From Longimicrobium sp. (lineage in GTDB: Bacteria; Gemmatimonadota; Gemmatimonadetes; Longimicrobiales; Longimicrobiaceae), in the NCBI RefSeq assembly GCF_035474595.1, contig NZ_DATIND010000116.1:1-64000 (forward strand): a stretch of DNA of 64,000 nt, read 5' to 3'. Position numbers and translations under genes: made by a program. Of this stretch, positions 1 to 64,000 are shown piece after piece (the stretch's first letter is position 1; every line of letters begins with the position of its first letter). The notes below the pieces were generated by a model. It worked only from the letters and a program-made list of their open reading frames with translations. It searched no databases and was not told the origin of the DNA.

Positions 1-410
1 AGGATCGAGTCCGGATCTCCGCGCCCGGCCCGCTCGCGCGCCTTGATGGCCGCCCACTCTTCCCGCTCGCCGCCGTAGAGGTGCGGGTGCCTCCGGCGCA
101 TCTTTTGCTCGACGGCGCGCACCACGTCGTCGCGGCCGAAGGCGCCCGCCTCCTCCGCCATCACGACCTGGAAGGCCACGTTCAGCAGCAGGTCGCCCAG
201 CTCGTCACGCAGCGAGGCGGCGTCGCCGGCCGCGATGGCGCGGGCGGCCTCGTGCGCTTCCTCGAGCAGGTAGGGCTGCAGCGAGAGCGGCGTCTGCGCC
301 GCGTCCCACGGGCAGCGGGCGCGGAGGAACGCGGCCAGCGCCAGGGCGCGGTCCAGCGTGCCGCCGGAGTGCGGCCCGGGAGGCGGGTTTTCGGCTTGCG
401 ACGGGTTCAC
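1..410 (-). CDS. mazG: MazG-family nucleotide pyrophosphohydrolase (partial)
   Basis: Hydrolyses (d)NTPs to monophosphates, cleaning the nucleotide pool. The visible N-terminal 136 residues carry the family signature: a CPWD segment, then an LLEEAHE helix and a DELGDLLL helix that supply the acidic metal-binding residues (EExxE...ExxD). The C-terminal part lies beyond the window edge. I chose the GTG at 408-410 because the frame upstream offers no ATG, GTG or TTG. The gene diverges from alr with only 23 bp between the two start codons, so each promoter must overlap the neighbour or be very compact. No ribosome binding site is obvious. Confidence 0.85.
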   Translation of the reverse strand, partial: MNPSQAENPPPGPHSGGTLDRALALAAFLRARCPWDAAQTPLSLQPYLLEEAHEAARAIAAGDAASLRDELGDLLLNVAFQVVMAEEAGAFGRDDVVRAVEQKMRRRHPHLYGGEREEWAAIKARERAGRGDPDSI

Positions 411-433
411 AGGCGGCCTAGAATACCGGTGTC

Positions 434-1597
434 GTGTCCGATCCGTCAACCGCGGTTTCGAGGGCCTGGGTCGAGGTGGACCTGGGCGCGCTGGGGGAGA
501 ACCTGCGCCAGGTGCGGAACGCCGCGCCCGGCGCGGGCGTCGTTCCCATGCTGAAGGCCGACGCCTACGGCCTGGGCGCCGCGCAGGTGCTCCGCGCCGT
601 CCTGGCCGAATTCGCGCCCGACGGCCCCTGGGCCATCGGCGTGGCCGCCGTCAGCGAAGGCGAGGCGCTCCGCGCGCTGGGGTGGGCGGGGCGCGTGCTG
701 GTCTGCGCCCCCGTGGCCCCCGGCGAGGAGCGGCGCGCGGCGCTGGCCGGCCTCACCCTTTCCATCTCCGCGCTCGACGCGCTGGACCGCTGGGCCGCGG
801 CGGCGCGCGACACCGGCCGGAGCGTGAGCTTCCACACCGAGATCGACACGGGGATGGGGCGCGCGGGGCTCCCCGCCGGCGCCGCGGGCGAATGGGGCCC
901 CGCGGTCGCGGAGCGGTCGGGGGATCTTATCGCATGGGAAGGGTGTTTTACGCACTTCCATTCCGCGGACGAGCCGGACCTGGGCCCCACCGAGGCCCAG
1001 GTCCGCCTGTTCCGGGCGGCGCTGGCGGAGCTTCCGCCGGAGCCGGAAGGCGCGCCCCGGAGGGTGGTCCACTGCGCCAACAGCGCGGCGGCGCTCCGCC
1101 GGGGCGGGTTCGGGATGGACCTGGTGCGCCCGGGGATCTTCCTCTACGGCGGCCAGGCCGGGGTGGAGACGCATCCGGCGCCCGTCGCCTCTGTCCGCGC
1201 CCGCGTGGTGCGGGTGGCCGACGCGCCGCCGGGGGCCACGGTGGGCTACGGCGCCACGTACCGCTCGCGTGGGCCGGAGCGCTGGGCCACGCTGGCCATC
1301 GGCTACGGCGACGGGCTCCGGCGCGCGCTGGCCACCGCGGGCGGTGAGGCGCTGCTCCACGGGCGCCGCGTGCCGGTGATCGGCCGCATCTCGATGGACG
1401 TGACCGTGGTCGACGTGACCGGCGTCCCCGGGGTTTCCGCCGGCGACGTGGCGACGCTGGTCGGCCGCGATGGAGACGACGAGATCCGGGTGGACGAGGT
1501 GGCCGCCCGTGTGGGCACCATCAGCTACGAGATCCTGACCGGGCTGGGCCCGCGCCTGCCGCGCGTGTACCGCGACGGGCCCGGGCCAAAACCTTAG
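434..1597 (+). CDS. alr: Alanine racemase
   Basis: PLP-dependent racemase making D-alanine for peptidoglycan in the cytoplasm. The N-terminal TIM barrel holds the PLP lysine in MLKADAYGLG (about residue 40). The C-terminal domain has the second catalytic tyrosine in VGYGATYRS (about residue 275), followed by LAIGYGDGL and ISMDVTVVD. The length (387 aa) is normal. The start is GTG at 434: a TAG at 419-421 closes the frame just upstream, so no longer form is possible. The next gene begins 12 bp after the stop, suggesting cotranscription with the lipoprotein and outer-membrane genes. Known role from the family; nothing unusual seen. Confidence 0.95.
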   Translation: MSDPSTAVSRAWVEVDLGALGENLRQVRNAAPGAGVVPMLKADAYGLGAAQVLRAVLAEFAPDGPWAIGVAAVSEGEALRALGWAGRVLVCAPVAPGEERRAALAGLTLSISALDALDRWAAAARDTGRSVSFHTEIDTGMGRAGLPAGAAGEWGPAVAERSGDLIAWEGCFTHFHSADEPDLGPTEAQVRLFRAALAELPPEPEGAPRRVVHCANSAAALRRGGFGMDLVRPGIFLYGGQAGVETHPAPVASVRARVVRVADAPPGATVGYGATYRSRGPERWATLAIGYGDGLRRALATAGGEALLHGRRVPVIGRISMDVTVVDVTGVPGVSAGDVATLVGRDGDDEIRVDEVAARVGTISYEILTGLGPRLPRVYRDGPGPKP

Positions 1598-1609
1598 ACG
1601 CAGCACCGA

Positions 1610-2899
1610 ATGCCGTTCCTGAACGTCCGCGCGCGGGCCGTGCTCGCGCTCCTTCCGCTGCTGGCGGCGGCTGCCTGCAAGGACACCACGCCCACCCTGT
1701 CGGGCGACGAGTTCTTTCCGGGCGGCGGCCGGCCGGTGACCCTCGAGGCGATCATCCCCGCCTCGCAGTTCCTGCAGACCATCGGCTCGTTCGCGGGCTT
1801 CGAGAGCGGGCACACCTTTCCCGAGCAGCTGGTGGCCAACCAGTACCAGGGCGTGCTGAACGCGCACGCGCTGGACCGGTTCGGCTTTCCCGACTCGCTG
1901 GTCTTCAGCCAGGACGGCTCCAGCAAGACCGACACGCTGTTCGGCGTGCGGAGCGCCCGGCTGGTGCTGACCATCGACACGCTGGGCAGCGCGCTGGCCG
2001 GGAGCACCACCATCCAGGCGTTCGAGCTGGCCCAGCGCTACGACGCGCTGACCGCCACCTGGGACTCGGCGTTCAACACCGACAGCACCAGGGTGCTGTG
2101 GACGCAGCCCGGCGGCACGGTCGGCGCGCTGCTGGGCCAGGGTACCTACACGCACGCCGCGGGCGACTCGGTGGTCATCGCGCTGGACTCGGCCACGGCG
2201 GCGCGCATCCGGCCGGACTCGTTTCCCGGGGTGCTGCTGGCGGTGAACAGCGGGAAGCGGCTGCAGATCGCCAGCACGGTGCTGCGGCTGGCGGCGCGCC
2301 CCAGCAACGCGGTGCGCGACACCACCATCACGGTGAACGTGAACGCCAGCGAGCAGGCCTTCGTGTTCACCCCCCAGCCGCCCACGCCGGCGGGAAGCTG
2401 GCTGGCCGGCGGGGTGACCGCGGCGCGGACGCTGTTCAGCGTGGACCTGGACCAGCCGCTTCCCGGCTGCGCGGGCCCCACGGCGTGCGCCACGGTGCGG
2501 CTGAAGGACGTGCAGCTGAACCGGGTGTCGCTGCTGCTGAAGCCGCTGCCGTCGCCCGCCGGGTTCGACCCGCTGCGGCCGGTCACCCTCACGCTGTGGA
2601 CGGTCGACGAGCCCGAGCTGGGGCGGCGCGCGCCGCTGCAGCAGCTGGCGATCGACGCCGACCTGGCGCAGAACTCGTTCGTCAACCAGCTGGTCGCCGA
2701 CACGGTGGTGGAGCTGCCCATCACGCTGCTGGCCCGCCAGCGCGCGCAGCTGGACTCGCTGCAGCTGTCGTTCGCGCTGCTGGGGCAGACGCCCCCGGTG
2801 AGCGGCGCCAGCTTCCGCAGCTTCGGGCTTTCGCGCTTCGACGCGCTGCCGCGGCTGCGCATCGTGTACACGCTGCCCACCCGTCCCCAGCTTCCATGA
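1610..2899 (+). CDS. Predicted lipoprotein, beta-rich, function unknown
   Basis: A 429-residue secreted lipoprotein. An N-terminal hydrophobic stretch ends in a lipobox LAAAAC with the acylated cysteine at residue 23. The rest has no transmembrane segment and is rich in alternating Thr/Val/Leu strands. The stretch around residues 105-125 (SARLVLTIDTLGSAL, then an aromatic 'TATWDSAF' turn) resembles DNRLRE-type or carbohydrate-binding beta-sandwich modules, but I would not claim the family. The stop overlaps the start of the next gene (ATGA), so it is translationally coupled to an outer-membrane barrel. The pair may work together at the outer membrane; that is inference from coupling only. Confidence 0.75.
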   Translation: MPFLNVRARAVLALLPLLAAAACKDTTPTLSGDEFFPGGGRPVTLEAIIPASQFLQTIGSFAGFESGHTFPEQLVANQYQGVLNAHALDRFGFPDSLVFSQDGSSKTDTLFGVRSARLVLTIDTLGSALAGSTTIQAFELAQRYDALTATWDSAFNTDSTRVLWTQPGGTVGALLGQGTYTHAAGDSVVIALDSATAARIRPDSFPGVLLAVNSGKRLQIASTVLRLAARPSNAVRDTTITVNVNASEQAFVFTPQPPTPAGSWLAGGVTAARTLFSVDLDQPLPGCAGPTACATVRLKDVQLNRVSLLLKPLPSPAGFDPLRPVTLTLWTVDEPELGRRAPLQQLAIDADLAQNSFVNQLVADTVVELPITLLARQRAQLDSLQLSFALLGQTPPVSGASFRSFGLSRFDALPRLRIVYTLPTRPQLP

Positions 2900-4059
2900 T
2901 TCGCACGCTACTGCGAGGGGCCGCCCCGGCGGCCCTGCTCGCCGCCGTCATCGCGGGGCCCGCCGCCGGGCAGAGCCTGCTGGCCAGCCGCGGCCTGGGG
3001 TACCCGCTGGAGCCCATCGACGCGCGGTCGCGCGGGCTGGGCGGGGTCACCACCGGGCTGTCGGACCCGTTCCCGTCGCTGGTGAACCCGGCCTCGGCCG
3101 CGGGGATCCCTGCACCGTCGTTCATCGTGACGCTGCAGAACGACCACTACGACGCCACCGCGGGCGCCGAGCGGACCTCGGGGAGCACCGCGCGCTTCCC
3201 GCAGCTGCTGGGCGTGTTCCCGGTTTCCGGCCGCCTGGCGCTGCAGCTGGGATACGGCTCGTACCTGGACCAGCACTGGCAGGTGGCCCGCGACGACTCC
3301 ATCACCCTGAGCACCGGGCGCACGGCGGTGAACGACCGCTTCATCTCGGCCGGCGGGGTGGCGCGCTTCCAGGGCGGCGTGGGGTACCGGCTGAACGAGA
3401 AGATCTCGGTGGGCGCGTCGCTCGACGTGTTCACCGGCGCGGCCAACGACAGCGTGGTGCGCACCATCACCGGGCTGGAGTCGGTGACCAGCGCGGTGAC
3501 CTACACCTACACCGGCGTGCAGGTGGGTGGCGGGGTGCGCTTCCAGCCGCTCACCAACCTCAGCCTGTCGGCGGCGGTGCACGGGGGCGGGCACGTGCGC
3601 GCCAGCTCCGACAGCACGGGCACCGAGCGGAAGGACTACGCCAACCCGCTGACCGTGGACGCCGGCGCCAGCACGCTGCTGGGCGGGCGCACGATGATCG
3701 TGGCCTCGGGGCACTGGGCCCGGTGGAGCGCGCTGGACGGCGACCTCTCGGCCACCGGCGGCGCGCGCGACGCGTCCAGCGTCTCCGCGGGCGTGGAGTA
3801 CACGGGGTTCCAGCTCTTCCGCAAGGTGCTGCCGCTGCGGGTGGGCGGGCGCTACGCGCAGCTCCCCTTCCGCTGGACCGGCACCGACCCGGCGTTCCCG
3901 AACGAGCGGGCGATCACCGCCGGGCTGGGGTGGCGCTTCGCGGGGCGCGGCGCCGCCATCGACATCGGCGGCGAGCGCGGATGGCGCGGCGGGACCGCGG
4001 CGGGGATCGACGAGCCGTACTGGCGGTTCGCGTTCTCGGTCCAGGTGCTCGGGCGATAG
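2896..4059 (+). CDS. Outer-membrane beta-barrel protein (PorV/FadL-like fold)
   Basis: 387 residues with a signal peptide cleaved near AGPAAGQ (residue 26). The mature N-terminus has the pattern ARSRGLGGVTTGLSDPFPSL followed by VNPAS, which is typical of PorV/PorQ- and OmpP1-like barrels where early 'LGG...NPA' segments precede the strands. The remainder alternates hydrophobic and polar residues with many Gly/aromatic strand ends and closes with an aromatic C-terminal strand (YWRFAFSVQVLGR). The start overlaps the upstream lipoprotein by 4 bp. Substrate unknown. It could also be a structural barrel linked to secretion rather than a transporter. Confidence 0.7.
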   Translation: MIRTLLRGAAPAALLAAVIAGPAAGQSLLASRGLGYPLEPIDARSRGLGGVTTGLSDPFPSLVNPASAAGIPAPSFIVTLQNDHYDATAGAERTSGSTARFPQLLGVFPVSGRLALQLGYGSYLDQHWQVARDDSITLSTGRTAVNDRFISAGGVARFQGGVGYRLNEKISVGASLDVFTGAANDSVVRTITGLESVTSAVTYTYTGVQVGGGVRFQPLTNLSLSAAVHGGGHVRASSDSTGTERKDYANPLTVDAGASTLLGGRTMIVASGHWARWSALDGDLSATGGARDASSVSAGVEYTGFQLFRKVLPLRVGGRYAQLPFRWTGTDPAFPNERAITAGLGWRFAGRGAAIDIGGERGWRGGTAAGIDEPYWRFAFSVQVLGR

Positions 4060-4064
4060 GAAGA

Positions 4065-4092
4065 AGTGCCGAGTGCCAAGCGCCGAGTGCCT
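4065..4092. repeat. Heptamer tandem array (degenerate, 4 units)
   Basis: Four 7-bp units AGTGCCG, AGTGCCA, AGCGCCG, AGTGCCT begin 5 bp after the stop of the barrel gene. It belongs to the same AGTnC-type family as the arrays at 6240, 15630, 19382 and 22894. Confidence 0.75.
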
Positions 4093-4134
4093 GGTAACGG
4101 CATCGGTTGATCGAGACGCGGATCGTGAGATGAT

Positions 4135-4174
4135 GACAATCCCCCTGCCCGGAGATCGGGTCAGGGGGATTGTC
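4135..4174 (+). terminator. Strong hairpin ending the alr-barrel unit
   Basis: A perfect 13-bp inverted repeat (GACAATCCCCCTG at 4135-4147 with its complement at 4162-4174) encloses a 14-nt loop that can itself pair CCCG with CGGG. There is no U-tract after it, so it is either a weak or factor-assisted terminator or an mRNA 3'-end stabiliser. Confidence 0.6.
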
Positions 4175-4618
4175 GTATGGCGCGGGTGAGGCAATCTTCC
4201 GATATACCGTCGAGATCGGCAGGGATGCATCCGGGCTGGGCCACGATGCCCGGCGAGGGCCACGCGCCGAGCGGACGCCGACGAGTGCGCCACCACCTGC
4301 GCGCCGCGGTCGAAGTTACCCCCTCCCGTTATCGGGGCCCGTTATCGGGAGGGAGTACGCGGCCCCAGCCGCGGGGGAGGGCCCCACGGGGGCCGCGGAC
4401 CCGCCTCGGAGCCCCCCGTCGGAGCGGACGCGCCGTATCCCCCCATCCGGCCGTCCGCCGTCGCAGTTCAGGAAGCCCGTCGGGGGCCCGTTCCTTGCCG
4501 CTCGGGCGCGAAGCCGCGAAACCTTTTGCGCCACGCGGGTTTATCAAGCACCAGCCGCGCCGCCCCGTCCACACACCGGGGACGGCGCCCCCGCAATGCG
4601 TGACCTTCCGGAGGCCTG
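4175..4618. other. Gene-free spacer
   Basis: No supportable gene. The only structure is a dyad at 4321-4353: an 8-bp stem (CCCTCCCG with CGGGAGGG) containing two direct copies of CCGTTATCGGG. The S41 protease promoter should lie in this stretch, but I see no clear -35/-10 pair. Confidence 0.5.
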
Positions 4619-6238
4619 ATGAAGCTCAAGCGTACCGTCGTTGCGCCCGCCCTGGTGGCCGGCGTCGCCCTGGTGTCGGGCGGCTGGCTGCTGCAGCGCG
4701 GGGTGACCGGCCAGCAGAGCGTGTTCCAGCGTGCGCAGCTCTTCGACGAGGTGCTGCACTACGTGGAAACGCGCTACGTGGACGAGCACGCCGAGGGCGA
4801 CCTGTACCAGAAGGCGATCGAGGGGATGCTGGGGCAGCTGGGCGACCCCCACACCGTCTTCATGACCGCCGACGAGTACGCGCAGCTTCACCTGCAGACC
4901 AGCGGCGAGTACGGCGGCCTGGGGATCCAGCTCGCCCCGCGCGAGGGGTACATCACCGCCGTGAGCGTGCTCCCCGGCACCCCGGCCGAGCGCGCCGGCA
5001 TCCGCGTGGGCGACATGCTGGTCGAGATCGACGGCAAGGACGCCAAGGGGTGGAACGAAGACTTCGCGGTGAAGGCGCTGCGCGGCGCCATCGGCACCCC
5101 GGTGAACCTCACCGTGCGCCGCGTGGGGGTGGACCAGCCGCTGCACTTCACCATCAACCGCGAGGAGATCCACCTGCACTCGGTGCCGTACGCCTACATG
5201 GCGGCGCCCGGCGTGGGGTACGTGGACCTGCTGGTGTTCTCGCAGACCTCGACCGACGAGCTGCGCGCCGCCATCGAGCGGCTGAAGCAGCAGGGCGCGC
5301 GCAAGCTGGTCCTGGACCTGCGCGGCAACCCCGGCGGGCTGCTGGACCAGGGCGTGGCCGTGTCGGACCTGTTCCTGCGCCGCGGCCAGAGCATCGTGGA
5401 GACGCGCTACCGCAACCCGATGGAGAGCGAGACCTATCGCGCCAGCAGCGACGAGGCAGTCGACCTGCCCATGGTGGTGCTGGTGGACGCCTACAGCGCC
5501 AGCGCCGCCGAGATCGTCTCGGGCGCACTGCAGGACCACGACCGCGCGCTGGTGATCGGCACCACCAGCTACGGCAAGGGCTCGGTGCAGTCGGTCTACC
5601 GGCTGTCGGGCGGCAACTTCCTGAAGCTGACCACCGGCAAGTGGTACACGCCGTCGGGGCGCTCCATCCAGAAGCCGTACCGCCCCGGCCAGACCGAGGC
5701 CGACGCGGACGCCGACAGCGCGTCGGCGGCGGCCGACACCACGCGGCGGCGGGCGTACCGCACCGACAGCGGGCGCACGGTGATGGGCGGCGGCGGCATC
5801 GTGCCGGACCTCACGGTGCGCGATACCACCACGCTGGCCGAGCGCGCCTTCATCACCGCGGTGTCCAGGAAGGCGTCGGTGTACAACAGCGTGGTGATGC
5901 GCTACGCGCTGGAGTACGAGCGCCGCATGCCCAACCTGCAGCCGAGCTTCCCCGTGACGCCGCAGATGCGCCAGGAGCTGTTCACCCGGCTGCGCGCCGC
6001 CGGGGTGGAGATCACCCCCGAGCAGTACGCCGGCGCGCAGCGCTGGGTGGACCGGCAGCTGGCCAACCAGATCGCGGTCTCGCGCTTCGGCCAGTCGGCG
6101 GCGGCGCAGCGCAACGACGTGGACGACAAGGCGCTGCAGGAGGCCGTGCGCCTCCTGCAGGCTTCGCCCAACCAGGCGGCGCTCTTCCGCGCCGCCGAGC
6201 AGGCGCAGGCGCGGCAGCGGGTGGCGACGGGGCAGTAA
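4619..6238 (+). CDS. S41 C-terminal processing peptidase
   Basis: Periplasmic serine protease of the CtpA/Prc family that trims C-termini of envelope proteins. Order: an N-terminal membrane anchor or signal (residues 6-24); a helical region; a PDZ domain (about 95-175, with GGLGIQL and the carboxylate-binding loop); the protease core (about 195-360); then an extra C-terminal region of about 170 residues ending in a helical, Gln/Ala-rich tail. Catalytic Ser295 lies in YSASAAE and Lys320 in SYGKGSVQ; their 25-residue spacing equals that of E. coli Prc. The ATG follows GGAGG at 4610-4614. Length 539 aa. The exact paralogue (CtpA, CtpB) is not decided. Confidence 0.92.
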   Translation: MKLKRTVVAPALVAGVALVSGGWLLQRGVTGQQSVFQRAQLFDEVLHYVETRYVDEHAEGDLYQKAIEGMLGQLGDPHTVFMTADEYAQLHLQTSGEYGGLGIQLAPREGYITAVSVLPGTPAERAGIRVGDMLVEIDGKDAKGWNEDFAVKALRGAIGTPVNLTVRRVGVDQPLHFTINREEIHLHSVPYAYMAAPGVGYVDLLVFSQTSTDELRAAIERLKQQGARKLVLDLRGNPGGLLDQGVAVSDLFLRRGQSIVETRYRNPMESETYRASSDEAVDLPMVVLVDAYSASAAEIVSGALQDHDRALVIGTTSYGKGSVQSVYRLSGGNFLKLTTGKWYTPSGRSIQKPYRPGQTEADADADSASAAADTTRRRAYRTDSGRTVMGGGGIVPDLTVRDTTTLAERAFITAVSRKASVYNSVVMRYALEYERRMPNLQPSFPVTPQMRQELFTRLRAAGVEITPEQYAGAQRWVDRQLANQIAVSRFGQSAAAQRNDVDDKALQEAVRLLQASPNQAALFRAAEQAQARQRVATGQ

Positions 6239-6239
6239 G

Positions 6240-6273
6240 AAAGTACGGAAGTACGAGAGTACGGAAGTACGGA
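6240..6273. repeat. Octamer tandem array (4 units)
   Basis: Units AGTACGGA, AGTACGAG, AGTACGGA, AGTACGGA start immediately after the stop codon of the S41 protease gene (TAA 6236-6238). Same family as the other AGTnC-type arrays. Confidence 0.8.
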
Positions 6274-6342
6274 ACGACACGGGCGGGCTCGCGAGGATGC
6301 GAGCCCGCCCGTCTGCTGTCGCGTCTCCTGGGCCTCGCGGGA

Positions 6343-6368
6343 TCTCACGCGGAGACGCGGAGGGCGCG
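6343..6368. repeat. Dispersed GCGGAGAC-type repeat, copy 1
   Basis: Contains TCTCACGCGGAGACGCGGAG, shared exactly with 18398 and nearly so with 24411. Intergenic in all three places. Confidence 0.8.
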
Positions 6369-6398
6369 CAACGAAGCTTCGCCGCGCGCCCCTCGTCT

Positions 6399-6578
6399 TC
6401 AGCAGTAGATGCCGCAGGTCGCGCAGGCGGAGTAGACGCAGTTGGAGAGCGGCAGCGTCTTCACGAGGGGCGTGGGCTCGGCCTCGAGCGCGTGGACGGT
6501 GCCGGGGCTCGCGGCCTCCGCGGCGGCCTCGAACGACTCCACGGCCAGGCTCTCCACGTCCAGCTTCAGCTTGTGCAT
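6399..6578 (-). CDS. Orphan lanthipeptide-type RiPP precursor (pinensin-like leader)
   Basis: A 59-residue peptide. The leader begins MHKLKLDVESLAVESFEA, the 'KL.LD.ESL.VESF' pattern known from pinensin-type and related Bacteroidota/Gemmatimonadota class I lanthipeptide precursors. The Cys-rich end carries C47, C52, C55 and C59 with Thr41, Ser45, Ser50 and Thr54 available for dehydration. I place the start at 6578, not at the longer ATG at 6656, because GGAG lies at 6588-6591 (9-nt spacing) and the leader motif starts there. No LanB, LanC, LanM, protease or transporter gene is in this window, so maturation would have to act in trans. It diverges from metH. Whether it is modified is inference. 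Confidence 0.75.
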   Translation of the reverse strand: MHKLKLDVESLAVESFEAAAEAASPGTVHALEAEPTPLVKTLPLSNCVYSACATCGIYC

Positions 6579-6700
6579 CGGTCGGATCTCCAGGTTTGCG
6601 AGGATGAAAAGGACTGGCGCGAGGTAGCAGGTGCCGTGCCCGCGACTCCCCCGCATCGCTGGATCTCCGGGTGGCTGGGGACGCGGGAAGATGCGCGGGG

Positions 6701-6728
6701 TTGCGCCGGAAGGAATTCGGGATAGATT
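6701..6728 (+). promoter_or_regulatory. Candidate sigma-70 type promoter of metH
   Basis: TTGCGC (6701-6706), a 16-bp spacer and TAGATT (6723-6728). Predicted transcription would start near 6736, just ahead of the riboswitch-like element. Confidence 0.35.
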
Positions 6729-6750
6729 CGACGGTGCATGCTCCCGCGTG

Positions 6751-6807
6751 CCGAGGATGGATTTGCGACCGCTTGCGACCTCGATAAAAAAACGCTAAAG
6801 AGTCGGG
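6751..6807 (+). promoter_or_regulatory. SAM-II-like riboswitch aptamer upstream of metH
   Basis: Stem P1 pairs CGAGG (6752-6756) with CCTCG (6779-6783). The loop contains GATTTGCGACCGCTTGCGA and the 3' segment is GATAAAAAAACGCTAAAGAG. These match, with small insertions, the conserved SAM-II elements as I remember them (GAUUUAACCG...UUGCA in the loop; GAUAAA...GCUAAA(A) after P1). A CGAC (6765-6768) to GTCG (6802-6805) pairing could form the pseudoknot. The metH location and an intrinsic terminator 36 nt downstream support regulation. The 3' end GAGTCGGG (6800-6807) could pair with the terminator 5' arm, giving an antiterminator exclusive with ligand binding. A short ORF of 13 codons (ATG 6757) overlaps it but is not Met-rich. 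Confidence 0.5.
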
Positions 6808-6842
6808 ATCAGCCCGGAGCCGGAACAAACCGGGCCCACCAT

Positions 6843-6874
6843 CCCCGCACTCGGATCGAGTCGCGGGGCTTTTT
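6843..6874 (+). terminator. Intrinsic terminator in the metH leader
   Basis: CCCCGCACTCG (6843-6853) pairs with CGAGT-C-GCGGGG (6857-6868, one bulged C) over a GAT loop, followed by CTTTTT. It lies 26 nt before the metH start, so it works as an attenuator rather than as the end of an upstream gene. Confidence 0.8.
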
Positions 6875-6899
6875 GTATTCGAGAAAGATCCGAACGCCG

Positions 6900-9800
6900 A
6901 TGTCCGACCAGACGACCAGCCCGTACCTGTCCGCGCTCCGCGAGCGCGTGCTCGTGTTCGACGGTGCCATGGGCACCTCCATCCAGCGCTACGACCTGAC
7001 CGCCGCCGACTTCGGGGGCGAGCGCCTTGAGGGGTGCAACGACTACCTCGTCATCTCCAGGCCGCAGGTGATCGAGGAGATCCACTCCGGCTACATGGAG
7101 GCCGGGTGCGACGTGCTGGAGACGGACACCTTCCGCTCCAACCGCATCACCCTCCGCGAGTACGGGCTGGAGGACGAGGTCCGCGAGATCAACGTGGCCG
7201 CCGCCTCGCTGGCCCGGCGCGTGGCCGACCGCTTCGCGGCGGACGGGCGGCCGCGCTTCGTGGCCGGCTCCATCGGTCCCAGCGGGTTCCTTCCCTCGGC
7301 GTCGGACCCCACGCTGGGCAACATCACCTTCGGCGAACTGGTCCCCGTCTTCGCCGAGCAGGCGCGGGCGCTGATCGAGGGCGGCGTGGACGTGCTGCTG
7401 ATCGAGACCAGCCAGGACATCCTGGAGGTGAAGGCGGCGGTGTTCGGGTGCCGCGAGGCCATCCGCGAGGCCGGCCGCCCGGTCGCCCTGCAGGTGCAGG
7501 TGACGCTGGACACATCGGGGCGCATGCTGCTGGGCACCGACATCGGCGCGGCGATGGTCACGCTCGAGGCGCTGCGGGCCGACGTCATCGGGCTGAACTG
7601 CTCCACCGGCCCCGAGCACATGCGGCAGGCCGTGCGCTTCCTGGGCGAGAACAGCCGGCTTCCCATCTCCTGCATCCCCAACGCGGGGATCCCGCACAAC
7701 GAGGCGGGGTGCGCCGTCTACCCGCTCGAGGCCGACCCCTTCGCCGCGCAGATGCGCGAGTTCGTGGAGGAGTTCGGCGTCTCCATCGTGGGCGGGTGCT
7801 GCGGGACCAACGCCGAGCACATCCGCCGCCTGGTAGAGGCCGTGCGCCCGCTGAAGCCGAAGCAGCGCGAGGTCGACTACGTCCCCCGTCTCTCCTCGGC
7901 CATCCGCGCGACCGACCTGGTGCAGATCCCCGCGCCCACCATGATCGGCGAGAGGGTGAACGCGCAGGGGAGCCGCAAGGTGAAGCGCTTCCTGCTGGCC
8001 GACGACTACGACGGCGTGCTGGAAGTCGGGCGCGAGCAGACGGAGAGCGGCGCGCACGTGCTGGACGTCTGCGTGGCGCTCACCGAGCGGCAGGACGAGG
8101 CGGCGCAGATGCGCACGGTCGTCAAGCTCCTGTCGCAGGGGGTGGACGCGCCGCTCTGCTTCGACAGCACCGAGGCCGACGTGCTGAAGGCGGCGCTGGA
8201 GCAGTCGCCCGGGCGGCCGATCGTGAACTCCATCAACCTGGAGAACGGCCGTGAGCGCGTGGACGCCGTCCTCCCCCTCGTCGCCGCGCACGGCGCCGCC
8301 GTCATCGCCCTTACGATCGACAAGGATCTCGGCGGGATGGCGAAGACGGCCGAGACCAAGCTGGCCGTCGCGCGGAAGATCCACGAGATCGCCACGCAGG
8401 AGTACGGGCTGGCGCCGGACGCGCTGATCTTCGACGCGCTGACCTTCACGCTGTCCACCGGCGACGAGGAGTTCCGCCGCAGCGCGCTGGAGACCATCGA
8501 GGGGATCCGCGCCATCAAGCGCGAACTGCCGGGCGTGCTGACCACGCTGGGCGTGTCCAACGTCTCGTTCGGGCTGCAGCCGCACGCGCGCACGGTGCTG
8601 AACTCGGTCTTCCTCCATCACTGCGTGGAGGCAGGGCTGGACACGGGGATCATCAACCCGGCCCACGTGAAGCCGTACTTCGAGATCGACTCGGACGACC
8701 GCAAGCTGGCCGACGACCTGATCTTCGACCGGCGCACGGAGACGCACGACCCGCTGGCCGCGTACATCGCCCGCTTCGAGAGCGCGTCGGTCGAGCAGGA
8801 GAGCTCGGCGGACCCCACCGCGGAGATGACGCCCGAGGCGGCGCTGCACTGGAAGATCCTGCACCGCAAGAAGGACGGGGTCGAGGAGCTGATCGACGCC
8901 GCCGTGGAGAAGCTGGGCGCCGTGCCCGTGCTGAACGACGTGCTGCTCCCGGCGATGAAGGAGGTGGGCGACAAGTTCGGCGCCGGCGAGCTCATCCTCC
9001 CCTTCGTCCTCCAGAGCGCCGAGGTGATGAAGAAGGCGGTGGCGCGGCTGGAGAACTATCTCGAGAAGACCGAGGGGCAGACCAAGGGGAAGGTGGTGCT
9101 GGCGACCGTGTACGGTGACGTGCACGACATCGGCAAGAGCCTGGTGAACACCATCCTCACCAACAACGGCTACACGGTGTTCGACCTGGGGAAGCAGGTG
9201 CCGGTGAACACCATCATCGAGAAGGCCGACGAGGTGGGCGCCGACGCCATCGGCCTTTCCGCGCTCCTCGTCTCCACCAGCAAGCAGATGCCGCTCTGCG
9301 CGCAGGAGCTGTTCCGGCGCGGGAAGGAGTATCCGCTCCTGGTCGGCGGCGCGGCCATCAACCCCAGCTTCGTGCGCGCCGCCGCGGTGATCGGCGACGG
9401 CCAGCCGTACCCGTCGGGGATGTTCTACTGCAAGGACGCGTTCGAGGGGTTGTCGGTGATGGACCGGCTGATGAGCGGCGAGCGCGACAGCTGGGTGCGC
9501 GAGCACAACGAGGCGATGGTGCGCCGGAGCGAGGAGTACGCGCGCTCGAAGGCGCGCGCGGGCGAGCTGCGTCCGGCCTCGCGCGCGGGGGCCACGGTGC
9601 CCGAGGCGGACGTCCCATCGCCGCCGTTCTGGGGGTGGAAGGTGCTGGACACCATTCCCGTGGACGACGTGGTGGAGTGCATCGACCGCAACACGCTGTA
9701 CCGCATGCAGTGGGGCGCGCGCAACCTGAAGGGCGAGGAGTGGGAGCGCCTGCTGCGCGAGGACTTCGAGCCGCGGCTGAAGCGCTACACGCTGGAGGCG

Positions 9801-10370
9801 CGGACGCAGGGATGGCTCCGCCCGCGGGCCATCTACGGCTACTTCCCCGTGGGGCGCGAGGGCGACGACGTGGTGGTGTTCGACCCGGCGGACCGCGCGA
9901 AGGAGATCGGGCGCTTCTCCTTCCCGCGGCAGGAGGACCGCGAGGAGCTGAGCCTGGCCGACTACTTCCGCCCGCTGAACGGGAACGGGCCCGGGGACGT
10001 GCTGGCGCTGCAGGTGGTGACCAGCGGCGACCGCGCGGCCGACTTCATCGCCAGGCGCAACGCCAGCGGCGACTACACCGAGGGGTACTTCCTGCACGGC
10101 TTCAGCGTGCAGACGGCGGAGGGGACGGCGGAGTACATCAACCGCCGCGTGCGCAGCGAGCTGGGGCTCGCCGAGCCGCGCGGGCTGCGCTACAGCTGGG
10201 GGTACCCCGCGTGCCCTGACATCGAGCAGCACGAGGTGCTGTTCGGCATCCTTCCGGTGAAGGAGACCATTGGCGTGGGGCTGACCAGCGCGTGGCAGCT
10301 CGATCCCGAGCAGAGCACGGCCGCGATGGTGGTGCATCACCCGGCGGCGAAGTACTTCTCGGCGGGGTGA
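6900..10370 (+). CDS. metH: Methionine synthase, cobalamin-dependent
   Basis: Transfers the methyl group of methyl-H4folate to homocysteine through methylcobalamin. All four modules are present in 1156 residues. The homocysteine domain (about 1-330) has zinc cysteines in GLNCSTGP and VGGCCGTN. The pterin domain (about 350-610) has NVSFGLQPHAR. The cap and cobalamin domain (about 650-890) has the axial histidine in GDVHDIGKSL. The SAM-dependent reactivation domain (about 920-1156) has RYSWGYPACPD. I take the ATG at 6900, where the homocysteine domain begins; the open frame upstream to 6738 runs through the leader terminator and riboswitch-like element. The gene sits 5 kb from the fused methyltransferase/MTHFR that makes its methyl-folate. 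Confidence 0.95.
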   Translation: MSDQTTSPYLSALRERVLVFDGAMGTSIQRYDLTAADFGGERLEGCNDYLVISRPQVIEEIHSGYMEAGCDVLETDTFRSNRITLREYGLEDEVREINVAAASLARRVADRFAADGRPRFVAGSIGPSGFLPSASDPTLGNITFGELVPVFAEQARALIEGGVDVLLIETSQDILEVKAAVFGCREAIREAGRPVALQVQVTLDTSGRMLLGTDIGAAMVTLEALRADVIGLNCSTGPEHMRQAVRFLGENSRLPISCIPNAGIPHNEAGCAVYPLEADPFAAQMREFVEEFGVSIVGGCCGTNAEHIRRLVEAVRPLKPKQREVDYVPRLSSAIRATDLVQIPAPTMIGERVNAQGSRKVKRFLLADDYDGVLEVGREQTESGAHVLDVCVALTERQDEAAQMRTVVKLLSQGVDAPLCFDSTEADVLKAALEQSPGRPIVNSINLENGRERVDAVLPLVAAHGAAVIALTIDKDLGGMAKTAETKLAVARKIHEIATQEYGLAPDALIFDALTFTLSTGDEEFRRSALETIEGIRAIKRELPGVLTTLGVSNVSFGLQPHARTVLNSVFLHHCVEAGLDTGIINPAHVKPYFEIDSDDRKLADDLIFDRRTETHDPLAAYIARFESASVEQESSADPTAEMTPEAALHWKILHRKKDGVEELIDAAVEKLGAVPVLNDVLLPAMKEVGDKFGAGELILPFVLQSAEVMKKAVARLENYLEKTEGQTKGKVVLATVYGDVHDIGKSLVNTILTNNGYTVFDLGKQVPVNTIIEKADEVGADAIGLSALLVSTSKQMPLCAQELFRRGKEYPLLVGGAAINPSFVRAAAVIGDGQPYPSGMFYCKDAFEGLSVMDRLMSGERDSWVREHNEAMVRRSEEYARSKARAGELRPASRAGATVPEADVPSPPFWGWKVLDTIPVDDVVECIDRNTLYRMQWGARNLKGEEWERLLREDFEPRLKRYTLEARTQGWLRPRAIYGYFPVGREGDDVVVFDPADRAKEIGRFSFPRQEDREELSLADYFRPLNGNGPGDVLALQVVTSGDRAADFIARRNASGDYTEGYFLHGFSVQTAEGTAEYINRRVRSELGLAEPRGLRYSWGYPACPDIEQHEVLFGILPVKETIGVGLTSAWQLDPEQSTAAMVVHHPAAKYFSAG

Positions 10371-10393
10371 GAGGGGCTGGCTTTCACCCCCCA

Positions 10394-10442
10394 CCCCCGA
10401 ATGAATTCGGGGGCAACAACCGCACAAAGTCCCTGCGGGACT
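10394..10442. repeat. Twin-hairpin element, copy 1
   Basis: Stem 1 CCCCCGAAT/ATTCGGGGG with a 2-nt loop (GA), linker CAACAAC (10414-10420), a 7-nt spacer, then stem 2 AGTCCC/GGGACT with a 3-nt loop. Same architecture as the copies at 19516, 20578, 20715 (reverse) and 23041. Confidence 0.75.
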
Positions 10443-10662
10443 GCGGCCGCGGCATCCCGGCTCGAGAGTGGCTGAGGTGCGGGCGAGGTGAGGTTGCGCG
10501 GCGAAGCCTGAACCCCGGCCAACCCTCTCCTGCTGTCGGGAGAGGGTGGCGAGCCTGGGCGAGCCGGGTGAGGGCTGCACGGGCGCGGCGGATCCGCTCC
10601 GGTGGTTCGGCCCGCACGGTTGGGCTGTGGGATGTCGAGTTGGGACGTCGAGTATGCGGATT

Positions 10663-10691
10663 GGGAGATGGGATTTGGGGGATGGGGTGGG
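10663..10691 (+). other. G-quadruplex motif
   Basis: Four or more runs of at least three G with loops of 4, 4, 2 and 1 nt, inside a G-rich low-complexity stretch (about 10620-10710) between metH and the fused methyltransferase gene. No gene is supportable from 10371 to about 10724 apart from the twin hairpin. Confidence 0.5.
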
Positions 10692-10889
10692 ATGGCGATG
10701 GGGATGGGCGGTGATCGGGGATGAGCATTCCGGCGCCAATCCTGCAGCGGGGGCGGCGTCCGCGAAACCGCCCACCCGCACCGCGCCACCGCCGCGCAGG
10801 AGGACCGCATCGCCGCAGCGTACGACTCCATCGACCGGGCGCTGAAGACGCACAAGCCCGGGTCGCGGCGGCTGAGCCTGCTCATCCTG

Positions 10890-11261
10890 GTGCTCGGGCT
10901 GATCGCCGTGGCCGTGGCGCTGTACTTCTCGCCCGACAACCGGCGCCGCCGCGCCGCCGGGGCCCTGCCGGCACGGGCCGACACCGCGCTGGTGCTGCGC
11001 ACGCTGGGGCCGCGCCCCACCCGCTGCCCGCCGGGGGCGATGGAGCACGTCCGCGGCGAGCTGAGCGAGTCCGACACCGACTCGGTGATGGCGCAGCTGC
11101 GCCGCGGCACGCGCCAGCGCTGGATCTACCCCGGCCGCCACGGCTGCACGCCCCAGAAGGGCGAGACGGAGCTGGGGATCGACGCCGCCGGCCGGATGCT
11201 GTGGATCCAGCCCGGCGCCGGGAAGGGGGACGTGAAGCTCTCCCCCGCCATTTCATTCTGA
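10890..11261 (+). CDS. Small membrane-anchored protein, function unknown
   Basis: A hydrophobic stretch (LSLLILVLGLIAVAVALYF) is followed by an Arg-rich stop-transfer and about 105 periplasmic or cytoplasmic residues with two cysteines. The GTG at 10890 falls inside the hydrophobic helix, so the true start is probably upstream. The frame stays open back to 10725 and reads EDRIAAAYDSIDRALKTHK before the helix, but it contains no ATG, GTG or TTG, so the start is unresolved (CTG at 10842 is one option). It lies 43 bp before the methyltransferase-MTHFR gene. I do not recognise the family. Confidence 0.45.
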   Translation: MLGLIAVAVALYFSPDNRRRRAAGALPARADTALVLRTLGPRPTRCPPGAMEHVRGELSESDTDSVMAQLRRGTRQRWIYPGRHGCTPQKGETELGIDAAGRMLWIQPGAGKGDVKLSPAISF

Positions 11262-11304
11262 GCGCGCCCGGACGTGGCGCGCGACCTGACACGGATCGCA
11301 CGCC

Positions 11305-13215
11305 ATGCCCGACTTTCGCGAGCTGCTGGCCGACGGACGCCCGCACCTGTTCGACGGTGCCATGGGCACCATGCTGTACGGCAAGGGCGTCTACATCAAC
11401 CGCTGCTACGACGAGCTGAACGTCAGCCAGCCGGACCTGGTGCGCGACATCCACCGCGCCTACGTGAAGGCCGGCGCCGAGATCCTGGAGACGAACAGCT
11501 ACGGCGGCAACCGCCCCAAGCTGGCGCGCCACGGGCTGGAAGACCGGCTGGAGGAGATCAACCTCAGGGCCGCCCAGGTGGCCCGCGCGGCCGCCGGCGA
11601 CCGCGCCTGCGTGGCCGGCGCGATGGGGCCGCTGGGGATGCGCATCGAGCCGTACGGGCCCACTTCCGTCGCCGAGGCGCGCGGCTTCTTCCGCGAGCAG
11701 GCGGCGGCGCTGGCGGCCGGCGGCGTGGACCTGTTCGTCCTGGAAACCTTCAGCGACCTGGACGAGATCGAGCAGGCGCTGCTGGGCGTCCGCGACGTCT
11801 CCGACCTCCCCGTGGTCGCGCAGATGGTGATCCGCGAGGACGGGCGCACGCCGTTCGGCACCGAGGCCGCCGTGCTGGTGGAGCGGCTGGACGAGCTGGG
11901 TGCCGACGTGGTCGGGCTCAACTGCTCGGTGGGGCCCAACGCGATGCTGAACGTGGCCGAGCGGCTGGTGGCGGCCACCACGCGCCCCATCTCCATGCAG
12001 CCCAACGCCGGCCTCCCGCGCGACGTGGACGGGCGCACCATCTACATGGCCAGCCCCGAGTACATGGCGACGTATGCCGCGCGGATGATCCGCAAGGGCG
12101 TGCGCTTCGTGGGCGGGTGCTGCGGGACCACGCCGGAGCACGTCGCGCGCATCTGTGGGGCGCTGCGCATGCTCTCGCCCGTGCAGCAGCCGCGCGTGTT
12201 CGTGGGCGGCGGCGAGACGGACGGCACGGCGTTCGAGCCGGTGCCGCTGGCGGAGCGCTCCAGCTGGGGCGCCAAGCTCGCCCGCGGCGAGTTCCTGACC
12301 ACGGTGGAGATCGTGCCGCCGCGGGGGACCAATCCCGAGCCGATGCTGGAAGGGGTGCGGCTGCTGAAGGAGGCGGGGGTCGACGGGGTGAACGTGCCCG
12401 ACGGCCCGCGCGCGCAGAGCCGCATGGGGGCGCTGGCCACGGCGCTGCTCATCCACCAGCGCGTGGGGATCGAGCCGGTGATCCACTACTGCTGCCGCGA
12501 CCGCAACCTGCTGGGGATGCTCAGCGACCTCCTCGGCGCGCAGGCGCTGGGGCTGCGGAACATGCTGTTCATCACCGGCGACCCGCCCAAGATGGGCCCG
12601 TACCCGGACGCGACCGCGGTCTTCGACATCGACGCGATCGGGCTGACCAACCTGGCGGCGCGGCTGAACCGCGGGCTGGACCCCGGCGGCAACGTGCTGG
12701 GCGAGCCCACCTCGTTCGTCGTCGGCGTGGGCGTGAACCCCGGCGCCGAGGACTTCGAGCACGAGATGCGGCGCTTCTACTGGAAGGTGGACGCGGGCGC
12801 GGAGTACTGCATCACCCAGCCGGTGTTCGACCTGCGCCAGCTGGAGCGCTTCGTGAACCACATCGAGCGCGAGGGGATCAGGATTCCCGTGATCGCGGGC
12901 GTGTGGCCGCTGGTGTCGGCGCGCAACGCCGAGTTCCTGGCCAACGAGGTCCCCGGCGTGGTCGTGCCCGAGGGGGTGCTGGAGCGGATGCGCCGCGCGA
13001 GCGCCGAGGGGAAGGAGCAGGGGACGCTGGAGGGCACCATGGTCGCGCAGGAGATGCTCCGCGACGCGCTGGGGATGATCCAGGGTGTGCAGGTGAGCGC
13101 CCCGTTCGGGCGCGTGCCGCTGGCGCTGAAGGTGTTCGAGGTGCTCCCCGGCCGCGAGCCGCAGGCGGCGCCGGATGCCGCGGCGACGACGGAGGTGACG
13201 GCCGCGGTGGTGTGA
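11305..13215 (+). CDS. Bifunctional homocysteine S-methyltransferase / methylenetetrahydrofolate reductase
   Basis: A fusion of the YitJ type, 636 residues. The N-terminal homocysteine-binding domain (about 1-290) carries zinc-binding cysteines in GLNCSVGP (C near residue 211) and VGGCCGTTPEH. The C-terminal TIM barrel (about 315-610) is the MTHFR flavoprotein, with TVEIVPPRG at its start, the FITGDPPKMG loop and YCITQPVFD. It reduces methylene-H4folate to methyl-H4folate, the substrate of MetH just upstream, and may itself methylate homocysteine. No separate metF is seen nearby, so this is probably the cell's MTHFR. It is not fused to a cobalamin domain. Confidence 0.93.
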   Translation: MPDFRELLADGRPHLFDGAMGTMLYGKGVYINRCYDELNVSQPDLVRDIHRAYVKAGAEILETNSYGGNRPKLARHGLEDRLEEINLRAAQVARAAAGDRACVAGAMGPLGMRIEPYGPTSVAEARGFFREQAAALAAGGVDLFVLETFSDLDEIEQALLGVRDVSDLPVVAQMVIREDGRTPFGTEAAVLVERLDELGADVVGLNCSVGPNAMLNVAERLVAATTRPISMQPNAGLPRDVDGRTIYMASPEYMATYAARMIRKGVRFVGGCCGTTPEHVARICGALRMLSPVQQPRVFVGGGETDGTAFEPVPLAERSSWGAKLARGEFLTTVEIVPPRGTNPEPMLEGVRLLKEAGVDGVNVPDGPRAQSRMGALATALLIHQRVGIEPVIHYCCRDRNLLGMLSDLLGAQALGLRNMLFITGDPPKMGPYPDATAVFDIDAIGLTNLAARLNRGLDPGGNVLGEPTSFVVGVGVNPGAEDFEHEMRRFYWKVDAGAEYCITQPVFDLRQLERFVNHIEREGIRIPVIAGVWPLVSARNAEFLANEVPGVVVPEGVLERMRRASAEGKEQGTLEGTMVAQEMLRDALGMIQGVQVSAPFGRVPLALKVFEVLPGREPQAAPDAAATTEVTAAVV

Positions 13216-13319
13216 CGGCGGCGCTCGTCCATTCTTGTCCATTGTTTGCACTTTCACGGATGCGTGGATAGCATTCCGGCCGCGTGAACCCAAACGGCAG
13301 CCCGGAATGAATCCCATCC

Positions 13320-13613
13320 GTGATCATCAGCTTCCGAAACCGCGGCACCGAGGACATCTTCAGACAGGTGGACTCGCAGCAGGCGCGGAATCTCTGCCCT
13401 CCGGACATGTGGCCTGTCGCGCGGCGAAAGCTGGCCGCGGTGGACGCGGCCGAATCGCTCGCCAAGCTCAAGACACCGCTTGGAAACCGGCTCCATCCTC
13501 TCCGGCGCGAGCGCGTCGGACAGCACGCGATCCGAATCAACGACCAGTACCGCGTGTGCTTCCGGTGGACCGAATCTGGAGCTGAAGATGTCGAGATCAC
13601 GGACTACCACTGA
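13320..13613 (+). CDS. higB: HigB-type toxin (RelE/ParE superfamily)
   Basis: A 97-residue mRNA interferase-like toxin. The family pattern is visible: an N-terminal strand (MIISFRNRGTEDIF), the helix ending ARRKLAAVDAAESL, then PLGNRLHPLRRERVGQHAIRI and NDQYRVCFRW, the conserved 'i...QyRicF.w' strand. The start is GTG at 13320, giving the usual HigB length. higA starts inside the 3' end (overlap 26 bp), toxin first, the usual higBA order. Likely autoregulated by HigA; a clear operator is not visible. Confidence 0.88.
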   Translation: MIISFRNRGTEDIFRQVDSQQARNLCPPDMWPVARRKLAAVDAAESLAKLKTPLGNRLHPLRRERVGQHAIRINDQYRVCFRWTESGAEDVEITDYH

Positions 13614-13989
13614 GCCGCTGCGGATGCATGGGTTCAGCCCGCAGGACCTTCTCATCCGGGTGCCAACCCACGGTCCGTCGCCTCATCCGGGCGAAATGTT
13701 GCGGGAGGACTATCTGCCCGATTACGGGTGGTCGGCCGAGGAGTTCGCGGCGCGGCTGCGGGTGCCGCTGGCAGTGGTCGAGGAACTGCTCGCGGAGCGC
13801 GTGCCGGTGACGCCGGAACTGGCGTTGCGGCTGGCGAAGCTGTTCCGCCAGAGCCCGGGGATGTGGATCAAGATGCAGCTCGCGCACGACTACTGGGACG
13901 CCTTCCGCGCCGCGGATGCGGACCTCGAGCAGATCGTACCGGTCGACGACGTCGAGGCCGAGCCCGAGCCCGTGCGGAAGGCGAGCTGA
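13588..13989 (+). CDS. higA: HigA-type antitoxin (XRE family)
   Basis: A 133-residue antitoxin with a helix-turn-helix (about residues 45-90: WSAEEFAARLRVPLAVVEELL, then TPELALRLAKLFRQSPGMW) and an acidic C-terminal tail. HPGEMLREDYL ahead of the HTH is a hallmark of the VapI/HigA family. I choose ATG 13588, which overlaps higB and has GGAG at 13578-13581 (6-nt spacing); ATG 13624 is an alternative without a ribosome binding site. It neutralises HigB and represses the operon (family knowledge). Confidence 0.88.
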   Translation: MSRSRTTTEPLRMHGFSPQDLLIRVPTHGPSPHPGEMLREDYLPDYGWSAEEFAARLRVPLAVVEELLAERVPVTPELALRLAKLFRQSPGMWIKMQLAHDYWDAFRAADADLEQIVPVDDVEAEPEPVRKAS

Positions 13990-14121
13990 CGCGTCGGGCG
14001 CTCTCCGTGCCCGTTCGCGTCACCCATCCGCACTTCGTACCTCGGGCATTGACGCCCCGCGGGAGGGTGATTACCCTTTGAATCAGGTTGCGGTCACACG
14101 CTCCACACCAGGACCCGAATC

Positions 14122-14217
14122 GTGCGTTCCACCTTCCGCTGCGCCGCGATGTGTTGTTCGGCCCCCCTCCCAGTGCCGGGAAGCGGGTCCGGAGAGCCGT
14201 GGTATCCAGCGGGGTGA
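14122..14217 (+). CDS. Candidate Cys-codon leader peptide of the sulfate operon
   Basis: A 31-codon ORF reading MRSTFRCAAMCCSAPLPVPG and onward, with Cys at 7, 11 and 12. Codons 11-12 are tandem TGT, rare in this GC-rich genome. GTG start at 14122 with AGGA at 14110-14113. It ends 40 nt before a strong intrinsic terminator, itself 50 nt before cysA. Segment GCCGGG (14175-14180) can pair with the terminator 5' arm (CCCGGC, 14263-14268). This fits ribosome-stalling attenuation by Cys-tRNA supply, as known for cysteine leader peptides in actinobacteria; here it is inferred. Confidence 0.5.
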   Translation: MRSTFRCAAMCCSAPLPVPGSGSGEPWYPAG

Positions 14218-14256
14218 GGTGACGCCCGCGCGCTAGCAGGGATACGAATCGGACCA

Positions 14257-14291
14257 CGCCGCCCCGGCTTTCCAGCCGGGGCGGCGTTTTT
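14257..14291 (+). terminator. Intrinsic terminator / attenuator before cysA
   Basis: A 12-bp perfect stem (CGCCGCCCCGGC, 14257-14268, with 14275-14286), 6-nt loop TTTCCA, then TTTTT. No gene apart from the leader ORF lies between higA and this site, so it most likely controls read-through into cysA. It could instead end a higBA transcript. Confidence 0.85.
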
Positions 14292-14341
14292 CGTCTCCCT
14301 CCATCCCATCTGCGGTCCCGTTCGCAAAGGAGAGTCGGAAA

Positions 14342-15447
<1,106 letters not shown>

Positions 15448-15451
<4 letters not shown>

Positions 15452-15636
15452 GCCCGCCCGCCACCTCCGCCCTGCGCGCGGTCCGCGACGGCAATCCGCA
15501 ACCCGTTCCGACGGTCGACGAGATGATCCTCGAGGCGGTGCGCGCCATCCGCTTCGGCACGGTCCAGATCACGATCCACGATTCGCGGGTCGTGCAGATC
15601 GAGCGGACGGAGAAGGTGCGAGTCACGAAGTCCTGA
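15448..15636 (+). CDS. YezD-family small protein (DUF2292)
   Basis: A 62-residue protein whose C-terminal half, EAVRAIRFGTVQITIHDSRV with the following VQIERTEK, is the DUF2292/YezD signature. The family is small, cytosolic and often encoded beside sulfur-assimilation or sulfate-transport genes; its function is not established. It is translationally coupled to cysA (ATGA overlap). Its stop codon lies within the first unit of a heptamer repeat array, so the array has grown right up to the coding end. Confidence 0.88.
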
Positions 15637-15714
15637 GTCCTAATATAAGTCCTAAGTCCTAAGTCCTGAGTCCTAAGTGCTGAGTGCTGAGTGCTGAGTG
15701 CTGAGTGCTGAGTG
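15630..15714. repeat. Heptamer tandem array (about 12 units)
   Basis: Mixed units AGTCCTG/AGTCCTA (first half) changing to pure AGTGCTG (five copies, 15678-15712). It starts inside the yezD-like stop codon. Because the period is 7, TGA and TAA triplets occur in all three frames. Confidence 0.9.
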
Positions 15715-15895
15715 GAGATTGGGAAAGGGGATGAAGATGAAGAGCGGGGGATGACGGAATCTCCATCTCCCTGATCCCAAGCGCACGACGAGATCACGCC
15801 GGCCGGATGACCGGAGGCGGACGGAAACATCCACCGATACCACGTGACGCGACCCGACCGGACCGCCGGAGGTTCCCGCGGCAGGAGAGAGCGAG

Positions 15896-17326
15896 ATGCG
15901 CAGGAACCGAACATTCGCGGGGGCGGCCGCGCTGTGGGCGGCGCTCGCGCTGGTGCCAGGAGGCGCGGCGGCGCAGGGCGCGTCCGCGTCGCCGCCGGCG
16001 GAGGGGCCCGCCGCGGCGCCCGCGGACACGGCGGAGCCGGGCGACACCGCCGCGCGCCACGTGGAGGAGCTGGAGCAGCGCGTCCGCATCCTGGAGCGGC
16101 GGCTGGAGCTGGACCACGAGGCCGCCGCGGCGGCGAAGGCATCGGCCTCCACCCTCACCGCCGGGCCGGAAGGGGTGCAGTTCCGCTCGGCGGACGGCGC
16201 GTACGCGGTGAGCTTCCGCGGCTACGTGCACAGCGACGGTCGCTTCTTCGTGCAGGGCGCGGCAAAGTCCGCCAGCACGCTGGAGTTGCGCCGCGTCCGC
16301 CCCATCCTGGAGGGCACCGTGGCGCGCCACTACGGCTTCCGGCTGATGGCGGACTTCGGCGAGGGGAAGGTGCTGGTGCAGGACGCGTATCTGGACGCGC
16401 GCCTCTTCCCCTTCCTGCGCGTCCGCACGGGAAAGTTCAAGCCGCCCATCGGGCTGGAGCGGCTGCAGTCGGCGACGGCGCTGGCGTTCGTGGAGCGCGC
16501 GCTCCCCACCGCGCTCGTCCCCAACCGCGACGTCGGCGTGCAGCTCTGGGGCGATGTCGGTGGTGGCGCCGTCTCCTACGCGGCGGGGGTGTTCAACGGC
16601 GTGGCGGACGGCGCCAGCGGCGATCTGGACGCGGACGGGCGCAAGGAGGTGGCAGGGCGCGTGTTCGCGCAGCCGTTCCGCAACCGGCCCAGCGGCTTCC
16701 TGCGCGGCTGGGGCTTCGGCGTGGCGGCCTCGCACGGAAGCGAGCGGGGGAGCGCGGCGGCGCCGGGGCTGGCGTCCTACAAATCGCCCGGGCAGCAGAC
16801 GTTCTTTGCCTGGCGCGCCAACGGCCAGGCGGCGGGAACGGCGATCGCCGGCGGCGCGCATGACCGCATCTCGCCGCAGGCCTTCTTCTACCGCGGCCCG
16901 CTGGGCGTGCTGGCCGAGCACGTGACCTCGCGGCAGCAGGTGCGGCGCGACACCTCGGCCGCGCGGCTCACCAGCCGGGCGTGGCAGGTGGCGGCGGGAT
17001 ACGTCCTCACCGGCGAGGACGCGTCGTTCGCCGGGGTGCGGCCGCGGCAGGCGTTCGATCCGTCGAAGCACGCGCCCGGGGCGATCGAGTTGACCGCGCG
17101 GCTCAGTGCGCTGGAGGCCGATCCCCACGCTTTCCCGCTCTTCGCCGACCCGGCGCGGTCGGCGCGCGCGGCGCGGGAGTGGGCGGTGGGCGCCAACTGG
17201 TACCTGAACCGCAACGTGAAGGTGACGCTGGACTACGGCCGCACCCGCTTCCGCGGCGGCGCGGCGGACGGCGGCGACCGGCAGGCCGAGGAGGGGATCC
17301 TCACCCGCCTGCAGCTCGCCTTCTGA
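15896..17326 (+). CDS. Outer-membrane porin of the OprO/OprP (anion-selective) family
   Basis: 476 residues. A signal peptide (cleavage near GGAAAQG, residue 27) is followed by an Ala/Pro-rich linker, a short coiled coil ([17 protein letters not shown]) that probably trimerises, then the 16-strand barrel. Family signatures are [32 protein letters not shown] and [16 protein letters not shown]. Placed between cysA/yezD and the sulfate-binding protein gene, it is likely the outer-membrane entry route for sulfate, whereas characterised relatives take phosphate or polyphosphate. That substrate shift is inference from context. Confidence 0.88.
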
Positions 17327-17354
17327 CCCCACGAACCCGATCTCGAACCCGGAC

Positions 17355-18368
17355 GTGAATCTTCGTATGCGATTTCGATCCTTCGCCCTGGCCGCCGCGC
17401 TGCTGGCGGTAGCGGGCGCGGCGCGCGCGCAGGGACGCGCGGTGACGCTGCTGAACGTGAGCTACGACCCCACGCGCGAGCTGTACCAGGAGTACAACGC
17501 CGCGTTCGCCCGCTTCTGGCGCGCGCGCACCGGACAGGCGGTGACCGTCCGCCAGTCGCACGGCGGCTCCGGCTCGCAAGCCCGCGCGGTGCTGGACGGG
17601 CTGCAGGCCGACGTGGTGACGCTGGCGCTGGGATGGGACGTGGACGCGCTGGCGCAGGCGCGGCTCATCCCCGCCAACTGGCAGGCGCGCCTCCCCGACA
17701 ACAGCGCGCCGTACACCTCCACCATCGTCTTCCTGGTCCGCAAGGGAAACCCCAGGCGCATCCGCGACTGGGGCGACCTGGTGCGGCCCGGCGTCTCCGT
17801 CATCACCCCCAATCCCAAGACGTCGGGCGGCGCGCGCTGGAACTACCTGGCGGCGTGGGGATGGGCGCTGCGCGCGAACGGCAACGACGCGGCGAAGGCG
17901 CGCGACTTCGTCACCCGGCTCTTCCGCAACGTGCCCGTGCTGGACACCGGCGCGCGCGGGGCGACCACGACGTTCGTGGAGCGCGGCATCGGCGACGTGC
18001 TGATCGCGTGGGAGAACGAGGCGCTGCTGGCGCGAAAGGAGAACGGGGCCGATTTCGAGATCGTGGTCCCCTCGCTCAGCATCCTGGCCGAGCCGCCGGT
18101 GGCCATCGTGGACCGCGTGGTGGACCGGCGCGGGACGCGCGCGGTGGCGCAGGCGTACCTGAACTGGCTGTACTCCGACGAGGGGCAGGAGATCGCGGCG
18201 AGGTGGTTCTACCGGCCGCGCTCGGGGGCGGTGGCGGCGCGCCACGCGGGCCAGTTCCCGCAGGTGCGGCTCTTCACGGTGGCCGAGGTGTTCGGCGGCT
18301 GGGCCGCCGCGCAGCGCACGCACTTCGCCGACGGCGGCGTGTTCGACCAGATCTACCGTCCGCACTGA
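17355..18368 (+). CDS. sbp: Sulfate-binding periplasmic protein
   Basis: Captures sulfate in the periplasm for CysTWA. Signal peptide about residues 1-25 ([13 protein letters not shown]). The mature protein has the Sbp/CysP family segments [31 protein letters not shown] and [20 protein letters not shown], and ends normally (337 aa). GTG 17355 or ATG 17367 could be the start; neither has a clear ribosome binding site and both leave an intact signal peptide. Located between the porin and cysT genes. It could bind thiosulfate too. Confidence 0.92.
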
Positions 18369-18395
18369 GGCTTCCGCGCGCGGCCAATCCCGGCT

Positions 18396-18434
18396 GATCT
18401 CACGCGGAGACGCGGAGACGCGGAGGGCCGGGGA
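18396..18434. repeat. Dispersed GCGGAGAC-type repeat, copy 2
   Basis: TCTCACGCGGAGACGCGGAG plus a further GACGCGGAG unit and GGCCGGGGAG. It lies between sbp and cysT, inside the sulfate operon. Confidence 0.8.
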
Positions 18435-18490
18435 GTGAGTCAACAGCGTCTCCGCAGCGTCCGGGTGGGGCAATCAAGAGGCGGCGGAGG

Positions 18491-19384
18491 ATGATCGGCT
18501 ACGAACCAAGAGAGGCGATGGAGATGGCGACGATGGTGATGCCGCTGCGGCGGCGACGGCGGGGCGTGCTCCCCGGGTTCGGCTTGTCGATGGGGATGAC
18601 GCTGGCGTACCTGGGGGTGCTGGTGCTCCTTCCCCTGGCCGCGCTCTTCCTGCGCTCGGCCACGCTCTCGTGGGAGCGGTTCTGGGGGACGGTGACCGAG
18701 CCGCGGGTGGTGGCGGCGTACGCGCTGAGCTTCGGGGCGGCGTTCGCGGCGGCGCTGGTGAACGTCGCCTTCGGGTGCGTGCTGGCGTGGGTGCTGGTCC
18801 GCTACCGCTTTCCCGGCCGTGGGCTGGTGGACGCGCTGGTGGACCTCCCGTTCGCCCTCCCCACGGCGGTGGCGGGGATCACGCTGACGGCGCTGTTCGC
18901 CAAGAACGGCTGGCTGGGCCGGCCGCTGCACGGCCTGGGTGTGGACGTGGCGTTCACGCGGCTGGGGATTGTGGTGGCGCTGGTGTTCATCGGCCTGCCC
19001 TTCGTGGTGCGCACCGTCCAGCCGGTGCTGGAGGACCTGGGCCCCGAACGCGAGGAGGCCGCCGCGTGCCTGGGCGCCACGCGCTGGCAGAGCGTGCGCG
19101 GCGTGGTGCTGCCCGAGCTGCTGCCGGCGCTGCTCACCGGCTTCGCGCTGGCGTTCGCGCGCGGCGCGGGGGAGTATGGCTCGGTGGTGTTCATCTCCGG
19201 CAACCTGCCCATGAAGACGGAGATCGCGCCGCTGCTCGTGGTCACCCGCCTGGAGCAGTACGACTACGCGGGGGCGACGGCAATCGCGGCGGTGATGCTG
19301 ATGCTGTCGTTCGGGCTGCTTCTGCTGGTGAACGGGCTGCAGTGGTGGACGAACCGGCGGCGGGCGGGGTTGGAGAAGGGATAA
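18491..19384 (+). CDS. cysT: Sulfate ABC transporter permease CysT
   Basis: Inner-membrane permease with six predicted helices. The binding-protein-dependent transport signature (EAA loop) is EEAAACLGATRWQSVRGVVL. Helix segments such as LVDLPFALPTAVAGITLTAL and YGSVVFISGNLP are typical of CysT/CysU. The start is uncertain: ATG 18491 directly abuts GGAGG (no spacing), so one of the in-frame ATGs at 18518, 18524, 18533 or 18539 is more likely. All keep the RRRRR stretch before helix 1. The stop is overlapped by the next heptamer array. Confidence 0.92.
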   Translation: MIGYEPREAMEMATMVMPLRRRRRGVLPGFGLSMGMTLAYLGVLVLLPLAALFLRSATLSWERFWGTVTEPRVVAAYALSFGAAFAAALVNVAFGCVLAWVLVRYRFPGRGLVDALVDLPFALPTAVAGITLTALFAKNGWLGRPLHGLGVDVAFTRLGIVVALVFIGLPFVVRTVQPVLEDLGPEREEAAACLGATRWQSVRGVVLPELLPALLTGFALAFARGAGEYGSVVFISGNLPMKTEIAPLLVVTRLEQYDYAGATAIAAVMLMLSFGLLLLVNGLQWWTNRRRAGLEKG

Positions 19385-19470
19385 GTCCCAAGTCCCAAGT
19401 GCTGAGTGCTGAGTGCTGAGTGCTGAGTGCTGAGTGCTGAGTGCTGGGTGCTGAGTGCTGAGTGCTGAAT
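19382..19470. repeat. Heptamer tandem array (about 12 units)
   Basis: Starts in the cysT stop codon with AGTCCCA units and continues as nearly pure AGTGCTG to 19470. Same AGTCC-to-AGTGCTG order as the array at 15630. The rest of the 302-bp spacer before cysW holds twin-hairpin copy 2. Confidence 0.9.
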
Positions 19471-19515
19471 GTGTGGCTGGACTGATTGACAGCTCGCGGG
19501 CTGGCCCCCGCACCG

Positions 19516-19568
19516 GCGACTGAAGTCGCAGCAACAACCACGGGAAGCCTCGCAAACTGCGCGAGGCT
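19516..19568 (+). repeat. Twin-hairpin element, copy 2
   Basis: Stem 1 GCGACT-GA-AGTCGC, linker AGCAACAAC, a 7-nt spacer, stem 2 AGCCTCGC/GCGAGGCT with a 7-nt loop. Positions 19521-19575 recur as an inverted copy with one mismatch at 20708-20762, so the two copies bracket cysW. Confidence 0.8.
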
Positions 19569-19686
19569 GTTCGGCTCGGAAGCTGGTTCCGGCTGCGGAG
19601 TCGACTCGCAGCGCGGGGACGACTCAGGAGGACGCCGGTGGGGTTTGGCGCGAGAGATCTACGGGAGCACGGGAGACGATTCTGAC

Positions 19687-20556
19687 ATGATGACCATCGC
19701 GATCTCCGCCGCGCGCGCGGATGCCCTGCCCGCCTCGCGCGCCGCGGCCGAGCCGGCCTGGGTGCGGCGCGCGCTGATCGGCGTTTCGCTGGCGTTCGTG
19801 GGCGTGTTCCTGGTGCTGCCGCTGGTGGCGGTGCTGGCGGGCGCGCTGAAGGAGGGCGGCTCGGCCTATCTCGCCGCGATCCGCGACCCGGACGCGCTCG
19901 CGGCGGTGAAGCTGACGCTGCTGGTGGCGGCGATCGCGGTGCCGGTGAACCTGGTGTTCGGGGTGGCGGCCGCGTGGGCGATCGCCAAGTTCGAGTTCCG
20001 CGGCAAGAGCGTGCTGATCACACTCATCGATCTGCCGTTCGCGGTATCGCCGGTGGTGTCGGGGCTCATCTTCGTGCTGCTGTTCGGGCTGCACGGCTGG
20101 ATGGGGCCGTGGCTGGACGCGCACGACCTGCACGTCATCTTCGCCGTGCCGGGGATCGTGCTGGCCACGCTCTTCGTCACCTTCCCGTTCGTGGCGCGCG
20201 AGCTGATCCCGCTGATGCAGTCGCAGGGGAGCGAGGAGGAGGAGGCCAGCCTGATCCTGGGCGCGGGCGGCTGGCAGACGTTCTGGCGGGTGTCGCTCCC
20301 CAACCTGCGCTGGGGGCTGCTGTACGGCGTCATCGTGCTGAACGCCCGCGCCATGGGCGAGTTCGGCGCCGTCTCCGTGGTTTCGGGGAAGATCCGCGGC
20401 GTCACCGCCACCATCCCGCTGCACGTGGAGATCCTGTACAACGAGTATAACTCCGCCGCCGCCTTCGCCGTGGCCTCGCTGCTGACCATGCTCGCGCTGC
20501 TTACGCTGGTGCTGAAGCAGGTCGCCGGCCGGCGCATCGGGCTGCGGGAGGAATGA
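19687..20556 (+). CDS. cysW: Sulfate ABC transporter permease CysW
   Basis: Second inner-membrane permease of the sulfate importer, 289 residues, six helices. The EAA loop is [20 protein letters not shown]. Family segments [20 protein letters not shown] and [19 protein letters not shown] are diagnostic of CysW. The start is ATG 19687 (or the adjacent ATG 19690). It is last in the operon after cysT but separated from it by about 300 bp of repeats. A terminator could be provided by the hairpins after 20578. Confidence 0.93.
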
Positions 20557-20577
20557 GGCTCGGAAGACCTGGGAAGG

Positions 20578-20636
20578 GCGATTGAAATCGCGGCAACAAC
20601 GGCCCGAAGTCCGCCTTCGCGGCGCCTTCGCGGACT
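20578..20636 (+). repeat. Twin-hairpin element, copy 3
   Basis: Stem 1 GCGATT-GA-AATCGC, linker GGCAACAAC, a 7-nt spacer, stem 2 AGTCCGC...GCGGACT. The second loop contains a tandem duplication of CGCCTTCGCGG. Follows the cysW stop by 21 bp. Confidence 0.75.
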
Positions 20637-20714
20637 CCCACCCTGGCAACTCCGCTCGTAGCAAGCCGCCAGAAGGCCTCGAATTTCGCCTCCCCCCGCC
20701 GAACCTGGCCGAAC

Positions 20715-20767
20715 AGCCTCGCGCAGTTTGCGAGGCTTCCCGTGGTTGTTGCTGCGGCTTCAGCCGC
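20715..20767 (-). repeat. Twin-hairpin element, copy 4 (inverted)
   Basis: Reverse-strand copy: stem 1 GCGGCT-GA-AGCCGC, linker AGCAACAAC, stem 2 AGCCTCGC/GCGAGGCT. Nearly identical to copy 2 over 55 nt. Stem 1 carries a change at one position that keeps base pairing on both sides. Confidence 0.8.
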
Positions 20768-20799
20768 CGGTAGGGCCCTTCTTCCGTCTCCATCTCCCC

Positions 20800-21864
20800 T
20801 TAGGAGTTGCCGGACACGACGGCCGCCGGCTGCTGCTGGGTGAGGCAGTGGAGGGTGCCCAATCCCCAGACGAGGTCCACGGCGTGGATGCCGACGACCT
20901 CGCGGCCGGGGAAGAGCTCGGCCAGGGTGTTCAGGGCGATGCGGTCGTTGCGGTCGTTGAAGGTGGGGACGATCACCACCCCGTTGGCCATGTAGAAGTT
21001 GGCGTAGCTGGCCGGCAGCCGCTCGCCGTCCATGATCACCGGCCGGGGATACGGCAGCTTCACGATGCGCAGCCCGCCGGGATGGTCCTTCGCCGCATGC
21101 TCCAGGCGGCGGAGGTTGTCTTCCATGCGCCGGTGGTTCTCGTCCGCCGGGTCCGGCTCGTACGCCAGGACGACGGTGTGCGCGTCGACGAAGCGCGCAA
21201 TGTCGTCCACGTGGCCGTGCGTGTCGTCGCCCACGCAGCCCTCGCCCAGCCAGACCGTCCGCCCGATCCCCAGGTACTCCGCGAAGGCTCGCTCGTAGTC
21301 TTCGCGCCCCATCCCCTTGTTGCGCACCTGCACGTCGGAGAGGAGCCACTCCTCCGTCACCAGCATCGTCCCGGCGCCGTCGGTTTCGATCCCCCCTCCC
21401 TCCAGCACCAGTCGCCCGCCGCCGTCCGGCCGCATCGCCTCGACGGCCGGGTGGCCGCTCAGCTCGGCCACGGTGCGCGAGATCTTCTCGTCCGCCGCGT
21501 AGTTGTCATACTTGGCCCACGCGTTGAAGGCCCAGCTCACCCATTCGAACCCGTCCGCACCGTACACGCCCGTCGGCCCCGAGTCGCGCAGCCACACGCG
21601 GTCGGTGGGGACCAGGTGCAGCGTCACGCGGCCGAGGTCGACGTCGTGCGACGTCAACGCGGCGATCGCCTCCTCCCGCGTCTCCTCCCCGTTGCAGAGG
21701 ATGTGGACGGGCTCGTGGGCGTGCAGCACGCGGACGATCTCCGCGTAGACCCAAGGGATCGGCTCGAACTTCCCCGGCCAGTCGGGGCGATGGTGCGGCC
21801 ATCCCACCCACGTCGCATCGTGCCGCTCCCACTCCGCCGGCCAGCGCCGCCGCGCCATCGCCAT
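20800..21864 (-). CDS. aguA: Agmatine deiminase
   Basis: Converts agmatine to N-carbamoylputrescine, the first step of putrescine synthesis from arginine via agmatine. 354 residues of the guanidino-group-modifying fold. Motifs: WPHHRPDWPG, WLRDSGPT, EGGGIETDG, DTHGHVDDIARF, and the catalytic cysteine Cys340 in LHCLTQQQPA. Start ATG 21864 overlaps the stop of aguB (TGATG), so the two are translationally coupled with the second enzyme first. A typical family length and complete active site. Confidence 0.95.
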   Translation of the reverse strand: MAMARRRWPAEWERHDATWVGWPHHRPDWPGKFEPIPWVYAEIVRVLHAHEPVHILCNGEETREEAIAALTSHDVDLGRVTLHLVPTDRVWLRDSGPTGVYGADGFEWVSWAFNAWAKYDNYAADEKISRTVAELSGHPAVEAMRPDGGGRLVLEGGGIETDGAGTMLVTEEWLLSDVQVRNKGMGREDYERAFAEYLGIGRTVWLGEGCVGDDTHGHVDDIARFVDAHTVVLAYEPDPADENHRRMEDNLRRLEHAAKDHPGGLRIVKLPYPRPVIMDGERLPASYANFYMANGVVIVPTFNDRNDRIALNTLAELFPGREVVGIHAVDLVWGLGTLHCLTQQQPAAVVSGNS

Positions 21865-22796
21865 CACCCGATGTAGCGGTTGAGGATGGGGCCGTACGCG
21901 TCGATGCGGCGGTCGCGCAGGAAGGGCCAGTTGCGGCGCGTGTACTCGATGCGGTCGGGATCGACCTCGGCCACCAGGATGGCCGGGTCCGTCCCCGCCT
22001 CGGCGATGATCCGGCCGAAGGGGTCGGAGATGAAGGAGTGGCCGAAGAACTCGATCCCGTCGGTCCCCGGCTCCGGCTCGAAGCCCACGCGGTTGGCCGC
22101 GGCCACGTACACGCCGTTGGCGATGGCATGGCCGCGCTGGATGGTGCGCCACGCGTCGGCCTGCGGCACCGCCCACTCCTCCTTCTCGGCCGGGTGCCAG
22201 CCGATGGCGGTGGGATAGAACAGCACCTGCGCCCCCATCAGCGCGGTGATGCGCGCCGCCTCGGGGTACCACTGGTCCCAGCAGATCAGCACGCCGATGC
22301 GCCCGAACTTCGTGTCGAAGACGCGAAAGCCGCGTGGGCCGGGTCCCACGTCGTCGGCCGGCCGCGACTCGCCGTGCTGGTAGACCTCGCCGGGGATGAA
22401 GTAGTACTTCTCGTAGTAGAGCGGGTCGTCGGGGATGTGCATCTTCCGGTAGATGCCGAGCATCGCCCCGTCCGCGTCGACGACGGCGGCGGAGTTGTGG
22501 TAGACGCCGGGGCCGCGCTTCTCGAACATGGGCACGATGATGACCACGCCCAGCTCCTTCGCCAGGCGCTGCATCCGCTCGGTGGTGGGGCCGGGCATGG
22601 GCTCGGCCAGGTTGAAGCGCTCGGCGTCGGTCACCTTGCAGAAGTAGGGCGCGTCGAACAGCTCCTGCAGGCAGATGACCTGCGCGCCCTGGGCCGCCGC
22701 GTCGCGGATGGCCTGCTCGTGCGCGCTGACGGTGGCCTCCTTGTCGGCCCCCACGGCAAGCTGGACGAGCCCGATCTTGTACGGTTTGCTGGACAT
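21864..22796 (-). CDS. aguB: N-carbamoylputrescine amidase
   Basis: Nitrilase-superfamily amidase giving putrescine, CO2 and ammonia from N-carbamoylputrescine. Catalytic triad visible: Glu in VICLQELFDAPYF, Lys in YRKMHIPDDP and Cys in LICWDQWYPEAAR. 310 residues. I start at ATG 22796, preceded by GGAAGAG, rather than the longer frame to 22883, whose extra N-terminus is not part of the fold. Together with aguA it completes the two-step pathway; no speA (arginine decarboxylase) is in the window. Confidence 0.94.
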   Translation of the reverse strand: MSSKPYKIGLVQLAVGADKEATVSAHEQAIRDAAAQGAQVICLQELFDAPYFCKVTDAERFNLAEPMPGPTTERMQRLAKELGVVIIVPMFEKRGPGVYHNSAAVVDADGAMLGIYRKMHIPDDPLYYEKYYFIPGEVYQHGESRPADDVGPGPRGFRVFDTKFGRIGVLICWDQWYPEAARITALMGAQVLFYPTAIGWHPAEKEEWAVPQADAWRTIQRGHAIANGVYVAAANRVGFEPEPGTDGIEFFGHSFISDPFGRIIAEAGTDPAILVAEVDPDRIEYTRRNWPFLRDRRIDAYGPILNRYIG

Positions 22797-22893
22797 CTCT
22801 TCCCAACCCGGATGATGAGGATGCGTCGCCCCGGCGGCGACGGGCGCGGCAATCTCCGCCGCGCGCCCCCGTGATGCAAGCACGCGTCCGCGG

Positions 22894-23001
22894 AAGTGCG
22901 GGAGTGCGGGAGTGCGGGAGTGCGGGGGTGCGGGGGTGCGGGAGTGCGGGGGTGCGGGAGTGCGGGAGTGCGGGAGTGCGGGTGTGCGGAAGTGCGGGAG
23001 A
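22894..23001. repeat. Octamer tandem array (about 13 units)
   Basis: Units AGTGCGGG with variants GGTGCGGG and TGTGCGGA, period 8. It lies about 100 bp upstream of aguB, the only array here not placed at a gene 3' end. The 458-bp spacer to the NirK-like gene also holds twin-hairpin copy 5 and the first 52-nt direct repeat. Confidence 0.9.
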
Positions 23002-23040
23002 GAAGGACGCCGGGGGGCGAGATGATGGTGGCGCGAAAAT

Positions 23041-23088
23041 GCGACTCAAGTCGCGGCTACAACGGCACGCAGTCCGCCTTCGCGGACT
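23041..23088 (+). repeat. Twin-hairpin element, copy 5
   Basis: Stem 1 GCGACT-CA-AGTCGC, linker GGCTACAAC, a 7-nt spacer, stem 2 AGTCCGC-CTTC-GCGGACT. It abuts the 52-nt direct repeat that starts at 23090. Confidence 0.8.
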
Positions 23089-23089
23089 T

Positions 23090-23141
23090 CACATCGGCCA
23101 CGCCGAACCGGCGGCGCGCGGCCGACGCGTTCGTTGATCTC
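23090..23141. repeat. 52-nt direct repeat, left copy
   Basis: Begins CACATCGGCCACGCCGAACC and ends in TCTC. Matches 24363-24414 with two mismatches. The pair brackets the NirK-like gene. Confidence 0.85.
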
Positions 23142-23254
23142 CCGGGATGCCTGGCGATGGGACGGAAGGTGACGAAACGGGCCGGGGGTGATGGGGATGG
23201 GCACGCATCTTCCGGCGCCCGTGGCCCGAACCCGGGATCACCCGCGAACCCAGG

Positions 23255-24355
23255 ATGCAGATGAACGTCACGCTCCCGTTCCCCGGTCTGGACGAGACCA
23301 CCGACCGCCGTTCGTTCCTTCAGCGCGCGGCGCTGCTCGGCACCGCCACCGGCGTGCTGGCCGGCTGCGCGCGCGAGGATGAGAGGCCCGCGGCCGGCCA
23401 GGCCGACACCACCGCGCACGCGCAGCACCCCGGCGGCCCGGTGAACAACGACGACGCCGCGGGCGCCGGCACGCAGCCGCCCTCGCAGGGGCAGCCCGCG
23501 CTGAAGCCCGACGCGGCGTACCGCCGGTACGATCCCACGCTCCCGCCGGTGGCGCCCGGCGCCGTGGTGAACCTGCAGATGACCGTGCGCGAGCTGAACC
23601 TGCACATCGCCCGCGACGTGGTGGTGCCCGCGTGGACCTTCAACGGCACCGTTCCCGGCCCGGTGGTGCACGTCCGCCAGGGGCAGACGGTCAACTTCAC
23701 CCTGACCAACCAGGGAAAGCTGCCGCACTCCATGGACTTCCACGCCGCGCAGGTCAACCCGAAGGAGGCCTTCCGCTCCATCGTTCCCGGCCAGCAGGTG
23801 CAGTTCAGCTTCACGCCGAAGTACGCGGGCGCGTTCATGTACCACTGCGGCACCCAGCCGGTGCTGCTGCACATCGGCTCGGGGATGTACGGCGCCATCA
23901 TCGTCGATCCGCCCTCGCCTCTGCCGCCGGCGAAGGAGTTCGTGCTGGTGCAGAGCGAGTTCTACGTGGGCAAGGACGGGGCGGGACACCCCACGCTGGA
24001 TTACCAGCGGATGATGTCCACCATGCCCGACTACGTGTGCTTCAACGGGATCGCGGGGCAGTACCAGGCCGAGCCCATCGTGGTGCAGAAGGGCGACCGC
24101 GTGCGCTTCCACGTGGTGAGCGCGGGGCCCACGCACCCGTGCAACTTCCACATCGTGGGCGAGCAGTTCGACGTGGTGTACCTGGGCGCGCCGCCGGGAA
24201 ATCCGCTGCGCGGCGTGCAGACCTTCTCCGTGCCGCCGGGCGGGGGGATGGTGTTCGAGCTGGACTGCGACATACCGGGCGAGTTCCCGTTCGTGAACCA
24301 CGGCTTCGGCCACGGCCAGAAGGGCGCCATCGGGATCCTCGTCGTGCAGTCGTAA
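23255..24355 (+). CDS. NirK-like copper nitrite reductase, Tat lipoprotein
   Basis: Two-cupredoxin enzyme, 366 residues, predicted to reduce nitrite to NO. It is exported by Tat and lipid-anchored: twin Arg at 18-19 (RRSFLQ) and lipobox LAGC with Cys38. A Pro/Gly/Gln-rich linker runs to about residue 85. Domain 1 holds His158, Asp161 and His163 (HSMDFH), and His197-Cys198...His206...Met211 (YHCGTQPVLLHIGSGM), the type 1 site plus two type 2 ligands. Domain 2 supplies His299 (matching catalytic His255 of Alcaligenes NirK) and His349 in VNHG. Anchoring recalls AniA. Other multicopper oxidases lack the Asp/His pair, so NirK is favoured. Flanked by 52-nt direct repeats. Confidence 0.82.
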   Translation: MQMNVTLPFPGLDETTDRRSFLQRAALLGTATGVLAGCAREDERPAAGQADTTAHAQHPGGPVNNDDAAGAGTQPPSQGQPALKPDAAYRRYDPTLPPVAPGAVVNLQMTVRELNLHIARDVVVPAWTFNGTVPGPVVHVRQGQTVNFTLTNQGKLPHSMDFHAAQVNPKEAFRSIVPGQQVQFSFTPKYAGAFMYHCGTQPVLLHIGSGMYGAIIVDPPSPLPPAKEFVLVQSEFYVGKDGAGHPTLDYQRMMSTMPDYVCFNGIAGQYQAEPIVVQKGDRVRFHVVSAGPTHPCNFHIVGEQFDVVYLGAPPGNPLRGVQTFSVPPGGGMVFELDCDIPGEFPFVNHGFGHGQKGAIGILVVQS

Positions 24356-24362
24356 CGGGGGA

Positions 24363-24414
24363 CACATCGGCCACGCCGAACCGGCGGCGCGCGGCCGACA
24401 CGTTCGTTGGTCTC
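24363..24414. repeat. 52-nt direct repeat, right copy
   Basis: Same orientation as 23090-23141, differing at two positions. It begins 7 bp after the NirK-like stop and merges into the GCGGAGAC-type repeat. Confidence 0.85.
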
Positions 24415-24438
24415 ACGCGGAGACGCGGAGGCGCGGAG
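24411..24438. repeat. Dispersed GCGGAGAC-type repeat, copy 3
   Basis: TCTCACGCGGAGACGCGGAG followed by GCGCGGAG. Lies in the spacer between the NirK-like gene and the convergent SARP-like gene. Confidence 0.8.
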
Positions 24439-24499
24439 AACTCAGCCATGCATTGGACCGATCAGATTAAAGGCGCGACGGTTGTGCATTGCCAGCCGA

Positions 24500-26410
24500 T
24501 CAGGGCCGGCTTCCTCCGGCGGCAGATCGTGGAGTCGATCCGCCCTCAAGGTTCGCCCCGGTACCGCCGCGGACGTCGAAGTCGGCCCAGATCGTATATG
24601 TCCGGGAGATCCGGACGCTGTCACCCGCGTTGTTGTACATCTGCCAGTGAACGCGATAATGACCCGGTATTGACGGCCCTCTGAAGGGAGCACGGAAGGT
24701 GTACGTCCCCTGTGGAGGTACCGGCCGGCCCGTGACGGCTTGCGGAAGCGAACGGTTGGCAAACTCCGGATCGGATCGCACACCCGTCAGGCGGAGTGCG
24801 CCCTTCGGCCAGGTGCAGTCGCCTCGGTTCAGCAGCGTCCACTCCTTCGGGATCCACGCGCCCGGCGACACCGTGGAACCGTCCACGACGGATTCGGTGT
24901 TCATGAACGTCACCACCTCTTCCCCGGGCGCGCACTCGGCTGCGGATGCACGGATTTCACCCTCCCGCGACACGATCAGCCGAATGTCCACACCCGGCTC
25001 GTCCGAGACACGCACCACGCCACCGTCCGGGCCGGTCAGCTCCCACGCTTCGAGGTACGAGCCATCCGGACCGGGCGCCTGCATCGAGACGTGGAAAGCA
25101 TATCCGAACGACGGCAGCACGGGCTCCTCCACACGAATGACAGACAAAGTGCTGTCGCTCAGCCTGGGACCGCTGGCGCTGCGGAAGCGCAGCGCCACCG
25201 ACGAATCCCAGACGCATTCTCCCCGGTTCGCGATCGACCAGCTCACCGGGATACGTTCTCCGGGACGGACCCGCGTATCGCGCCGCGGATGACTCTGTGC
25301 CAGCAGTTCGGCCACAACCTCACCTGCGCGACACACCGGCAGCCGGGGTGGGAGCACCTGGAAACGCACGTGCAGCGCCGCGCCCTCCGCAATGCTCACG
25401 GGTTTCGCGAACCCGTCCTGAAGCACCCAGTCTTCGCCGTAACGGCCCGCCGGCTTGGGCCCGCGTAGGCCGATCCCCACCTCCGCCACGCCTCCCGGCT
25501 GCACCACGTGGCCAATTCGAGCCGCGATATTCGAGCTGAGCTGCGCCGGGCCGAAGGCGCGGACGCGGACCACCCGTGCCCCCGCGCCCCAGGCGCAGGT
25601 GCCTACGTTCCTCAGGTACCAGGTGGGTGTGTACCGCTCGCCCGTGCGTATCGCCAGGTTCGCCTCTGCCGGATAGGTCTGCCGCACCAGTTGGGCGCGC
25701 GCCTCGCCGGGCCGGCAGGTAGAGGCCGCGCCCGGCGTTCCTGGCCCCGTCAGCAGCATGATTCCCACTCCGCAGGCGGCCAACGCCATCCCCAGCCGAG
25801 GGATTCGGGCGCTTACCCGGGCCTGTTTCGCCCGGCTGGTCCACTCCTCGTCCCCCGTCCATCCGGGCAGCGACTCGCGGCCCTTCCGTGCGAGCTCGCG
25901 TACCCGGCTCCAGTCCCTTGTGGATGACGCGGCGGCGAGGTGCTCCTCCAGCCCCCGCTGCAACCCGGTGGAGAAGCCGGCGCGACGCTCCTCCATCCAG
26001 GCGAGAAAGCTCTCGGCACCTTCGCCGAGCCGGAACTCAAAGCCATCGAGGAACGGCGCCCGGTGCGCCTCCAGTGCGCGGCTGAATGCCGCCGAGTCAC
26101 CCACAGCAGCGTCCGCCAACACCGCGTCGGCGTCGCACGCGAGGTCTCCTGCCAGCATCACCGGATCGGCGCCGGGCGGAATTGCCCCTTCCGGGAGCGA
26201 ACGCCGGAGCGCCGAGATGGCGGTGTTGACGGAATTGTTCCGGCCGATCGAGATGTTGGACCACAGCAGCCGCCCGAGTGCGCCCCGCGTGTGCGCACGG
26301 GCCGTGACTCGCAGGTAGACGAGGAGCGCGAGTTCCTTCGCGTTCAGGCGGACATCGCCGTGCTCGCCGCGGAGGGCGGGGGTGCCGAAGGTGTGCAGGA
26401 ACAGAGGCAT
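24500..26410 (-). CDS. Membrane-anchored SARP/BTAD regulator with three NBR1-type Ig domains
   Basis: 636 residues. Residues 1-95 fit the OmpR-like winged helix of SARP/BTAD activators (RLNAKELALLVYLRV, then RGALGRLLWSN, NSVNTAISALRRSL). About 100-200 is the helical BTAD region (FLDGFEF, ESFLAWMEERRAGF). One transmembrane helix follows (about 207-222). The rest lies outside the cytoplasm as three repeats with the NBR1 Ig-like pattern: WYLRNVGTCAWGAG, WSIANRGECVWDSS and WTLLNRGDCTWPKG. The layout suggests a one-piece transmembrane transcription factor sensing an envelope ligand. It diverges from the lectin-CHAP gene, and a two-heptamer site lies between them. Confidence 0.75.
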   Translation of the reverse strand: MPLFLHTFGTPALRGEHGDVRLNAKELALLVYLRVTARAHTRGALGRLLWSNISIGRNNSVNTAISALRRSLPEGAIPPGADPVMLAGDLACDADAVLADAAVGDSAAFSRALEAHRAPFLDGFEFRLGEGAESFLAWMEERRAGFSTGLQRGLEEHLAAASSTRDWSRVRELARKGRESLPGWTGDEEWTSRAKQARVSARIPRLGMALAACGVGIMLLTGPGTPGAASTCRPGEARAQLVRQTYPAEANLAIRTGERYTPTWYLRNVGTCAWGAGARVVRVRAFGPAQLSSNIAARIGHVVQPGGVAEVGIGLRGPKPAGRYGEDWVLQDGFAKPVSIAEGAALHVRFQVLPPRLPVCRAGEVVAELLAQSHPRRDTRVRPGERIPVSWSIANRGECVWDSSVALRFRSASGPRLSDSTLSVIRVEEPVLPSFGYAFHVSMQAPGPDGSYLEAWELTGPDGGVVRVSDEPGVDIRLIVSREGEIRASAAECAPGEEVVTFMNTESVVDGSTVSPGAWIPKEWTLLNRGDCTWPKGALRLTGVRSDPEFANRSLPQAVTGRPVPPQGTYTFRAPFRGPSIPGHYRVHWQMYNNAGDSVRISRTYTIWADFDVRGGTGANLEGGSTPRSAAGGSRP

Positions 26411-26449
26411 CGCACTTCAGGAGGGCGCGCGGAACGGATGATTCGGCTT

Positions 26450-26467
26450 CTTTAGAGACGCTTTAGA
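26450..26467. promoter_or_regulatory. Predicted SARP-type operator (two direct heptamers)
   Basis: CTTTAGA-GACG-CTTTAGA: two identical heptamers separated by 4 bp, giving an 11-bp period, the known layout of SARP/OmpR-type half-sites on one DNA face. It lies 40 bp from the regulator start and 261 bp from the lectin gene start. The remainder of the 317-bp spacer shows nothing else certain; AAGGAGGTGA near 26635 has no start codon at a useful distance. Confidence 0.5.
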
Positions 26468-26727
26468 CCCCCGCCCATTCCCACGCACGACCGCCCTGGC
26501 AATCCTTGTCGCGCCTGTAAATGAGGCAACCCGCCGCCCGAACCGCCACCGTCAAGCCCGGTCGGCGACAATCTTCGGACACAATCTATCGAGAAACGCC
26601 GGCGAGTGGAACGTGTGACGGCGGCGGACCTGGAAAGGAGGTGAAGCGGACCCGCACGTGGGGATTGTCGGGAGCACCGGCTTCCGATCCATGTCACGTA
26701 CGCCATCCTGAACTGGAGGAACTCCCG

Positions 26728-28104
26728 ATGCGCAATTTCGACGCACACCCACCCCGCTCCTCGGAGTCCACTGCCGTCCCGGTTGCCGCTTCCACGTCCA
26801 CGGGCGAGCGCCGATGGGCGCAGTTCGTCCTCCTCGCGCTTGCCCTCCTTGTCCTGGGCGGTTGCGGCGAATCCGGCTCGCCGCTCGGACCCGTCCGCGG
26901 TCCGGCGTCCGCCCCGGGCGCCGACGCGGTGCCGCCGTCCGGGTGCGGCCGCCTGCTCCCGGGCGAGTCGCTGCAGCAGGAACAGTTCGCCGTGTCGTGC
27001 AACGGCGTGGCGGAGCTCATTCTCCAGACGGATCAGACGCTGGTGATGTACGACTCCGCGGGTGCCTCGTGGAACGCGCCGAATACCGGCGCCCAGGGAA
27101 CGGCGTTCGTCCAGATGCAGGGCGACGGCAACCTGGTCGCGTACGATGCGGCGCTGCATCCGCTCTGGGCGACCGGCACCGCGGGGCACCCGAACGCATG
27201 GCTCGCGGTCCAGAACGACTGCAACCTGGTGATCTACGCCGGACCGTTCCCGCAGGGCGGCGCCGTGCTCTGGACGAGCAACACCTCGTGCCGGGCGCCT
27301 CGGCCCGCCGCGGGCCGGATGCTGCCGGGCGACCGCCTCTCGCGCACGGTGGAGGTCAGGTCCGTTGCCGGCAATGCCACGCTGGCGGTTCAGGGCGATG
27401 GAAACGTCGTGCTCTACGGCTGGCAGGTCCCGCTCTGGACGGCCCCCAACACGGTGAACCACGGGACCAGCCTCCTGATGATGCAGGGAGACGGGAATCT
27501 CGTGGCGTCGGACGGCAACGGGGTGGCGTTGTGGACCTCCGGCACCGGCGGGCACCCCGGCGCCTGGCTCGCCATCCAGGACGATTGCAACCTCGTGATC
27601 TACGCGGGACCATATCCCCAGACGAACGGCGTGCTATGGGCATCGGGCGCCGTATGCGCGCCCAACCGCCCGATTGGGGACGACTACCCTCGCTCATGGA
27701 TCATCGGCCCACCCTGCACGACCGGCGGAGACACATACAACTTCGTGAAGTCGAACTGCACTTCGTTCGCGGCCTGGCGTCTCGAACGGGATGGCAAGCG
27801 GATCAGCAACTTCGACGGTAACGTACCCTCGTACGTCTGCTCGAACGGCCAGCCGAAGACGAGATGGTCCGACGCCACCTGCTGGGATGAAGCGGCACGC
27901 AGGCTGGGCCTGCGCGTGGACAAGTCGCCGGAGATCGGGGCAATCGCGCAGTGGAACGGAACGACAGGTCACGTCGCCTACGTCTCGGCCCGGTTCCTGG
28001 ACACCGGCGAGATCCTGGTCGAGGAATACAACTACTCCACCGGCTGCCGCTACGGGCGCCGCCGCATTCCCGCCGTGGCCGTGGAGAACTACATCCACTT
28101 CTGA
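26728..28104 (+). CDS. Lipoprotein with two bulb-lectin domains and a CHAP hydrolase domain
   Basis: 458 residues. N-terminal signal with lipobox LGGC (acylated Cys46). Two B-lectin (monocot mannose-binding) repeats, about 80-200 and 205-325, show the QxDxNxVxY sugar-site pattern: MQGDGNLVAYD, VQNDCNLVIYA, VQGDGNVVLYG, MQGDGNLVASD, IQDDCNLVIYA. The C-terminal about 120 residues form a CHAP/NlpC-like amidase with Cys in SNCTSFAAW and His in TTGHVAYVS. This suggests a sugar-targeted peptidoglycan hydrolase on the cell surface. I start at ATG 26728 because GGAGGA lies 7 nt upstream; longer frames to 26521 add no signal. It probably answers to the divergent regulator. Confidence 0.8.
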   Translation: MRNFDAHPPRSSESTAVPVAASTSTGERRWAQFVLLALALLVLGGCGESGSPLGPVRGPASAPGADAVPPSGCGRLLPGESLQQEQFAVSCNGVAELILQTDQTLVMYDSAGASWNAPNTGAQGTAFVQMQGDGNLVAYDAALHPLWATGTAGHPNAWLAVQNDCNLVIYAGPFPQGGAVLWTSNTSCRAPRPAAGRMLPGDRLSRTVEVRSVAGNATLAVQGDGNVVLYGWQVPLWTAPNTVNHGTSLLMMQGDGNLVASDGNGVALWTSGTGGHPGAWLAIQDDCNLVIYAGPYPQTNGVLWASGAVCAPNRPIGDDYPRSWIIGPPCTTGGDTYNFVKSNCTSFAAWRLERDGKRISNFDGNVPSYVCSNGQPKTRWSDATCWDEAARRLGLRVDKSPEIGAIAQWNGTTGHVAYVSARFLDTGEILVEEYNYSTGCRYGRRRIPAVAVENYIHF

Positions 28105-28177
28105 CGCGCATCGCCTCACCGGCCTTGCGAGACAGGTGGGGACCGGTGGTGTCGGTGACCACGACCGGAGAACGGAG

Positions 28178-28215
28178 GTGAGGCCCCTGCATCGCCGTGC
28201 GATGCAGGGCCTCAC
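28178..28215. terminator. Bidirectional terminator between lectin-CHAP gene and asnB
   Basis: A 17-bp stem with one bulge (GTGAGGCCCCTGCATCGC at 28178-28195, complement at 28199-28215), 3-nt loop. The convergent gene order means it can serve both. The CCCTGCATCG core is shared with the hairpin at 30314. Confidence 0.75.
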
Positions 28216-28281
28216 TTCCTACACACCGGGGGCCCCGCTTCTCGAACGTGGAGAAGAGGATCACGCGGCCACCGCTTTCCA

Positions 28282-29946
28282 TCAGTACGCGTGCTGGTGG
28301 ATGCCGCGGACGGCGCGGCCGGACGGGTCCGTGACCGCCGCGAGCGAGGCGTCCCACGCCAGCGCCTCGGGAGTGCTGCAGGCCACCGACGGGCCCGCGG
28401 GGACGCACGCCGCGGCCGAGTCCAGCGCGAAGTGCTCGGCGAAGAGCGAGCGGTAGAGATACGCCTCCTTGGTGGCCGGCGTGCCGATCGGGAAGCGGTA
28501 GCGGGCAACGGCAAGCTCGCGGTCGCTCACCTCGCCCTCGGCGTGCGCGCGGAGCGCATCGATCCAGCCGTAGCCCACTCCGTCCGAGAACTGCTCCTTC
28601 TGCCGCCAGACGATGGAATCCGGGAGCGCATCCGCGAAGGCCTCGCGCAGGATGTGCTTCTCCATCTTCCCGCCACCGGCCATCTTCGCCGCCGGATCGA
28701 TCCCCATCGCCACGTCCAGGAAGTCGCGGTCCAGGAAGGGGACGCGCGCCTCCACGCCCCACGCGGCCATCGCCTTGTTGGCGCGCAGGCAGTCGAAGCG
28801 GTGCAGCCGGTCCAGCTTGCGCACCGTCTCGTCGTGGAAGCTCCGCGCGTCGGGCGCGCGGTGGAAGTACAGGTATCCCCCGAAGATCTCGTCCGAGCCC
28901 TCGCCCGAGAGCACCATCTTCACCCCCATCGCCCGGATGCGCCGCGCCATCAGGTACATGGGCGTGGCCGCGCGGATGGTGGTCACGTCGAAGGTTTCCA
29001 GGTGGTAGACCACGTCGGAGAGCGCGTCGATCCCCTCCTGCGCGGTGAAGTGGAACTCGTGGTGCACCAGCTCCAGGTGCGCGGCCACCTGGCGCGCGGC
29101 GGCCAGGTCGGGCGCGCCCTCCAGCCCGATGGCGAAGGAGTGCAGCCGCGGCCACCACGCGCCGCTCTTCCCCTCGTCCTCCACCCGCCGCGCCGCGAAC
29201 CGCGCCGCGCACGCCGCGATCACCGACGAGTCCAGCCCGCCGGAAAGGAGCACTCCGTACGGCACGTCGCTCATCAGCTGCCGCCGCACGGCCGACCGCA
29301 GCGCCGAGCGCACCGCGGTGGCATCGGCGGGCGCGCCGCGGACCGCGTCGTAGTCGCGCCAGGCGCGGTGGTACCAGCGCCGCGGCTCGGCGTCGCCACT
29401 CTCCCACAGGTGCCCAGGCGGGAACTCGGCCACCTCGCGGCAGACGGGGACCAGCGCCTTCATCTCCGACGCCACGTACAGGTTCCCCTCCTCGTCGCGC
29501 CCGGTGTAGAGCGGCACGATTCCCATGTGGTCGCGGGCGATGAGCCACCGGTCGCGCTCCGCGTCGTACAGCACGAAGGCGAAGATGCCGTTCAGCTCGC
29601 CCAGGAAGTCCGCGCCGCGCTCGCGATGGAGCGCCAGGATCACCTCGCAGTCCGAGTCGGTGGCGAACGCGAACGGCTGGCGCAGCGACGCGCGCAGCTC
29701 GCGGTGGTTGTAGATCTCGCCGTTCACCGCCAGCACCAGCGTGCCGGTGGAGTCGCGCAGCGGCTGCGCGCCGTGCAGCACGTCCACGATCGCCAGCCGC
29801 TCGTGCGCCAGGATCGCGCGGTCGCAGGCGTACACGCCGGACCAGTCGGGGCCGCGGTGGCGCTGCAGCGCGGACAGGCGCAGCGCGCGGGCACGCAGCG
29901 GCGCCGCGGGCCCGTGGATGTCGAGGATGCCGAGGATGGAGCACAT
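28282..29946 (-). CDS. asnB: Asparagine synthase (glutamine-hydrolysing)
   Basis: Makes asparagine from aspartate, ATP and glutamine. N-terminal glutaminase domain (1-200) with nucleophile Cys2 (MCSILG), RHRGPDWSG and NGEIYNHRELR. C-terminal synthetase domain with the PP-loop LLSGGLDSSV, GEGSDEIFGGY and EARVPFLDRDF. 554 residues, complete. ATG 29946 follows GGAGGT. The minus-strand leader carries an Asn-rich leader ORF, an antiterminator segment and an intrinsic terminator, consistent with attenuation by Asn-tRNA level. Confidence 0.95.
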   Translation of the reverse strand: MCSILGILDIHGPAAPLRARALRLSALQRHRGPDWSGVYACDRAILAHERLAIVDVLHGAQPLRDSTGTLVLAVNGEIYNHRELRASLRQPFAFATDSDCEVILALHRERGADFLGELNGIFAFVLYDAERDRWLIARDHMGIVPLYTGRDEEGNLYVASEMKALVPVCREVAEFPPGHLWESGDAEPRRWYHRAWRDYDAVRGAPADATAVRSALRSAVRRQLMSDVPYGVLLSGGLDSSVIAACAARFAARRVEDEGKSGAWWPRLHSFAIGLEGAPDLAAARQVAAHLELVHHEFHFTAQEGIDALSDVVYHLETFDVTTIRAATPMYLMARRIRAMGVKMVLSGEGSDEIFGGYLYFHRAPDARSFHDETVRKLDRLHRFDCLRANKAMAAWGVEARVPFLDRDFLDVAMGIDPAAKMAGGGKMEKHILREAFADALPDSIVWRQKEQFSDGVGYGWIDALRAHAEGEVSDRELAVARYRFPIGTPATKEAYLYRSLFAEHFALDSAAACVPAGPSVACSTPEALAWDASLAAVTDPSGRAVRGIHQHAY

Positions 29947-30005
29947 GCGAGCTACCTCCGGTCGTCGGGTGGGTGGGTCGCGGATCCGGAGGTCGAGGGG
30001 AGATG

Positions 30006-30042
30006 AAAAACGAAAGCGGCTCCTCGATCTCCGAGGAGCCGC
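30006..30042 (-). terminator. Intrinsic terminator/attenuator in asnB leader
   Basis: Read on the minus strand: GCGGCTCCTCG, 5-nt loop, CGAGGAGCCGC, then TTTCGTTTTT; a perfect 11-bp stem 60 nt before the asnB start. AGGAGCCGC at 30097-30105 (minus) copies the terminator 3' arm and can pair over 9 bp with the 5' arm, forming an exclusive antiterminator. Confidence 0.85.
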
Positions 30043-30072
30043 CTGGTGGCCCTGCAGCGTGCGTTCGTCCGC

Positions 30073-30156
30073 CTACGACAATGCGCGCCCGGTCCCGCGG
30101 CTCCTGGAGGAGTCGGGATTGAGGCGATTGTTCAGGTTGCGGAAGATCGCGCGCAT
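30073..30156 (-). CDS. Candidate Asn-codon leader peptide of asnB
   Basis: A 27-codon ORF starting MRAIFRNLNNRLNPDSSRS. Four of residues 7-13 are Asn (positions 7, 9, 10, 13). The last Asn codon ends 13 nt before the antiterminator segment, so a ribosome stalled there would leave it free to pair, whereas one reaching the stop (30073-30075) would cover it. The in-frame GTG at 30168 is another possible start. No ribosome binding site is visible, which lowers confidence. Confidence 0.55.
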   Translation of the reverse strand: MRAIFRNLNNRLNPDSSRSRGTGRALS

Positions 30157-30313
30157 CGGGAAAGCCACGGTTGCAGGTGCCGGCCGCGCGCCGGCGTCTT
30201 TCGGAAGATCATCACGAAGCCGCGAGTCTGTCAACGGGGGCGGCGGCACCGCTCCGGGCTTCGTGGGAGATTCGAAAAGGTTCATCGCAGAGCTCGCTGC
30301 ACTCGTACGCGAA

Positions 30314-30346
30314 AAGGCCCTGCATCGCAAGTCGATGCAGGGCCTT
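30314..30346 (-). terminator. Terminator hairpin beside the tRNA fragment
   Basis: 14-bp perfect stem AAGGCCCTGCATCG / CGATGCAGGGCCTT, 5-nt loop. It lies 9 nt beyond the 3' end of the minus-strand tRNA fragment, the position of an original tRNA terminator; on the minus strand an A/T-poor tail follows. Confidence 0.6.
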
Positions 30347-30355
30347 CGCTTATTC

Positions 30356-30409
30356 TGGTCGGGACGGCCGGATTTGAACCGGCGACCCCCTGAACCCCAT
30401 TCAGGCGCG
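30356..30409 (-). pseudogene. tRNA-Pro(GGG) 3' fragment
   Basis: Read on the minus strand: anticodon stem CCTGA/TCAGG with loop ATGGGGT (anticodon GGG), variable loop GGGTC, T arm GCCGG-TTCAAAT-CCGGC, acceptor 3' strand CGTCCCG, discriminator A and encoded CCA. The matching 5' half (CGGGACG acceptor strand and D arm) is absent from the sequence beyond 30409. A tRNA 3' half with CCA is the usual footprint of a tRNA-targeting integrase (att site). Confidence 0.75.
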
Positions 30410-30434
30410 TTCCGGCACGAAGTTCGGCAAGCTG

Positions 30435-30878
30435 TTGGGAACCATCGATGTTCCGGAAGAGCCCTGCCGGTGTCATCGAGGAATCTGCCGGGTTCCGCCG
30501 GAAGCGCATGCCCAGAATTATACCCAGCTTGGAGCCTCCCTGACTGATCATCAGGAAGCGTCTCCGGGGCAAGCGCCGTCGGACCCGGAACCGAGCGCCA
30601 CGACTCCAGCAGGGAGCGCGGAGGTCCAGGAATTCGAGCAGCAGCTGGCTCTCCTGGCCGATGCATTGCTCGCCCGCGGGCGGGCGCCCGACGCCGTGGC
30701 GCTGCGCACGCTGGAGACCGAGATCGAGCCGCGCTCCGTGGACGGCCATGCGGGGCTGGGACTGGCGCTGGTGCGGGCGGGCAGGATTTCCGAAGCCCGC
30801 GCCGCCTTCCGCCGCGCGCTGGAGCTGGACCGCTACGACACCCGCGCGATGGAGTGGCTACGCCGCCCGGGAGGCTGA
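30435..30878 (+). CDS. Protein with short TPR-like C-terminus, probably 5'-damaged
   Basis: Residues from about 40 onward look like real protein: an acidic linker, a helix (EVQEFEQQLALLADALLARG), and a tetratricopeptide-like repeat GHAGLGLALVRAGRISEARA with AAFRRALELDRYDTRAM. The first 35 residues encoded from 30435 look like random translation of the scar region and the frame lacks a convincing start after them. I suspect the original 5' end was lost when the tRNA-linked element inserted or excised. Partner and function unknown. Confidence 0.4.
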   Translation: MGTIDVPEEPCRCHRGICRVPPEAHAQNYTQLGASLTDHQEASPGQAPSDPEPSATTPAGSAEVQEFEQQLALLADALLARGRAPDAVALRTLETEIEPRSVDGHAGLGLALVRAGRISEARAAFRRALELDRYDTRAMEWLRRPGG

Positions 30879-31130
30879 GCCGGGACGCCCGCCCGTCATA
30901 ACTGGCCGGAGGAATTCCACGGCAGGCGGCGACGCGCGGAGTGTCCCGCCTGTGGAACGATTCGCGTCGACGAGCGGGCACATCAGGATCAAGATCATCT
31001 TGCGACAGTCGCCTTCGCAGCGCGATGATGCGTGGCATGTCTCGCGGGTCGCTCCGGTCCCACAGTCTCGCGGCGGGGCGTGAGCCGGGCACTCGAACGA
31101 AGATGCAGTCGGCCCGTCTCCCCACGGCCG

Positions 31131-31256
31131 TCACATCTGCGCGCCGCCGTCGATCTCGATCACCCGGCCGGTGAAGAACCCGCACTCCAGCACGAAGCGC
31201 AGCGCGAGCCAGACCTCGCCGGGGTCGCCGAAGCGCCCGAGCGGGATCGCGGCCAC
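31131..31256 (-). pseudogene. C-terminal scrap of a short-chain dehydrogenase/reductase
   Basis: About 40 residues reading IPLGRFGDPGEVWLALRFVL, then GFFTGRVIEIDGGAQM and stop: the invariant C-terminus of FabG-like SDRs. The Rossmann GxxxGxG and YxxxK parts are missing and nothing upstream on the minus strand continues the homology. Confidence 0.7.
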
Positions 31257-31384
31257 GGCTTTCCAATCGAGGACGCTGCTTCCTCCCCAGGTGTGAGACT
31301 TGCGGTTCCCGTGTCCCGCTACCTGGCCCATTCGACGCGCGGCCGCGGCGGAACGGCGAGCGTCCGGGCGTTCCGACGGAATCC

Positions 31385-31413
31385 TTGCAACCGGAACTTG
31401 CGGTTCCTAGCTT
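31385..31413 (+). promoter_or_regulatory. Candidate promoter at the head of the biosynthetic cluster
   Basis: TTGCAA (31385-31390), 17-bp spacer, TAGCTT (31408-31413). The spacer holds an inverted repeat GGAAC-TTGCG-GTTCC that could be an operator. Predicted start about 80 nt before ATG 31499. Confidence 0.4.
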
Positions 31414-31498
31414 GGCGATGCTGTCGGCGTGGGAGAGCTCCTTGCCGGAAGCGCCTCCTCCTCCGTTTCCGCCGACGTCCTTCTACCCTCCGTTCCCC

Positions 31499-32866
31499 AT
31501 GCTGCAGATCAGCGCAGAGCCGCGCGCGACGGAAAAACGCCGGAGTGAAGCCGCGGGGGCGCCGCGGCCGGATACGGCCCCGCCGGCGGCGGAGTTCGCA
31601 CCCTCCGGGAAGCTGCTTCTCACCGGGCACCCCATCGCCGAAGCCCTGGAGACGTTCGGGACCCCGCTGTACCTGTACAGCGAGTCCGTGCTCCTGGACA
31701 ACCTGCGGAGGATCACGGACGCGGTTACCTATCCGGACACAAAGTTCTACTTCGCCATGGTGACGAACCGGGCTTGGCCCGTGCTCTGCCGCGCCGCCCG
31801 GTTCGGATGGCGTTTCCACTTCAACAGCCCCCTGGAGGCGGACGTACTGGCGTGTGCGCTCGAGCGCGGCGGGCTTTCGCGGGCGGAGATGGAGGCCTGC
31901 CTTGCCGAATCGGTGTTTTCGGGGGGGAGCATCTCACGGGAACAGATGATGGCGCTGGTGCGGCACGGGACGTACGTGCACCTGACCGCCTGCGACCAGA
32001 TCCCTGCTTACGCCGGCGTAGCGGCCGCGACGGCGGGCGCGCCGCGGGCGGTTGGGCTGCGCGTGCAGTTCGACGACAACATGCAGCGGGCGCGGCAGGG
32101 CGTCTCCGTGTCCGAGATCCCGGAGACCCTGGCGCTCGCCCACGCCCACGGGCTGCGCATCACCTCGATCCACATGTACCGGGGGACCGGGACCGCGTCG
32201 GCCGAGCGGTTCGCTGAGCCCTTCGCCCGGTTCGCGGAGATCGCGGAAGGCTTTCCCGACCTGCTGCACGTAGACATCGGAGGCGGGTTCGGGTACGACT
32301 ACGAGACCCGGGGCGCCCGGTTCGACTGGCGCGCCCTGAACGCCTTCGTGGAGGGGCTGATGCGGCGGATCAACGCGCACTTCGGCCGTACCCTGACGCT
32401 GCGGCTCGAGATCGGCCGCTCCGCCGTGGCATCGGCCGGCGTCTTCGCGACGCGCGTGCTGTCCCGGAAGCCGGGTTTTTCGGAGCGCGAGGTCATCCTG
32501 GGCGTGGATGCGTCCTCCATGAGCGTGCGGGCCGCGGCGCCGGCCGTGGTGGGCAAGCGCCACCACTACTTCCTGGAGCGGCAGCGGCCGGGCGCGGATC
32601 GCGACGATCTGTACACGCTGGTCGGGCCCACCACCTACACGAGCGACTACTTGGCGAAGCGGGTGCGGATCGCCGGATGCGGGGAGGCTGGGGTACAGCC
32701 GGGCGACACGCTCGTGTTTCTGGACTGCGGGGCGTACGGGGCCGTCACGCACAGCGAGTTCCTCACCACTCCCCGGCCGGCGGAGGCGATGATCACCGAA
32801 GACGGCGAGTTCCTGCCCATCACCCGCCGCGCGGGCGTCGAGCAGATTACCTCTCACTGGGCGTGA
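31499..32866 (+). CDS. Group IV decarboxylase-like protein lacking the PLP lysine
   Basis: 455 residues from ATG 31499 (ATG 31418 or TTG 31385 are possible longer starts; none has a ribosome binding site). It aligns by eye with diaminopimelate/ornithine decarboxylases of fold type III: barrel start KFYFAMVTNRAWPVL, then a glycine-rich DIGGGFGYDY, EIGRSAV and the C-terminal FLDCGAYGAVTHSEF. In active members the first motif is YA(V/L)KAN and its lysine binds PLP; here the residue is Val88 (FAMVTN). The phosphate-binding glycines remain. So it is either a non-PLP protein, a regulator or scaffold, or a divergent enzyme. First gene of the cluster. Confidence 0.75.
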   Translation: MLQISAEPRATEKRRSEAAGAPRPDTAPPAAEFAPSGKLLLTGHPIAEALETFGTPLYLYSESVLLDNLRRITDAVTYPDTKFYFAMVTNRAWPVLCRAARFGWRFHFNSPLEADVLACALERGGLSRAEMEACLAESVFSGGSISREQMMALVRHGTYVHLTACDQIPAYAGVAAATAGAPRAVGLRVQFDDNMQRARQGVSVSEIPETLALAHAHGLRITSIHMYRGTGTASAERFAEPFARFAEIAEGFPDLLHVDIGGGFGYDYETRGARFDWRALNAFVEGLMRRINAHFGRTLTLRLEIGRSAVASAGVFATRVLSRKPGFSEREVILGVDASSMSVRAAAPAVVGKRHHYFLERQRPGADRDDLYTLVGPTTYTSDYLAKRVRIAGCGEAGVQPGDTLVFLDCGAYGAVTHSEFLTTPRPAEAMITEDGEFLPITRRAGVEQITSHWA

Positions 32867-32900
32867 CGGTGCAGACCACGAACCGGAGCACACCGCGCCG

Positions 32901-33767
32901 ATGATCGAGGGCACCTTCCTGGAGCGCATGTCGGACCCGCACGTCGCCGGGCGCCGGGCGCTGCTGGAGGCGGGCCCGGTGCTGCCCGCCCCTTCCGCAC
33001 CCGTGCGGGCCGCCTCCGCGGAGGGGTTTCCCCGTGCGGCCGAAGCAGAGATCCGGGACGACCTGCGGGCGCGCGGCTTGGCGGTCGTGCAGCTCGACGA
33101 GCCGGTGCCGGCGGACCGCTTCCTTGCACTGGGACGGCTGCTGGGCACGGCCATGCCCGAGACGGATCCCGCCGTGCAGCCGCAGGTGGAGCAGCAGGTG
33201 ATCCTGCACCTGGTCTCCCGGCACGGGCACACCCGTGATGTTGCGCTGCAGCCCTTCGCCACCCAGGCCCTTACGCTCCACACCGAGAGCAGCGCCCGGC
33301 CGGCCGCCGCCCAGCCCCGCTACATCGTCCTGATGTGCCGCGACCCCGGAGACGACGCCACCGCGGCCCAGACGGTGCTCGTGCCGATGGCGGAGGTGCG
33401 TGCGCGGATCACGCCGGAACAGCTTGCCCTGCTCGCGAGCACCCGGTACAGGAACAGCGCCAGCGTACCCTTCATCGTCCGGCACGAGGAGGGCCGCGTG
33501 GTGTTCTCGTTCCGGGATTTCCACGAGCACCCCCTCGACTGGGCCCACGCGGCCCCGGACGCCGCCGCCGACGACGTGAACGGCGCCCTGCGGGGGCTGC
33601 TTGCGGCGATGTACGCGCCGGAGGGGGCGACGGGCATCCACTGGAACCGGGGGATGCTGGTGATCATGGACAACACGTTCCATTTCCACGGGCGTACGGC
33701 GGGTGCGGTAAACCCGTCCAGCCGCCCGCGCCACCTGCAGCGGCTGCGCATCATCGCGCCCCCGTGA
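32901..33767 (+). CDS. Fe(II)/2-oxoglutarate oxygenase (AsnO/VioC-like amino acid hydroxylase)
   Basis: 288 residues. The metal triad is His127-x-Glu129 (LHTESS) and a distal His263 (FHFHGRTA), with Arg265/Arg278-type residues placed to bind 2-oxoglutarate. An HxE instead of HxD motif is typical of the clavaminate-synthase-like group that beta-hydroxylates free amino acids (AsnO, VioC). The substrate cannot be read from sequence; a free or carrier-bound amino acid is likely given the nearby carrier protein and NRPS genes. It follows the decarboxylase-like gene by 34 bp. Confidence 0.78.
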   Translation: MIEGTFLERMSDPHVAGRRALLEAGPVLPAPSAPVRAASAEGFPRAAEAEIRDDLRARGLAVVQLDEPVPADRFLALGRLLGTAMPETDPAVQPQVEQQVILHLVSRHGHTRDVALQPFATQALTLHTESSARPAAAQPRYIVLMCRDPGDDATAAQTVLVPMAEVRARITPEQLALLASTRYRNSASVPFIVRHEEGRVVFSFRDFHEHPLDWAHAAPDAAADDVNGALRGLLAAMYAPEGATGIHWNRGMLVIMDNTFHFHGRTAGAVNPSSRPRHLQRLRIIAPP

Positions 33768-33816
33768 GCTTCCGCGCCTGCGCGCCGAAGCACCCGGGTC
33801 ACCATCGGGATTCCGA

Positions 33817-35454
33817 ATGCCGAAGTTATTCGATACGCTCCCGTCCGCACCCACGCCGCCCGACCTGCCGGGTGCCGCCTACCAGGCGGCTGCTCGCGCC
33901 GGCGCCGTCCGTCACGCCCGTGAGAGCTACGTGCCGGTCCTGGACGCGCACGTCCTGGAGGTGTTCGAGCGCGCGCGAGACCCCCGCGATCCGTTCGAGC
34001 TGCGAGACCTGTGGCTGGGCCGGGTGGAGCACGGCGCGGGGGTGCCGGGCCACCGTCCGCGGCTGGTGGAGCAATGGCGGGGCTCTCGGCGGCGGCGCAC
34101 CGTCGAGCCCGAGGAGGTCCTGTCGTCGCGCGCAGCCGTGCGCTTCGTGAAGGAGCTCTTCAACTGGTTCTTTCGGGAAGACCTGTACGGAGACCTGCGC
34201 GACAGCGCGCGGGTCATCCTTTCCAGCGGCTCCGTGGACGAGGAACGCTGGGGCCTTCCCAGGGCGTTCAAGGCATGCGTCTCGTACGCCCTGGAGCGGG
34301 ACTGGTACGGGTATTCCGACTCGCGGGGGCGGGTCCCGGCGCGCGAGGCGGTGGCGGCGTACGAGACGGCGCGCATGGCCGCGGGCGGCTACGGGGCGGA
34401 CAACGTGGCGCTTACCATGGGGGGCACCTTCGCGGTGAGCTCCCTTGCCGACTTCATCCTCGGGAACTCGGCCGTGGCGGCCCCGGTGCTGTGCGCCATC
34501 CCCAACTATCCCCCCCTGGTGGAAGCCGTCGCGCGGCGCGGCGGCGTGCGGCTGGTCCCGCTGACGGCCACGCACGGGACCGTGTCCCTGGACCCGCTCA
34601 TTGCATCGCTCACCCCAGGCACACCCCTGGTGCTCCTGCAGACGGCGGCCAATCCCACCGGGGCCGCCGTTCCCGAGGCGGAGCTCGCGCGCCTCGTGGC
34701 CAGCGCGTCGCCCTCCACCACGATCCTGCTGGACGAGTGTCACGAGTGGCTGGGGCCCGTCCAGCCGTTCTCGGCAGCGCGCGCCGCGCCGAACGTCGTC
34801 CGCATCTCCAGCCTGTCCAAGGCTTGGTCGGCCCCAGGGCTCAAGATCGGGTGGATACTGGCGGACGCGCGGTTCATCTCGGAGTACTACGAGTACGCCT
34901 CGACCACCTTCGGGGGCCCGCCTTCCTTCTTCTATACGGCGGTGGAAGTGCTGGCCCGCATGGAACGGTGGATTCTGGAAGGTGTCGACACGCCGGGACC
35001 CCGCGAGATGGCCGAGTTCGAGGCGTCGTACGGACTGGACGTGCGCGGGCTGAGCGAGGGATATCGCAGCTACCGCGAGGAGCGGCGGTCGCGCGAGCAC
35101 GCGCTCACCACCCTGCGTGCCGCGGCCGTCGCCGCCCTGGACGGGCCCTCGGCCCACGTGATCGCGCCCCGCTGCTCCATCAATCTGGCGGCCGAGTTCC
35201 CCGAGTGGAACGACTCGTACCGCTGCTTCCGGGAGCTCCTGCGGGATACCGGCGTAGCGGTGTTTCCGGGGATCCTGACCTTCTGCTTTTCCGGCGGGCT
35301 CATGCGGATCACCACGTCGCGGCGCTGGGAGGACCTGTGCTTCGGCCTCGAGCGGCTGGGCGGGCGGCGCTCCATGCGCGTCCAGCCGGACGATTGTGCT
35401 GTGGCCCCGGCGTACGGAGCCGCGGCGGCGGCGGTCCCGGGAGCGCACGCTTGA
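33817..35454 (+). CDS. PLP aminotransferase, class I/II fold
   Basis: 545 residues, longer than a standard aminotransferase (about 400) because of an N-terminal region of about 110 residues before the fold begins (FNWFFREDLYGDL). Motifs: YGYSDSRGRVPAREAVAAY, the Asn of TAANPTGA, the Asp of ILLDECHEW, and the internal aldimine lysine Lys335 in SSLSKAWSAPGLKIGW. Fold type I, aspartate-aminotransferase class. Likely makes or consumes an amino acid or amino-sugar building block in this cluster. The next gene starts at a TTG inside its stop. Confidence 0.85.
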   Translation: MPKLFDTLPSAPTPPDLPGAAYQAAARAGAVRHARESYVPVLDAHVLEVFERARDPRDPFELRDLWLGRVEHGAGVPGHRPRLVEQWRGSRRRRTVEPEEVLSSRAAVRFVKELFNWFFREDLYGDLRDSARVILSSGSVDEERWGLPRAFKACVSYALERDWYGYSDSRGRVPAREAVAAYETARMAAGGYGADNVALTMGGTFAVSSLADFILGNSAVAAPVLCAIPNYPPLVEAVARRGGVRLVPLTATHGTVSLDPLIASLTPGTPLVLLQTAANPTGAAVPEAELARLVASASPSTTILLDECHEWLGPVQPFSAARAAPNVVRISSLSKAWSAPGLKIGWILADARFISEYYEYASTTFGGPPSFFYTAVEVLARMERWILEGVDTPGPREMAEFEASYGLDVRGLSEGYRSYREERRSREHALTTLRAAAVAALDGPSAHVIAPRCSINLAAEFPEWNDSYRCFRELLRDTGVAVFPGILTFCFSGGLMRITTSRRWEDLCFGLERLGGRRSMRVQPDDCAVAPAYGAAAAAVPGAHA

Positions 35455-36272
35455 CGCTCCCGCCGGCCGTCCCGTGCGGGGGCCGGCCCCGTGGCAAGCA
35501 GATCCTGGGGATGCTGCACCTGCAGCCCCTTCCCGGCACGCCCTACCACGAGCCGGGCTCGCTGGCCCGCACGGTGCAGACCGCGGTCGACTCCGCCCGC
35601 GCCCTGCAGGACGGCGGCGCCGACGGCTGCCTGGTGCAGACGGTGGAGCGGGTGTACGGGGTGGCCGACGAAAGCGACCCGGCCCGGGTCGCCGCGGCGG
35701 CCCGGGTGGTCCACGCGGTGGTCGAGGCCACGGGTCCCGGCTTCGTCGTGGGCGTGCAGCTCATGCGCAATGCGATCCGGGCCTCGCTGGCCGTAGCCCG
35801 GGTGGCCGGGGCCGGGTTCGTCCGCGCGGGAACGCTCGTGGGCGCGACGATGACGGAGTTCGGCCTCGTGCACGCCGACCCCATGGGCGTGATGGAGTAC
35901 CGCAACAAGATCGACGCTCGCGGCGTGCAGATCATCGCGGACGTGGACTCCGACGCGTTCCGCTGGTTCGGCGAGGCTCGGTCCGCGGGCGACGTTGCGC
36001 GGCGCGCCCTGAAGGTGGGCGCCGACGCCGTGGCGGTCGGCCACCCCGACGAGGACGAGGCGCTCCGGAAGATCCACTCGGTCCGGCGGGAGGCTCCCGG
36101 GGCGTGCGTATTCCTTTCCGGGCACACCACCCACGCGAACGCCTCGCGCCTGCTGGCCGCGGCCGATGGCGCCTTCGTTGGCAGCTGCCTCGAGGAAGGG
36201 GGCTGGGGCGGCCGCATCGACGTGCGCCGCGTACGCGATTACGTGCGTGTCGTCCGGGAGCTGGAGGCGTGA
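35451..36272 (+). CDS. BtpA/SgcQ-family TIM-barrel protein
   Basis: 273 residues, starting at TTG 35451 that overlaps the upstream stop; the next ATG (35510) would cut the first barrel strand (ILGMLHLQPLPGTP). Family features: GMLHLQPLPG, GADGCLVQTVERVYG, VGVQLMRNA, RAGTLVGATMTEFG, IIADVDSD and GHTTHANASRL. BtpA proteins resemble phosphoribosylanthranilate isomerase barrels; members include SgcQ of sugar operons and BtpA for photosystem I, with no settled reaction. Coupling to a double-SIS gene suggests a phosphosugar substrate. Inference only. Confidence 0.8.
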   Translation: MTLPPAVPCGGRPRGKQILGMLHLQPLPGTPYHEPGSLARTVQTAVDSARALQDGGADGCLVQTVERVYGVADESDPARVAAAARVVHAVVEATGPGFVVGVQLMRNAIRASLAVARVAGAGFVRAGTLVGATMTEFGLVHADPMGVMEYRNKIDARGVQIIADVDSDAFRWFGEARSAGDVARRALKVGADAVAVGHPDEDEALRKIHSVRREAPGACVFLSGHTTHANASRLLAAADGAFVGSCLEEGGWGGRIDVRRVRDYVRVVRELEA

Positions 36273-36274
36273 TC

Positions 36275-37477
36275 GTGAGTGGGCCGTCTCCCGGGGCGGA
36301 TGCCATGCTCCGCCAGCTGGAGCGGCTTGCGGACGACCTGCGGACCGTGGTGGACGCGGTGGACCGGCAGCTGGCGTCGATCCTGGCCGAGAAGGCCTGG
36401 AGCCGGACCCGCTCCGTGCACCTGGTGGGATCCGGCGATTCGCGCCACGCCGCCGGCGCCGCGACCATGGCGTTCCACACGATCGGCGGAGTGGACTGCC
36501 GGTCCGCGGGGACCCTGCCGTTTCTGGGGTACACACCGCCGCCCGCTGGCGGTACCGGCGAGGGCGGGCGGCCGCTCGTGGTGGCGATCACCGCCTCGGG
36601 GGCCACCCCGCTGGTGCTGGAGGCCGTGCAGCGGGCGCGCCGCGACGGCTGCCGCACGCTCGCGCTCACCACGACCGCCGGCAGCCCCGTTACCCGCGCG
36701 GCGGACGGGGCGGTGGTGGTGGAGCTTCCGGGACTGGAGCGCTCACCGGGGGTGCGAACCTTCCAGGCGAATTTGGCGGGTCTGCTGGTGCTGGCCATCC
36801 GGCTGGGAGAGGTCCGCGGCGGAGTTGCCCCGGACCGGGCGGCGACGCTCCGCCGGGAGCTTCGCGCGCTGGCCGATGCCGTGGAGGTGACGCACGGGGC
36901 GAACCGGACCCGGTGCCGGGAGGTGGCGGAACTCGTGGCGGATGCGCCCGCTCAGCTGGTGCTGGGCAGCGGCCCCAGCCACGGGACGGCGCAGTTCGCC
37001 GCGGCCAAGCTGACGGAAGGGGCCGGGGTCTTCGCGGCCGCCCAGGACGTGGAGGAGTGGTGGCACGTGGAGCGCTTCGCGTATCCCGTGGACATGCCTC
37101 TCTTCGTGGTCGCGCCGCCGGGTCCCGCCCACCGCCGGGCAGGGGAGATCGCGGCTGCCGCGCGCGGCCTGGGACGCCGCGTGGTCGCCGTCACCCCCGC
37201 CGAGGACGTGCACGTGGCGAGACACGCCGCCGCCGTGCTCCCCGTGTGGGGAGCGCCGCGCGAGGAGTTCTCGCCGCTGCTGTATCACCTGTTCGCCGGG
37301 GCCGTGGCCGCGGCGCTCGCCGCGCTTCTGGGCCGCAGCCCGTTCCAGTCCGACCGCCCGGCGCTGCGTGCCGGCATGGACGCGTATCTCGCCCGCGCGC
37401 ATGGCGGGGCGGAGAGATCCAGCGCCCCGGTTCCCCGCGCCCCTTCCGGACCGCCGCGGCCGCGCTGCGATGGATGA
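36275..37477 (+). CDS. Double SIS-domain protein (GlmS isomerase-like)
   Basis: 400 residues, two sugar-isomerase domains. SIS1 (about 40-190): HLVGSGDSRHAAGAATMAF and AITASGATPLVLEAV. SIS2 (about 215-370): LVLGSGPSHGTAQFAAAKLTEG and EEWWHVERFAYPVDMP. This matches the isomerase half of GlmS and the deglycase/AgaS group without a glutaminase domain, so it may isomerise or deaminate an amino-sugar phosphate. GTG 36275 has GGAGG 7 nt upstream; GTG 36269, overlapping the BtpA stop, is too close to it. Confidence 0.82.
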   Translation: MSGPSPGADAMLRQLERLADDLRTVVDAVDRQLASILAEKAWSRTRSVHLVGSGDSRHAAGAATMAFHTIGGVDCRSAGTLPFLGYTPPPAGGTGEGGRPLVVAITASGATPLVLEAVQRARRDGCRTLALTTTAGSPVTRAADGAVVVELPGLERSPGVRTFQANLAGLLVLAIRLGEVRGGVAPDRAATLRRELRALADAVEVTHGANRTRCREVAELVADAPAQLVLGSGPSHGTAQFAAAKLTEGAGVFAAAQDVEEWWHVERFAYPVDMPLFVVAPPGPAHRRAGEIAAAARGLGRRVVAVTPAEDVHVARHAAAVLPVWGAPREEFSPLLYHLFAGAVAAALAALLGRSPFQSDRPALRAGMDAYLARAHGGAERSSAPVPRAPSGPPRPRCDG

Positions 37478-37721
37478 TCTCACGCTCGCGGTCTTCGAGC
37501 TGGCGCGCGCGCAGCTTTCCGCCGCCGGAGGCGAGCTGCCCGGACCGGACGCCGGGCTCCGCGAGGCCGGGCTCGGCTCGCTCGAGACCGTGCGGCTGAT
37601 GCTGGCCGTGGAAGCGCGCTTCGGCGTGCAGTTTCCGGCCGACCTGCTCCGTCCGGAGGTGTTTTCCACCCCCCGCACGCTGGCGCGTGCGGTGCGATCC
37701 CTGCTGGGCGCCCGGGACTGA
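37470..37721 (+). CDS. Stand-alone acyl/peptidyl carrier protein
   Basis: 83 residues, four-helix carrier. The phosphopantetheine serine is in EAGLGSLETVRLML (GSL in place of the common DSL), followed by FGVQFPADLL and FSTPRTLARAV. It overlaps the SIS gene by 8 bp and precedes an AMP-forming ligase by 15 bp, so the ligase probably loads it. Confidence 0.88.
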   Translation: MDDLTLAVFELARAQLSAAGGELPGPDAGLREAGLGSLETVRLMLAVEARFGVQFPADLLRPEVFSTPRTLARAVRSLLGARD

Positions 37722-37736
37722 CTTCGCCGCCGCCGC

Positions 37737-39362
37737 ATGAACCTCACCGTTCCACACGCCGCGGAAGACGCGTTCACCGCAGACTTCGAGGGCGCGCACA
37801 CCTACCGGGGGCGCCCGTTCCGTGAGCGCCTGCCCATTCCCCACACGCTGCTGGACCTGCTGGCGCGGCGGGCGAGGGCCCAGGAGGGCCGCCCATTTCT
37901 GACGGCGATTTCCGCCGCGGGAGAGGCGGCCACGCTGACCTACGGCGCGCTGCACCTGCGGAGCCGCGCCCTGGCCGAGTGGCTGCGCCGCGAGGCCGGC
38001 GTCGCCCCCGGCGGCGTGGTCGGGCTGCTGCCGCTGAACGACGTGCCCTCCATCGTGGCCGTGTTCGGGGTGCTGCACGCAGGATGCGCGGTGTTGCTGC
38101 TGAACCCGGCGGACCCGCCGGCACGCCTGGGGCAGCAGACCGCGGCGCTCGGGGTGCGGGTCGTCCTGCGCGGCGCCGGTGTTGGCGAAGACGCGTATCC
38201 CGGCGCCCTTCTCCTTCCGGACGGTGCCGCGCTGCAAGGGATTCCGCCCGGGGCCCCGCGCGAGACCGCCGTGCTCCCCGAAGCCGATGCGTTCTTCTTC
38301 GGGACGTCCGGGTCCACCGCGGCCTCCAAGCTGGTGGCCCAGTCCCACTACAACGCGGCCGTGAACGCCGAGGGGGTGCGCCGCCACCATGCGCTGGCGG
38401 CCGGCGACCGCCTCCTGGCGTGCCTTCCGGTGCACCACGTGAACGCGCTGCACCTCACCGTCTTCGGGACGCTGGCGGCGGGCGCGCACGTGGTGTTCGC
38501 GCACGCCCTGGACCCGTTCGGATATCCGGCGCTCGTGGAGCGCGTCCGCCCGCGGATCGCCAGCGTGGTGCCCAGCATCCTGGAAGTGCTCGTGGAAACG
38601 TGGCGCGGCCGCTCCGTTCCCGCCGGGCTGGAGTACTTCGTCTCGGCGGCGGCGCCCCTGTCCGCGCGGACCGCGCGGCGGGTCCTGGAGCGGCTCGGCG
38701 CGCGGGTGATGCAGGGGTACGGGCTCACGGAAACCGTGAACTTCTCCACCACGATGCCGCGCGGCCTTTCGGACGCGGCCTACCGTCGCCTGATGCTGGA
38801 CCGCGACATCCCGTCCGTGGGAACGGCGCTGTACGGGAACGAGGTGGCGGTGCTGGGCCCGGACGGGGTTCCCGTCCCGCCGGGAACCGTGGGCGAGGTA
38901 TGCGTGCGCGGCCACAACGTGATGATGCGCTATGCGAACAACCGCGAAGCCACGGCCGAGGCGTTCCGCGGCGGATGGTTCCACACCCAGGACCTGGGGT
39001 TCCAGGTGCACGACGAGGCGTGCGAGCACCCCTTCCTGGTCCTGACCGGGCGCACCAAGAACATCGCCAAGGTTCGTGGCGAGTCGGTCTCGCTGGACGA
39101 GATGGACCGCGTGCTCCGGTCCCTTCCCGGAGTGGTGGACGGCGCGGCCGTTGCCGTGCCCGACCCGCTGCTGGGCGAGGCGGTGCTCGTGGCGGTGGTC
39201 TACCCGGGAGACACGCGCGAGGTGCTCGCGGGGCTCCGCGCCGCCTTTCCACCCGCGGCCCTGCCGCGGCAGATCGTGCGGCTCGACGCCATCCCCCGCA
39301 CCCCCACCGGAAAGATCCTGCGGATGGAGCTCGCGCGTACGCTCGGCGCCGGGCCGCAGTGA
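37737..39362 (+). CDS. AMP-forming acyl/amino-acid ligase
   Basis: 541 residues of the ANL superfamily. A3-like loop FFGTSGSTAASKLV (the usual GxPKG part is altered), A5 MQGYGLTETVNF, the A7 region WFHTQDLGF, hinge LTGRTKNI and C-terminal lysine in PTGKILRMELAR. Not part of an NRPS; placed directly after a free carrier protein, so a carrier-loading ligase is the simplest role. The substrate is not predictable by eye; the acyl-CoA synthetase look suggests a carboxylate rather than a standard amino acid. Confidence 0.85.
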   Translation: MNLTVPHAAEDAFTADFEGAHTYRGRPFRERLPIPHTLLDLLARRARAQEGRPFLTAISAAGEAATLTYGALHLRSRALAEWLRREAGVAPGGVVGLLPLNDVPSIVAVFGVLHAGCAVLLLNPADPPARLGQQTAALGVRVVLRGAGVGEDAYPGALLLPDGAALQGIPPGAPRETAVLPEADAFFFGTSGSTAASKLVAQSHYNAAVNAEGVRRHHALAAGDRLLACLPVHHVNALHLTVFGTLAAGAHVVFAHALDPFGYPALVERVRPRIASVVPSILEVLVETWRGRSVPAGLEYFVSAAAPLSARTARRVLERLGARVMQGYGLTETVNFSTTMPRGLSDAAYRRLMLDRDIPSVGTALYGNEVAVLGPDGVPVPPGTVGEVCVRGHNVMMRYANNREATAEAFRGGWFHTQDLGFQVHDEACEHPFLVLTGRTKNIAKVRGESVSLDEMDRVLRSLPGVVDGAAVAVPDPLLGEAVLVAVVYPGDTREVLAGLRAAFPPAALPRQIVRLDAIPRTPTGKILRMELARTLGAGPQ

Positions 39363-39424
39363 CTCCGGGGAACGGAGAGTGCCCCGGGACGGACCGGCAG
39401 AGGGAGGGGCTGGATCAGGCGGTT

Positions 39425-39600
39425 GGCGCCTCCACGGCTTGGTGAGGGCACCTTCGGATGCACCACCAACGGCCGAGGTAGGCGGGCTTGCGCGGGGGGG
39501 GGAACACGGACGGGTCCGCCGCGAACGGCGAGCCGCAGGTGAGCGTGGCCGTGGGCTACAGGCACGCCCTCGTGCCGAGGCAGGTGCACGGCTTCCTCGC
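39425..39600 (-). pseudogene. Decayed duplicate of the GNAT gene
   Basis: About 130 bp here (best 39469-39600) align with 40452-40583 inside the intact GNAT gene, including GTAGGCGGGCTTGCG and ACGGGTCCGCCGCGAA, with indels that break the frame. Only a central piece survives. Confidence 0.75.
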
Positions 39601-39697
39601 TTGCCGCGCCGAAGTCCGCATCCCCCGCCTCATGGATCCTGGCAGACGCTTGGATGGCCGCCGTCGGTGCAGAACGAAATCGAGGACCAGTCCAGTA

Positions 39698-40057
39698 TCA
39701 CTTCTCCTCAATCACGAAGCTGTTCGCGAGTCGGCACGTTTTCGGGTCCGCTGCCTGCTCACGGGTCCCGGTTATGAGCGCTCCCACCAGCGGCACGTGA
39801 TCCGTGCGCAGCATCGCGCGGTGCAGGCGTCCCGTCGCTTCCATGCGCACCGGCGGTCCGACCGTGCCGTCGGCGAAAAGAGGCGCTGCCAGCAGGGTCA
39901 CGCCCGGCGAGGGAATCACCTGCGCTACAAGCACCTGCGCCATTCTGCCCGGCGGGAACCTCAACCGCAGCTCCGCACCCACATCACCGCCTCGGCGGCC
40001 CGGTGGGGCACTTCTGCACGCTGGCGACCCGGCCGTGTTGGGATTCGCTGGAGTCAT
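39698..40057 (-). CDS. Hypothetical protein, doubtful
   Basis: A 119-residue frame between the GNAT fossil and the GNAT gene. The central part (LRLRFPPGRMAQVLVAQVIP, then VTLLAAPLFADGTVG) looks protein-like, but the start (ATG 40057) has no ribosome binding site and I recognise no family. It may be another remnant in this small minus-strand patch of the cluster. The remaining sequence of 39363-40224 holds nothing else I can support. Confidence 0.25.
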   Translation of the reverse strand: MTPANPNTAGSPACRSAPPGRRGGDVGAELRLRFPPGRMAQVLVAQVIPSPGVTLLAAPLFADGTVGPPVRMEATGRLHRAMLRTDHVPLVGALITGTREQAADPKTCRLANSFVIEEK

Positions 40058-40224
40058 ACCAGATCCGGGAGATCAGCTTCTGCATCCGCACTGCACCCCA
40101 CCCGACGTCATCCTGAGGCCGGTCATACTGCAAGTCGCATCAGCACAACACCTTGCAAGCCGATCTGTGGGCGGGGCAGCACGTGAGTGGGTCGGATGCA
40201 CCGATGCTTCTCCCGGAGTTCGTA

Positions 40225-40716
40225 TCAGAGCACCTGCTGCAGGTATACGCGGCGCCGGCCGTCGGAGTCCTGGGCGGCGGCATGCTCCACGAATCCGAAC
40301 AGGTCGAGCAGGGCGCGGACGGAGCGCAGGTCGGGATTGGCTTCCGACCGGAGGACGTCGGCGCCCCCGGCGCGAGCCACTTCCGCGGCGCGGCGAAGGC
40401 ACTGCACGCCCGCCAGGGTGCCGCGCTCCAGCCACGCGGGATGCACGGCCAGACGGCCCAGGTAGGCGGGCTTGCGGGCGGGGGGGAACACCGACGGGTC
40501 CGCCGCGAAGGGCGGACTCCAGGTGAGCGTGAAGGTGGCCACGGGCTCGCCCTGGTTCCGAAGGAGGTGCACGGCGCCTTCGCCCACCCGGCGGCGGGTG
40601 GTCTCGGGGTTGCGGACGGGCGCGGGTGCGGCGGGCACCGCCGTGTGCCGGTCGCACGCGCACAGCAGCTCGTGCACCGTGCGGGGATCGGTGGCCACTT
40701 CCCAGGACCAGGTCAC
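40225..40716 (-). CDS. GNAT-family N-acetyltransferase
   Basis: 163 residues. Acetyl-CoA loop and flanking strands visible in KPAYLGRLAVHPAWLERGTL followed by GVQCLRRAAEVARAGG (the R/QxxGxG/A-like loop is degenerate), then VRALLDLFGFVEH near the C-terminus. Encoded against the direction of every intact cluster gene. It may give self-resistance, product acetylation, or be unrelated. A decayed copy lies 1 kb downstream on its strand. Confidence 0.78.
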   Translation of the reverse strand: MTWSWEVATDPRTVHELLCACDRHTAVPAAPAPVRNPETTRRRVGEGAVHLLRNQGEPVATFTLTWSPPFAADPSVFPPARKPAYLGRLAVHPAWLERGTLAGVQCLRRAAEVARAGGADVLRSEANPDLRSVRALLDLFGFVEHAAAQDSDGRRRVYLQQVL

Positions 40717-41089
40717 GGTGCGGGCGGCGGGCGGGTGGGGAACGACGGGCGCCGGACGAACAGCCGGGTTGCGCGGACGTTGGAAGGCCGGCTTCCGCCA
40801 TACTACAGGAGGCCCCGGAGGAGTGACAAGATCCCCCGGAACGCTTTCGCCTCACCCGGCCAGTCGCGCCTGCAGCGCGTACCCGACGTGGACCCGCGAG
40901 CGGCAGTGCCGGAACGTCCCGGCCCGTGCGAATCGCGCCTGGCCCTGCCCGACGCCGGCCAGTCGCCGCCTCCCTCCCTCCTGGCGGGCGCCCGCGGTTG
41001 CTGGGGGAGAGGACGGGTGATAGCATGGGGAAACATCCTTCCTTTTCAACGCCACTCCTCACGTTCCTGATTTCGCGGCAGGTGGACGG
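40717..41089. other. Gene-free spacer before the aldose epimerase gene
   Basis: No gene. A near-palindrome GGAAGGCCGGCTTCC (about 40784-40798) with TACTAC just after may mark a promoter, but spacing is poor. Otherwise nothing recognised. Confidence 0.35.
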
Positions 41090-42091
41090 ATGGCAGGGAT
41101 GAAGATCACCCGCGCGCACGTCGGCACCACGCGCGGCCATGCGGGCCAGGGGCCCACGGCCGTCGACGCGTACACGCTCGACGCGGGCCCCGCGCTCTGT
41201 GTCACCGTCTGGACCTACGGCGCCACCCTGGTCGAGACGCTCGTACCGGGGCGGGATGCCGAGCGGCAGAACGTGACCGTGCGGCTGCCCGACCTGGACG
41301 CGTACGAGGACCGGACGCGGAACCCCTACGTGGGGGCCACGATGGGGCGGTTTTCCCGGTGCATCGCCCGGGGGCGCCTGCGCATCGGGGGGCGGGAGCA
41401 CCGTCTGGACCGCAACGTGGGAGAGCACCACTTCCACGGCGGATCCATCGGGTTCGACCGCTACGTCTGGCAGGCCGGCGCGGAGCGTGCCGGGGACGAG
41501 CTGGTGCTGCGCCTGTCGCTGGAAAGCGCCGACGGCGACCAGGGCTATCCTGGCGCGCTTTCCGCCCAGGTGCAGTACCGCGTCCACGCAGACGGCCGGC
41601 TCGCGTTCCGATACAGCGCCCGCACGACCGCGAGCACGGTCGTGGGGCTGACGAACCACGCCTACTGGAACCTGGCGGGCAAAGACGGAATCGACGGCCA
41701 CCGGCTGTCGGTGAACGCCGGGCGCGTGGTCGGGGTGGACGGGGCCTTGATCCCCGCGGGACCCCTGCTGCAGACGGCCGGGACCCCGCTGGACTTCCGG
41801 GTTCCGCGGCAGATCGGGAGGCTGGAGCTGGACCACTGCTACGCCCTGGACCATGCCGGCCCTGCCGCGGAACTGCACGATCGCGCGAGCGGTCGGACGA
41901 TGCGCGTGCAGACGGACCAGCCCGCCCTGGCCGTGTACTCCGGCGAGGGGCTGCGCCCTCCGCGCGCGGGGCTGTGCCTCCAGGCAACCGCGCTCCCCGA
42001 CGCCCCCAACCGCCCGGACTTCCCCTCGGCGCGGCTGGAACCCGGCGAGTGCTACCGGCAGGAGACGGTGCACCACTTCTTCGTCGGCTGA
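41090..42091 (+). CDS. Aldose 1-epimerase (mutarotase) family protein
   Basis: 333 residues of the GalM beta-sandwich family. Motifs: YGATLVETLVPGRD, NPYVGATMGRFSRCIARGRL, HHFHGG, the catalytic His in LTNHAYWNLAG, and the C-terminal Glu in LEPGECYRQ. Interconverts sugar anomers. In the middle of a biosynthetic cluster with SIS, BtpA and SDR genes it points to a sugar or cyclic hemiacetal step. Start ATG 41090 or 41099. Confidence 0.88.
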   Translation: MAGMKITRAHVGTTRGHAGQGPTAVDAYTLDAGPALCVTVWTYGATLVETLVPGRDAERQNVTVRLPDLDAYEDRTRNPYVGATMGRFSRCIARGRLRIGGREHRLDRNVGEHHFHGGSIGFDRYVWQAGAERAGDELVLRLSLESADGDQGYPGALSAQVQYRVHADGRLAFRYSARTTASTVVGLTNHAYWNLAGKDGIDGHRLSVNAGRVVGVDGALIPAGPLLQTAGTPLDFRVPRQIGRLELDHCYALDHAGPAAELHDRASGRTMRVQTDQPALAVYSGEGLRPPRAGLCLQATALPDAPNRPDFPSARLEPGECYRQETVHHFFVG

Positions 42092-42125
42092 ACGCGTTCC
42101 CCGCCAGGACCCGGCATTTCGTTCC

Positions 42126-42758
42126 ATGCGGCTGTACCTGTCCTCCTTCAGGCTAGGCAACGCCCCCGACCGGCTGGTGACGCTGGTGGGCGAGAAGCGG
42201 CGCGCCGCCGTGATCCTCAACGCCTGCGACGCCATGTCTGCCGGGGACCGGGAGCTGCGCGTCCGGCAGGAGATCGCCGTCATGGAGGGCCTGGGTTTCC
42301 AGGCGGGGGAACTGGACCTCCGCGCGTACGCGGGCGCGCCCGCGAGGCTGGCGGAGCAGCTGGCGGGGTGCGGACTGGTCTGGGTGCGGGGCGGCAACAG
42401 CTTCGTGCTGCGCGGCGCCATGAAGTCGAGCGGGATGGACGACCTGCTGCGCCGCCTCCTGCGGCGCGACGCGCTGGTGTATGGCGGTTTCAGCGCGGCC
42501 GCCGCGGTCCTGGGCCCCTCGCTGCACGGCGTCGAGCTGGTGGACGATCCCCGGGCGGCCGGCGACGGTGAGATCACCTGGGATTGCCTGGGGGTGCTCC
42601 CCTATTCCGTGGCCCCGCACTACCGGTCGGATCACCCGGAATCGGCCGCGGTGGAGGCGCTGGTGCAGTATTACATCGACCACGCCATGCTCTTCAGGGC
42701 GCTGCGGGACGGCCAGGTGATCGTGGTCGACGGGGCACGGGAGGAGGTGGTGTCCTGA
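42126..42758 (+). CDS. Peptidase S51 family (peptidase E/cyanophycinase-like)
   Basis: 210 residues. Nucleophile elbow GGFSAAAAV with Ser123 and the catalytic histidine in APHYRSDH (His165), matching Ser120 and His157 of peptidase E; WVRGGNSFVL is also conserved. Characterised members cleave N-terminal aspartyl dipeptides (PepE) or beta-Asp-Arg (cyanophycinase). The neighbouring single-module NRPS reads as Asp-specific, so trimming of an Asp-containing intermediate is plausible inference. Follows the epimerase gene by 34 bp. Confidence 0.82.
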   Translation: MRLYLSSFRLGNAPDRLVTLVGEKRRAAVILNACDAMSAGDRELRVRQEIAVMEGLGFQAGELDLRAYAGAPARLAEQLAGCGLVWVRGGNSFVLRGAMKSSGMDDLLRRLLRRDALVYGGFSAAAAVLGPSLHGVELVDDPRAAGDGEITWDCLGVLPYSVAPHYRSDHPESAAVEALVQYYIDHAMLFRALRDGQVIVVDGAREEVVS

Positions 42759-42844
42759 CGCGGAGGGTTCACCCGGAGCAGACGCCGTCACGTCCTCGCG
42801 GTTCACGCCCCCACGGGGGCCATCTTCCAGGCCGACCCATCGTC

Positions 42845-43861
42845 ATGCGGATCCTGATCGTCGGGGGAACGGGCTTCATCGGCCGGGCGGTGGTCCGGGC
42901 AATGCACGGGCACGAGCTGGCGCTGTTCCACCGCGGCGCCACGTGCCGCGAACCCCGGGACACGCACCACCTGCACGGCGACCGCGCGGAGCTGCTGGCG
43001 TACCGCGAACGGATTCGAGCGCTCCGGCCGGACGTGGTGCTGGACATGGTGCCCAGGAACGGTCCCGACGCGCAGCGGGTGATCGACGCCGTCCGGGGGA
43101 TCGTGCCCCGGGTCGTCGCCGTTAGCAGCGGAAGCGTGTACCGCCGGTTCGGCGTGCTCATGGGTTCGGAGCCCGGGGCCGTGGACAACACGCCGTCGCG
43201 AGAGGATTCGCCGCTGCGCACGCGGCTTTTCCCCTACCGGAGCCACTCGGTGGAGCCCGGACCCCTGCACGACTACGACAAGATCCCCGCCGAGCAGGCG
43301 TACTTTCGCGCGACGGACCTGGCGTGCAGCGTGGTTCGCCTGCCCATGGTCTACGGCCCCGGCGACCCGGACCACCGCCTGACGCCGTACGTGCGCCCCA
43401 TGCTCGACGGCCGGCCGGAGATCCCCCTGCAGGAGACGGCAGCCCGGTGGCGCAACGCGCGGTCCTACGTGGACAACGCGGCCGCCGCCATCGCCCGGGT
43501 GGTAGAAGCCGGTGCGCCGGGCCGCGCGTACAACGTGGCCGAGCTGCAGGACTTCACCGAGCTGGAGTGGATCCGCCGCATCGGCGCCGTGGTGGGGTGG
43601 CAGGGCGCCGTCCGCCTGGTTCGCGACGGGGGCAGGCTGGGACGGCCCTCGGTCTCGGAGCTGCCGGAAACCACGAACTTCGCGCAGCACCTTCTCATGG
43701 ACAGCAGCCGCATCCGCGGAGAGCTGGGGTACACCGAGGTGGTGGAGCCCGAGGAGGCGCTGTGCTCCGCGGTGCGGGCGGCGGCAGCCGCCTCAGCGCC
43801 GGCCGACTCGCCGGGGGACGACGGGGTGGACGGACGGGAAACCTCGCGGCCGGGAACGTGA
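42845..43861 (+). CDS. Atypical NAD-dependent epimerase/dehydratase-like SDR
   Basis: 338 residues. The Rossmann start ILIVGGTGFIGRAVVRAM and SSGSVYRRFG are clear, and RLPMVYGPGDPDHRL follows. The catalytic YxxxK is not standard: the lysine in HDYDKIPAEQAYF has Tyr two residues before it, and His at the expected tyrosine position. Such atypical SDRs include CSP41-like proteins that bind nucleotides or RNA, so an epimerase reaction is uncertain. ATG 42845; the longer frame to 42584 overlaps the S51 gene and adds no fold. Confidence 0.78.
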   Translation: MRILIVGGTGFIGRAVVRAMHGHELALFHRGATCREPRDTHHLHGDRAELLAYRERIRALRPDVVLDMVPRNGPDAQRVIDAVRGIVPRVVAVSSGSVYRRFGVLMGSEPGAVDNTPSREDSPLRTRLFPYRSHSVEPGPLHDYDKIPAEQAYFRATDLACSVVRLPMVYGPGDPDHRLTPYVRPMLDGRPEIPLQETAARWRNARSYVDNAAAAIARVVEAGAPGRAYNVAELQDFTELEWIRRIGAVVGWQGAVRLVRDGGRLGRPSVSELPETTNFAQHLLMDSSRIRGELGYTEVVEPEEALCSAVRAAAAASAPADSPGDDGVDGRETSRPGT

Positions 43862-44005
43862 GCCCACGCCGGGCGGCCGCCCCGTGGGAACGTACGGTGA
43901 ACGCGTTCGCGGGGGTGAGCCGATCGGCAACCGTACGGCCGCGCCGCGGCGGGCGCAGGGAATCCCTCGGGTAGGCCGGACACCTCACGCCGACATGGAT
44001 CTTCC

Positions 44006-46744
44006 ATGGCCATGCCAGACAAGCTCGACAGCGGCTCCAGCGTTCCGGCGGCGATCGCGGGAGGCGTTCCGGCCGGGGCGGCCGCCCCGACGCCGGCGAC
44101 CCCCGATCCGGCGGGGGCGGCCGGCTTTCCGGCCGCGGAGCGCCTGCGCCTGCCCAACGGCATGACCATCGTCACGCAGAGCCGGGTGGAGGCCGGGCAC
44201 TTCTTCGAGGACCTCTTCGTGAAGCGCGTGTATCTGCGCCACGGCCTTACCCTGCACCCCGGCGACTGTGTGTTCGACGTGGGCGGCAACATCGGCATGT
44301 TCGCCCTGTTCGCGCACTGGCACGCCCCGGGAGCGCGCATCTACACCTTCGAGCCGGCCCCTCCCCTGTTCCGCCGCCTGTGCGCCAACCTGGCGCTAAA
44401 CGGCGCCGCCGCCCGCACCTTCAACCACGGGATCGCCGACGCGGAGCGCACCGCGCGCTTCACCTTCTATCCCGGCAGCTCCGGGATGTCGTCGTTCTAC
44501 GCCGACCCGGAGGAGGAGCGCGCGGTGCTGCGGGCGATGATGGATCGCCGGCGCCGGGAGGGAGCGGCGGAGATGGACGCGCTGATGGAGTACGCCGAGG
44601 AGCTGCTGGACGAGCGTTTCCGGGCGGAGGAGATGGAGTGCAGGCTGCGCCCGCTCTCGGCGGTCATCCGCGAGGAGGGGGTGGAGCGGATCGACTTCCT
44701 CAAGGTGGACGTGCAGAAGGCGGAGATGGACGTCCTGCGCGGGATCGCCGACCACGACTGGCCCCGCATCCGCCAGATCGCCATGGAGGTGCACGACCTG
44801 GACGGGCGCCTGGAGGCGGTCGCGCGGCTCCTGGAAGGGCGCGGCTTCCGCGTGGCCGTGGAGCAGGACGAGGCGGTGGAGGGCTCCGTCCTGCACAACC
44901 TCTTCGCCGTGAACCGCCGCATGCCGCGTGCGCGGGACCCGCTGCGTGGCGCCGGGACGGCGGACGCATGCCCGCGGGTTTCCACGGGGGCGGCGGGCCG
45001 GGAGGCGGCCGCGGGGCCCGCCCCCTTCCCGGCCGGGGCGGAGTCCTGGCAGCTCCTCCTCCTGTCGGCCGCCACGCGGCCGGGGCTGGACGCGGGCGCG
45101 GAGCGCCTGGCGCGGCACCTGTCGGCGCACCCGGAGCTGCCGCCGGCCGGCGCCGCCCTGGCGGGGAGCTCGCGCGGGGGCGACCTCGCGTACCGCCGGG
45201 CCGTGGTCGTGGGCGCGGGGGACGACGCCTGCGCGCGCCTCCGCGCCCGCGACCCGGCATGGACCTCTGAAGGAGTGGTGGACGGGTCCGGCCGCTCCGT
45301 GGTCTTTCTCTTCCCCGGTGTGGGCGAGCAGTACCCCGGGATGGGACGCGGGGTGTACGAGACGGAGCCCGTTTTCCGGGCCGAGCTCGACCGGTGCGCC
45401 GTCCACCTGCGGACCCACCTGGGGTGGGACCTCCGCGACGTCCTCTTCGCGGCGGATCGGGAGCCGCCACCGGGGGCGCCTCCCGGCGGGCTGGACCTGC
45501 GGCGGATGCTGGGCCGCGCGCCCGCTTCCGGGGCCGCCGGGCTTCTCCATCGCACCGACGTGGCGCAGCCGGTGGCGTTCGCCGTGGGCTATGCGCTTGC
45601 CCGCCTGTGGGAGTCGTGGGGCGTGCGCGCCGACGTGGTGGCGGGCCACTCGCTGGGCGAGTACACGGCCGCCTGCGTGGCCGGCGTCTTCTCCCTCGAG
45701 GACGCCCTGGCGCTGGTGGCGCTCCGCGCCCGCGCCATCCAGGAGCTTCCCCCGGGCGCCATGCTCGCGGTCTCCCTTGCTCCCGACGCGCTGGGCCCAT
45801 GGCTGGCCGAAGACGTGGCGCTGGCGGCGGTGAACGCGCCGGGGCTGTCCGTGCTCTCGGGCGCGGAGGAGGCGATCACCCGCGTCGAGAAGAGCCTGGC
45901 CGGGAGCGGACACGCCGTGCGCCGCCTGGCGGCCACGCACGCGTTCCACTCGCCGCTGCTGCAGCCGGTGGCCGACCGGGTGGCCGCGCTCGCCGCCGGG
46001 ATGCGGCTCAGGGCCCCGCGCATTCCCATGCTCTCCAACGTTACCGGGAGCTGGTTGAGCGCGGCCGAGGCCACGGATCCGCACTACTGGGCGCGGCACC
46101 TGGTCCGCACGGTGCGCTTTGCCGCCGGCGCGGCGGAGCTTCTGGCGCAGCCGGGGCGCGTGCTGGTGGAGGCGGGGCCCGGCGGCTCGCTGGGCACGTT
46201 CGTCCGCCAGCAGGCCGCGGCGAGCGGGGCCGAGCCCCCCGTGGGGGTGGCCTCGCTCCCGCACGGGGCCGACGACACCCCGGAGCCCGCCTTCCTCCTG
46301 GGCGCGCTGGGACGGCTCTGGGCCGCGGGGGTGCGGCCGGACTGGACCGCCGCCGGGGGTGGCCGGCGGTGCCACAGGGTCCCGCTCCCTCCCGGGCCGG
46401 ACGGCCCGGCCGGCATCGATGCCGCCTCCGCGGCGGCGCCGGCGCCCGGGGCGCCCGGAGCCATGGCCGGCGCGGAGGAGCGCGGGAGGGAGGGCGGGAG
46501 CGGCGATGGAGGGGACGTGGCGCGGGTGCTGGCAGGCGTATGGTCCGAGCTGCTGAACGTGCAGCCGCGCGGCGACGACGACTTCTTCCTGCTGGGGGGG
46601 CATTCCCTGGTCGCCACCCGGCTGATCGCCCGCGTGCGCGAGCGGTTCGGGGTGGAGATGCGCCTGCGGACGATCTTCCAGACGCGCACGGTGTCGGCGA
46701 TGGCACGCTGGATCGAGGACGCCACGACGCCGGACCGGAGCTGA
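44006..46744 (+). CDS. FkbM methyltransferase - acyltransferase - ACP fusion, no ketosynthase
   Basis: 912 residues. FkbM-type methyltransferase (about 50-310): CVFDVGGNIGMFALF, YTFEPAPPLF, IDFLKVDVQKAEMDVL. PKS acyltransferase (about 430-770): FLFPGVGEQYPGMG, GHSLGEYTAA active serine, and THAFHSPLL; the HAFH form favours malonyl-CoA. ACP (about 835-905) with phosphopantetheine Ser867 in LLGGHSLVATRL. There is no KS, KR, DH or C domain in this protein or its neighbours. It may prepare a methylated or malonyl-derived unit on its own ACP for another enzyme. An unusual order I do not recognise from a known pathway. Confidence 0.85.
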   Translation: MAMPDKLDSGSSVPAAIAGGVPAGAAAPTPATPDPAGAAGFPAAERLRLPNGMTIVTQSRVEAGHFFEDLFVKRVYLRHGLTLHPGDCVFDVGGNIGMFALFAHWHAPGARIYTFEPAPPLFRRLCANLALNGAAARTFNHGIADAERTARFTFYPGSSGMSSFYADPEEERAVLRAMMDRRRREGAAEMDALMEYAEELLDERFRAEEMECRLRPLSAVIREEGVERIDFLKVDVQKAEMDVLRGIADHDWPRIRQIAMEVHDLDGRLEAVARLLEGRGFRVAVEQDEAVEGSVLHNLFAVNRRMPRARDPLRGAGTADACPRVSTGAAGREAAAGPAPFPAGAESWQLLLLSAATRPGLDAGAERLARHLSAHPELPPAGAALAGSSRGGDLAYRRAVVVGAGDDACARLRARDPAWTSEGVVDGSGRSVVFLFPGVGEQYPGMGRGVYETEPVFRAELDRCAVHLRTHLGWDLRDVLFAADREPPPGAPPGGLDLRRMLGRAPASGAAGLLHRTDVAQPVAFAVGYALARLWESWGVRADVVAGHSLGEYTAACVAGVFSLEDALALVALRARAIQELPPGAMLAVSLAPDALGPWLAEDVALAAVNAPGLSVLSGAEEAITRVEKSLAGSGHAVRRLAATHAFHSPLLQPVADRVAALAAGMRLRAPRIPMLSNVTGSWLSAAEATDPHYWARHLVRTVRFAAGAAELLAQPGRVLVEAGPGGSLGTFVRQQAAASGAEPPVGVASLPHGADDTPEPAFLLGALGRLWAAGVRPDWTAAGGGRRCHRVPLPPGPDGPAGIDAASAAAPAPGAPGAMAGAEERGREGGSGDGGDVARVLAGVWSELLNVQPRGDDDFFLLGGHSLVATRLIARVRERFGVEMRLRTIFQTRTVSAMARWIEDATTPDRS

Positions 46745-46908
46745 GCCCTCCGTGCGGCACGCGCCGCCGTCCGGCGCTCCGCGGGTTTCGTCCGCCTGCG
46801 TCCGCACGGGTATGCAGCGAGCCCGGAAAGCGGGGAGTGGCACGGCCGCCGCCGGCCGGCCGAGGGAAGGAGCAAGCATCACCGGTCACGACGAAGCCGC
46901 ATCCGCGA

Positions 46909-48234
46909 ATGACCACGCCTGCCGGCACGGCCGCCGTATCTCCCGCCCCGGTCCACCCCGCCGGGGCCGCCGGGCTGCGCACCTTCCTGGCCGTCTGGCT
47001 CGGGCAGACCGTTTCCGCGACGGGAAGCGGGCTGACCAGCTTTGCGCTGGGCGTGTGGGTATACCAGCGCACCGGCTCGATCACGCTCTTCGCCGGGATC
47101 CTGGTCTTCACCACCATTCCCGTCATCCTGCTGCTCCCCGTGGCCGGGAGCGTCGTGGACCGCTACGACCGGCGGTGGCTGATGATCGGCGCGGACACGG
47201 CGGGCGTGCTCTCGACGATCGCGGTCGCGCTGCTGGCCGGCGCGGGGCGGCTGGAGCTATGGCACGTGTACGCCGCGGTGGCCTGGAGCGCGGCGTGCGC
47301 CTCCGTCCAGCGCGCGGCATGGTCGTCGTCCGTGGCCCTGCTGGTTTCGCGCGAGCAGCTGGGGCGCACCGCCGGGCTGACCCAGCTGGGCCAGGGCGCC
47401 GCCATGCTGATCGCACCGCTGCTGGGCGGCGTGCTGCTGCTGAGCGTGGGGCTGCGCGGGGTGATCCTGCTGGACGCGGCCACCTACCTGGTCGGCGCCA
47501 CCGCCACGGCGCTGGTCCGCATCCCGCGCCCCCCGGCACCCACCCGTGGCCCGGGCGGCGGCCTTCTCCGCCTGACGGCGGAGGGGTGGCGCTTCACCCG
47601 GTCGCGCCCCGGCCTGCTGGAGGTAACGCTGTTCCTGGCGGTCGTGAACCTGTCGACCAGCTTCCTCCAGGCCGTGCTCACGCCGATGGTCCTGAGCTTC
47701 ACCACCGCCGACCGGCTGGGCGTGGCCGTGGCGGCGGGCGCTGTGGGAATGCTGGCCGGGGGATTGCTCATGGGCGTGTCGGGCGGGCCGGCGCGCCGCA
47801 GCCTGGGGGTCGTGGCCGGCGGCGCGCTGATGGGAATGGCGCTGCTCGCCGTCGGCGCGCGTGCGTCGGTGGGAGGCGTCGCGGCCGCGCTCGCCGTCTG
47901 CTACTTCGCGGCCACCCTGAACGGCGCGTGCAGCACGGCGCTGCTGCAGGCGTCGGTCCCGCCGGAGATGCAGGGGCGCGTGTTCACAGCCCTGCGGATG
48001 ATCGCGTTCACGGCCAGCCCCATCGCCTACGCCACCGCGGGCCCGCTCGTGGACCACGCCTTCGCCCCCGTCGCCGCACGCATGCGGGGCGGGTTCGCGG
48101 GGATGTGGACGCACCCGGGCGGTGGCCCCGCCCTGCTGCTCGCCGCCGCGGGTGTGCTGATGCTCGCGGCAAGCGCCGCCCTGCACCTGAGCGCGTCGGT
48201 CCGGACGCTCGATGACGCGGCCGCGTTGCGCTAG
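46909..48234 (+). CDS. Major facilitator superfamily transporter
   Basis: 441 residues, about 12 transmembrane helices, with the MFS loop 2-3 signature degenerated to GSVVDRYDRRWLM. It resembles the enterobactin-exporter (EntS)/MFS_3 type drug and siderophore efflux proteins. In this position it is the likely exporter of the cluster product. ATG 46909; the frame is open far upstream but that part is a shadow of the FkbM-AT gene. Confidence 0.88.
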   Translation: MTTPAGTAAVSPAPVHPAGAAGLRTFLAVWLGQTVSATGSGLTSFALGVWVYQRTGSITLFAGILVFTTIPVILLLPVAGSVVDRYDRRWLMIGADTAGVLSTIAVALLAGAGRLELWHVYAAVAWSAACASVQRAAWSSSVALLVSREQLGRTAGLTQLGQGAAMLIAPLLGGVLLLSVGLRGVILLDAATYLVGATATALVRIPRPPAPTRGPGGGLLRLTAEGWRFTRSRPGLLEVTLFLAVVNLSTSFLQAVLTPMVLSFTTADRLGVAVAAGAVGMLAGGLLMGVSGGPARRSLGVVAGGALMGMALLAVGARASVGGVAAALAVCYFAATLNGACSTALLQASVPPEMQGRVFTALRMIAFTASPIAYATAGPLVDHAFAPVAARMRGGFAGMWTHPGGGPALLLAAAGVLMLAASAALHLSASVRTLDDAAALR

Positions 48235-48310
48235 ATTCACCATCGTCCCGGCCGCCGCGACCTCCTCCGCACCCGCACCTTTCCCCGGCCCCGCAGGCAC
48301 CCCTGGCCCA

Positions 48311-51300
48311 ATGCATCTCGACAAGATCATCCAGCACTCGCACGAGAGCCCGGGACGCCTGGCGCTGGTTGCGCGGGATGCGGAGCTCGACTACGGGGAG
48401 CTGCGCCGGCAGGTCGACGTGGTGGCCGCCGCGCTGGCGAGCCGGGGGATGGGACGCGGCAGGGTGGTTGCCGTGTGCATGGAGCGGAGCGCCGCGGCCG
48501 TGGTCTCGCTGCTGGGGGCCATGCGGTGCGGAGCCGCGTTCACGGTGGTCGAGTGGGGCGGCAACGATGCCGAGTGCCTCGCCCGGCTCCGGGGCATCGC
48601 CCCCGACCTGGTCGTGGCGCGGGGCGGCGCGGCCGCGCAGGCCGCCGCGTGCGGGCTGCGCACCGTCGTGTACGAGGACGCCGTGGGGGGCCGGTCGGGC
48701 GCGGCGGTCCCCCACGCGCTGCCTGCCCCCGGGGACGTGGCGTACGTCCTCTATACCTCCGGCTCCACCGGAGTACCCAAAGGCGTCCAGGTCACCCACG
48801 CCAACCTCCGGCACTACACCCGGTCGATGGCCGGCCGGCTGGCCATCCGGCGGCCGCTGGGCTACGCGCACGTGAGCGCGCTGTCGGCCGACCTCGGCAA
48901 CACGGGCATCCTGCTCTCGCTCTGGACCGGCGGAACGCTGCACGTGGTCGACGACGACACGAGGTGGGATGCGGGCGCGTTCCGCGAGTACGCCCGGTCG
49001 CGGGGGATCGGCTTCCTCAAGATCACCCCCTCGCACTTCCAGGCGCTCTTCCCGGGGCTGGCGGAGCCCCGGGGCGGCCGGGCGGCGTTCGAGTACCTGG
49101 TCCTGGGCGGCGAGGCGCTGCCCGTGGGCCTGGCGCGCGCGATCCTCGGCTCGGGGATCGCCCGCGTGCTGGTCAACCACTACGGGCCCACCGAGGCAAC
49201 GGTGGGCGTGGCCGTGCACGTGCTGCGCGGCCCGGGCGACCTGGCCTCCGTGCGCGGCGGCACGGTCCCGGTCGGGTGCCCGCTCGGCAAGACCCGGCTG
49301 TACGTGCGCACCGCTTCGGGATCGTTCCGGAGCCGGGATGCCTGCGGCGAGCTGTACATCGGCGGCCCCTCGGTAGCCCTGGGCTACTTCAACGCCGAGG
49401 ACCAGACCCGCGAGCGGTTCGTAACGGGGGTTGAAGGGGACCTCCGCTTCTACCGCACGGGCGACCTGTGCCGGGTGGACGGCGACGGCGTGGTGGAGTT
49501 CCTGGGCAGGGTGGACCGCCAGGTGAAGATCAACGGCCACCGCGTGGAGCTGGAACACGTGGCCGCCGCGCTCCGTGCGCACGCGGGGGTGCAGGACGCC
49601 GTCGCATTCCTGGTTGAGCGCGACACCCGGCCGCGGCTGGTGGCCGCCTACCTGGCGGCGGGCGCGGTGGACGAGGCGGGGGTGGTGAACGACCTGCGGG
49701 CGCGGGTTCCCGGCTACATGGTGCCCGCGCGGCTGGTGCGGTTCGAGGAGTTCCCGCTCAACCCCAACGGCAAGGTGGACGTCGCGCGCCTGGAGGCCGC
49801 GGTCGCCGGGGCGCTCGCGCGCCGCGACGCCCTCCCCGGCCACGCGGGCGAGCCGCCGGGGCCGGGCGCCGGCGACCCGGTCCGCCGGCACGTACGCGAG
49901 GCGTGGCGGATGCACCTGCGTCACGGCCGCTTCGGCGACGAGACCGACTTCTTCGCGGCCGGCGGCGACTCGATCACGGCCATCCAGGTGATCTCGGAGC
50001 TGCAGGTACGCGGCTACCGCCTCACTCCCGCCCGCTTCCTCGGACACCCCACCGTCCGCGGCCTGGTGGAGGCGATCCGGGACGCCGATGCCCCGCCCGC
50101 CGGCGGCCACCCGGCGCCGCTCACCGAGAGCACGGAGTTCTCGGCCGCCCAGAGATGGTTCTTCCGCCAGCGGTTCGAGGAGCCGGACCACTGGAACCAG
50201 GCGCTCCTCCTGCAGTCCGCCGCCTCGCTGGACGAGGAGACGCTCGGCAGGGCGCTGGCGTCGGTCCTGGCGCTCCACCCCATGCTGCGCTGCAGCTTCC
50301 GGAGAACGGAGGAGGGGTGGCGGGCACGCACGGTCGGGCAGCCGGCCACTCCGTGCCTCACCGTGTGCCGGGTCGTGGACGGTCCGGCCGGGTTGGCCGC
50401 GGCGGTGGAGCGGGCCTCCGAGGCGCTGAACCAGCGGATCCGCCTGGCCACCGGCGACGTGTTCAAGGTGTGCCTGCTCAGGGTGGAGCACGGCGGAGAC
50501 CATCTCTTGGGCGTCTGCCACCACCTGTCGGTGGACGCCGTGTCCTGGCGGATCATCGTGGATGACCTGGTGCGATTCTACAGTGCGTACGCCCGCGGCA
50601 TCACGCTGGACGTTCCTCCCTCGCCGGAGGGGTTCTGGGAGTGGGTGCGCCACGTGAACCGCGCCCGCCCGATGCTGGAGGCCGACCTCGCCTGCTGGCG
50701 CCGGGCCGGCGACCCGCCCGCCGGCCAGGACGCGCACGCCGGCGCGAACCGGGAGAGGGACGCGAGCACGGTGTGGATGCGGTTCCCGGCCGACGAGACC
50801 GAGGCGCTGTCCGTCCGCCTGCCGGCAAGGGCCGACACGCAGCCGCACGTGGCCCTGCTGGGCGCCTTCGCCTGCGCGTACGGCCGGGCGGCCGGCCGGG
50901 ACCACCTGGTGGTGGACGTGGAAAGCCACGGCCGCACGTCGTTCGACGAGGGCGTGGACGTGTCGCGCGTCGTGGGGTGGTTCACCTCCACCTTTCCGGT
51001 ACGCCTGGACCTGGCCGGAAAGGGAACGCACGAGTGCATCGCGGCGGCCGGGGCGGCGCTGGCCGCCGTTCCCAACCTGGGGGTGGCGTACGGGGAGCTG
51101 TACGGCGAGCCCGCCCGGAAGGGGCTGGGGCCGCTGCGGGCGGAGATCTGCTACAACTACCTGGGCGGTTTCCACATCCGCCAGGACGACCGGTTGCCCC
51201 TGACCGTCTCCCGGTACCCGCTCGCTCCCGCCCGGGGGCCGGCCAACGATCGCGTCCACGATCTCAAGCTCACGGCGCGGACGGTGAACGGCGAGCTGGT

Positions 51301-52627
51301 GGTGGACCTGTCGTTCTCGCGGGCCCGGCACGACGTGGCGCGGATGAGCCGCGTGCTGCTTGCCACCCGCGAGGCCCTGCTCCGGGAGATCGGCCTGGCC
51401 CCGCGGGCGGAGGCCGGGGTGGTGGTGGACCACCGTACCGGCAGCGGGCTGTTGACCTACGTGCCCCACGCGCTGGAGCCGGAGACGGCGGCGCGGCGGC
51501 CCAGGCGCTACCGCGAGGTCCTCCTCACCGGGGCCACCGGCTACCTCGGCGTGCACGTGCTGCACGAGCTGCTCCGCCAGACCGACGCCCGCATCCACTG
51601 CCTGGTGCGCGGCGGCGATCCGGACACCGCGCGCGCCCGGCTCGCCGAGGCGTACCAGCACTACCTGGGCCCCGCGGCGGAGCCGGACCCGGGGCGCGTC
51701 GCGGTGGTGCCGGGCGACGTGGCGGAGCCCATGCTGGGGCTGTCGGCCGGGGCCTTCCGGGAGATGGGGATGCGGCTCGACGCGATCTACCACTTTGCGG
51801 CGGACACGCGGCTCTTCGGGCCCCCCGAGCGGTTCGAGCGGCACAACGTGGATGCGGTGAGGTGGCTGATCCGGCTGGCGTCGAGCTACCGGGCCAAGGA
51901 CCTGCACCACATGTCCACGCTGGCCGTGGCCGGGGTCAACCGGAGCCGGGAGCCCAGGGTGTTCTCCGAGCTGTGCCTCGACATCGGGCAGGACTTCCAG
52001 AACGAGTACGAGCGCTCCAAGTTCCGCGCCGAGAAGCTGGTGTTCCAGTTCAGGGCGGAGGGCGGCCCGGCGTACATCTACCGCTCCGGCAACGTGTCCG
52101 GGCGCCTGGACACCGCGCAGTTCCAGCGCAACGCCGCCGACAACCGGCTGGTGCAGCTGCTCCGGGCCATCTGCAAGGCCGGCAGGCTGCCCGGGGCGGT
52201 GGACGAGCGCATTGCGCTGAGCCCCGTAGATGCGGTGGCGCGTGCCATCGTCAGGATCTCGCTCGAGGCGGGGCTGGCCGCGGGGGTGTTCCACGTGGAC
52301 ACCACGCACGATGTACCGTTCGCGTCGCTCCTGGAGGGGCTCAGGGAAATGGGCTTCGCCCTGGAAAGCACGGGCGAGAAGGACTTCCGGACGGTGTTCG
52401 AGGAGTTGCAGGGCTCGCACGACCCCGACCTGGCGCTCGGCCTGTTCTGGACGGGCAGGTCGTCGCGCAACGTGGTGTACGTGCACGAGAACACGCACCG
52501 GCTGCTGGACCGGATGGGGTGCGCCATCCCGCCGGTGGACGCCGGCTGGCTGCGGCGGTACCTGGGCGGACTGGTGCGGAGCGGCGTGTTGAAGGCGGGG
52601 GGCGGCGGCGTTCCGGACCCGGCCTAG
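48311..52627 (+). CDS. Single-module NRPS: A(Asp)-PCP-E-R
   Basis: 1438 residues from ATG 48311 (frame open to ATG 48212, which overlaps the MFS gene). A domain (about 1-510): A3 YTSGSTGVPKG, A5 NHYGPTEATVG, A10 NPNGKVD; A4 is SADLGNTG. My specificity code is D-L-T-K-V-G-H-V-G-K, almost the published Asp code DLTKVGHIGK. PCP Ser554 (AGGDSITAI). Epimerization domain (about 600-1020): His737 in CHHLSVDAVSWRII, VVGWFTSTFPV, ICYNYLGGF. Thioester reductase (about 1065-1430): TGATGYLG at 1073, NEYERSKFRAEK. There is no condensation domain, so by itself it would turn Asp into D-Asp and release an aldehyde or alcohol. Confidence 0.9.
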   Translation: MHLDKIIQHSHESPGRLALVARDAELDYGELRRQVDVVAAALASRGMGRGRVVAVCMERSAAAVVSLLGAMRCGAAFTVVEWGGNDAECLARLRGIAPDLVVARGGAAAQAAACGLRTVVYEDAVGGRSGAAVPHALPAPGDVAYVLYTSGSTGVPKGVQVTHANLRHYTRSMAGRLAIRRPLGYAHVSALSADLGNTGILLSLWTGGTLHVVDDDTRWDAGAFREYARSRGIGFLKITPSHFQALFPGLAEPRGGRAAFEYLVLGGEALPVGLARAILGSGIARVLVNHYGPTEATVGVAVHVLRGPGDLASVRGGTVPVGCPLGKTRLYVRTASGSFRSRDACGELYIGGPSVALGYFNAEDQTRERFVTGVEGDLRFYRTGDLCRVDGDGVVEFLGRVDRQVKINGHRVELEHVAAALRAHAGVQDAVAFLVERDTRPRLVAAYLAAGAVDEAGVVNDLRARVPGYMVPARLVRFEEFPLNPNGKVDVARLEAAVAGALARRDALPGHAGEPPGPGAGDPVRRHVREAWRMHLRHGRFGDETDFFAAGGDSITAIQVISELQVRGYRLTPARFLGHPTVRGLVEAIRDADAPPAGGHPAPLTESTEFSAAQRWFFRQRFEEPDHWNQALLLQSAASLDEETLGRALASVLALHPMLRCSFRRTEEGWRARTVGQPATPCLTVCRVVDGPAGLAAAVERASEALNQRIRLATGDVFKVCLLRVEHGGDHLLGVCHHLSVDAVSWRIIVDDLVRFYSAYARGITLDVPPSPEGFWEWVRHVNRARPMLEADLACWRRAGDPPAGQDAHAGANRERDASTVWMRFPADETEALSVRLPARADTQPHVALLGAFACAYGRAAGRDHLVVDVESHGRTSFDEGVDVSRVVGWFTSTFPVRLDLAGKGTHECIAAAGAALAAVPNLGVAYGELYGEPARKGLGPLRAEICYNYLGGFHIRQDDRLPLTVSRYPLAPARGPANDRVHDLKLTARTVNGELVVDLSFSRARHDVARMSRVLLATREALLREIGLAPRAEAGVVVDHRTGSGLLTYVPHALEPETAARRPRRYREVLLTGATGYLGVHVLHELLRQTDARIHCLVRGGDPDTARARLAEAYQHYLGPAAEPDPGRVAVVPGDVAEPMLGLSAGAFREMGMRLDAIYHFAADTRLFGPPERFERHNVDAVRWLIRLASSYRAKDLHHMSTLAVAGVNRSREPRVFSELCLDIGQDFQNEYERSKFRAEKLVFQFRAEGGPAYIYRSGNVSGRLDTAQFQRNAADNRLVQLLRAICKAGRLPGAVDERIALSPVDAVARAIVRISLEAGLAAGVFHVDTTHDVPFASLLEGLREMGFALESTGEKDFRTVFEELQGSHDPDLALGLFWTGRSSRNVVYVHENTHRLLDRMGCAIPPVDAGWLRRYLGGLVRSGVLKAGGGGVPDPA

Positions 52628-52791
52628 GCGGGGGCCGATCGTCCGGGCCCCGGGCCTTCCCGCCCGGTCCCACCACGGCTCCGCTGCGGTCCGTGCGGCG
52701 GATGGGACGTGGGCGCGGGCTGTCCGCCGGAGCCGCGCTTCCGGGGATCACCCCCTCCGCCGCCCGCGGGGTTGCCGGACCGAAAGGCGCG

Positions 52792-52820
52792 TTGCTGGTC
52801 GCTCCCCCGATATCTATAAT
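52792..52820 (+). promoter_or_regulatory. Consensus sigma-70 promoter inside the cluster
   Basis: TTGCTG (52792-52797), exactly 17 bp, TATAAT (52815-52820). The radical SAM start lies 27 nt beyond, with GGAGG at 52836-52840. A rare perfect -10 box in a 70% GC region. Confidence 0.65.
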
Positions 52821-52846
52821 GGCCCGGACCCCTACGGAGGCATGTC

Positions 52847-54064
52847 ATGTATCGCTACGACCAGATCCGCCACGCACACCTGGAGCCCACGACGGTATGC
52901 CAGGCCGGCTGCCCGATGTGCGCCCGGAACGCGTGCGGAGTGACGGCCCCCGGGCTGGGCCGGGCAGAGCTGCGCATCGGCGACGTGCGGACGATCCTTC
53001 CCGAGCCCTTCGTGGCGTCCCTCACCGGCTTCGATCTCTGCGGGGCGTACGGCGACCCGGCGGCCGCGGCGGACCTTCCGGCGATCGTCGCGTACGTTCG
53101 CGGCGCGAGCCCGAACGCCCTGATCACGGTGTACACGAACGGGGGGATCCGTTCACCGGGGTGGTGGGCGTCCTTCGCGAACACCCTCGGCGCGCCCGGA
53201 CGCGTGGTCTTCGCCATCGACGGGCTGGCGGAGACGAACGGGACGTACCGGCGAGGCGTCTCGTTCCAGAAGGTCGTCGACAACGCGCGTGCGTTCATCC
53301 AGGCGGGTGGCGAGGCGCGCTGGGAGTTCCTTGCCTTCCGCCACAACGAAGCCGACATCGAGGGCGCGCGTGCGCTGAGCGAGGAGCTCGGGTTCCGCGA
53401 GTTCTCGGTTAAAAAGACGGCGCGGTTCCTCGAGCCGCTGTACGAGTACATCCCGGAAGTCCAGGGGCAGCCCGACATCGACCGCTTTCCCGTCTTCGAT
53501 GCCGGGGGGGCGGTCGTCGGGTACCTGGAGCCGCCGGAGGACACCGGGCTCGTGAACGCGTCGATGGTGAGGTACGAAGAGCTGATCGCACGCTACGGGT
53601 CGCTGGACGGGCTCTTCTCCGCCACCCCCATCCGGTGCCGCGTGCTGGACTCTGCGAGCGTATTCGTCAGCGCCACGGGACACGCCTATCCATGTTGCTG
53701 GACGTACGTGCAGGCGACGCGAGCCGAGCTCTTCGGCTTCCCGGCGCACGCCGACCGGCAGATGGCGGACCTGGTGCGGCAGACGGGCGGCTTCGAGCGG
53801 CTGGACGCGCGGACGCTCGGGCTGCGGGCGGTCGTGGAGGGCCCGCTCTTCTCCGCCATCGAACGCAGCTGGTCGTGCGGCTCGGTACAGGACGGACGGC
53901 TGCGGGTTTGTGCCCGTGCGTGCGGCGTCGACTTCCCGTCGTACTCCGACCAGTTCACCGAGCTGAAGCTGCAGCCGCGGGGGCTGCAGCCGCAGCGCGC
54001 GGTGTCCGGGTCCTCGTTGCCGGTGATCCCCCCCGCGCCGGCCGCGACGCCCTTACCTGCCTGA
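52847..54064 (+). CDS. Radical SAM enzyme with SPASM-like cysteine tail
   Basis: 405 residues. The 4Fe-4S/SAM motif is Cys18-x3-Cys22-x2-Cys25 (VCQAGCPMCAR), followed by the GAYGDPA glycine-rich segment. The C-terminal half has further cysteines (IRCRVL, AYPCCWTY, WSCGSV, RVCARACG) that could bind auxiliary clusters as in SPASM/Twitch enzymes, which often modify peptides. It lies between two NRPS genes and has its own promoter and a good ribosome binding site (6-nt spacing), so peptide or amino-acid tailoring (epimerisation, C-C or thioether formation) is possible. Reaction unknown. Confidence 0.88.
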   Translation: MYRYDQIRHAHLEPTTVCQAGCPMCARNACGVTAPGLGRAELRIGDVRTILPEPFVASLTGFDLCGAYGDPAAAADLPAIVAYVRGASPNALITVYTNGGIRSPGWWASFANTLGAPGRVVFAIDGLAETNGTYRRGVSFQKVVDNARAFIQAGGEARWEFLAFRHNEADIEGARALSEELGFREFSVKKTARFLEPLYEYIPEVQGQPDIDRFPVFDAGGAVVGYLEPPEDTGLVNASMVRYEELIARYGSLDGLFSATPIRCRVLDSASVFVSATGHAYPCCWTYVQATRAELFGFPAHADRQMADLVRQTGGFERLDARTLGLRAVVEGPLFSAIERSWSCGSVQDGRLRVCARACGVDFPSYSDQFTELKLQPRGLQPQRAVSGSSLPVIPPAPAATPLPA

Positions 54065-54319
54065 AGCCATGCGACCCGGAAGAGCCCCGCGCGGATGCGG
54101 CCGGGCGACGATCCGGTGCCCGGCTCAGGGTACGCCGCCTTGGGCGATCCGGCGTTTCTCAGGGGCTTCCCGGGATGGCGGGCGGGGGCGGTGGGCGAAA
54201 GCGCAGCCAGTCGCTGAACCCGTACCGATGCACGATGGAACCTGGACCGGGTGTCGCTCGCCTGCCAGGTAGCCCGGCCGGGAGCGAAGTCCGGATCCTC
54301 CGACCCGAGGTATCGCTGA

Positions 54320-57300
54320 ATGTCGACGACGATCGTCGAGCCGGTCCGCCGCACGGACTCGTACCCCCTCTCACCCCTCCAGCACGGGATGCTCTTCCAG
54401 ACCCTGCTGGCGCCGGGGTCGGGGATCAACGTCGAGCAGGTCGTCTGCCGGATGCGCGAGCCCGTGGACCCGGGGGCGCTGGAGCGGGCATGGTCGCGGG
54501 CCGTGCAGCGCCACGACGTCCTCCGCACGCGCTTTCGCTGGGCGGACGTCCAGGACCCGCTGCAGGTGGTCGTTCCCGAAGTCCGCCTGGCGATCGCGCA
54601 GCACGATTGCGCGGGGCTCCCGCCGTCCGGGCAGGAAGCGCGGCTGCACCGGTACCTGGCCGAGGACCGCGCCCGGGGGTTCGACCTGGCGCAGGCGCCC
54701 GCCATGCGGCTGGCGCTCTTCCGCATGGCCGGCGGGTACGTCCTGGTGTGGAGCTTCCACCACATCCTCCTCGACGGGAAATCGGTCGCTCATGTCCTGG
54801 AGGAGGTGTTCGCGGCGTACGACGGGGCCGGGGAGGAGACGGAAACGCCGGAGCGACGCCCCTTCCGCGACCACGTCGCGTGGCTGCGCGAACGCGACGC
54901 CGCGGCGGACGAGGCCTACTGGAGCGGGCTGCTCGGCGGCCTTCCGGCGCCGGCCGCCATGCCGGCGGGGAGGAGCGCGCCGCGTGATGCGGCGGCGGAG
55001 CCGGCCGCCGGCGAGCGCGAGCTGCGTCTTTCCGCCGGGGTCACCGGCGCGCTCCGCGCCTTCGAGCGGGAGCAGGGCGTGTGGCTCAACACCCTCGTGC
55101 AGGGGGCGTGGGCCCTCCTGCTGGGCCGCTACACCGGCAGCGACGAGGCGGTGTTCGGGGTGGTGCGCGGCGGGCGCGGCGCCGCGGCGGAGGGAGCGGA
55201 CGCGATGGTGGGGCTCCTCATCAACACCGTGCCCTTCCGCGTGCCGCTCCCGGCGTGCACGCCCGTGATCGAGTGGCTGGACGAGATCGGCGAGCGCACC
55301 GCCGCCCTTCTCTCACACGAGCACGCCGCGCTCGCTGACATCCGGCGCTGGGCGGGCTTTCCGCCCGGGGTCGAGCTGTTCGACACCGTCGTCAACTTCC
55401 AGCCGCAGCCGTTCGACGCCGCCCTCCGCGCGCTGGGGGGAAAGTGGGGCGGGCGGGAGCTGCGGATCCTGCGGCATCCGGGATTCCCGCTGACGGTGGA
55501 GGTCGCGGCCGAGGAACGGCTGCGGGTGCGGATCCACTACGACGCGGATCGCTTCGACGCCGCGTGGGTGGACCGGTTGCTGGGCCACTTCGCGCGCCTG
55601 CTGGAGGAGATGGTGGCGGACCCGGGCAGACCGCTTTCGCGGCTCCCGCTGATCGGGCCCGCGGAGCGCGAGGCGCTGCTGGCGGCGGGGCGGGCCGTCC
55701 GGAGCTTTCCCGTGGCCGAGTCGATCGGGCGCCGCTTCGAGCGGCGCGCGGCGGAGCGGCCGGACGCGTCGGCGGTCACCTTCGCGGGGGCCACGCTCTC
55801 GTATGGCGAGCTGAACGCGCGCGCCAACCGCGTGGCGCACCGGCTGCGCGCCCTGGGGGTGGGCGCCGGGACGCGGGTGGGGATCGCGATGGAGCGCTCG
55901 GCCGAGCTGGTGGTGGCCGTGCTGGCCGTCCTGAAGGCGGGCGGCGCCTACGTCCCGGTGGACCCGGCGTACCCCGCCGAGCGGACCGCCTTCGTCTTCG
56001 GCGACGCGGGCGCCGCCGTGCTGGTGACCACGAGCGACCTCCTGCCCCGGCTGGCCGGGTTCGGGGGCGCCGTGCTGTGCGTCGACGCCGAGGCCGGGGC
56101 GATCGCCCGCGAGAGCGGCGAGAACCCGGCGGCCGGCCCGGGGCCCGAGTCGCTCGCGTACGTCATCTACACCTCGGGATCGACCGGGAAGCCCAAGGGA
56201 GTCCAGGTCACGCACGCCAACGTCGTGCGGCTGTTCGACGCCACGGAGGAGTGGTTCGGATTCGGCGCGGGTGACGTGTGGACGCTCTTCCACTCGCCCG
56301 CGTTCGACTTCTCGGTGTGGGAGATCTGGGGCGCGCTCCTGTACGGCGGGCGGCTCGTGGTCGTTCCCTTCCTGACCACCCGCTCGCCGGGCGACTTCCA
56401 CCGCCTCCTCGTGGACGAGGGCGTCACGGTCCTCAACCAGACGCCGAGCGCCTTCCGGCAGCTCGTCGCCGCCGACCTGGCGCTGGGCGCAGACCCGTCC
56501 GCGCTGCGGCTGCGGCACGTCGTTCTCGGCGGCGAGGCGCTCGACCCGCGGGCGCTCCGTCCGTGGATGGATCGCCACGGCGACGAGCGGCCGCGGCTGG
56601 TGAACATGTACGGGATCACCGAGACCACCGTGCACGTCACCCACCGCGTGGTCACGCGCGCCGACCTGGAGCGCGCCTGGAGCCCCATCGGCGTGCCGAT
56701 CCCCGACCTCTCGCTGTACCTCCTGGACCGGAACCTCGAGCCCGTACCGCCCGGTGCCCCCGGCGAGCTCTTCGTGGGCGGCGCGGGGGTGGCGCGCGGC
56801 TACCTGAACCGGCCGGAGCTCACGGACGAGCGCTTCATCCGCGACCCGTTCCAGGCGGGCGCGGGGGGGCGGCTCTACCGGACGGGCGACCGGGCGCGGC
56901 GGCTCGCCGACGGCGAGCTGGAGTACCTGGGGCGCAACGACCAGCAGGTGAAGGTCCGCGGGTTCCGCATCGAGCCGGGCGAGATCGAGGCTGCCCTGGC
57001 GGCGCACCCCGGCGTGGCGCACGCGGCCGTGATCGCGCGCGGCGATGCGGGCGGCCAGCAGCTGGTGGCCTATGTGGCCGCCCCGCCCGGAGCCCCGGCT
57101 CCCGGGGCCGCGGAGCTGCGCGCGCACGTGGCGGCGATCCTCCCCGAGCACATGGTCCCGGCCGCGTTCGTGGCCCTCGACGCGCTTCCGCTCACCGGGA
57201 ACGGAAAGCTGGACCGCGATGCCCTCCCGGCGCCGGACGCGGGTGCGGCTGCGCGGGCGCCGTACGCCGAACCGCGCTCGCACGCCGAGGCGGCGCTGGC

Positions 57301-60300
57301 CGAGGCCTGGGCCGAGGTGCTGGGCGTCGACCGGGTGGGGATCGACGACAACTACTTCGCGCTGGGGGGCGACTCGATCCGGAGCGTGCGGCTGGTTGCC
57401 GCTGCGGGCCGCCGCGGGCTCTTGCTTTCCATCCCCCAGATCTTCCGGCACCAGACGCTGCGCGAGCTCGCCGCGGCCGGCGTCTGCGCCGGGGCGGCGC
57501 CGGCGCCCCGCGCGGAGCCGTTCGGGCTCCTCGATCCGGAAGCACGGCGCGGTCTCCCGGACGACGTGGAGGACGCCTACCCCGCGAGCCCGGTGCAGCT
57601 TGCCATGCTCTTCCACACCGAGCGCGATCCGGCGTCGCTCCTGTACCAGAACCTCAACGCCTACCGGGTGCACACCCGCTTCGACGAGGCGGCCATGCGC
57701 GAGGCGCTCCGCGTGGTCGCGGCGCGCCACCCGGTCCTGCGCACCTCGTTCGACCTGGCCGCGACCCCGGAGCCGCTCCAGCGCGTCCACCGCGGCGTGG
57801 AGATCCCGCTGGCGGTGGCCGACCTGCGCCACCTGGACCCCGCCGGACAGGACGCGTGGATGGACCGCGAGAAGGGGCGCGGCTTCGACTGGACCGTCCC
57901 GCCGCTGCTGCGCTTCCATGTCCACCTCCTCCGCGACGACGCGTTCCGCCTGATCCTCGCCGAGCACCACGCGCTCCTCGACGGGTGGAGCGTGGCCTCG
58001 CTGGTGACGGAGCTGGTCCGGGTCTTCACCGCCCTGCGCGACGGCGTGGCGCCGCCCGTGGGCCCGCCCCCCGCCGCGCGTTTCCGCGACTTCGTGGCGC
58101 TGGAGCGCGAGGCCGTGGGCTCCGATGCGTCACGAGAGTTCTGGCGGCGCATGGTGGACGACGCGCCGCCCGCCACGCTCCCGCCGCGCGAGGGAGAGGA
58201 AGGAGAGCCGGCGCCGGACGAGGCCCCGTGCCTGTGGGTGGACCTCCCGGCCGAAACACAGGCGGGGCTCAGGCGCGTGGCCTCGGACGCGGGGGTGCCG
58301 CTCAAGACCGTGCTCCTGGCGGCCCACGTGCGCGTGCTGGCGCTCATGGCCGGCCGCGGCGACGTGGTGACCGGGTACGTGACCAGCGGCCGGCCCGAGC
58401 TGGAGGACGGCGACCGGGTGCTCGGCGTGTTCCTGAACACGGTGCCGCTCCGTGTGCGGATGGAGGGGGAGACGTGGCGGGAGCTGGTGCGCCGCGCCTG
58501 GGCCGCCGAGGAGTCCGTGCTGCCACACCGGCGCTTTCCCCTTGCCGAGATCGTGCGCGAGGCGGGCGGGCGCACCCCCTTCGAGGCGGCGTTCAACTTC
58601 AGCCACTTCCACGTCTACGACGCACTGGCCGGCGGCGGGGTCCGGCTCGAGGCCGACGGCTTCTTCCAGAAGACGGAGGTGCCCCTCTTCGCCGGCGCGT
58701 CGGTGGGCTTTGCCGACGGCGCGCTCCGGCTGCAGCTGGACTACGATCCCGCGCGGCTGAGCGCGGCGCGGGCGCGCGCGATCGCGCGGTGGTATTCCCG
58801 TGCGCTCGCCGCCCTGGCCGCGCGCCCGGACGCGCGGTGGGACGAGGCCGACCTCCTGGACGAACCGGAGCTCCGCCTCGTGCTGGGGGAGTGGAATCGC
58901 ACGGACACGGACGATCCCGCCGCGAGCCCGGTGCACCGGCTGTTCGAGGCGCAGGTGGAGCGGGCGCCGGACGCGGTATCCGTCGTCTGCGAAGGCAGGG
59001 CGCTCACCCGCGCGGAGCTGAACCTCCGGGCGAACCGGCTCGCGCACCGTCTCATCGCGCTCGGCGTCGGACCCGAGGCGCGGGTGGGGATCTGCATGGA
59101 GCGGAGCCCGGAGCTGGTGGTCTCCATCCTGGCCGTGCTGAAGGCGGGCGGCGGTTACGTGCCGCTGAACCCGGCCCACCCTGCGGAGCGGCTGGAGACG
59201 ATGCTCGCCGACGCGGCCGTGGCGGTGCTGCTGACGCAGGAGACGCTGCGCGCCTCGCTGCCGTCCCGCGCGGGGCTCGAGGTGCTGAGCGTGGACGGCG
59301 AGTGGGCCCGGGCCGCGGGCGAACGCGCGGAGAACCCGGAGAGCCGGGCGGATCCGCGGAACCTGGCGTACGTGATCTACACCTCCGGATCGACCGGGAC
59401 GCCCAAGGGGGTGGCCATCGAGCATGCCGCGCTCGCCAACGAGATGCGCTGGTCCCTCGGCGACCTGGCCCTGGACGAGGCGGACCGGGTCCTGCAGGTG
59501 GCGCCGGCCACCTTCGACGCCTCGGTCTGGGAGCTCCTCGCGCCCCTCCTCGCCGGCGGCCGGCTGGTCCTTGCCCGCCACGACGGCGAGCGCGATCCGC
59601 AGTACCTGGCGCAGACCCTCCGGAGCCAGGAGATCACCGTGCTGCCGCTCGTTCCGTCGCTCCTGCGGGCGTTGCTGGAGGAGCCGGAGTTCGGGAGATG
59701 CACGTCGCTGCGCTACGTGGTCTGCGGCGGCGAGGCGCTTCCGGGCGAGCTGTGCCGGCGCCTTTCGGAGCTCCTTCCGCAGGCCCGCCTCGTCAACCTC
59801 TACGGTCCGTCGGAGTGCTGCGTCGACGCGTGTGTCCACCGCTGCGCGGAAGACGACGTCCACGCCGCGGTGGTGCCGATCGGACGTCCGGTGCCGAACA
59901 CGCGCTCGTTCGTGCTGGACGCGGGGCTGCGCCCCGTCCCAGTCGGCGTGCCGGGCGAGCTGTGCATCGGCGGCGCCCAGGTGGGGCGCGGCTACGTAGG
60001 CCGGCCGGGGCTCACCGCGGAACGGTTCGTTCCCGATCCCTTCTGCACCTCGCCGGGGGCGCGGCTGTACCGCTCCGGCGACCGGGTGCGCTGGCGCTCC
60101 GGCGGTACGCTGGAGTTCCTGGGGCGCGAGGACGCGCAGGTGAAGGTGCGCGGCTTCCGGGTGGAGGCGGGCGAGGTCGAGGCGGCGCTGCGCCGGCACC
60201 CCGATGTGCGCGAGTGCGCCGTGGTGGCGCGCGAGGACGCTGCCGGCGGCCGCCGGCTGGTGGCATACGTGGAGGGCGAGGCCGATGGGGCGGTGCTGCG

Positions 60301-63300
60301 CGCGCACCTGCGGCGGAGCCTGCCGGAGTACATGATCCCGGGGGCGTTCGTCGTCCTCGGCCGGCTTCCGCTGACCCCGAGCGGGAAGCTGGACCGGAAG
60401 GCGCTCCCGGACCCCGGCGACGTGCCCGCCACCCGGCGCCACGTGCCCCCGCGGACCCCTGCCGAGGAGGGGGTGGCGGCGATCTGGGCCGAGGTGCTGG
60501 GGCGCGGACCGGTAGGGGTGGACGACGACTTCTTCGAGCTGGGCGGCCACTCGCTGCTGGCCGCACGCGTGGTCTCGCGCGTGCGCGCCCGCTTCGGCGT
60601 GGGGCTGACGGTGCGCGCGCTCTTCGAGGCGCCCACCGTGGAAGCCCTCGCCCGCGCGGTGGACGCGGAGCGCGCGGGCGCGAGCGACCCCGAGGGGGCG
60701 ATTCCCTGCGTCCGGCGTGACCGTCCCCTCCCGCTCTCAGCGGCGCAGACGCGCCTGTGGGTCCTGGACCGCCTCCACCCGGGGCTCCCCCTCTACAACG
60801 TGACGGCCGCCCGGCGCCTCTCGGGACCGCTGGACACCGACGCGCTGGCGGCGGCGCTCTCGGGAGTGGTGCTCCGGCACGAGCCCCTCCGCACCGTGTT
60901 CCGGGCGGTGGACGGAGAGCCCGAGCAACGGGTCCTTCCCGCCGCGCCCGTCCCGCTTCCCCTCGAGGACCTCTCGGCGCTCCCCGGTGCCGGCCGCGAG
61001 GCCGCGGCCGCCGAACGGCTCCGCCGCTGGGCCGGCACCCCGTTCGACCTGGAGCGGGGGCCGCTCTTCCGGGCGGCGCTGCTGCGGCTCGGCCCCGAGG
61101 AGCACGTGCTCTTCCTGGCCATGCACCACATCGTCTCCGACGGGTGGAGCATGGGGATCCTCTTCGGCGAGCTGTCGGCGCTCTACGCGGCACGCCGCGG
61201 CGGAGGCGAAGCGGCGCTTCCCGGCCTGCCGGTGCAGTACGCGGACTACAGCGCCTGGCAGCGCGAGAAGCTGTCCGGCGGGCCGCTGGAAGAACAGGTC
61301 GCGTGGTGGCGCGCGCGGCTGGCGGGCGCGCCCACGCGGCTGGAGCTTCCCACCGACCGGCCGCGCCCCGCCGCGCAGAGCTACCGGGGCGCGCTGCACC
61401 GCTTCACCCTCCCGGCCGCCCTGGCCGATGCGCTGGAGGCGCTGGCGCGGCGCGAGGGGGCCACCCTGTACATGGTGCTCCTGGCCGCCTTCCAGCTCCT
61501 CCTGGCCCGGTACGCACGGCAGGAGGAGGTGGTGGTGGGAAGCCCGGTCGCCAACCGCTCCCGTCCGGAGGTGGAGGGGCTCGTCGGCTTCTTCACCAAC
61601 ACCCTCGCGCTCCGGACCATCCTGTCGGGCGGGCCCACGTTCCGCGGGCTGGTGGCGCGGGTGCGCGAGACCACGCTGGACGCCTACGCGCACCAGGAGG
61701 TGCCGTTCGAGAAGCTGGTGGAGGAGCTGCATCCCGAACGGAGCCTGGGGCACAACCCGCTCTTCCAGGCCTTCTTCGCGCTCCAGAACACCTCGGCCGG
61801 AGAGCTCCGGCTCCCGGGGATCACCGTCCGGCCGGTGGAAACCGGGGGCGGGACGGCCAAGTTCGACCTGTCGCTCTTCCTTGCCCGGGGTGACGACGGG
61901 CTGGAAGGGATGATCGAATACGCCACCGACCTCTTCGACGCGGCCACCATCGAGCGCACCGCCGGGCACCTGCGGGTGCTGCTGGACGGGGCGGTCGCGC
62001 ACCCCGGGCGCCCGGCCCTGGCGCTGCCGGTCGTCGGCCCGGCGGAGCGGGAGACGATCGTGCGGCAGTGGAGCGGGGCGGGCGAACACTGCCCGGCCGG
62101 CGGCGCGCTGCACCAGCGCTTCGAGGCGCAGGCGGCGGCGCGGCCGGACGCGGTCGCCGTCACCTGCGAGGGCGTGTCGCTGACCTACGCGGCGCTGAAC
62201 GCGCGGGCCAACCGCCTGGCGCGGCGCCTCCGCGCGCTCGGCGTGGTCACCGAGTCGCGCGTGGGCCTGGTCGCCGGGCGCTCGCTCGACCTGGTCACCG
62301 GCATCCTCGCGATCCTCAAGGCGGGCGGCGCGTACGTCGCGCTCGATCCCGCGTACCCCGCCGAGCGCCTGGCCTACATGGCGGCGGATGCGGGGATCAG
62401 GGTGCTCCTCGCACAGTCGTCGCTCCGCGACCGCGTTCCGGCCGGCGACCTCGAGGTCGTGCCGCTGGAGGATGTGCCGGCCGACGAGATCGCCGACGAT
62501 CCCGGTGTCGCGGTCGATCCGTCCAACCTCGCGTACGTCGTCTACACCTCCGGCTCCACCGGCCGGCCCAAGGGCGTCGGCGTGACGCACGGCAACGTGC
62601 TGCGGCTCTTCGACTGCACCGCGAAGAGCTTCGGGTTCGGGCCCGGCGACGTGTGGACGCTCTTCCACTCCTGCGCCTTCGACTTCTCGGTCTGGGAGAC
62701 CTGGGGCGCGCTGCTCTACGGCGGCCGCGTGGTGGTGGTGCCGTTCGACGTCAGCCGCGACCCGGTGGCCTTCCGCGCGCTGCTGGCCCGCGAGCGGGTG
62801 ACCTCGCTCAGCCAGACGCCCTCCGCCTTCCGCGCGCTCGCGCGGGTGGACGAGGACGCGGCCGAGCCGCTCCGGCACCTGCGGCTCGTCGTCTTCGGCG
62901 GCGAGGCGCTGCAGTACGAGTCGCTGCGCGGGTGGCTGGACAGGTACGGGCCGAAGCGCCCGCGGCTGACGAACATGTACGGGATCACCGAGACCACCGT
63001 GCACGTGACCTGGCACACCGTCACCGGCGCGGAGCTGCGCGATCCGGCGGCGGGGAGCCGCGTGGGCGTGCCGATCCCGGACCTGCGCGCCTACGTCCTC
63101 GACCCATCGGGCGATCCCACGCCGATCGGCGTTCCCGGCGAGCTGCACGTGGGCGGGGCGGGGCTGGCGCGCGGCTACCTGGGCCGGTCGTCGCTCACCG
63201 CGGGCCGCTTCGTTCCCGACCCGTTCTCGGGCCGGGCGGGCGCGCGGCTGTACCGCTCGGGCGACCTGGCCCGGTGGCGCGCCGACGGCACGCTGGAGTA

Positions 63301-64000
63301 CCTGGGCCGCATCGACCAGCAGGTGAAGATCCGCGGCTTCCGCATCGAGCCGGGCGAGGTCGAGGCCGTCCTCCTGGCGCAGCCCGGCGTGGCCCAGGCG
63401 GCGGTGGTCGTCCGCGGCGAGGGCGACGACGCGGCGCTGGTGGGCTACTTCGTCCCCAGCGGGATCGCTCCCGCGCACTCCACGCTCCGCGACGCGCTGA
63501 AGCAGCATCTCCCCGAGCACATGGTGCCGGCCGCGTTCGTCGCGCTGGACCGCATCCCGCTGACGGCCAACGGCAAGCTGGACGGCGGGGCGCTTCCCGA
63601 GCCCCAGGCCGCCGGCGCCGAGGCGGGAGAGGCGTTCGTGGCGCCGCGCACGCCGGTGGAGGAGGTGCTGGCCGGGATCTGGTGCGAGGTGCTGGGTGCC
63701 GAGCGCGTGGGCGCGCTGGACAACTTCTTCGACCTCGGTGGACACTCGCTGCTGGCCATGCGGGTGATCTCGCGGGCGCGGCAGGCGTTCGGGACCGAGC
63801 TGCCGCAGCGCTTCCTGTTCGAGTCGCCCACGGTGGCGGAGCTGGCCGGACGCGTGGAGGCGCTGAGGAGTGCCGGCGCTCCCGTGGCGCCGCCCATCGA
63901 ACCCGCCCCCAGGACGGACCCGCCGCCGCTGTCGTTCGCGCAGCAGCAGCTCTGGCTGCTGGACCGCATCGATCCGGGCAGCGCGGCCTACAACATGTCC
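54320..64000 (+). CDS. Multimodular NRPS, C-A(Thr)-PCP-C-A-PCP-C-A(Thr)-PCP-C... (runs off end)
   Basis: At least 3227 residues in one open frame, no stop before the edge. Module 1: C with His147 in FHHILLDG, A with Tyr617 in IYTSGSTGKPKG, PCP Ser1019 (LGGDSIRS). Module 2: C with His1216 in EHHALLDG, A at 1687, PCP Ser2078 (LGGHSLLA). Module 3: C with His2269 in MHHIVSDG, A at 2742, PCP Ser3143. A fourth C domain begins near 3190. My codes: A1 DFWNVGMVHK and A3 DFWSVGMVHK (Thr-like, known DFWNIGMVHK); A2 DAWPVGLVDK, unassigned. The N-terminal C domain implies an upstream acyl or aminoacyl donor. ATG 54320; the 255-bp gap before it shows no gene. Confidence 0.93.
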   Translation, partial: MSTTIVEPVRRTDSYPLSPLQHGMLFQTLLAPGSGINVEQVVCRMREPVDPGALERAWSRAVQRHDVLRTRFRWADVQDPLQVVVPEVRLAIAQHDCAGLPPSGQEARLHRYLAEDRARGFDLAQAPAMRLALFRMAGGYVLVWSFHHILLDGKSVAHVLEEVFAAYDGAGEETETPERRPFRDHVAWLRERDAAADEAYWSGLLGGLPAPAAMPAGRSAPRDAAAEPAAGERELRLSAGVTGALRAFEREQGVWLNTLVQGAWALLLGRYTGSDEAVFGVVRGGRGAAAEGADAMVGLLINTVPFRVPLPACTPVIEWLDEIGERTAALLSHEHAALADIRRWAGFPPGVELFDTVVNFQPQPFDAALRALGGKWGGRELRILRHPGFPLTVEVAAEERLRVRIHYDADRFDAAWVDRLLGHFARLLEEMVADPGRPLSRLPLIGPAEREALLAAGRAVRSFPVAESIGRRFERRAAERPDASAVTFAGATLSYGELNARANRVAHRLRALGVGAGTRVGIAMERSAELVVAVLAVLKAGGAYVPVDPAYPAERTAFVFGDAGAAVLVTTSDLLPRLAGFGGAVLCVDAEAGAIARESGENPAAGPGPESLAYVIYTSGSTGKPKGVQVTHANVVRLFDATEEWFGFGAGDVWTLFHSPAFDFSVWEIWGALLYGGRLVVVPFLTTRSPGDFHRLLVDEGVTVLNQTPSAFRQLVAADLALGADPSALRLRHVVLGGEALDPRALRPWMDRHGDERPRLVNMYGITETTVHVTHRVVTRADLERAWSPIGVPIPDLSLYLLDRNLEPVPPGAPGELFVGGAGVARGYLNRPELTDERFIRDPFQAGAGGRLYRTGDRARRLADGELEYLGRNDQQVKVRGFRIEPGEIEAALAAHPGVAHAAVIARGDAGGQQLVAYVAAPPGAPAPGAAELRAHVAAILPEHMVPAAFVALDALPLTGNGKLDRDALPAPDAGAAARAPYAEPRSHAEAALAEAWAEVLGVDRVGIDDNYFALGGDSIRSVRLVAAAGRRGLLLSIPQIFRHQTLRELAAAGVCAGAAPAPRAEPFGLLDPEARRGLPDDVEDAYPASPVQLAMLFHTERDPASLLYQNLNAYRVHTRFDEAAMREALRVVAARHPVLRTSFDLAATPEPLQRVHRGVEIPLAVADLRHLDPAGQDAWMDREKGRGFDWTVPPLLRFHVHLLRDDAFRLILAEHHALLDGWSVASLVTELVRVFTALRDGVAPPVGPPPAARFRDFVALEREAVGSDASREFWRRMVDDAPPATLPPREGEEGEPAPDEAPCLWVDLPAETQAGLRRVASDAGVPLKTVLLAAHVRVLALMAGRGDVVTGYVTSGRPELEDGDRVLGVFLNTVPLRVRMEGETWRELVRRAWAAEESVLPHRRFPLAEIVREAGGRTPFEAAFNFSHFHVYDALAGGGVRLEADGFFQKTEVPLFAGASVGFADGALRLQLDYDPARLSAARARAIARWYSRALAALAARPDARWDEADLLDEPELRLVLGEWNRTDTDDPAASPVHRLFEAQVERAPDAVSVVCEGRALTRAELNLRANRLAHRLIALGVGPEARVGICMERSPELVVSILAVLKAGGGYVPLNPAHPAERLETMLADAAVAVLLTQETLRASLPSRAGLEVLSVDGEWARAAGERAENPESRADPRNLAYVIYTSGSTGTPKGVAIEHAALANEMRWSLGDLALDEADRVLQVAPATFDASVWELLAPLLAGGRLVLARHDGERDPQYLAQTLRSQEITVLPLVPSLLRALLEEPEFGRCTSLRYVVCGGEALPGELCRRLSELLPQARLVNLYGPSECCVDACVHRCAEDDVHAAVVPIGRPVPNTRSFVLDAGLRPVPVGVPGELCIGGAQVGRGYVGRPGLTAERFVPDPFCTSPGARLYRSGDRVRWRSGGTLEFLGREDAQVKVRGFRVEAGEVEAALRRHPDVRECAVVAREDAAGGRRLVAYVEGEADGAVLRAHLRRSLPEYMIPGAFVVLGRLPLTPSGKLDRKALPDPGDVPATRRHVPPRTPAEEGVAAIWAEVLGRGPVGVDDDFFELGGHSLLAARVVSRVRARFGVGLTVRALFEAPTVEALARAVDAERAGASDPEGAIPCVRRDRPLPLSAAQTRLWVLDRLHPGLPLYNVTAARRLSGPLDTDALAAALSGVVLRHEPLRTVFRAVDGEPEQRVLPAAPVPLPLEDLSALPGAGREAAAAERLRRWAGTPFDLERGPLFRAALLRLGPEEHVLFLAMHHIVSDGWSMGILFGELSALYAARRGGGEAALPGLPVQYADYSAWQREKLSGGPLEEQVAWWRARLAGAPTRLELPTDRPRPAAQSYRGALHRFTLPAALADALEALARREGATLYMVLLAAFQLLLARYARQEEVVVGSPVANRSRPEVEGLVGFFTNTLALRTILSGGPTFRGLVARVRETTLDAYAHQEVPFEKLVEELHPERSLGHNPLFQAFFALQNTSAGELRLPGITVRPVETGGGTAKFDLSLFLARGDDGLEGMIEYATDLFDAATIERTAGHLRVLLDGAVAHPGRPALALPVVGPAERETIVRQWSGAGEHCPAGGALHQRFEAQAAARPDAVAVTCEGVSLTYAALNARANRLARRLRALGVVTESRVGLVAGRSLDLVTGILAILKAGGAYVALDPAYPAERLAYMAADAGIRVLLAQSSLRDRVPAGDLEVVPLEDVPADEIADDPGVAVDPSNLAYVVYTSGSTGRPKGVGVTHGNVLRLFDCTAKSFGFGPGDVWTLFHSCAFDFSVWETWGALLYGGRVVVVPFDVSRDPVAFRALLARERVTSLSQTPSAFRALARVDEDAAEPLRHLRLVVFGGEALQYESLRGWLDRYGPKRPRLTNMYGITETTVHVTWHTVTGAELRDPAAGSRVGVPIPDLRAYVLDPSGDPTPIGVPGELHVGGAGLARGYLGRSSLTAGRFVPDPFSGRAGARLYRSGDLARWRADGTLEYLGRIDQQVKIRGFRIEPGEVEAVLLAQPGVAQAAVVVRGEGDDAALVGYFVPSGIAPAHSTLRDALKQHLPEHMVPAAFVALDRIPLTANGKLDGGALPEPQAAGAEAGEAFVAPRTPVEEVLAGIWCEVLGAERVGALDNFFDLGGHSLLAMRVISRARQAFGTELPQRFLFESPTVAELAGRVEALRSAGAPVAPPIEPAPRTDPPPLSFAQQQLWLLDRIDPGSAAYNMS

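Follow-up and report, generated by a model that had tools for sequence, protein, structure and literature searches.

A Putative Transmembrane SARP with Three NBR1-Ig Domains, Encoded Head-to-Head with a Predicted Cell-Wall Hydrolase in Longimicrobium

A gene of Longimicrobium sp. encodes in one polypeptide a SARP-like half resembling activators of antibiotic clusters, one helix and three NBR1-type domains, a combination that an earlier sequence-only reading of this DNA had proposed and that Pfam, sequence profiles and structural models bear out. The gene lies in the window, that is, the whole stretch of 64,000 nucleotides analysed (GC 72%; genome 6.6 Mb). With a probability of roughly 0.6, its product is a transmembrane one-component envelope sensor that switches its own gene and the divergent gene of a lectin-CHAP lipoprotein. 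The two best functional clues are this divergent hydrolase and a SARP-type box, both absent from the sequence-only reading. In the proposed mechanism, a stack of three disulfide-braced NBR1-Ig domains outside the cytoplasm would detect a ligand or a state of the envelope, and the change would be relayed by the single helix to a cytoplasmic unit made of the winged helix and a short BTAD. This unit would bind the heptamer-repeat box in the shared intergenic region and thereby switch, presumably by activation rather than repression, the regulator's own gene and the lectin-CHAP lipoprotein gene; sister copies would pair likewise with other secreted hydrolases of the BACON-M23, Big/FN3-M23 and BACON-CHAP kinds.

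Table 1. Features of the regulator locus (positions in the window)
Feature	Position	Strand	Basis
SARP-TM-(NBR1-Ig)x3 regulator gene, 636 aa	24500..26410	-	ORF, Pfam, homologs, AlphaFold
OmpR-type winged-helix DNA-binding domain, residues 1-75	26186..26410	-	Trans_reg_C 4.6e-5; PDB profile matches; model
Shortened BTAD-like helical domain, residues 90-200	25811..26143	-	Foldseek AfsR/EmbR; alignment
Predicted single transmembrane helix, residues 203-221, N-in/C-out	25748..25804	-	Hydrophobicity, K/R bias
NBR1-Ig domain 1, residues 232-352, Cys pair 232/272	25355..25717	-	Pfam, profiles, AlphaFold
NBR1-Ig domain 2, residues 360-480, Cys pair 360/399	24971..25333	-	Pfam, AlphaFold
NBR1-Ig domain 3, residues 493-613, Cys pair 493/532	24572..24934	-	Pfam, profiles, AlphaFold
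Predicted SARP box, CTTTAGA-N4-CTTTAGA direct repeat, 11-bp period	26450..26467	.	Repeat search, conservation
Divergent lectin-CHAP lipoprotein gene, 527 aa as called	26521..28104	+	CHAP 1.2e-10, B_lectin 4.7e-8 (Pfam)
CHAP catalytic domain of the divergent gene	27736..28032	+	Pfam; phage matches

Domain Content and the SARP Half

Three matches to Pfam N_BRCA1_IG were found in the regulator (whole-protein E 1.6e-33, 115.9 bits against a gathering score of 28), the single domains scoring 49.6, 39 and 38.2 bits. The start codon is backed by N-termini conserved among the orthologs, and the architecture is not a product of chance, because it is common to six other full or near-full homologs from the genus or class and to one frameshifted ortholog. 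These seven genes comprise a paralog in the same genome, two genes of G301 and one each in G273, G300, G180 and G177, the last being of another genus. In the G273 ortholog (L025, G273 C199 6235-8099) the frameshift falls between the winged helix and the BTAD, and either a sequencing error or a pseudogene could account for it.

An OmpR-type winged helix, as a SARP should have, is found at the N-terminus on the basis of fold and of a weak Pfam Trans_reg_C match (E 2.6e-4 in the protein itself, under the gathering score; E 4.6e-5 in the family-wide run). A profile of eight homologs was used for a PDB profile search, in which the winged helix matched CadC (7e-4), and for AlphaFold modelling of the full protein, which returned a winged helix, helices over residues 93-200 and three beta-sandwiches (pLDDT 77); CssR and ToxR were also among the PDB profile matches of the winged helix. 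When residues 1-200 were modelled with ten relatives, the pLDDT rose to 92, and Foldseek against the PDB placed AfsR (8k60, E 2.9e-7) and EmbR (2fez, E 8.2e-5) in the first six positions, with domains of PhoP, GlnR and CadC ranking below. The claim of a SARP/BTAD half in the sequence-only reading thus stood as regards the fold, while the BTAD proved to be shortened: the helper domain ends where the last BTAD helices would start, the terminal helices of full SARPs being absent from the alignment, and Pfam BTAD was matched in six of ten family members (best 7.7e-20) but not in the regulator itself. These models support descent of the regulator from SARPs, with a helper domain that has become shorter. 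The shortening makes activation by contact with RNA polymerase less certain.

Predicted Membrane Topology

The hydrophobic segment given in Table 1 has a Kyte-Doolittle peak of 1.69 and is the only one above 1.6 in the regulator. All seven homologs have their peak in the corresponding position (1.67-2.52; 1.98 and 2.52 in two orthologs), and an excess of K/R lies on the N-terminal, cytoplasmic side in seven of the eight proteins, the regulator included. The sequence-only reading would have been undermined by a helix that does not span the membrane; a membrane-spanning helix is predicted in all eight homologs. A DNA-binding domain and a predicted transmembrane helix are accordingly combined in one polypeptide, as in ToxR-like regulators, and the regulator is predicted to be membrane-anchored with its Ig domains outside the cytoplasm. 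Each Ig domain has a Cys pair, present in all sequences at every column (8/8 or 7/7) with a spacing of 38-41 residues, and only one recurrent Cys is found in the cytoplasmic half of the family; the conserved pairs would fit an oxidising compartment, in which disulfides may form. That the regulator is instead cytosolic, with the hydrophobic stretch forming a buried helix, would agree with its moderate hydrophobicity and with the cytosolic location of eukaryotic NBR1 itself, but this is highly improbable in view of the helix carried at the same position by the homologs, with values up to 2.52, the positive-inside bias in most of them, the confinement of the conserved Cys pairs to the outer side, and the AlphaFold model, in which the helix near residues 211-219 has low pLDDT and is poorly packed.

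A membrane helix could also serve merely as an anchor, with the Ig domains acting as a brake until a signal triggers regulated intramembrane proteolysis and frees the regulator. The anatomy of the protein is compatible with such a mechanism, and the membrane-bound TcpP/ToxR regulators are known targets of proteolysis (PMC6598108, PMC11323476); yet neither a protease gene nor a cleavage site was recognised, and the OmpR-type relatives CadC and ToxR work from the membrane (PMC5430869), so that release by proteolysis seems very unlikely.

The NBR1-Ig Stack

The W-x-L-x-N-x-G-x-C-x-W pattern pointed out in the sequence-only reading is found three times in the protein, as W264YLRNVGTCAW274, W391SIANRGECVW401 and W524TLLNRGDCTW534. 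By profile search, residues 232-613 matched FW structures of NBR1/ILRUN (7vqo, E 5.4e-11; 6vhi, 8.1e-11; 4ole, 1.1e-9), and the concern that structure prediction might give other folds did not materialise, all three domains being modelled by AlphaFold as beta-sandwiches. A fold search with the full-length model returned only generic Ig stacks, and the FW identity therefore rests on the sequence profiles. The fold, the W positions and the N-x-G motif are common to the NBR1/ILRUN FW domain and the Ig domains of the regulator. The latter differ in being triplicated and in having a conserved Cys pair apiece, whereas no Cys is found in the eukaryotic W-x-x-x-N-x-G-x-x-x-W stretches aligned with them.

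Two further proteins of the genus carry the domain in other settings. One (L022, G286 C25 7458-8513) is a 351-aa protein with one clear NBR1-Ig match (E 9e-17) and no DNA-binding domain, in which an N-terminal hydrophobic segment is followed by a charged or coiled stretch; relatives of its N-terminal part are found on Ensifer and Rhizobium plasmids. The other (L026, G251 C68 7360-9288) is a secreted M23 peptidase whose polypeptide also includes two ricin-B lectin domains and gives a weak NBR1-Ig match.

The presence of the domain in proteins that lack a DNA-binding domain, one of them a membrane/coil protein and the other an M23-ricin-B fusion (by a weak match), together with the finding that eukaryotic FW domains bind proteins or protein tails (PMC9233695), would suit a stack that is only a stalk by which the regulator is anchored to envelope or hydrolase, the signal being sensed elsewhere. 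This is quite unlikely, since the stack is the sole part of the regulator outside the membrane and its three domains are kept in six of the seven intact homologs, the other having two. The overall envelope-sensor model also gains from the M23 protein of G251, in which the weak NBR1-Ig match lies in the same polypeptide as a wall-cutting domain. The neighbouring genes described below suggest that the signal read by the Ig stack may be wall or glycan.

The Divergent Gene of a Probable Wall Hydrolase

The regulator gene lies head-to-head with the lectin-CHAP lipoprotein gene, the likelier start of which is 26728 (M70), followed by a lipobox LGGC with Cys115. The motifs of the CHAP domain are intact, with the catalytic Cys and His (C413, H484) and E501 present; the protein also has B_lectin-like repeats, and its nearest annotated phage matches are endolysins or tail lysins. 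The lipoprotein is probably a peptidoglycan hydrolase. It is encoded by the only CHAP gene of the genome, in which nine M23 genes were counted. Further along the window (28282-35454), an asparagine-synthase-like gene is followed by genes for a PLP decarboxylase, a TauD-type dioxygenase and an aminotransferase, possibly a small biosynthetic cluster.

Similar arrangements are found at related loci. The paralog in the same genome (C50) lies head-to-head with a gene for an M23 peptidase with seven BACON domains, the G273 ortholog with a CHAP-lectin gene and one G301 homolog (C187) with a Big/FN3-M23 gene; at the other G301 locus (C114) the third gene on the divergent side encodes a CHAP lipoprotein with eight BACON domains. 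In total, a secreted hydrolase is encoded on the divergent side at five of the six in-genus loci with readable flanks, four times immediately adjacent, where the regulator locus (G000 C116) and G273 form one orthologous pair and are not independent, and the G180 locus is cut by a contig end. The probability that both NBR1-Ig SARPs of the window's genome would adjoin a CHAP or M23 gene by chance is about 3e-6, a rough figure that assumes random placement. No SARP of the NBR1-Ig kind was found alongside the other CHAP/M23 sites inspected, and the association therefore runs from regulator to hydrolase and not the reverse. The G300 ortholog has an HTH_3 gene and a beta-lactamase-family gene beside it instead of a hydrolase gene, and no such hydrolase neighbour was seen around the G177 homolog.

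The Intergenic Box

The two likely start codons are 317 bp apart, and the DNA between them holds a direct repeat, written CTTTAGA-GACG-CTTTAGA in the window and placed 39 bp from the start codon of the regulator. The published recognition pattern of SARPs is a heptamer repeated in direct orientation after a 4-bp spacer (PMC7040171), and the geometry of the predicted box agrees with it. A box-like repeat arises in about 3% of shuffles, so the repeat taken alone is weak evidence. In ten congeneric genomes the pattern occurs five times at up to two mismatches and three times at up to one mismatch, and all three of the latter lie upstream of the regulator and its G273 and G300 orthologs, at 39, 39 and 38 bp from box end to ATG; at that stringency the box is unique to these genes within the ten genomes. 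Pairwise identity is 14-15/18 in the box as against 19-21/60 and 8-12/36 in the flanks, which is near background. The G300 match is the most independent of the three, because the pattern itself came from the window and its first recurrence was noticed in G273. The hexamer CATTCC occurs in the window and likewise in G273, 8 bp past the box toward the CHAP gene. Upstream of the paralogs no similar box turned up, and no sigma-70-like promoter was recognised. A reading of GGAAT...TCTAA as an ECF-sigma promoter was set aside, its spacers being 9 and 20 where 15-17 is usual.

Since the G300 ortholog keeps the box without an adjacent hydrolase gene, the box may serve the regulator only. The protein would then be a transmembrane SARP that regulates itself through the box, the hydrolase gene not being a target and any true targets lying elsewhere or being the regulator gene alone, as the fixed distance of 38-39 bp from the regulator ATG, the 261 bp that separate the box from the likely CHAP start and the lack of a box upstream of the paralogs would allow. 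We consider this unlikely, because the repeated head-to-head pairing with hydrolases of differing architecture is hard to obtain by chance, and the CATTCC element toward the CHAP gene also speaks against it. Control of both genes by an envelope sensor is therefore preferred, and the regulator probably controls the wall-cutting enzyme encoded head-to-head with it. Against this stand the loci of G300 and G177, the paralogs without a box, the moderate transmembrane peak, the lack of a sigma-70-like promoter, the shortened BTAD and the fact that these organisms and genes are uncharacterised.

It can be speculated, although this is rather doubtful, that bacterial NBR1-Ig stacks constitute a distinct class of envelope sensors serving secreted wall-lytic enzymes, and that membrane SARP, SARP box and lectin- or BACON-armed hydrolase form a self-contained cassette that detects foreign or damaged wall and releases a lytic lipoprotein; such release would serve remodelling or attack on neighbouring cells.

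Relation to Known Regulators and Distribution in the Phylum

Transmembrane transcription regulators (TTRs) are a recognised and widespread class (PMC10269533). The regulator resembles those of the ToxR/CadC type (PMC10269533, PMC5430869) in its N-terminal OmpR-type winged helix, its single predicted transmembrane helix and its predicted outer C-terminal sensor, as well as in its PDB profile matches to CadC and ToxR; it differs from them in its SARP helper domain, in a fold nearest to AfsR/EmbR and in the NBR1-Ig sensor. The terms BTAD, SARP and NBR1 are absent from the main text of the TTR survey (PMC10269533). With the SARP family (AfsR, EmbR, ActII-ORF4) it shares the winged helix, the helical BTAD-like domain and, by prediction, the heptamer direct-repeat box with a 4-bp spacer, but its BTAD is shortened, it is predicted to be membrane-anchored and it has no NB-ARC domain. 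FW domains have been recorded in bacterial XRE regulators (PMC9233695, PMC9582228), where a DNA-binding domain, of the XRE type rather than SARP, is likewise joined to an FW domain.

In literature searches limited to open-licence papers, neither a published transmembrane SARP nor a SARP that combines a membrane helix and a stack of three Cys-paired FW domains with a SARP box and a dedicated wall hydrolase was found. The regulator gives the NBR1/FW domain, known from the animal autophagy receptor NBR1, a bacterial setting, with the domain predicted to be placed outside the cytoplasm and to carry disulfides, and it adds to the transmembrane regulators a SARP-based branch that is apparently common in one phylum. 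The locus also offers a predicted box of 18 bp together with a single predicted target in the neighbouring gene and a single candidate sensor.

Of 395 genomes in the phylum, 325 contain the SARP half according to a search with the whole alignment. The sequence-only reading had noted that SARPs are usually cytosolic, which fails in this phylum: among the 25 best SARP-half homologs outside the NBR1-Ig group, 20 have a hydrophobic helix C-terminal to the BTAD. These proteins have a homologous SARP half followed by a transmembrane helix, but differ from the regulator in having a full BTAD and TPR, TolB_N-like or PD40 C-terminal parts in place of NBR1-Ig. The NBR1-Ig domain is present in 8 of 298 genomes, and in 7 of the 10 of the genus, so that, judged by sequence, the NBR1-Ig SARP is a rare variant of the phylum-wide SARP-TM proteins. 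No close relative was found in named genomes with the protein and its alignments as queries, and a plasmid search with the whole protein gave no match. The SARP-TM proteins with TPR or PD40 C-terminal parts (L056-L080) appear to form a large lineage-specific family of membrane regulators. Two small membrane proteins of similar appearance (L046, 7698-8306; L023, 10281-10946), with weak DUF5683 and TM2 matches, are encoded divergently from two NBR1-Ig SARPs of different genera.
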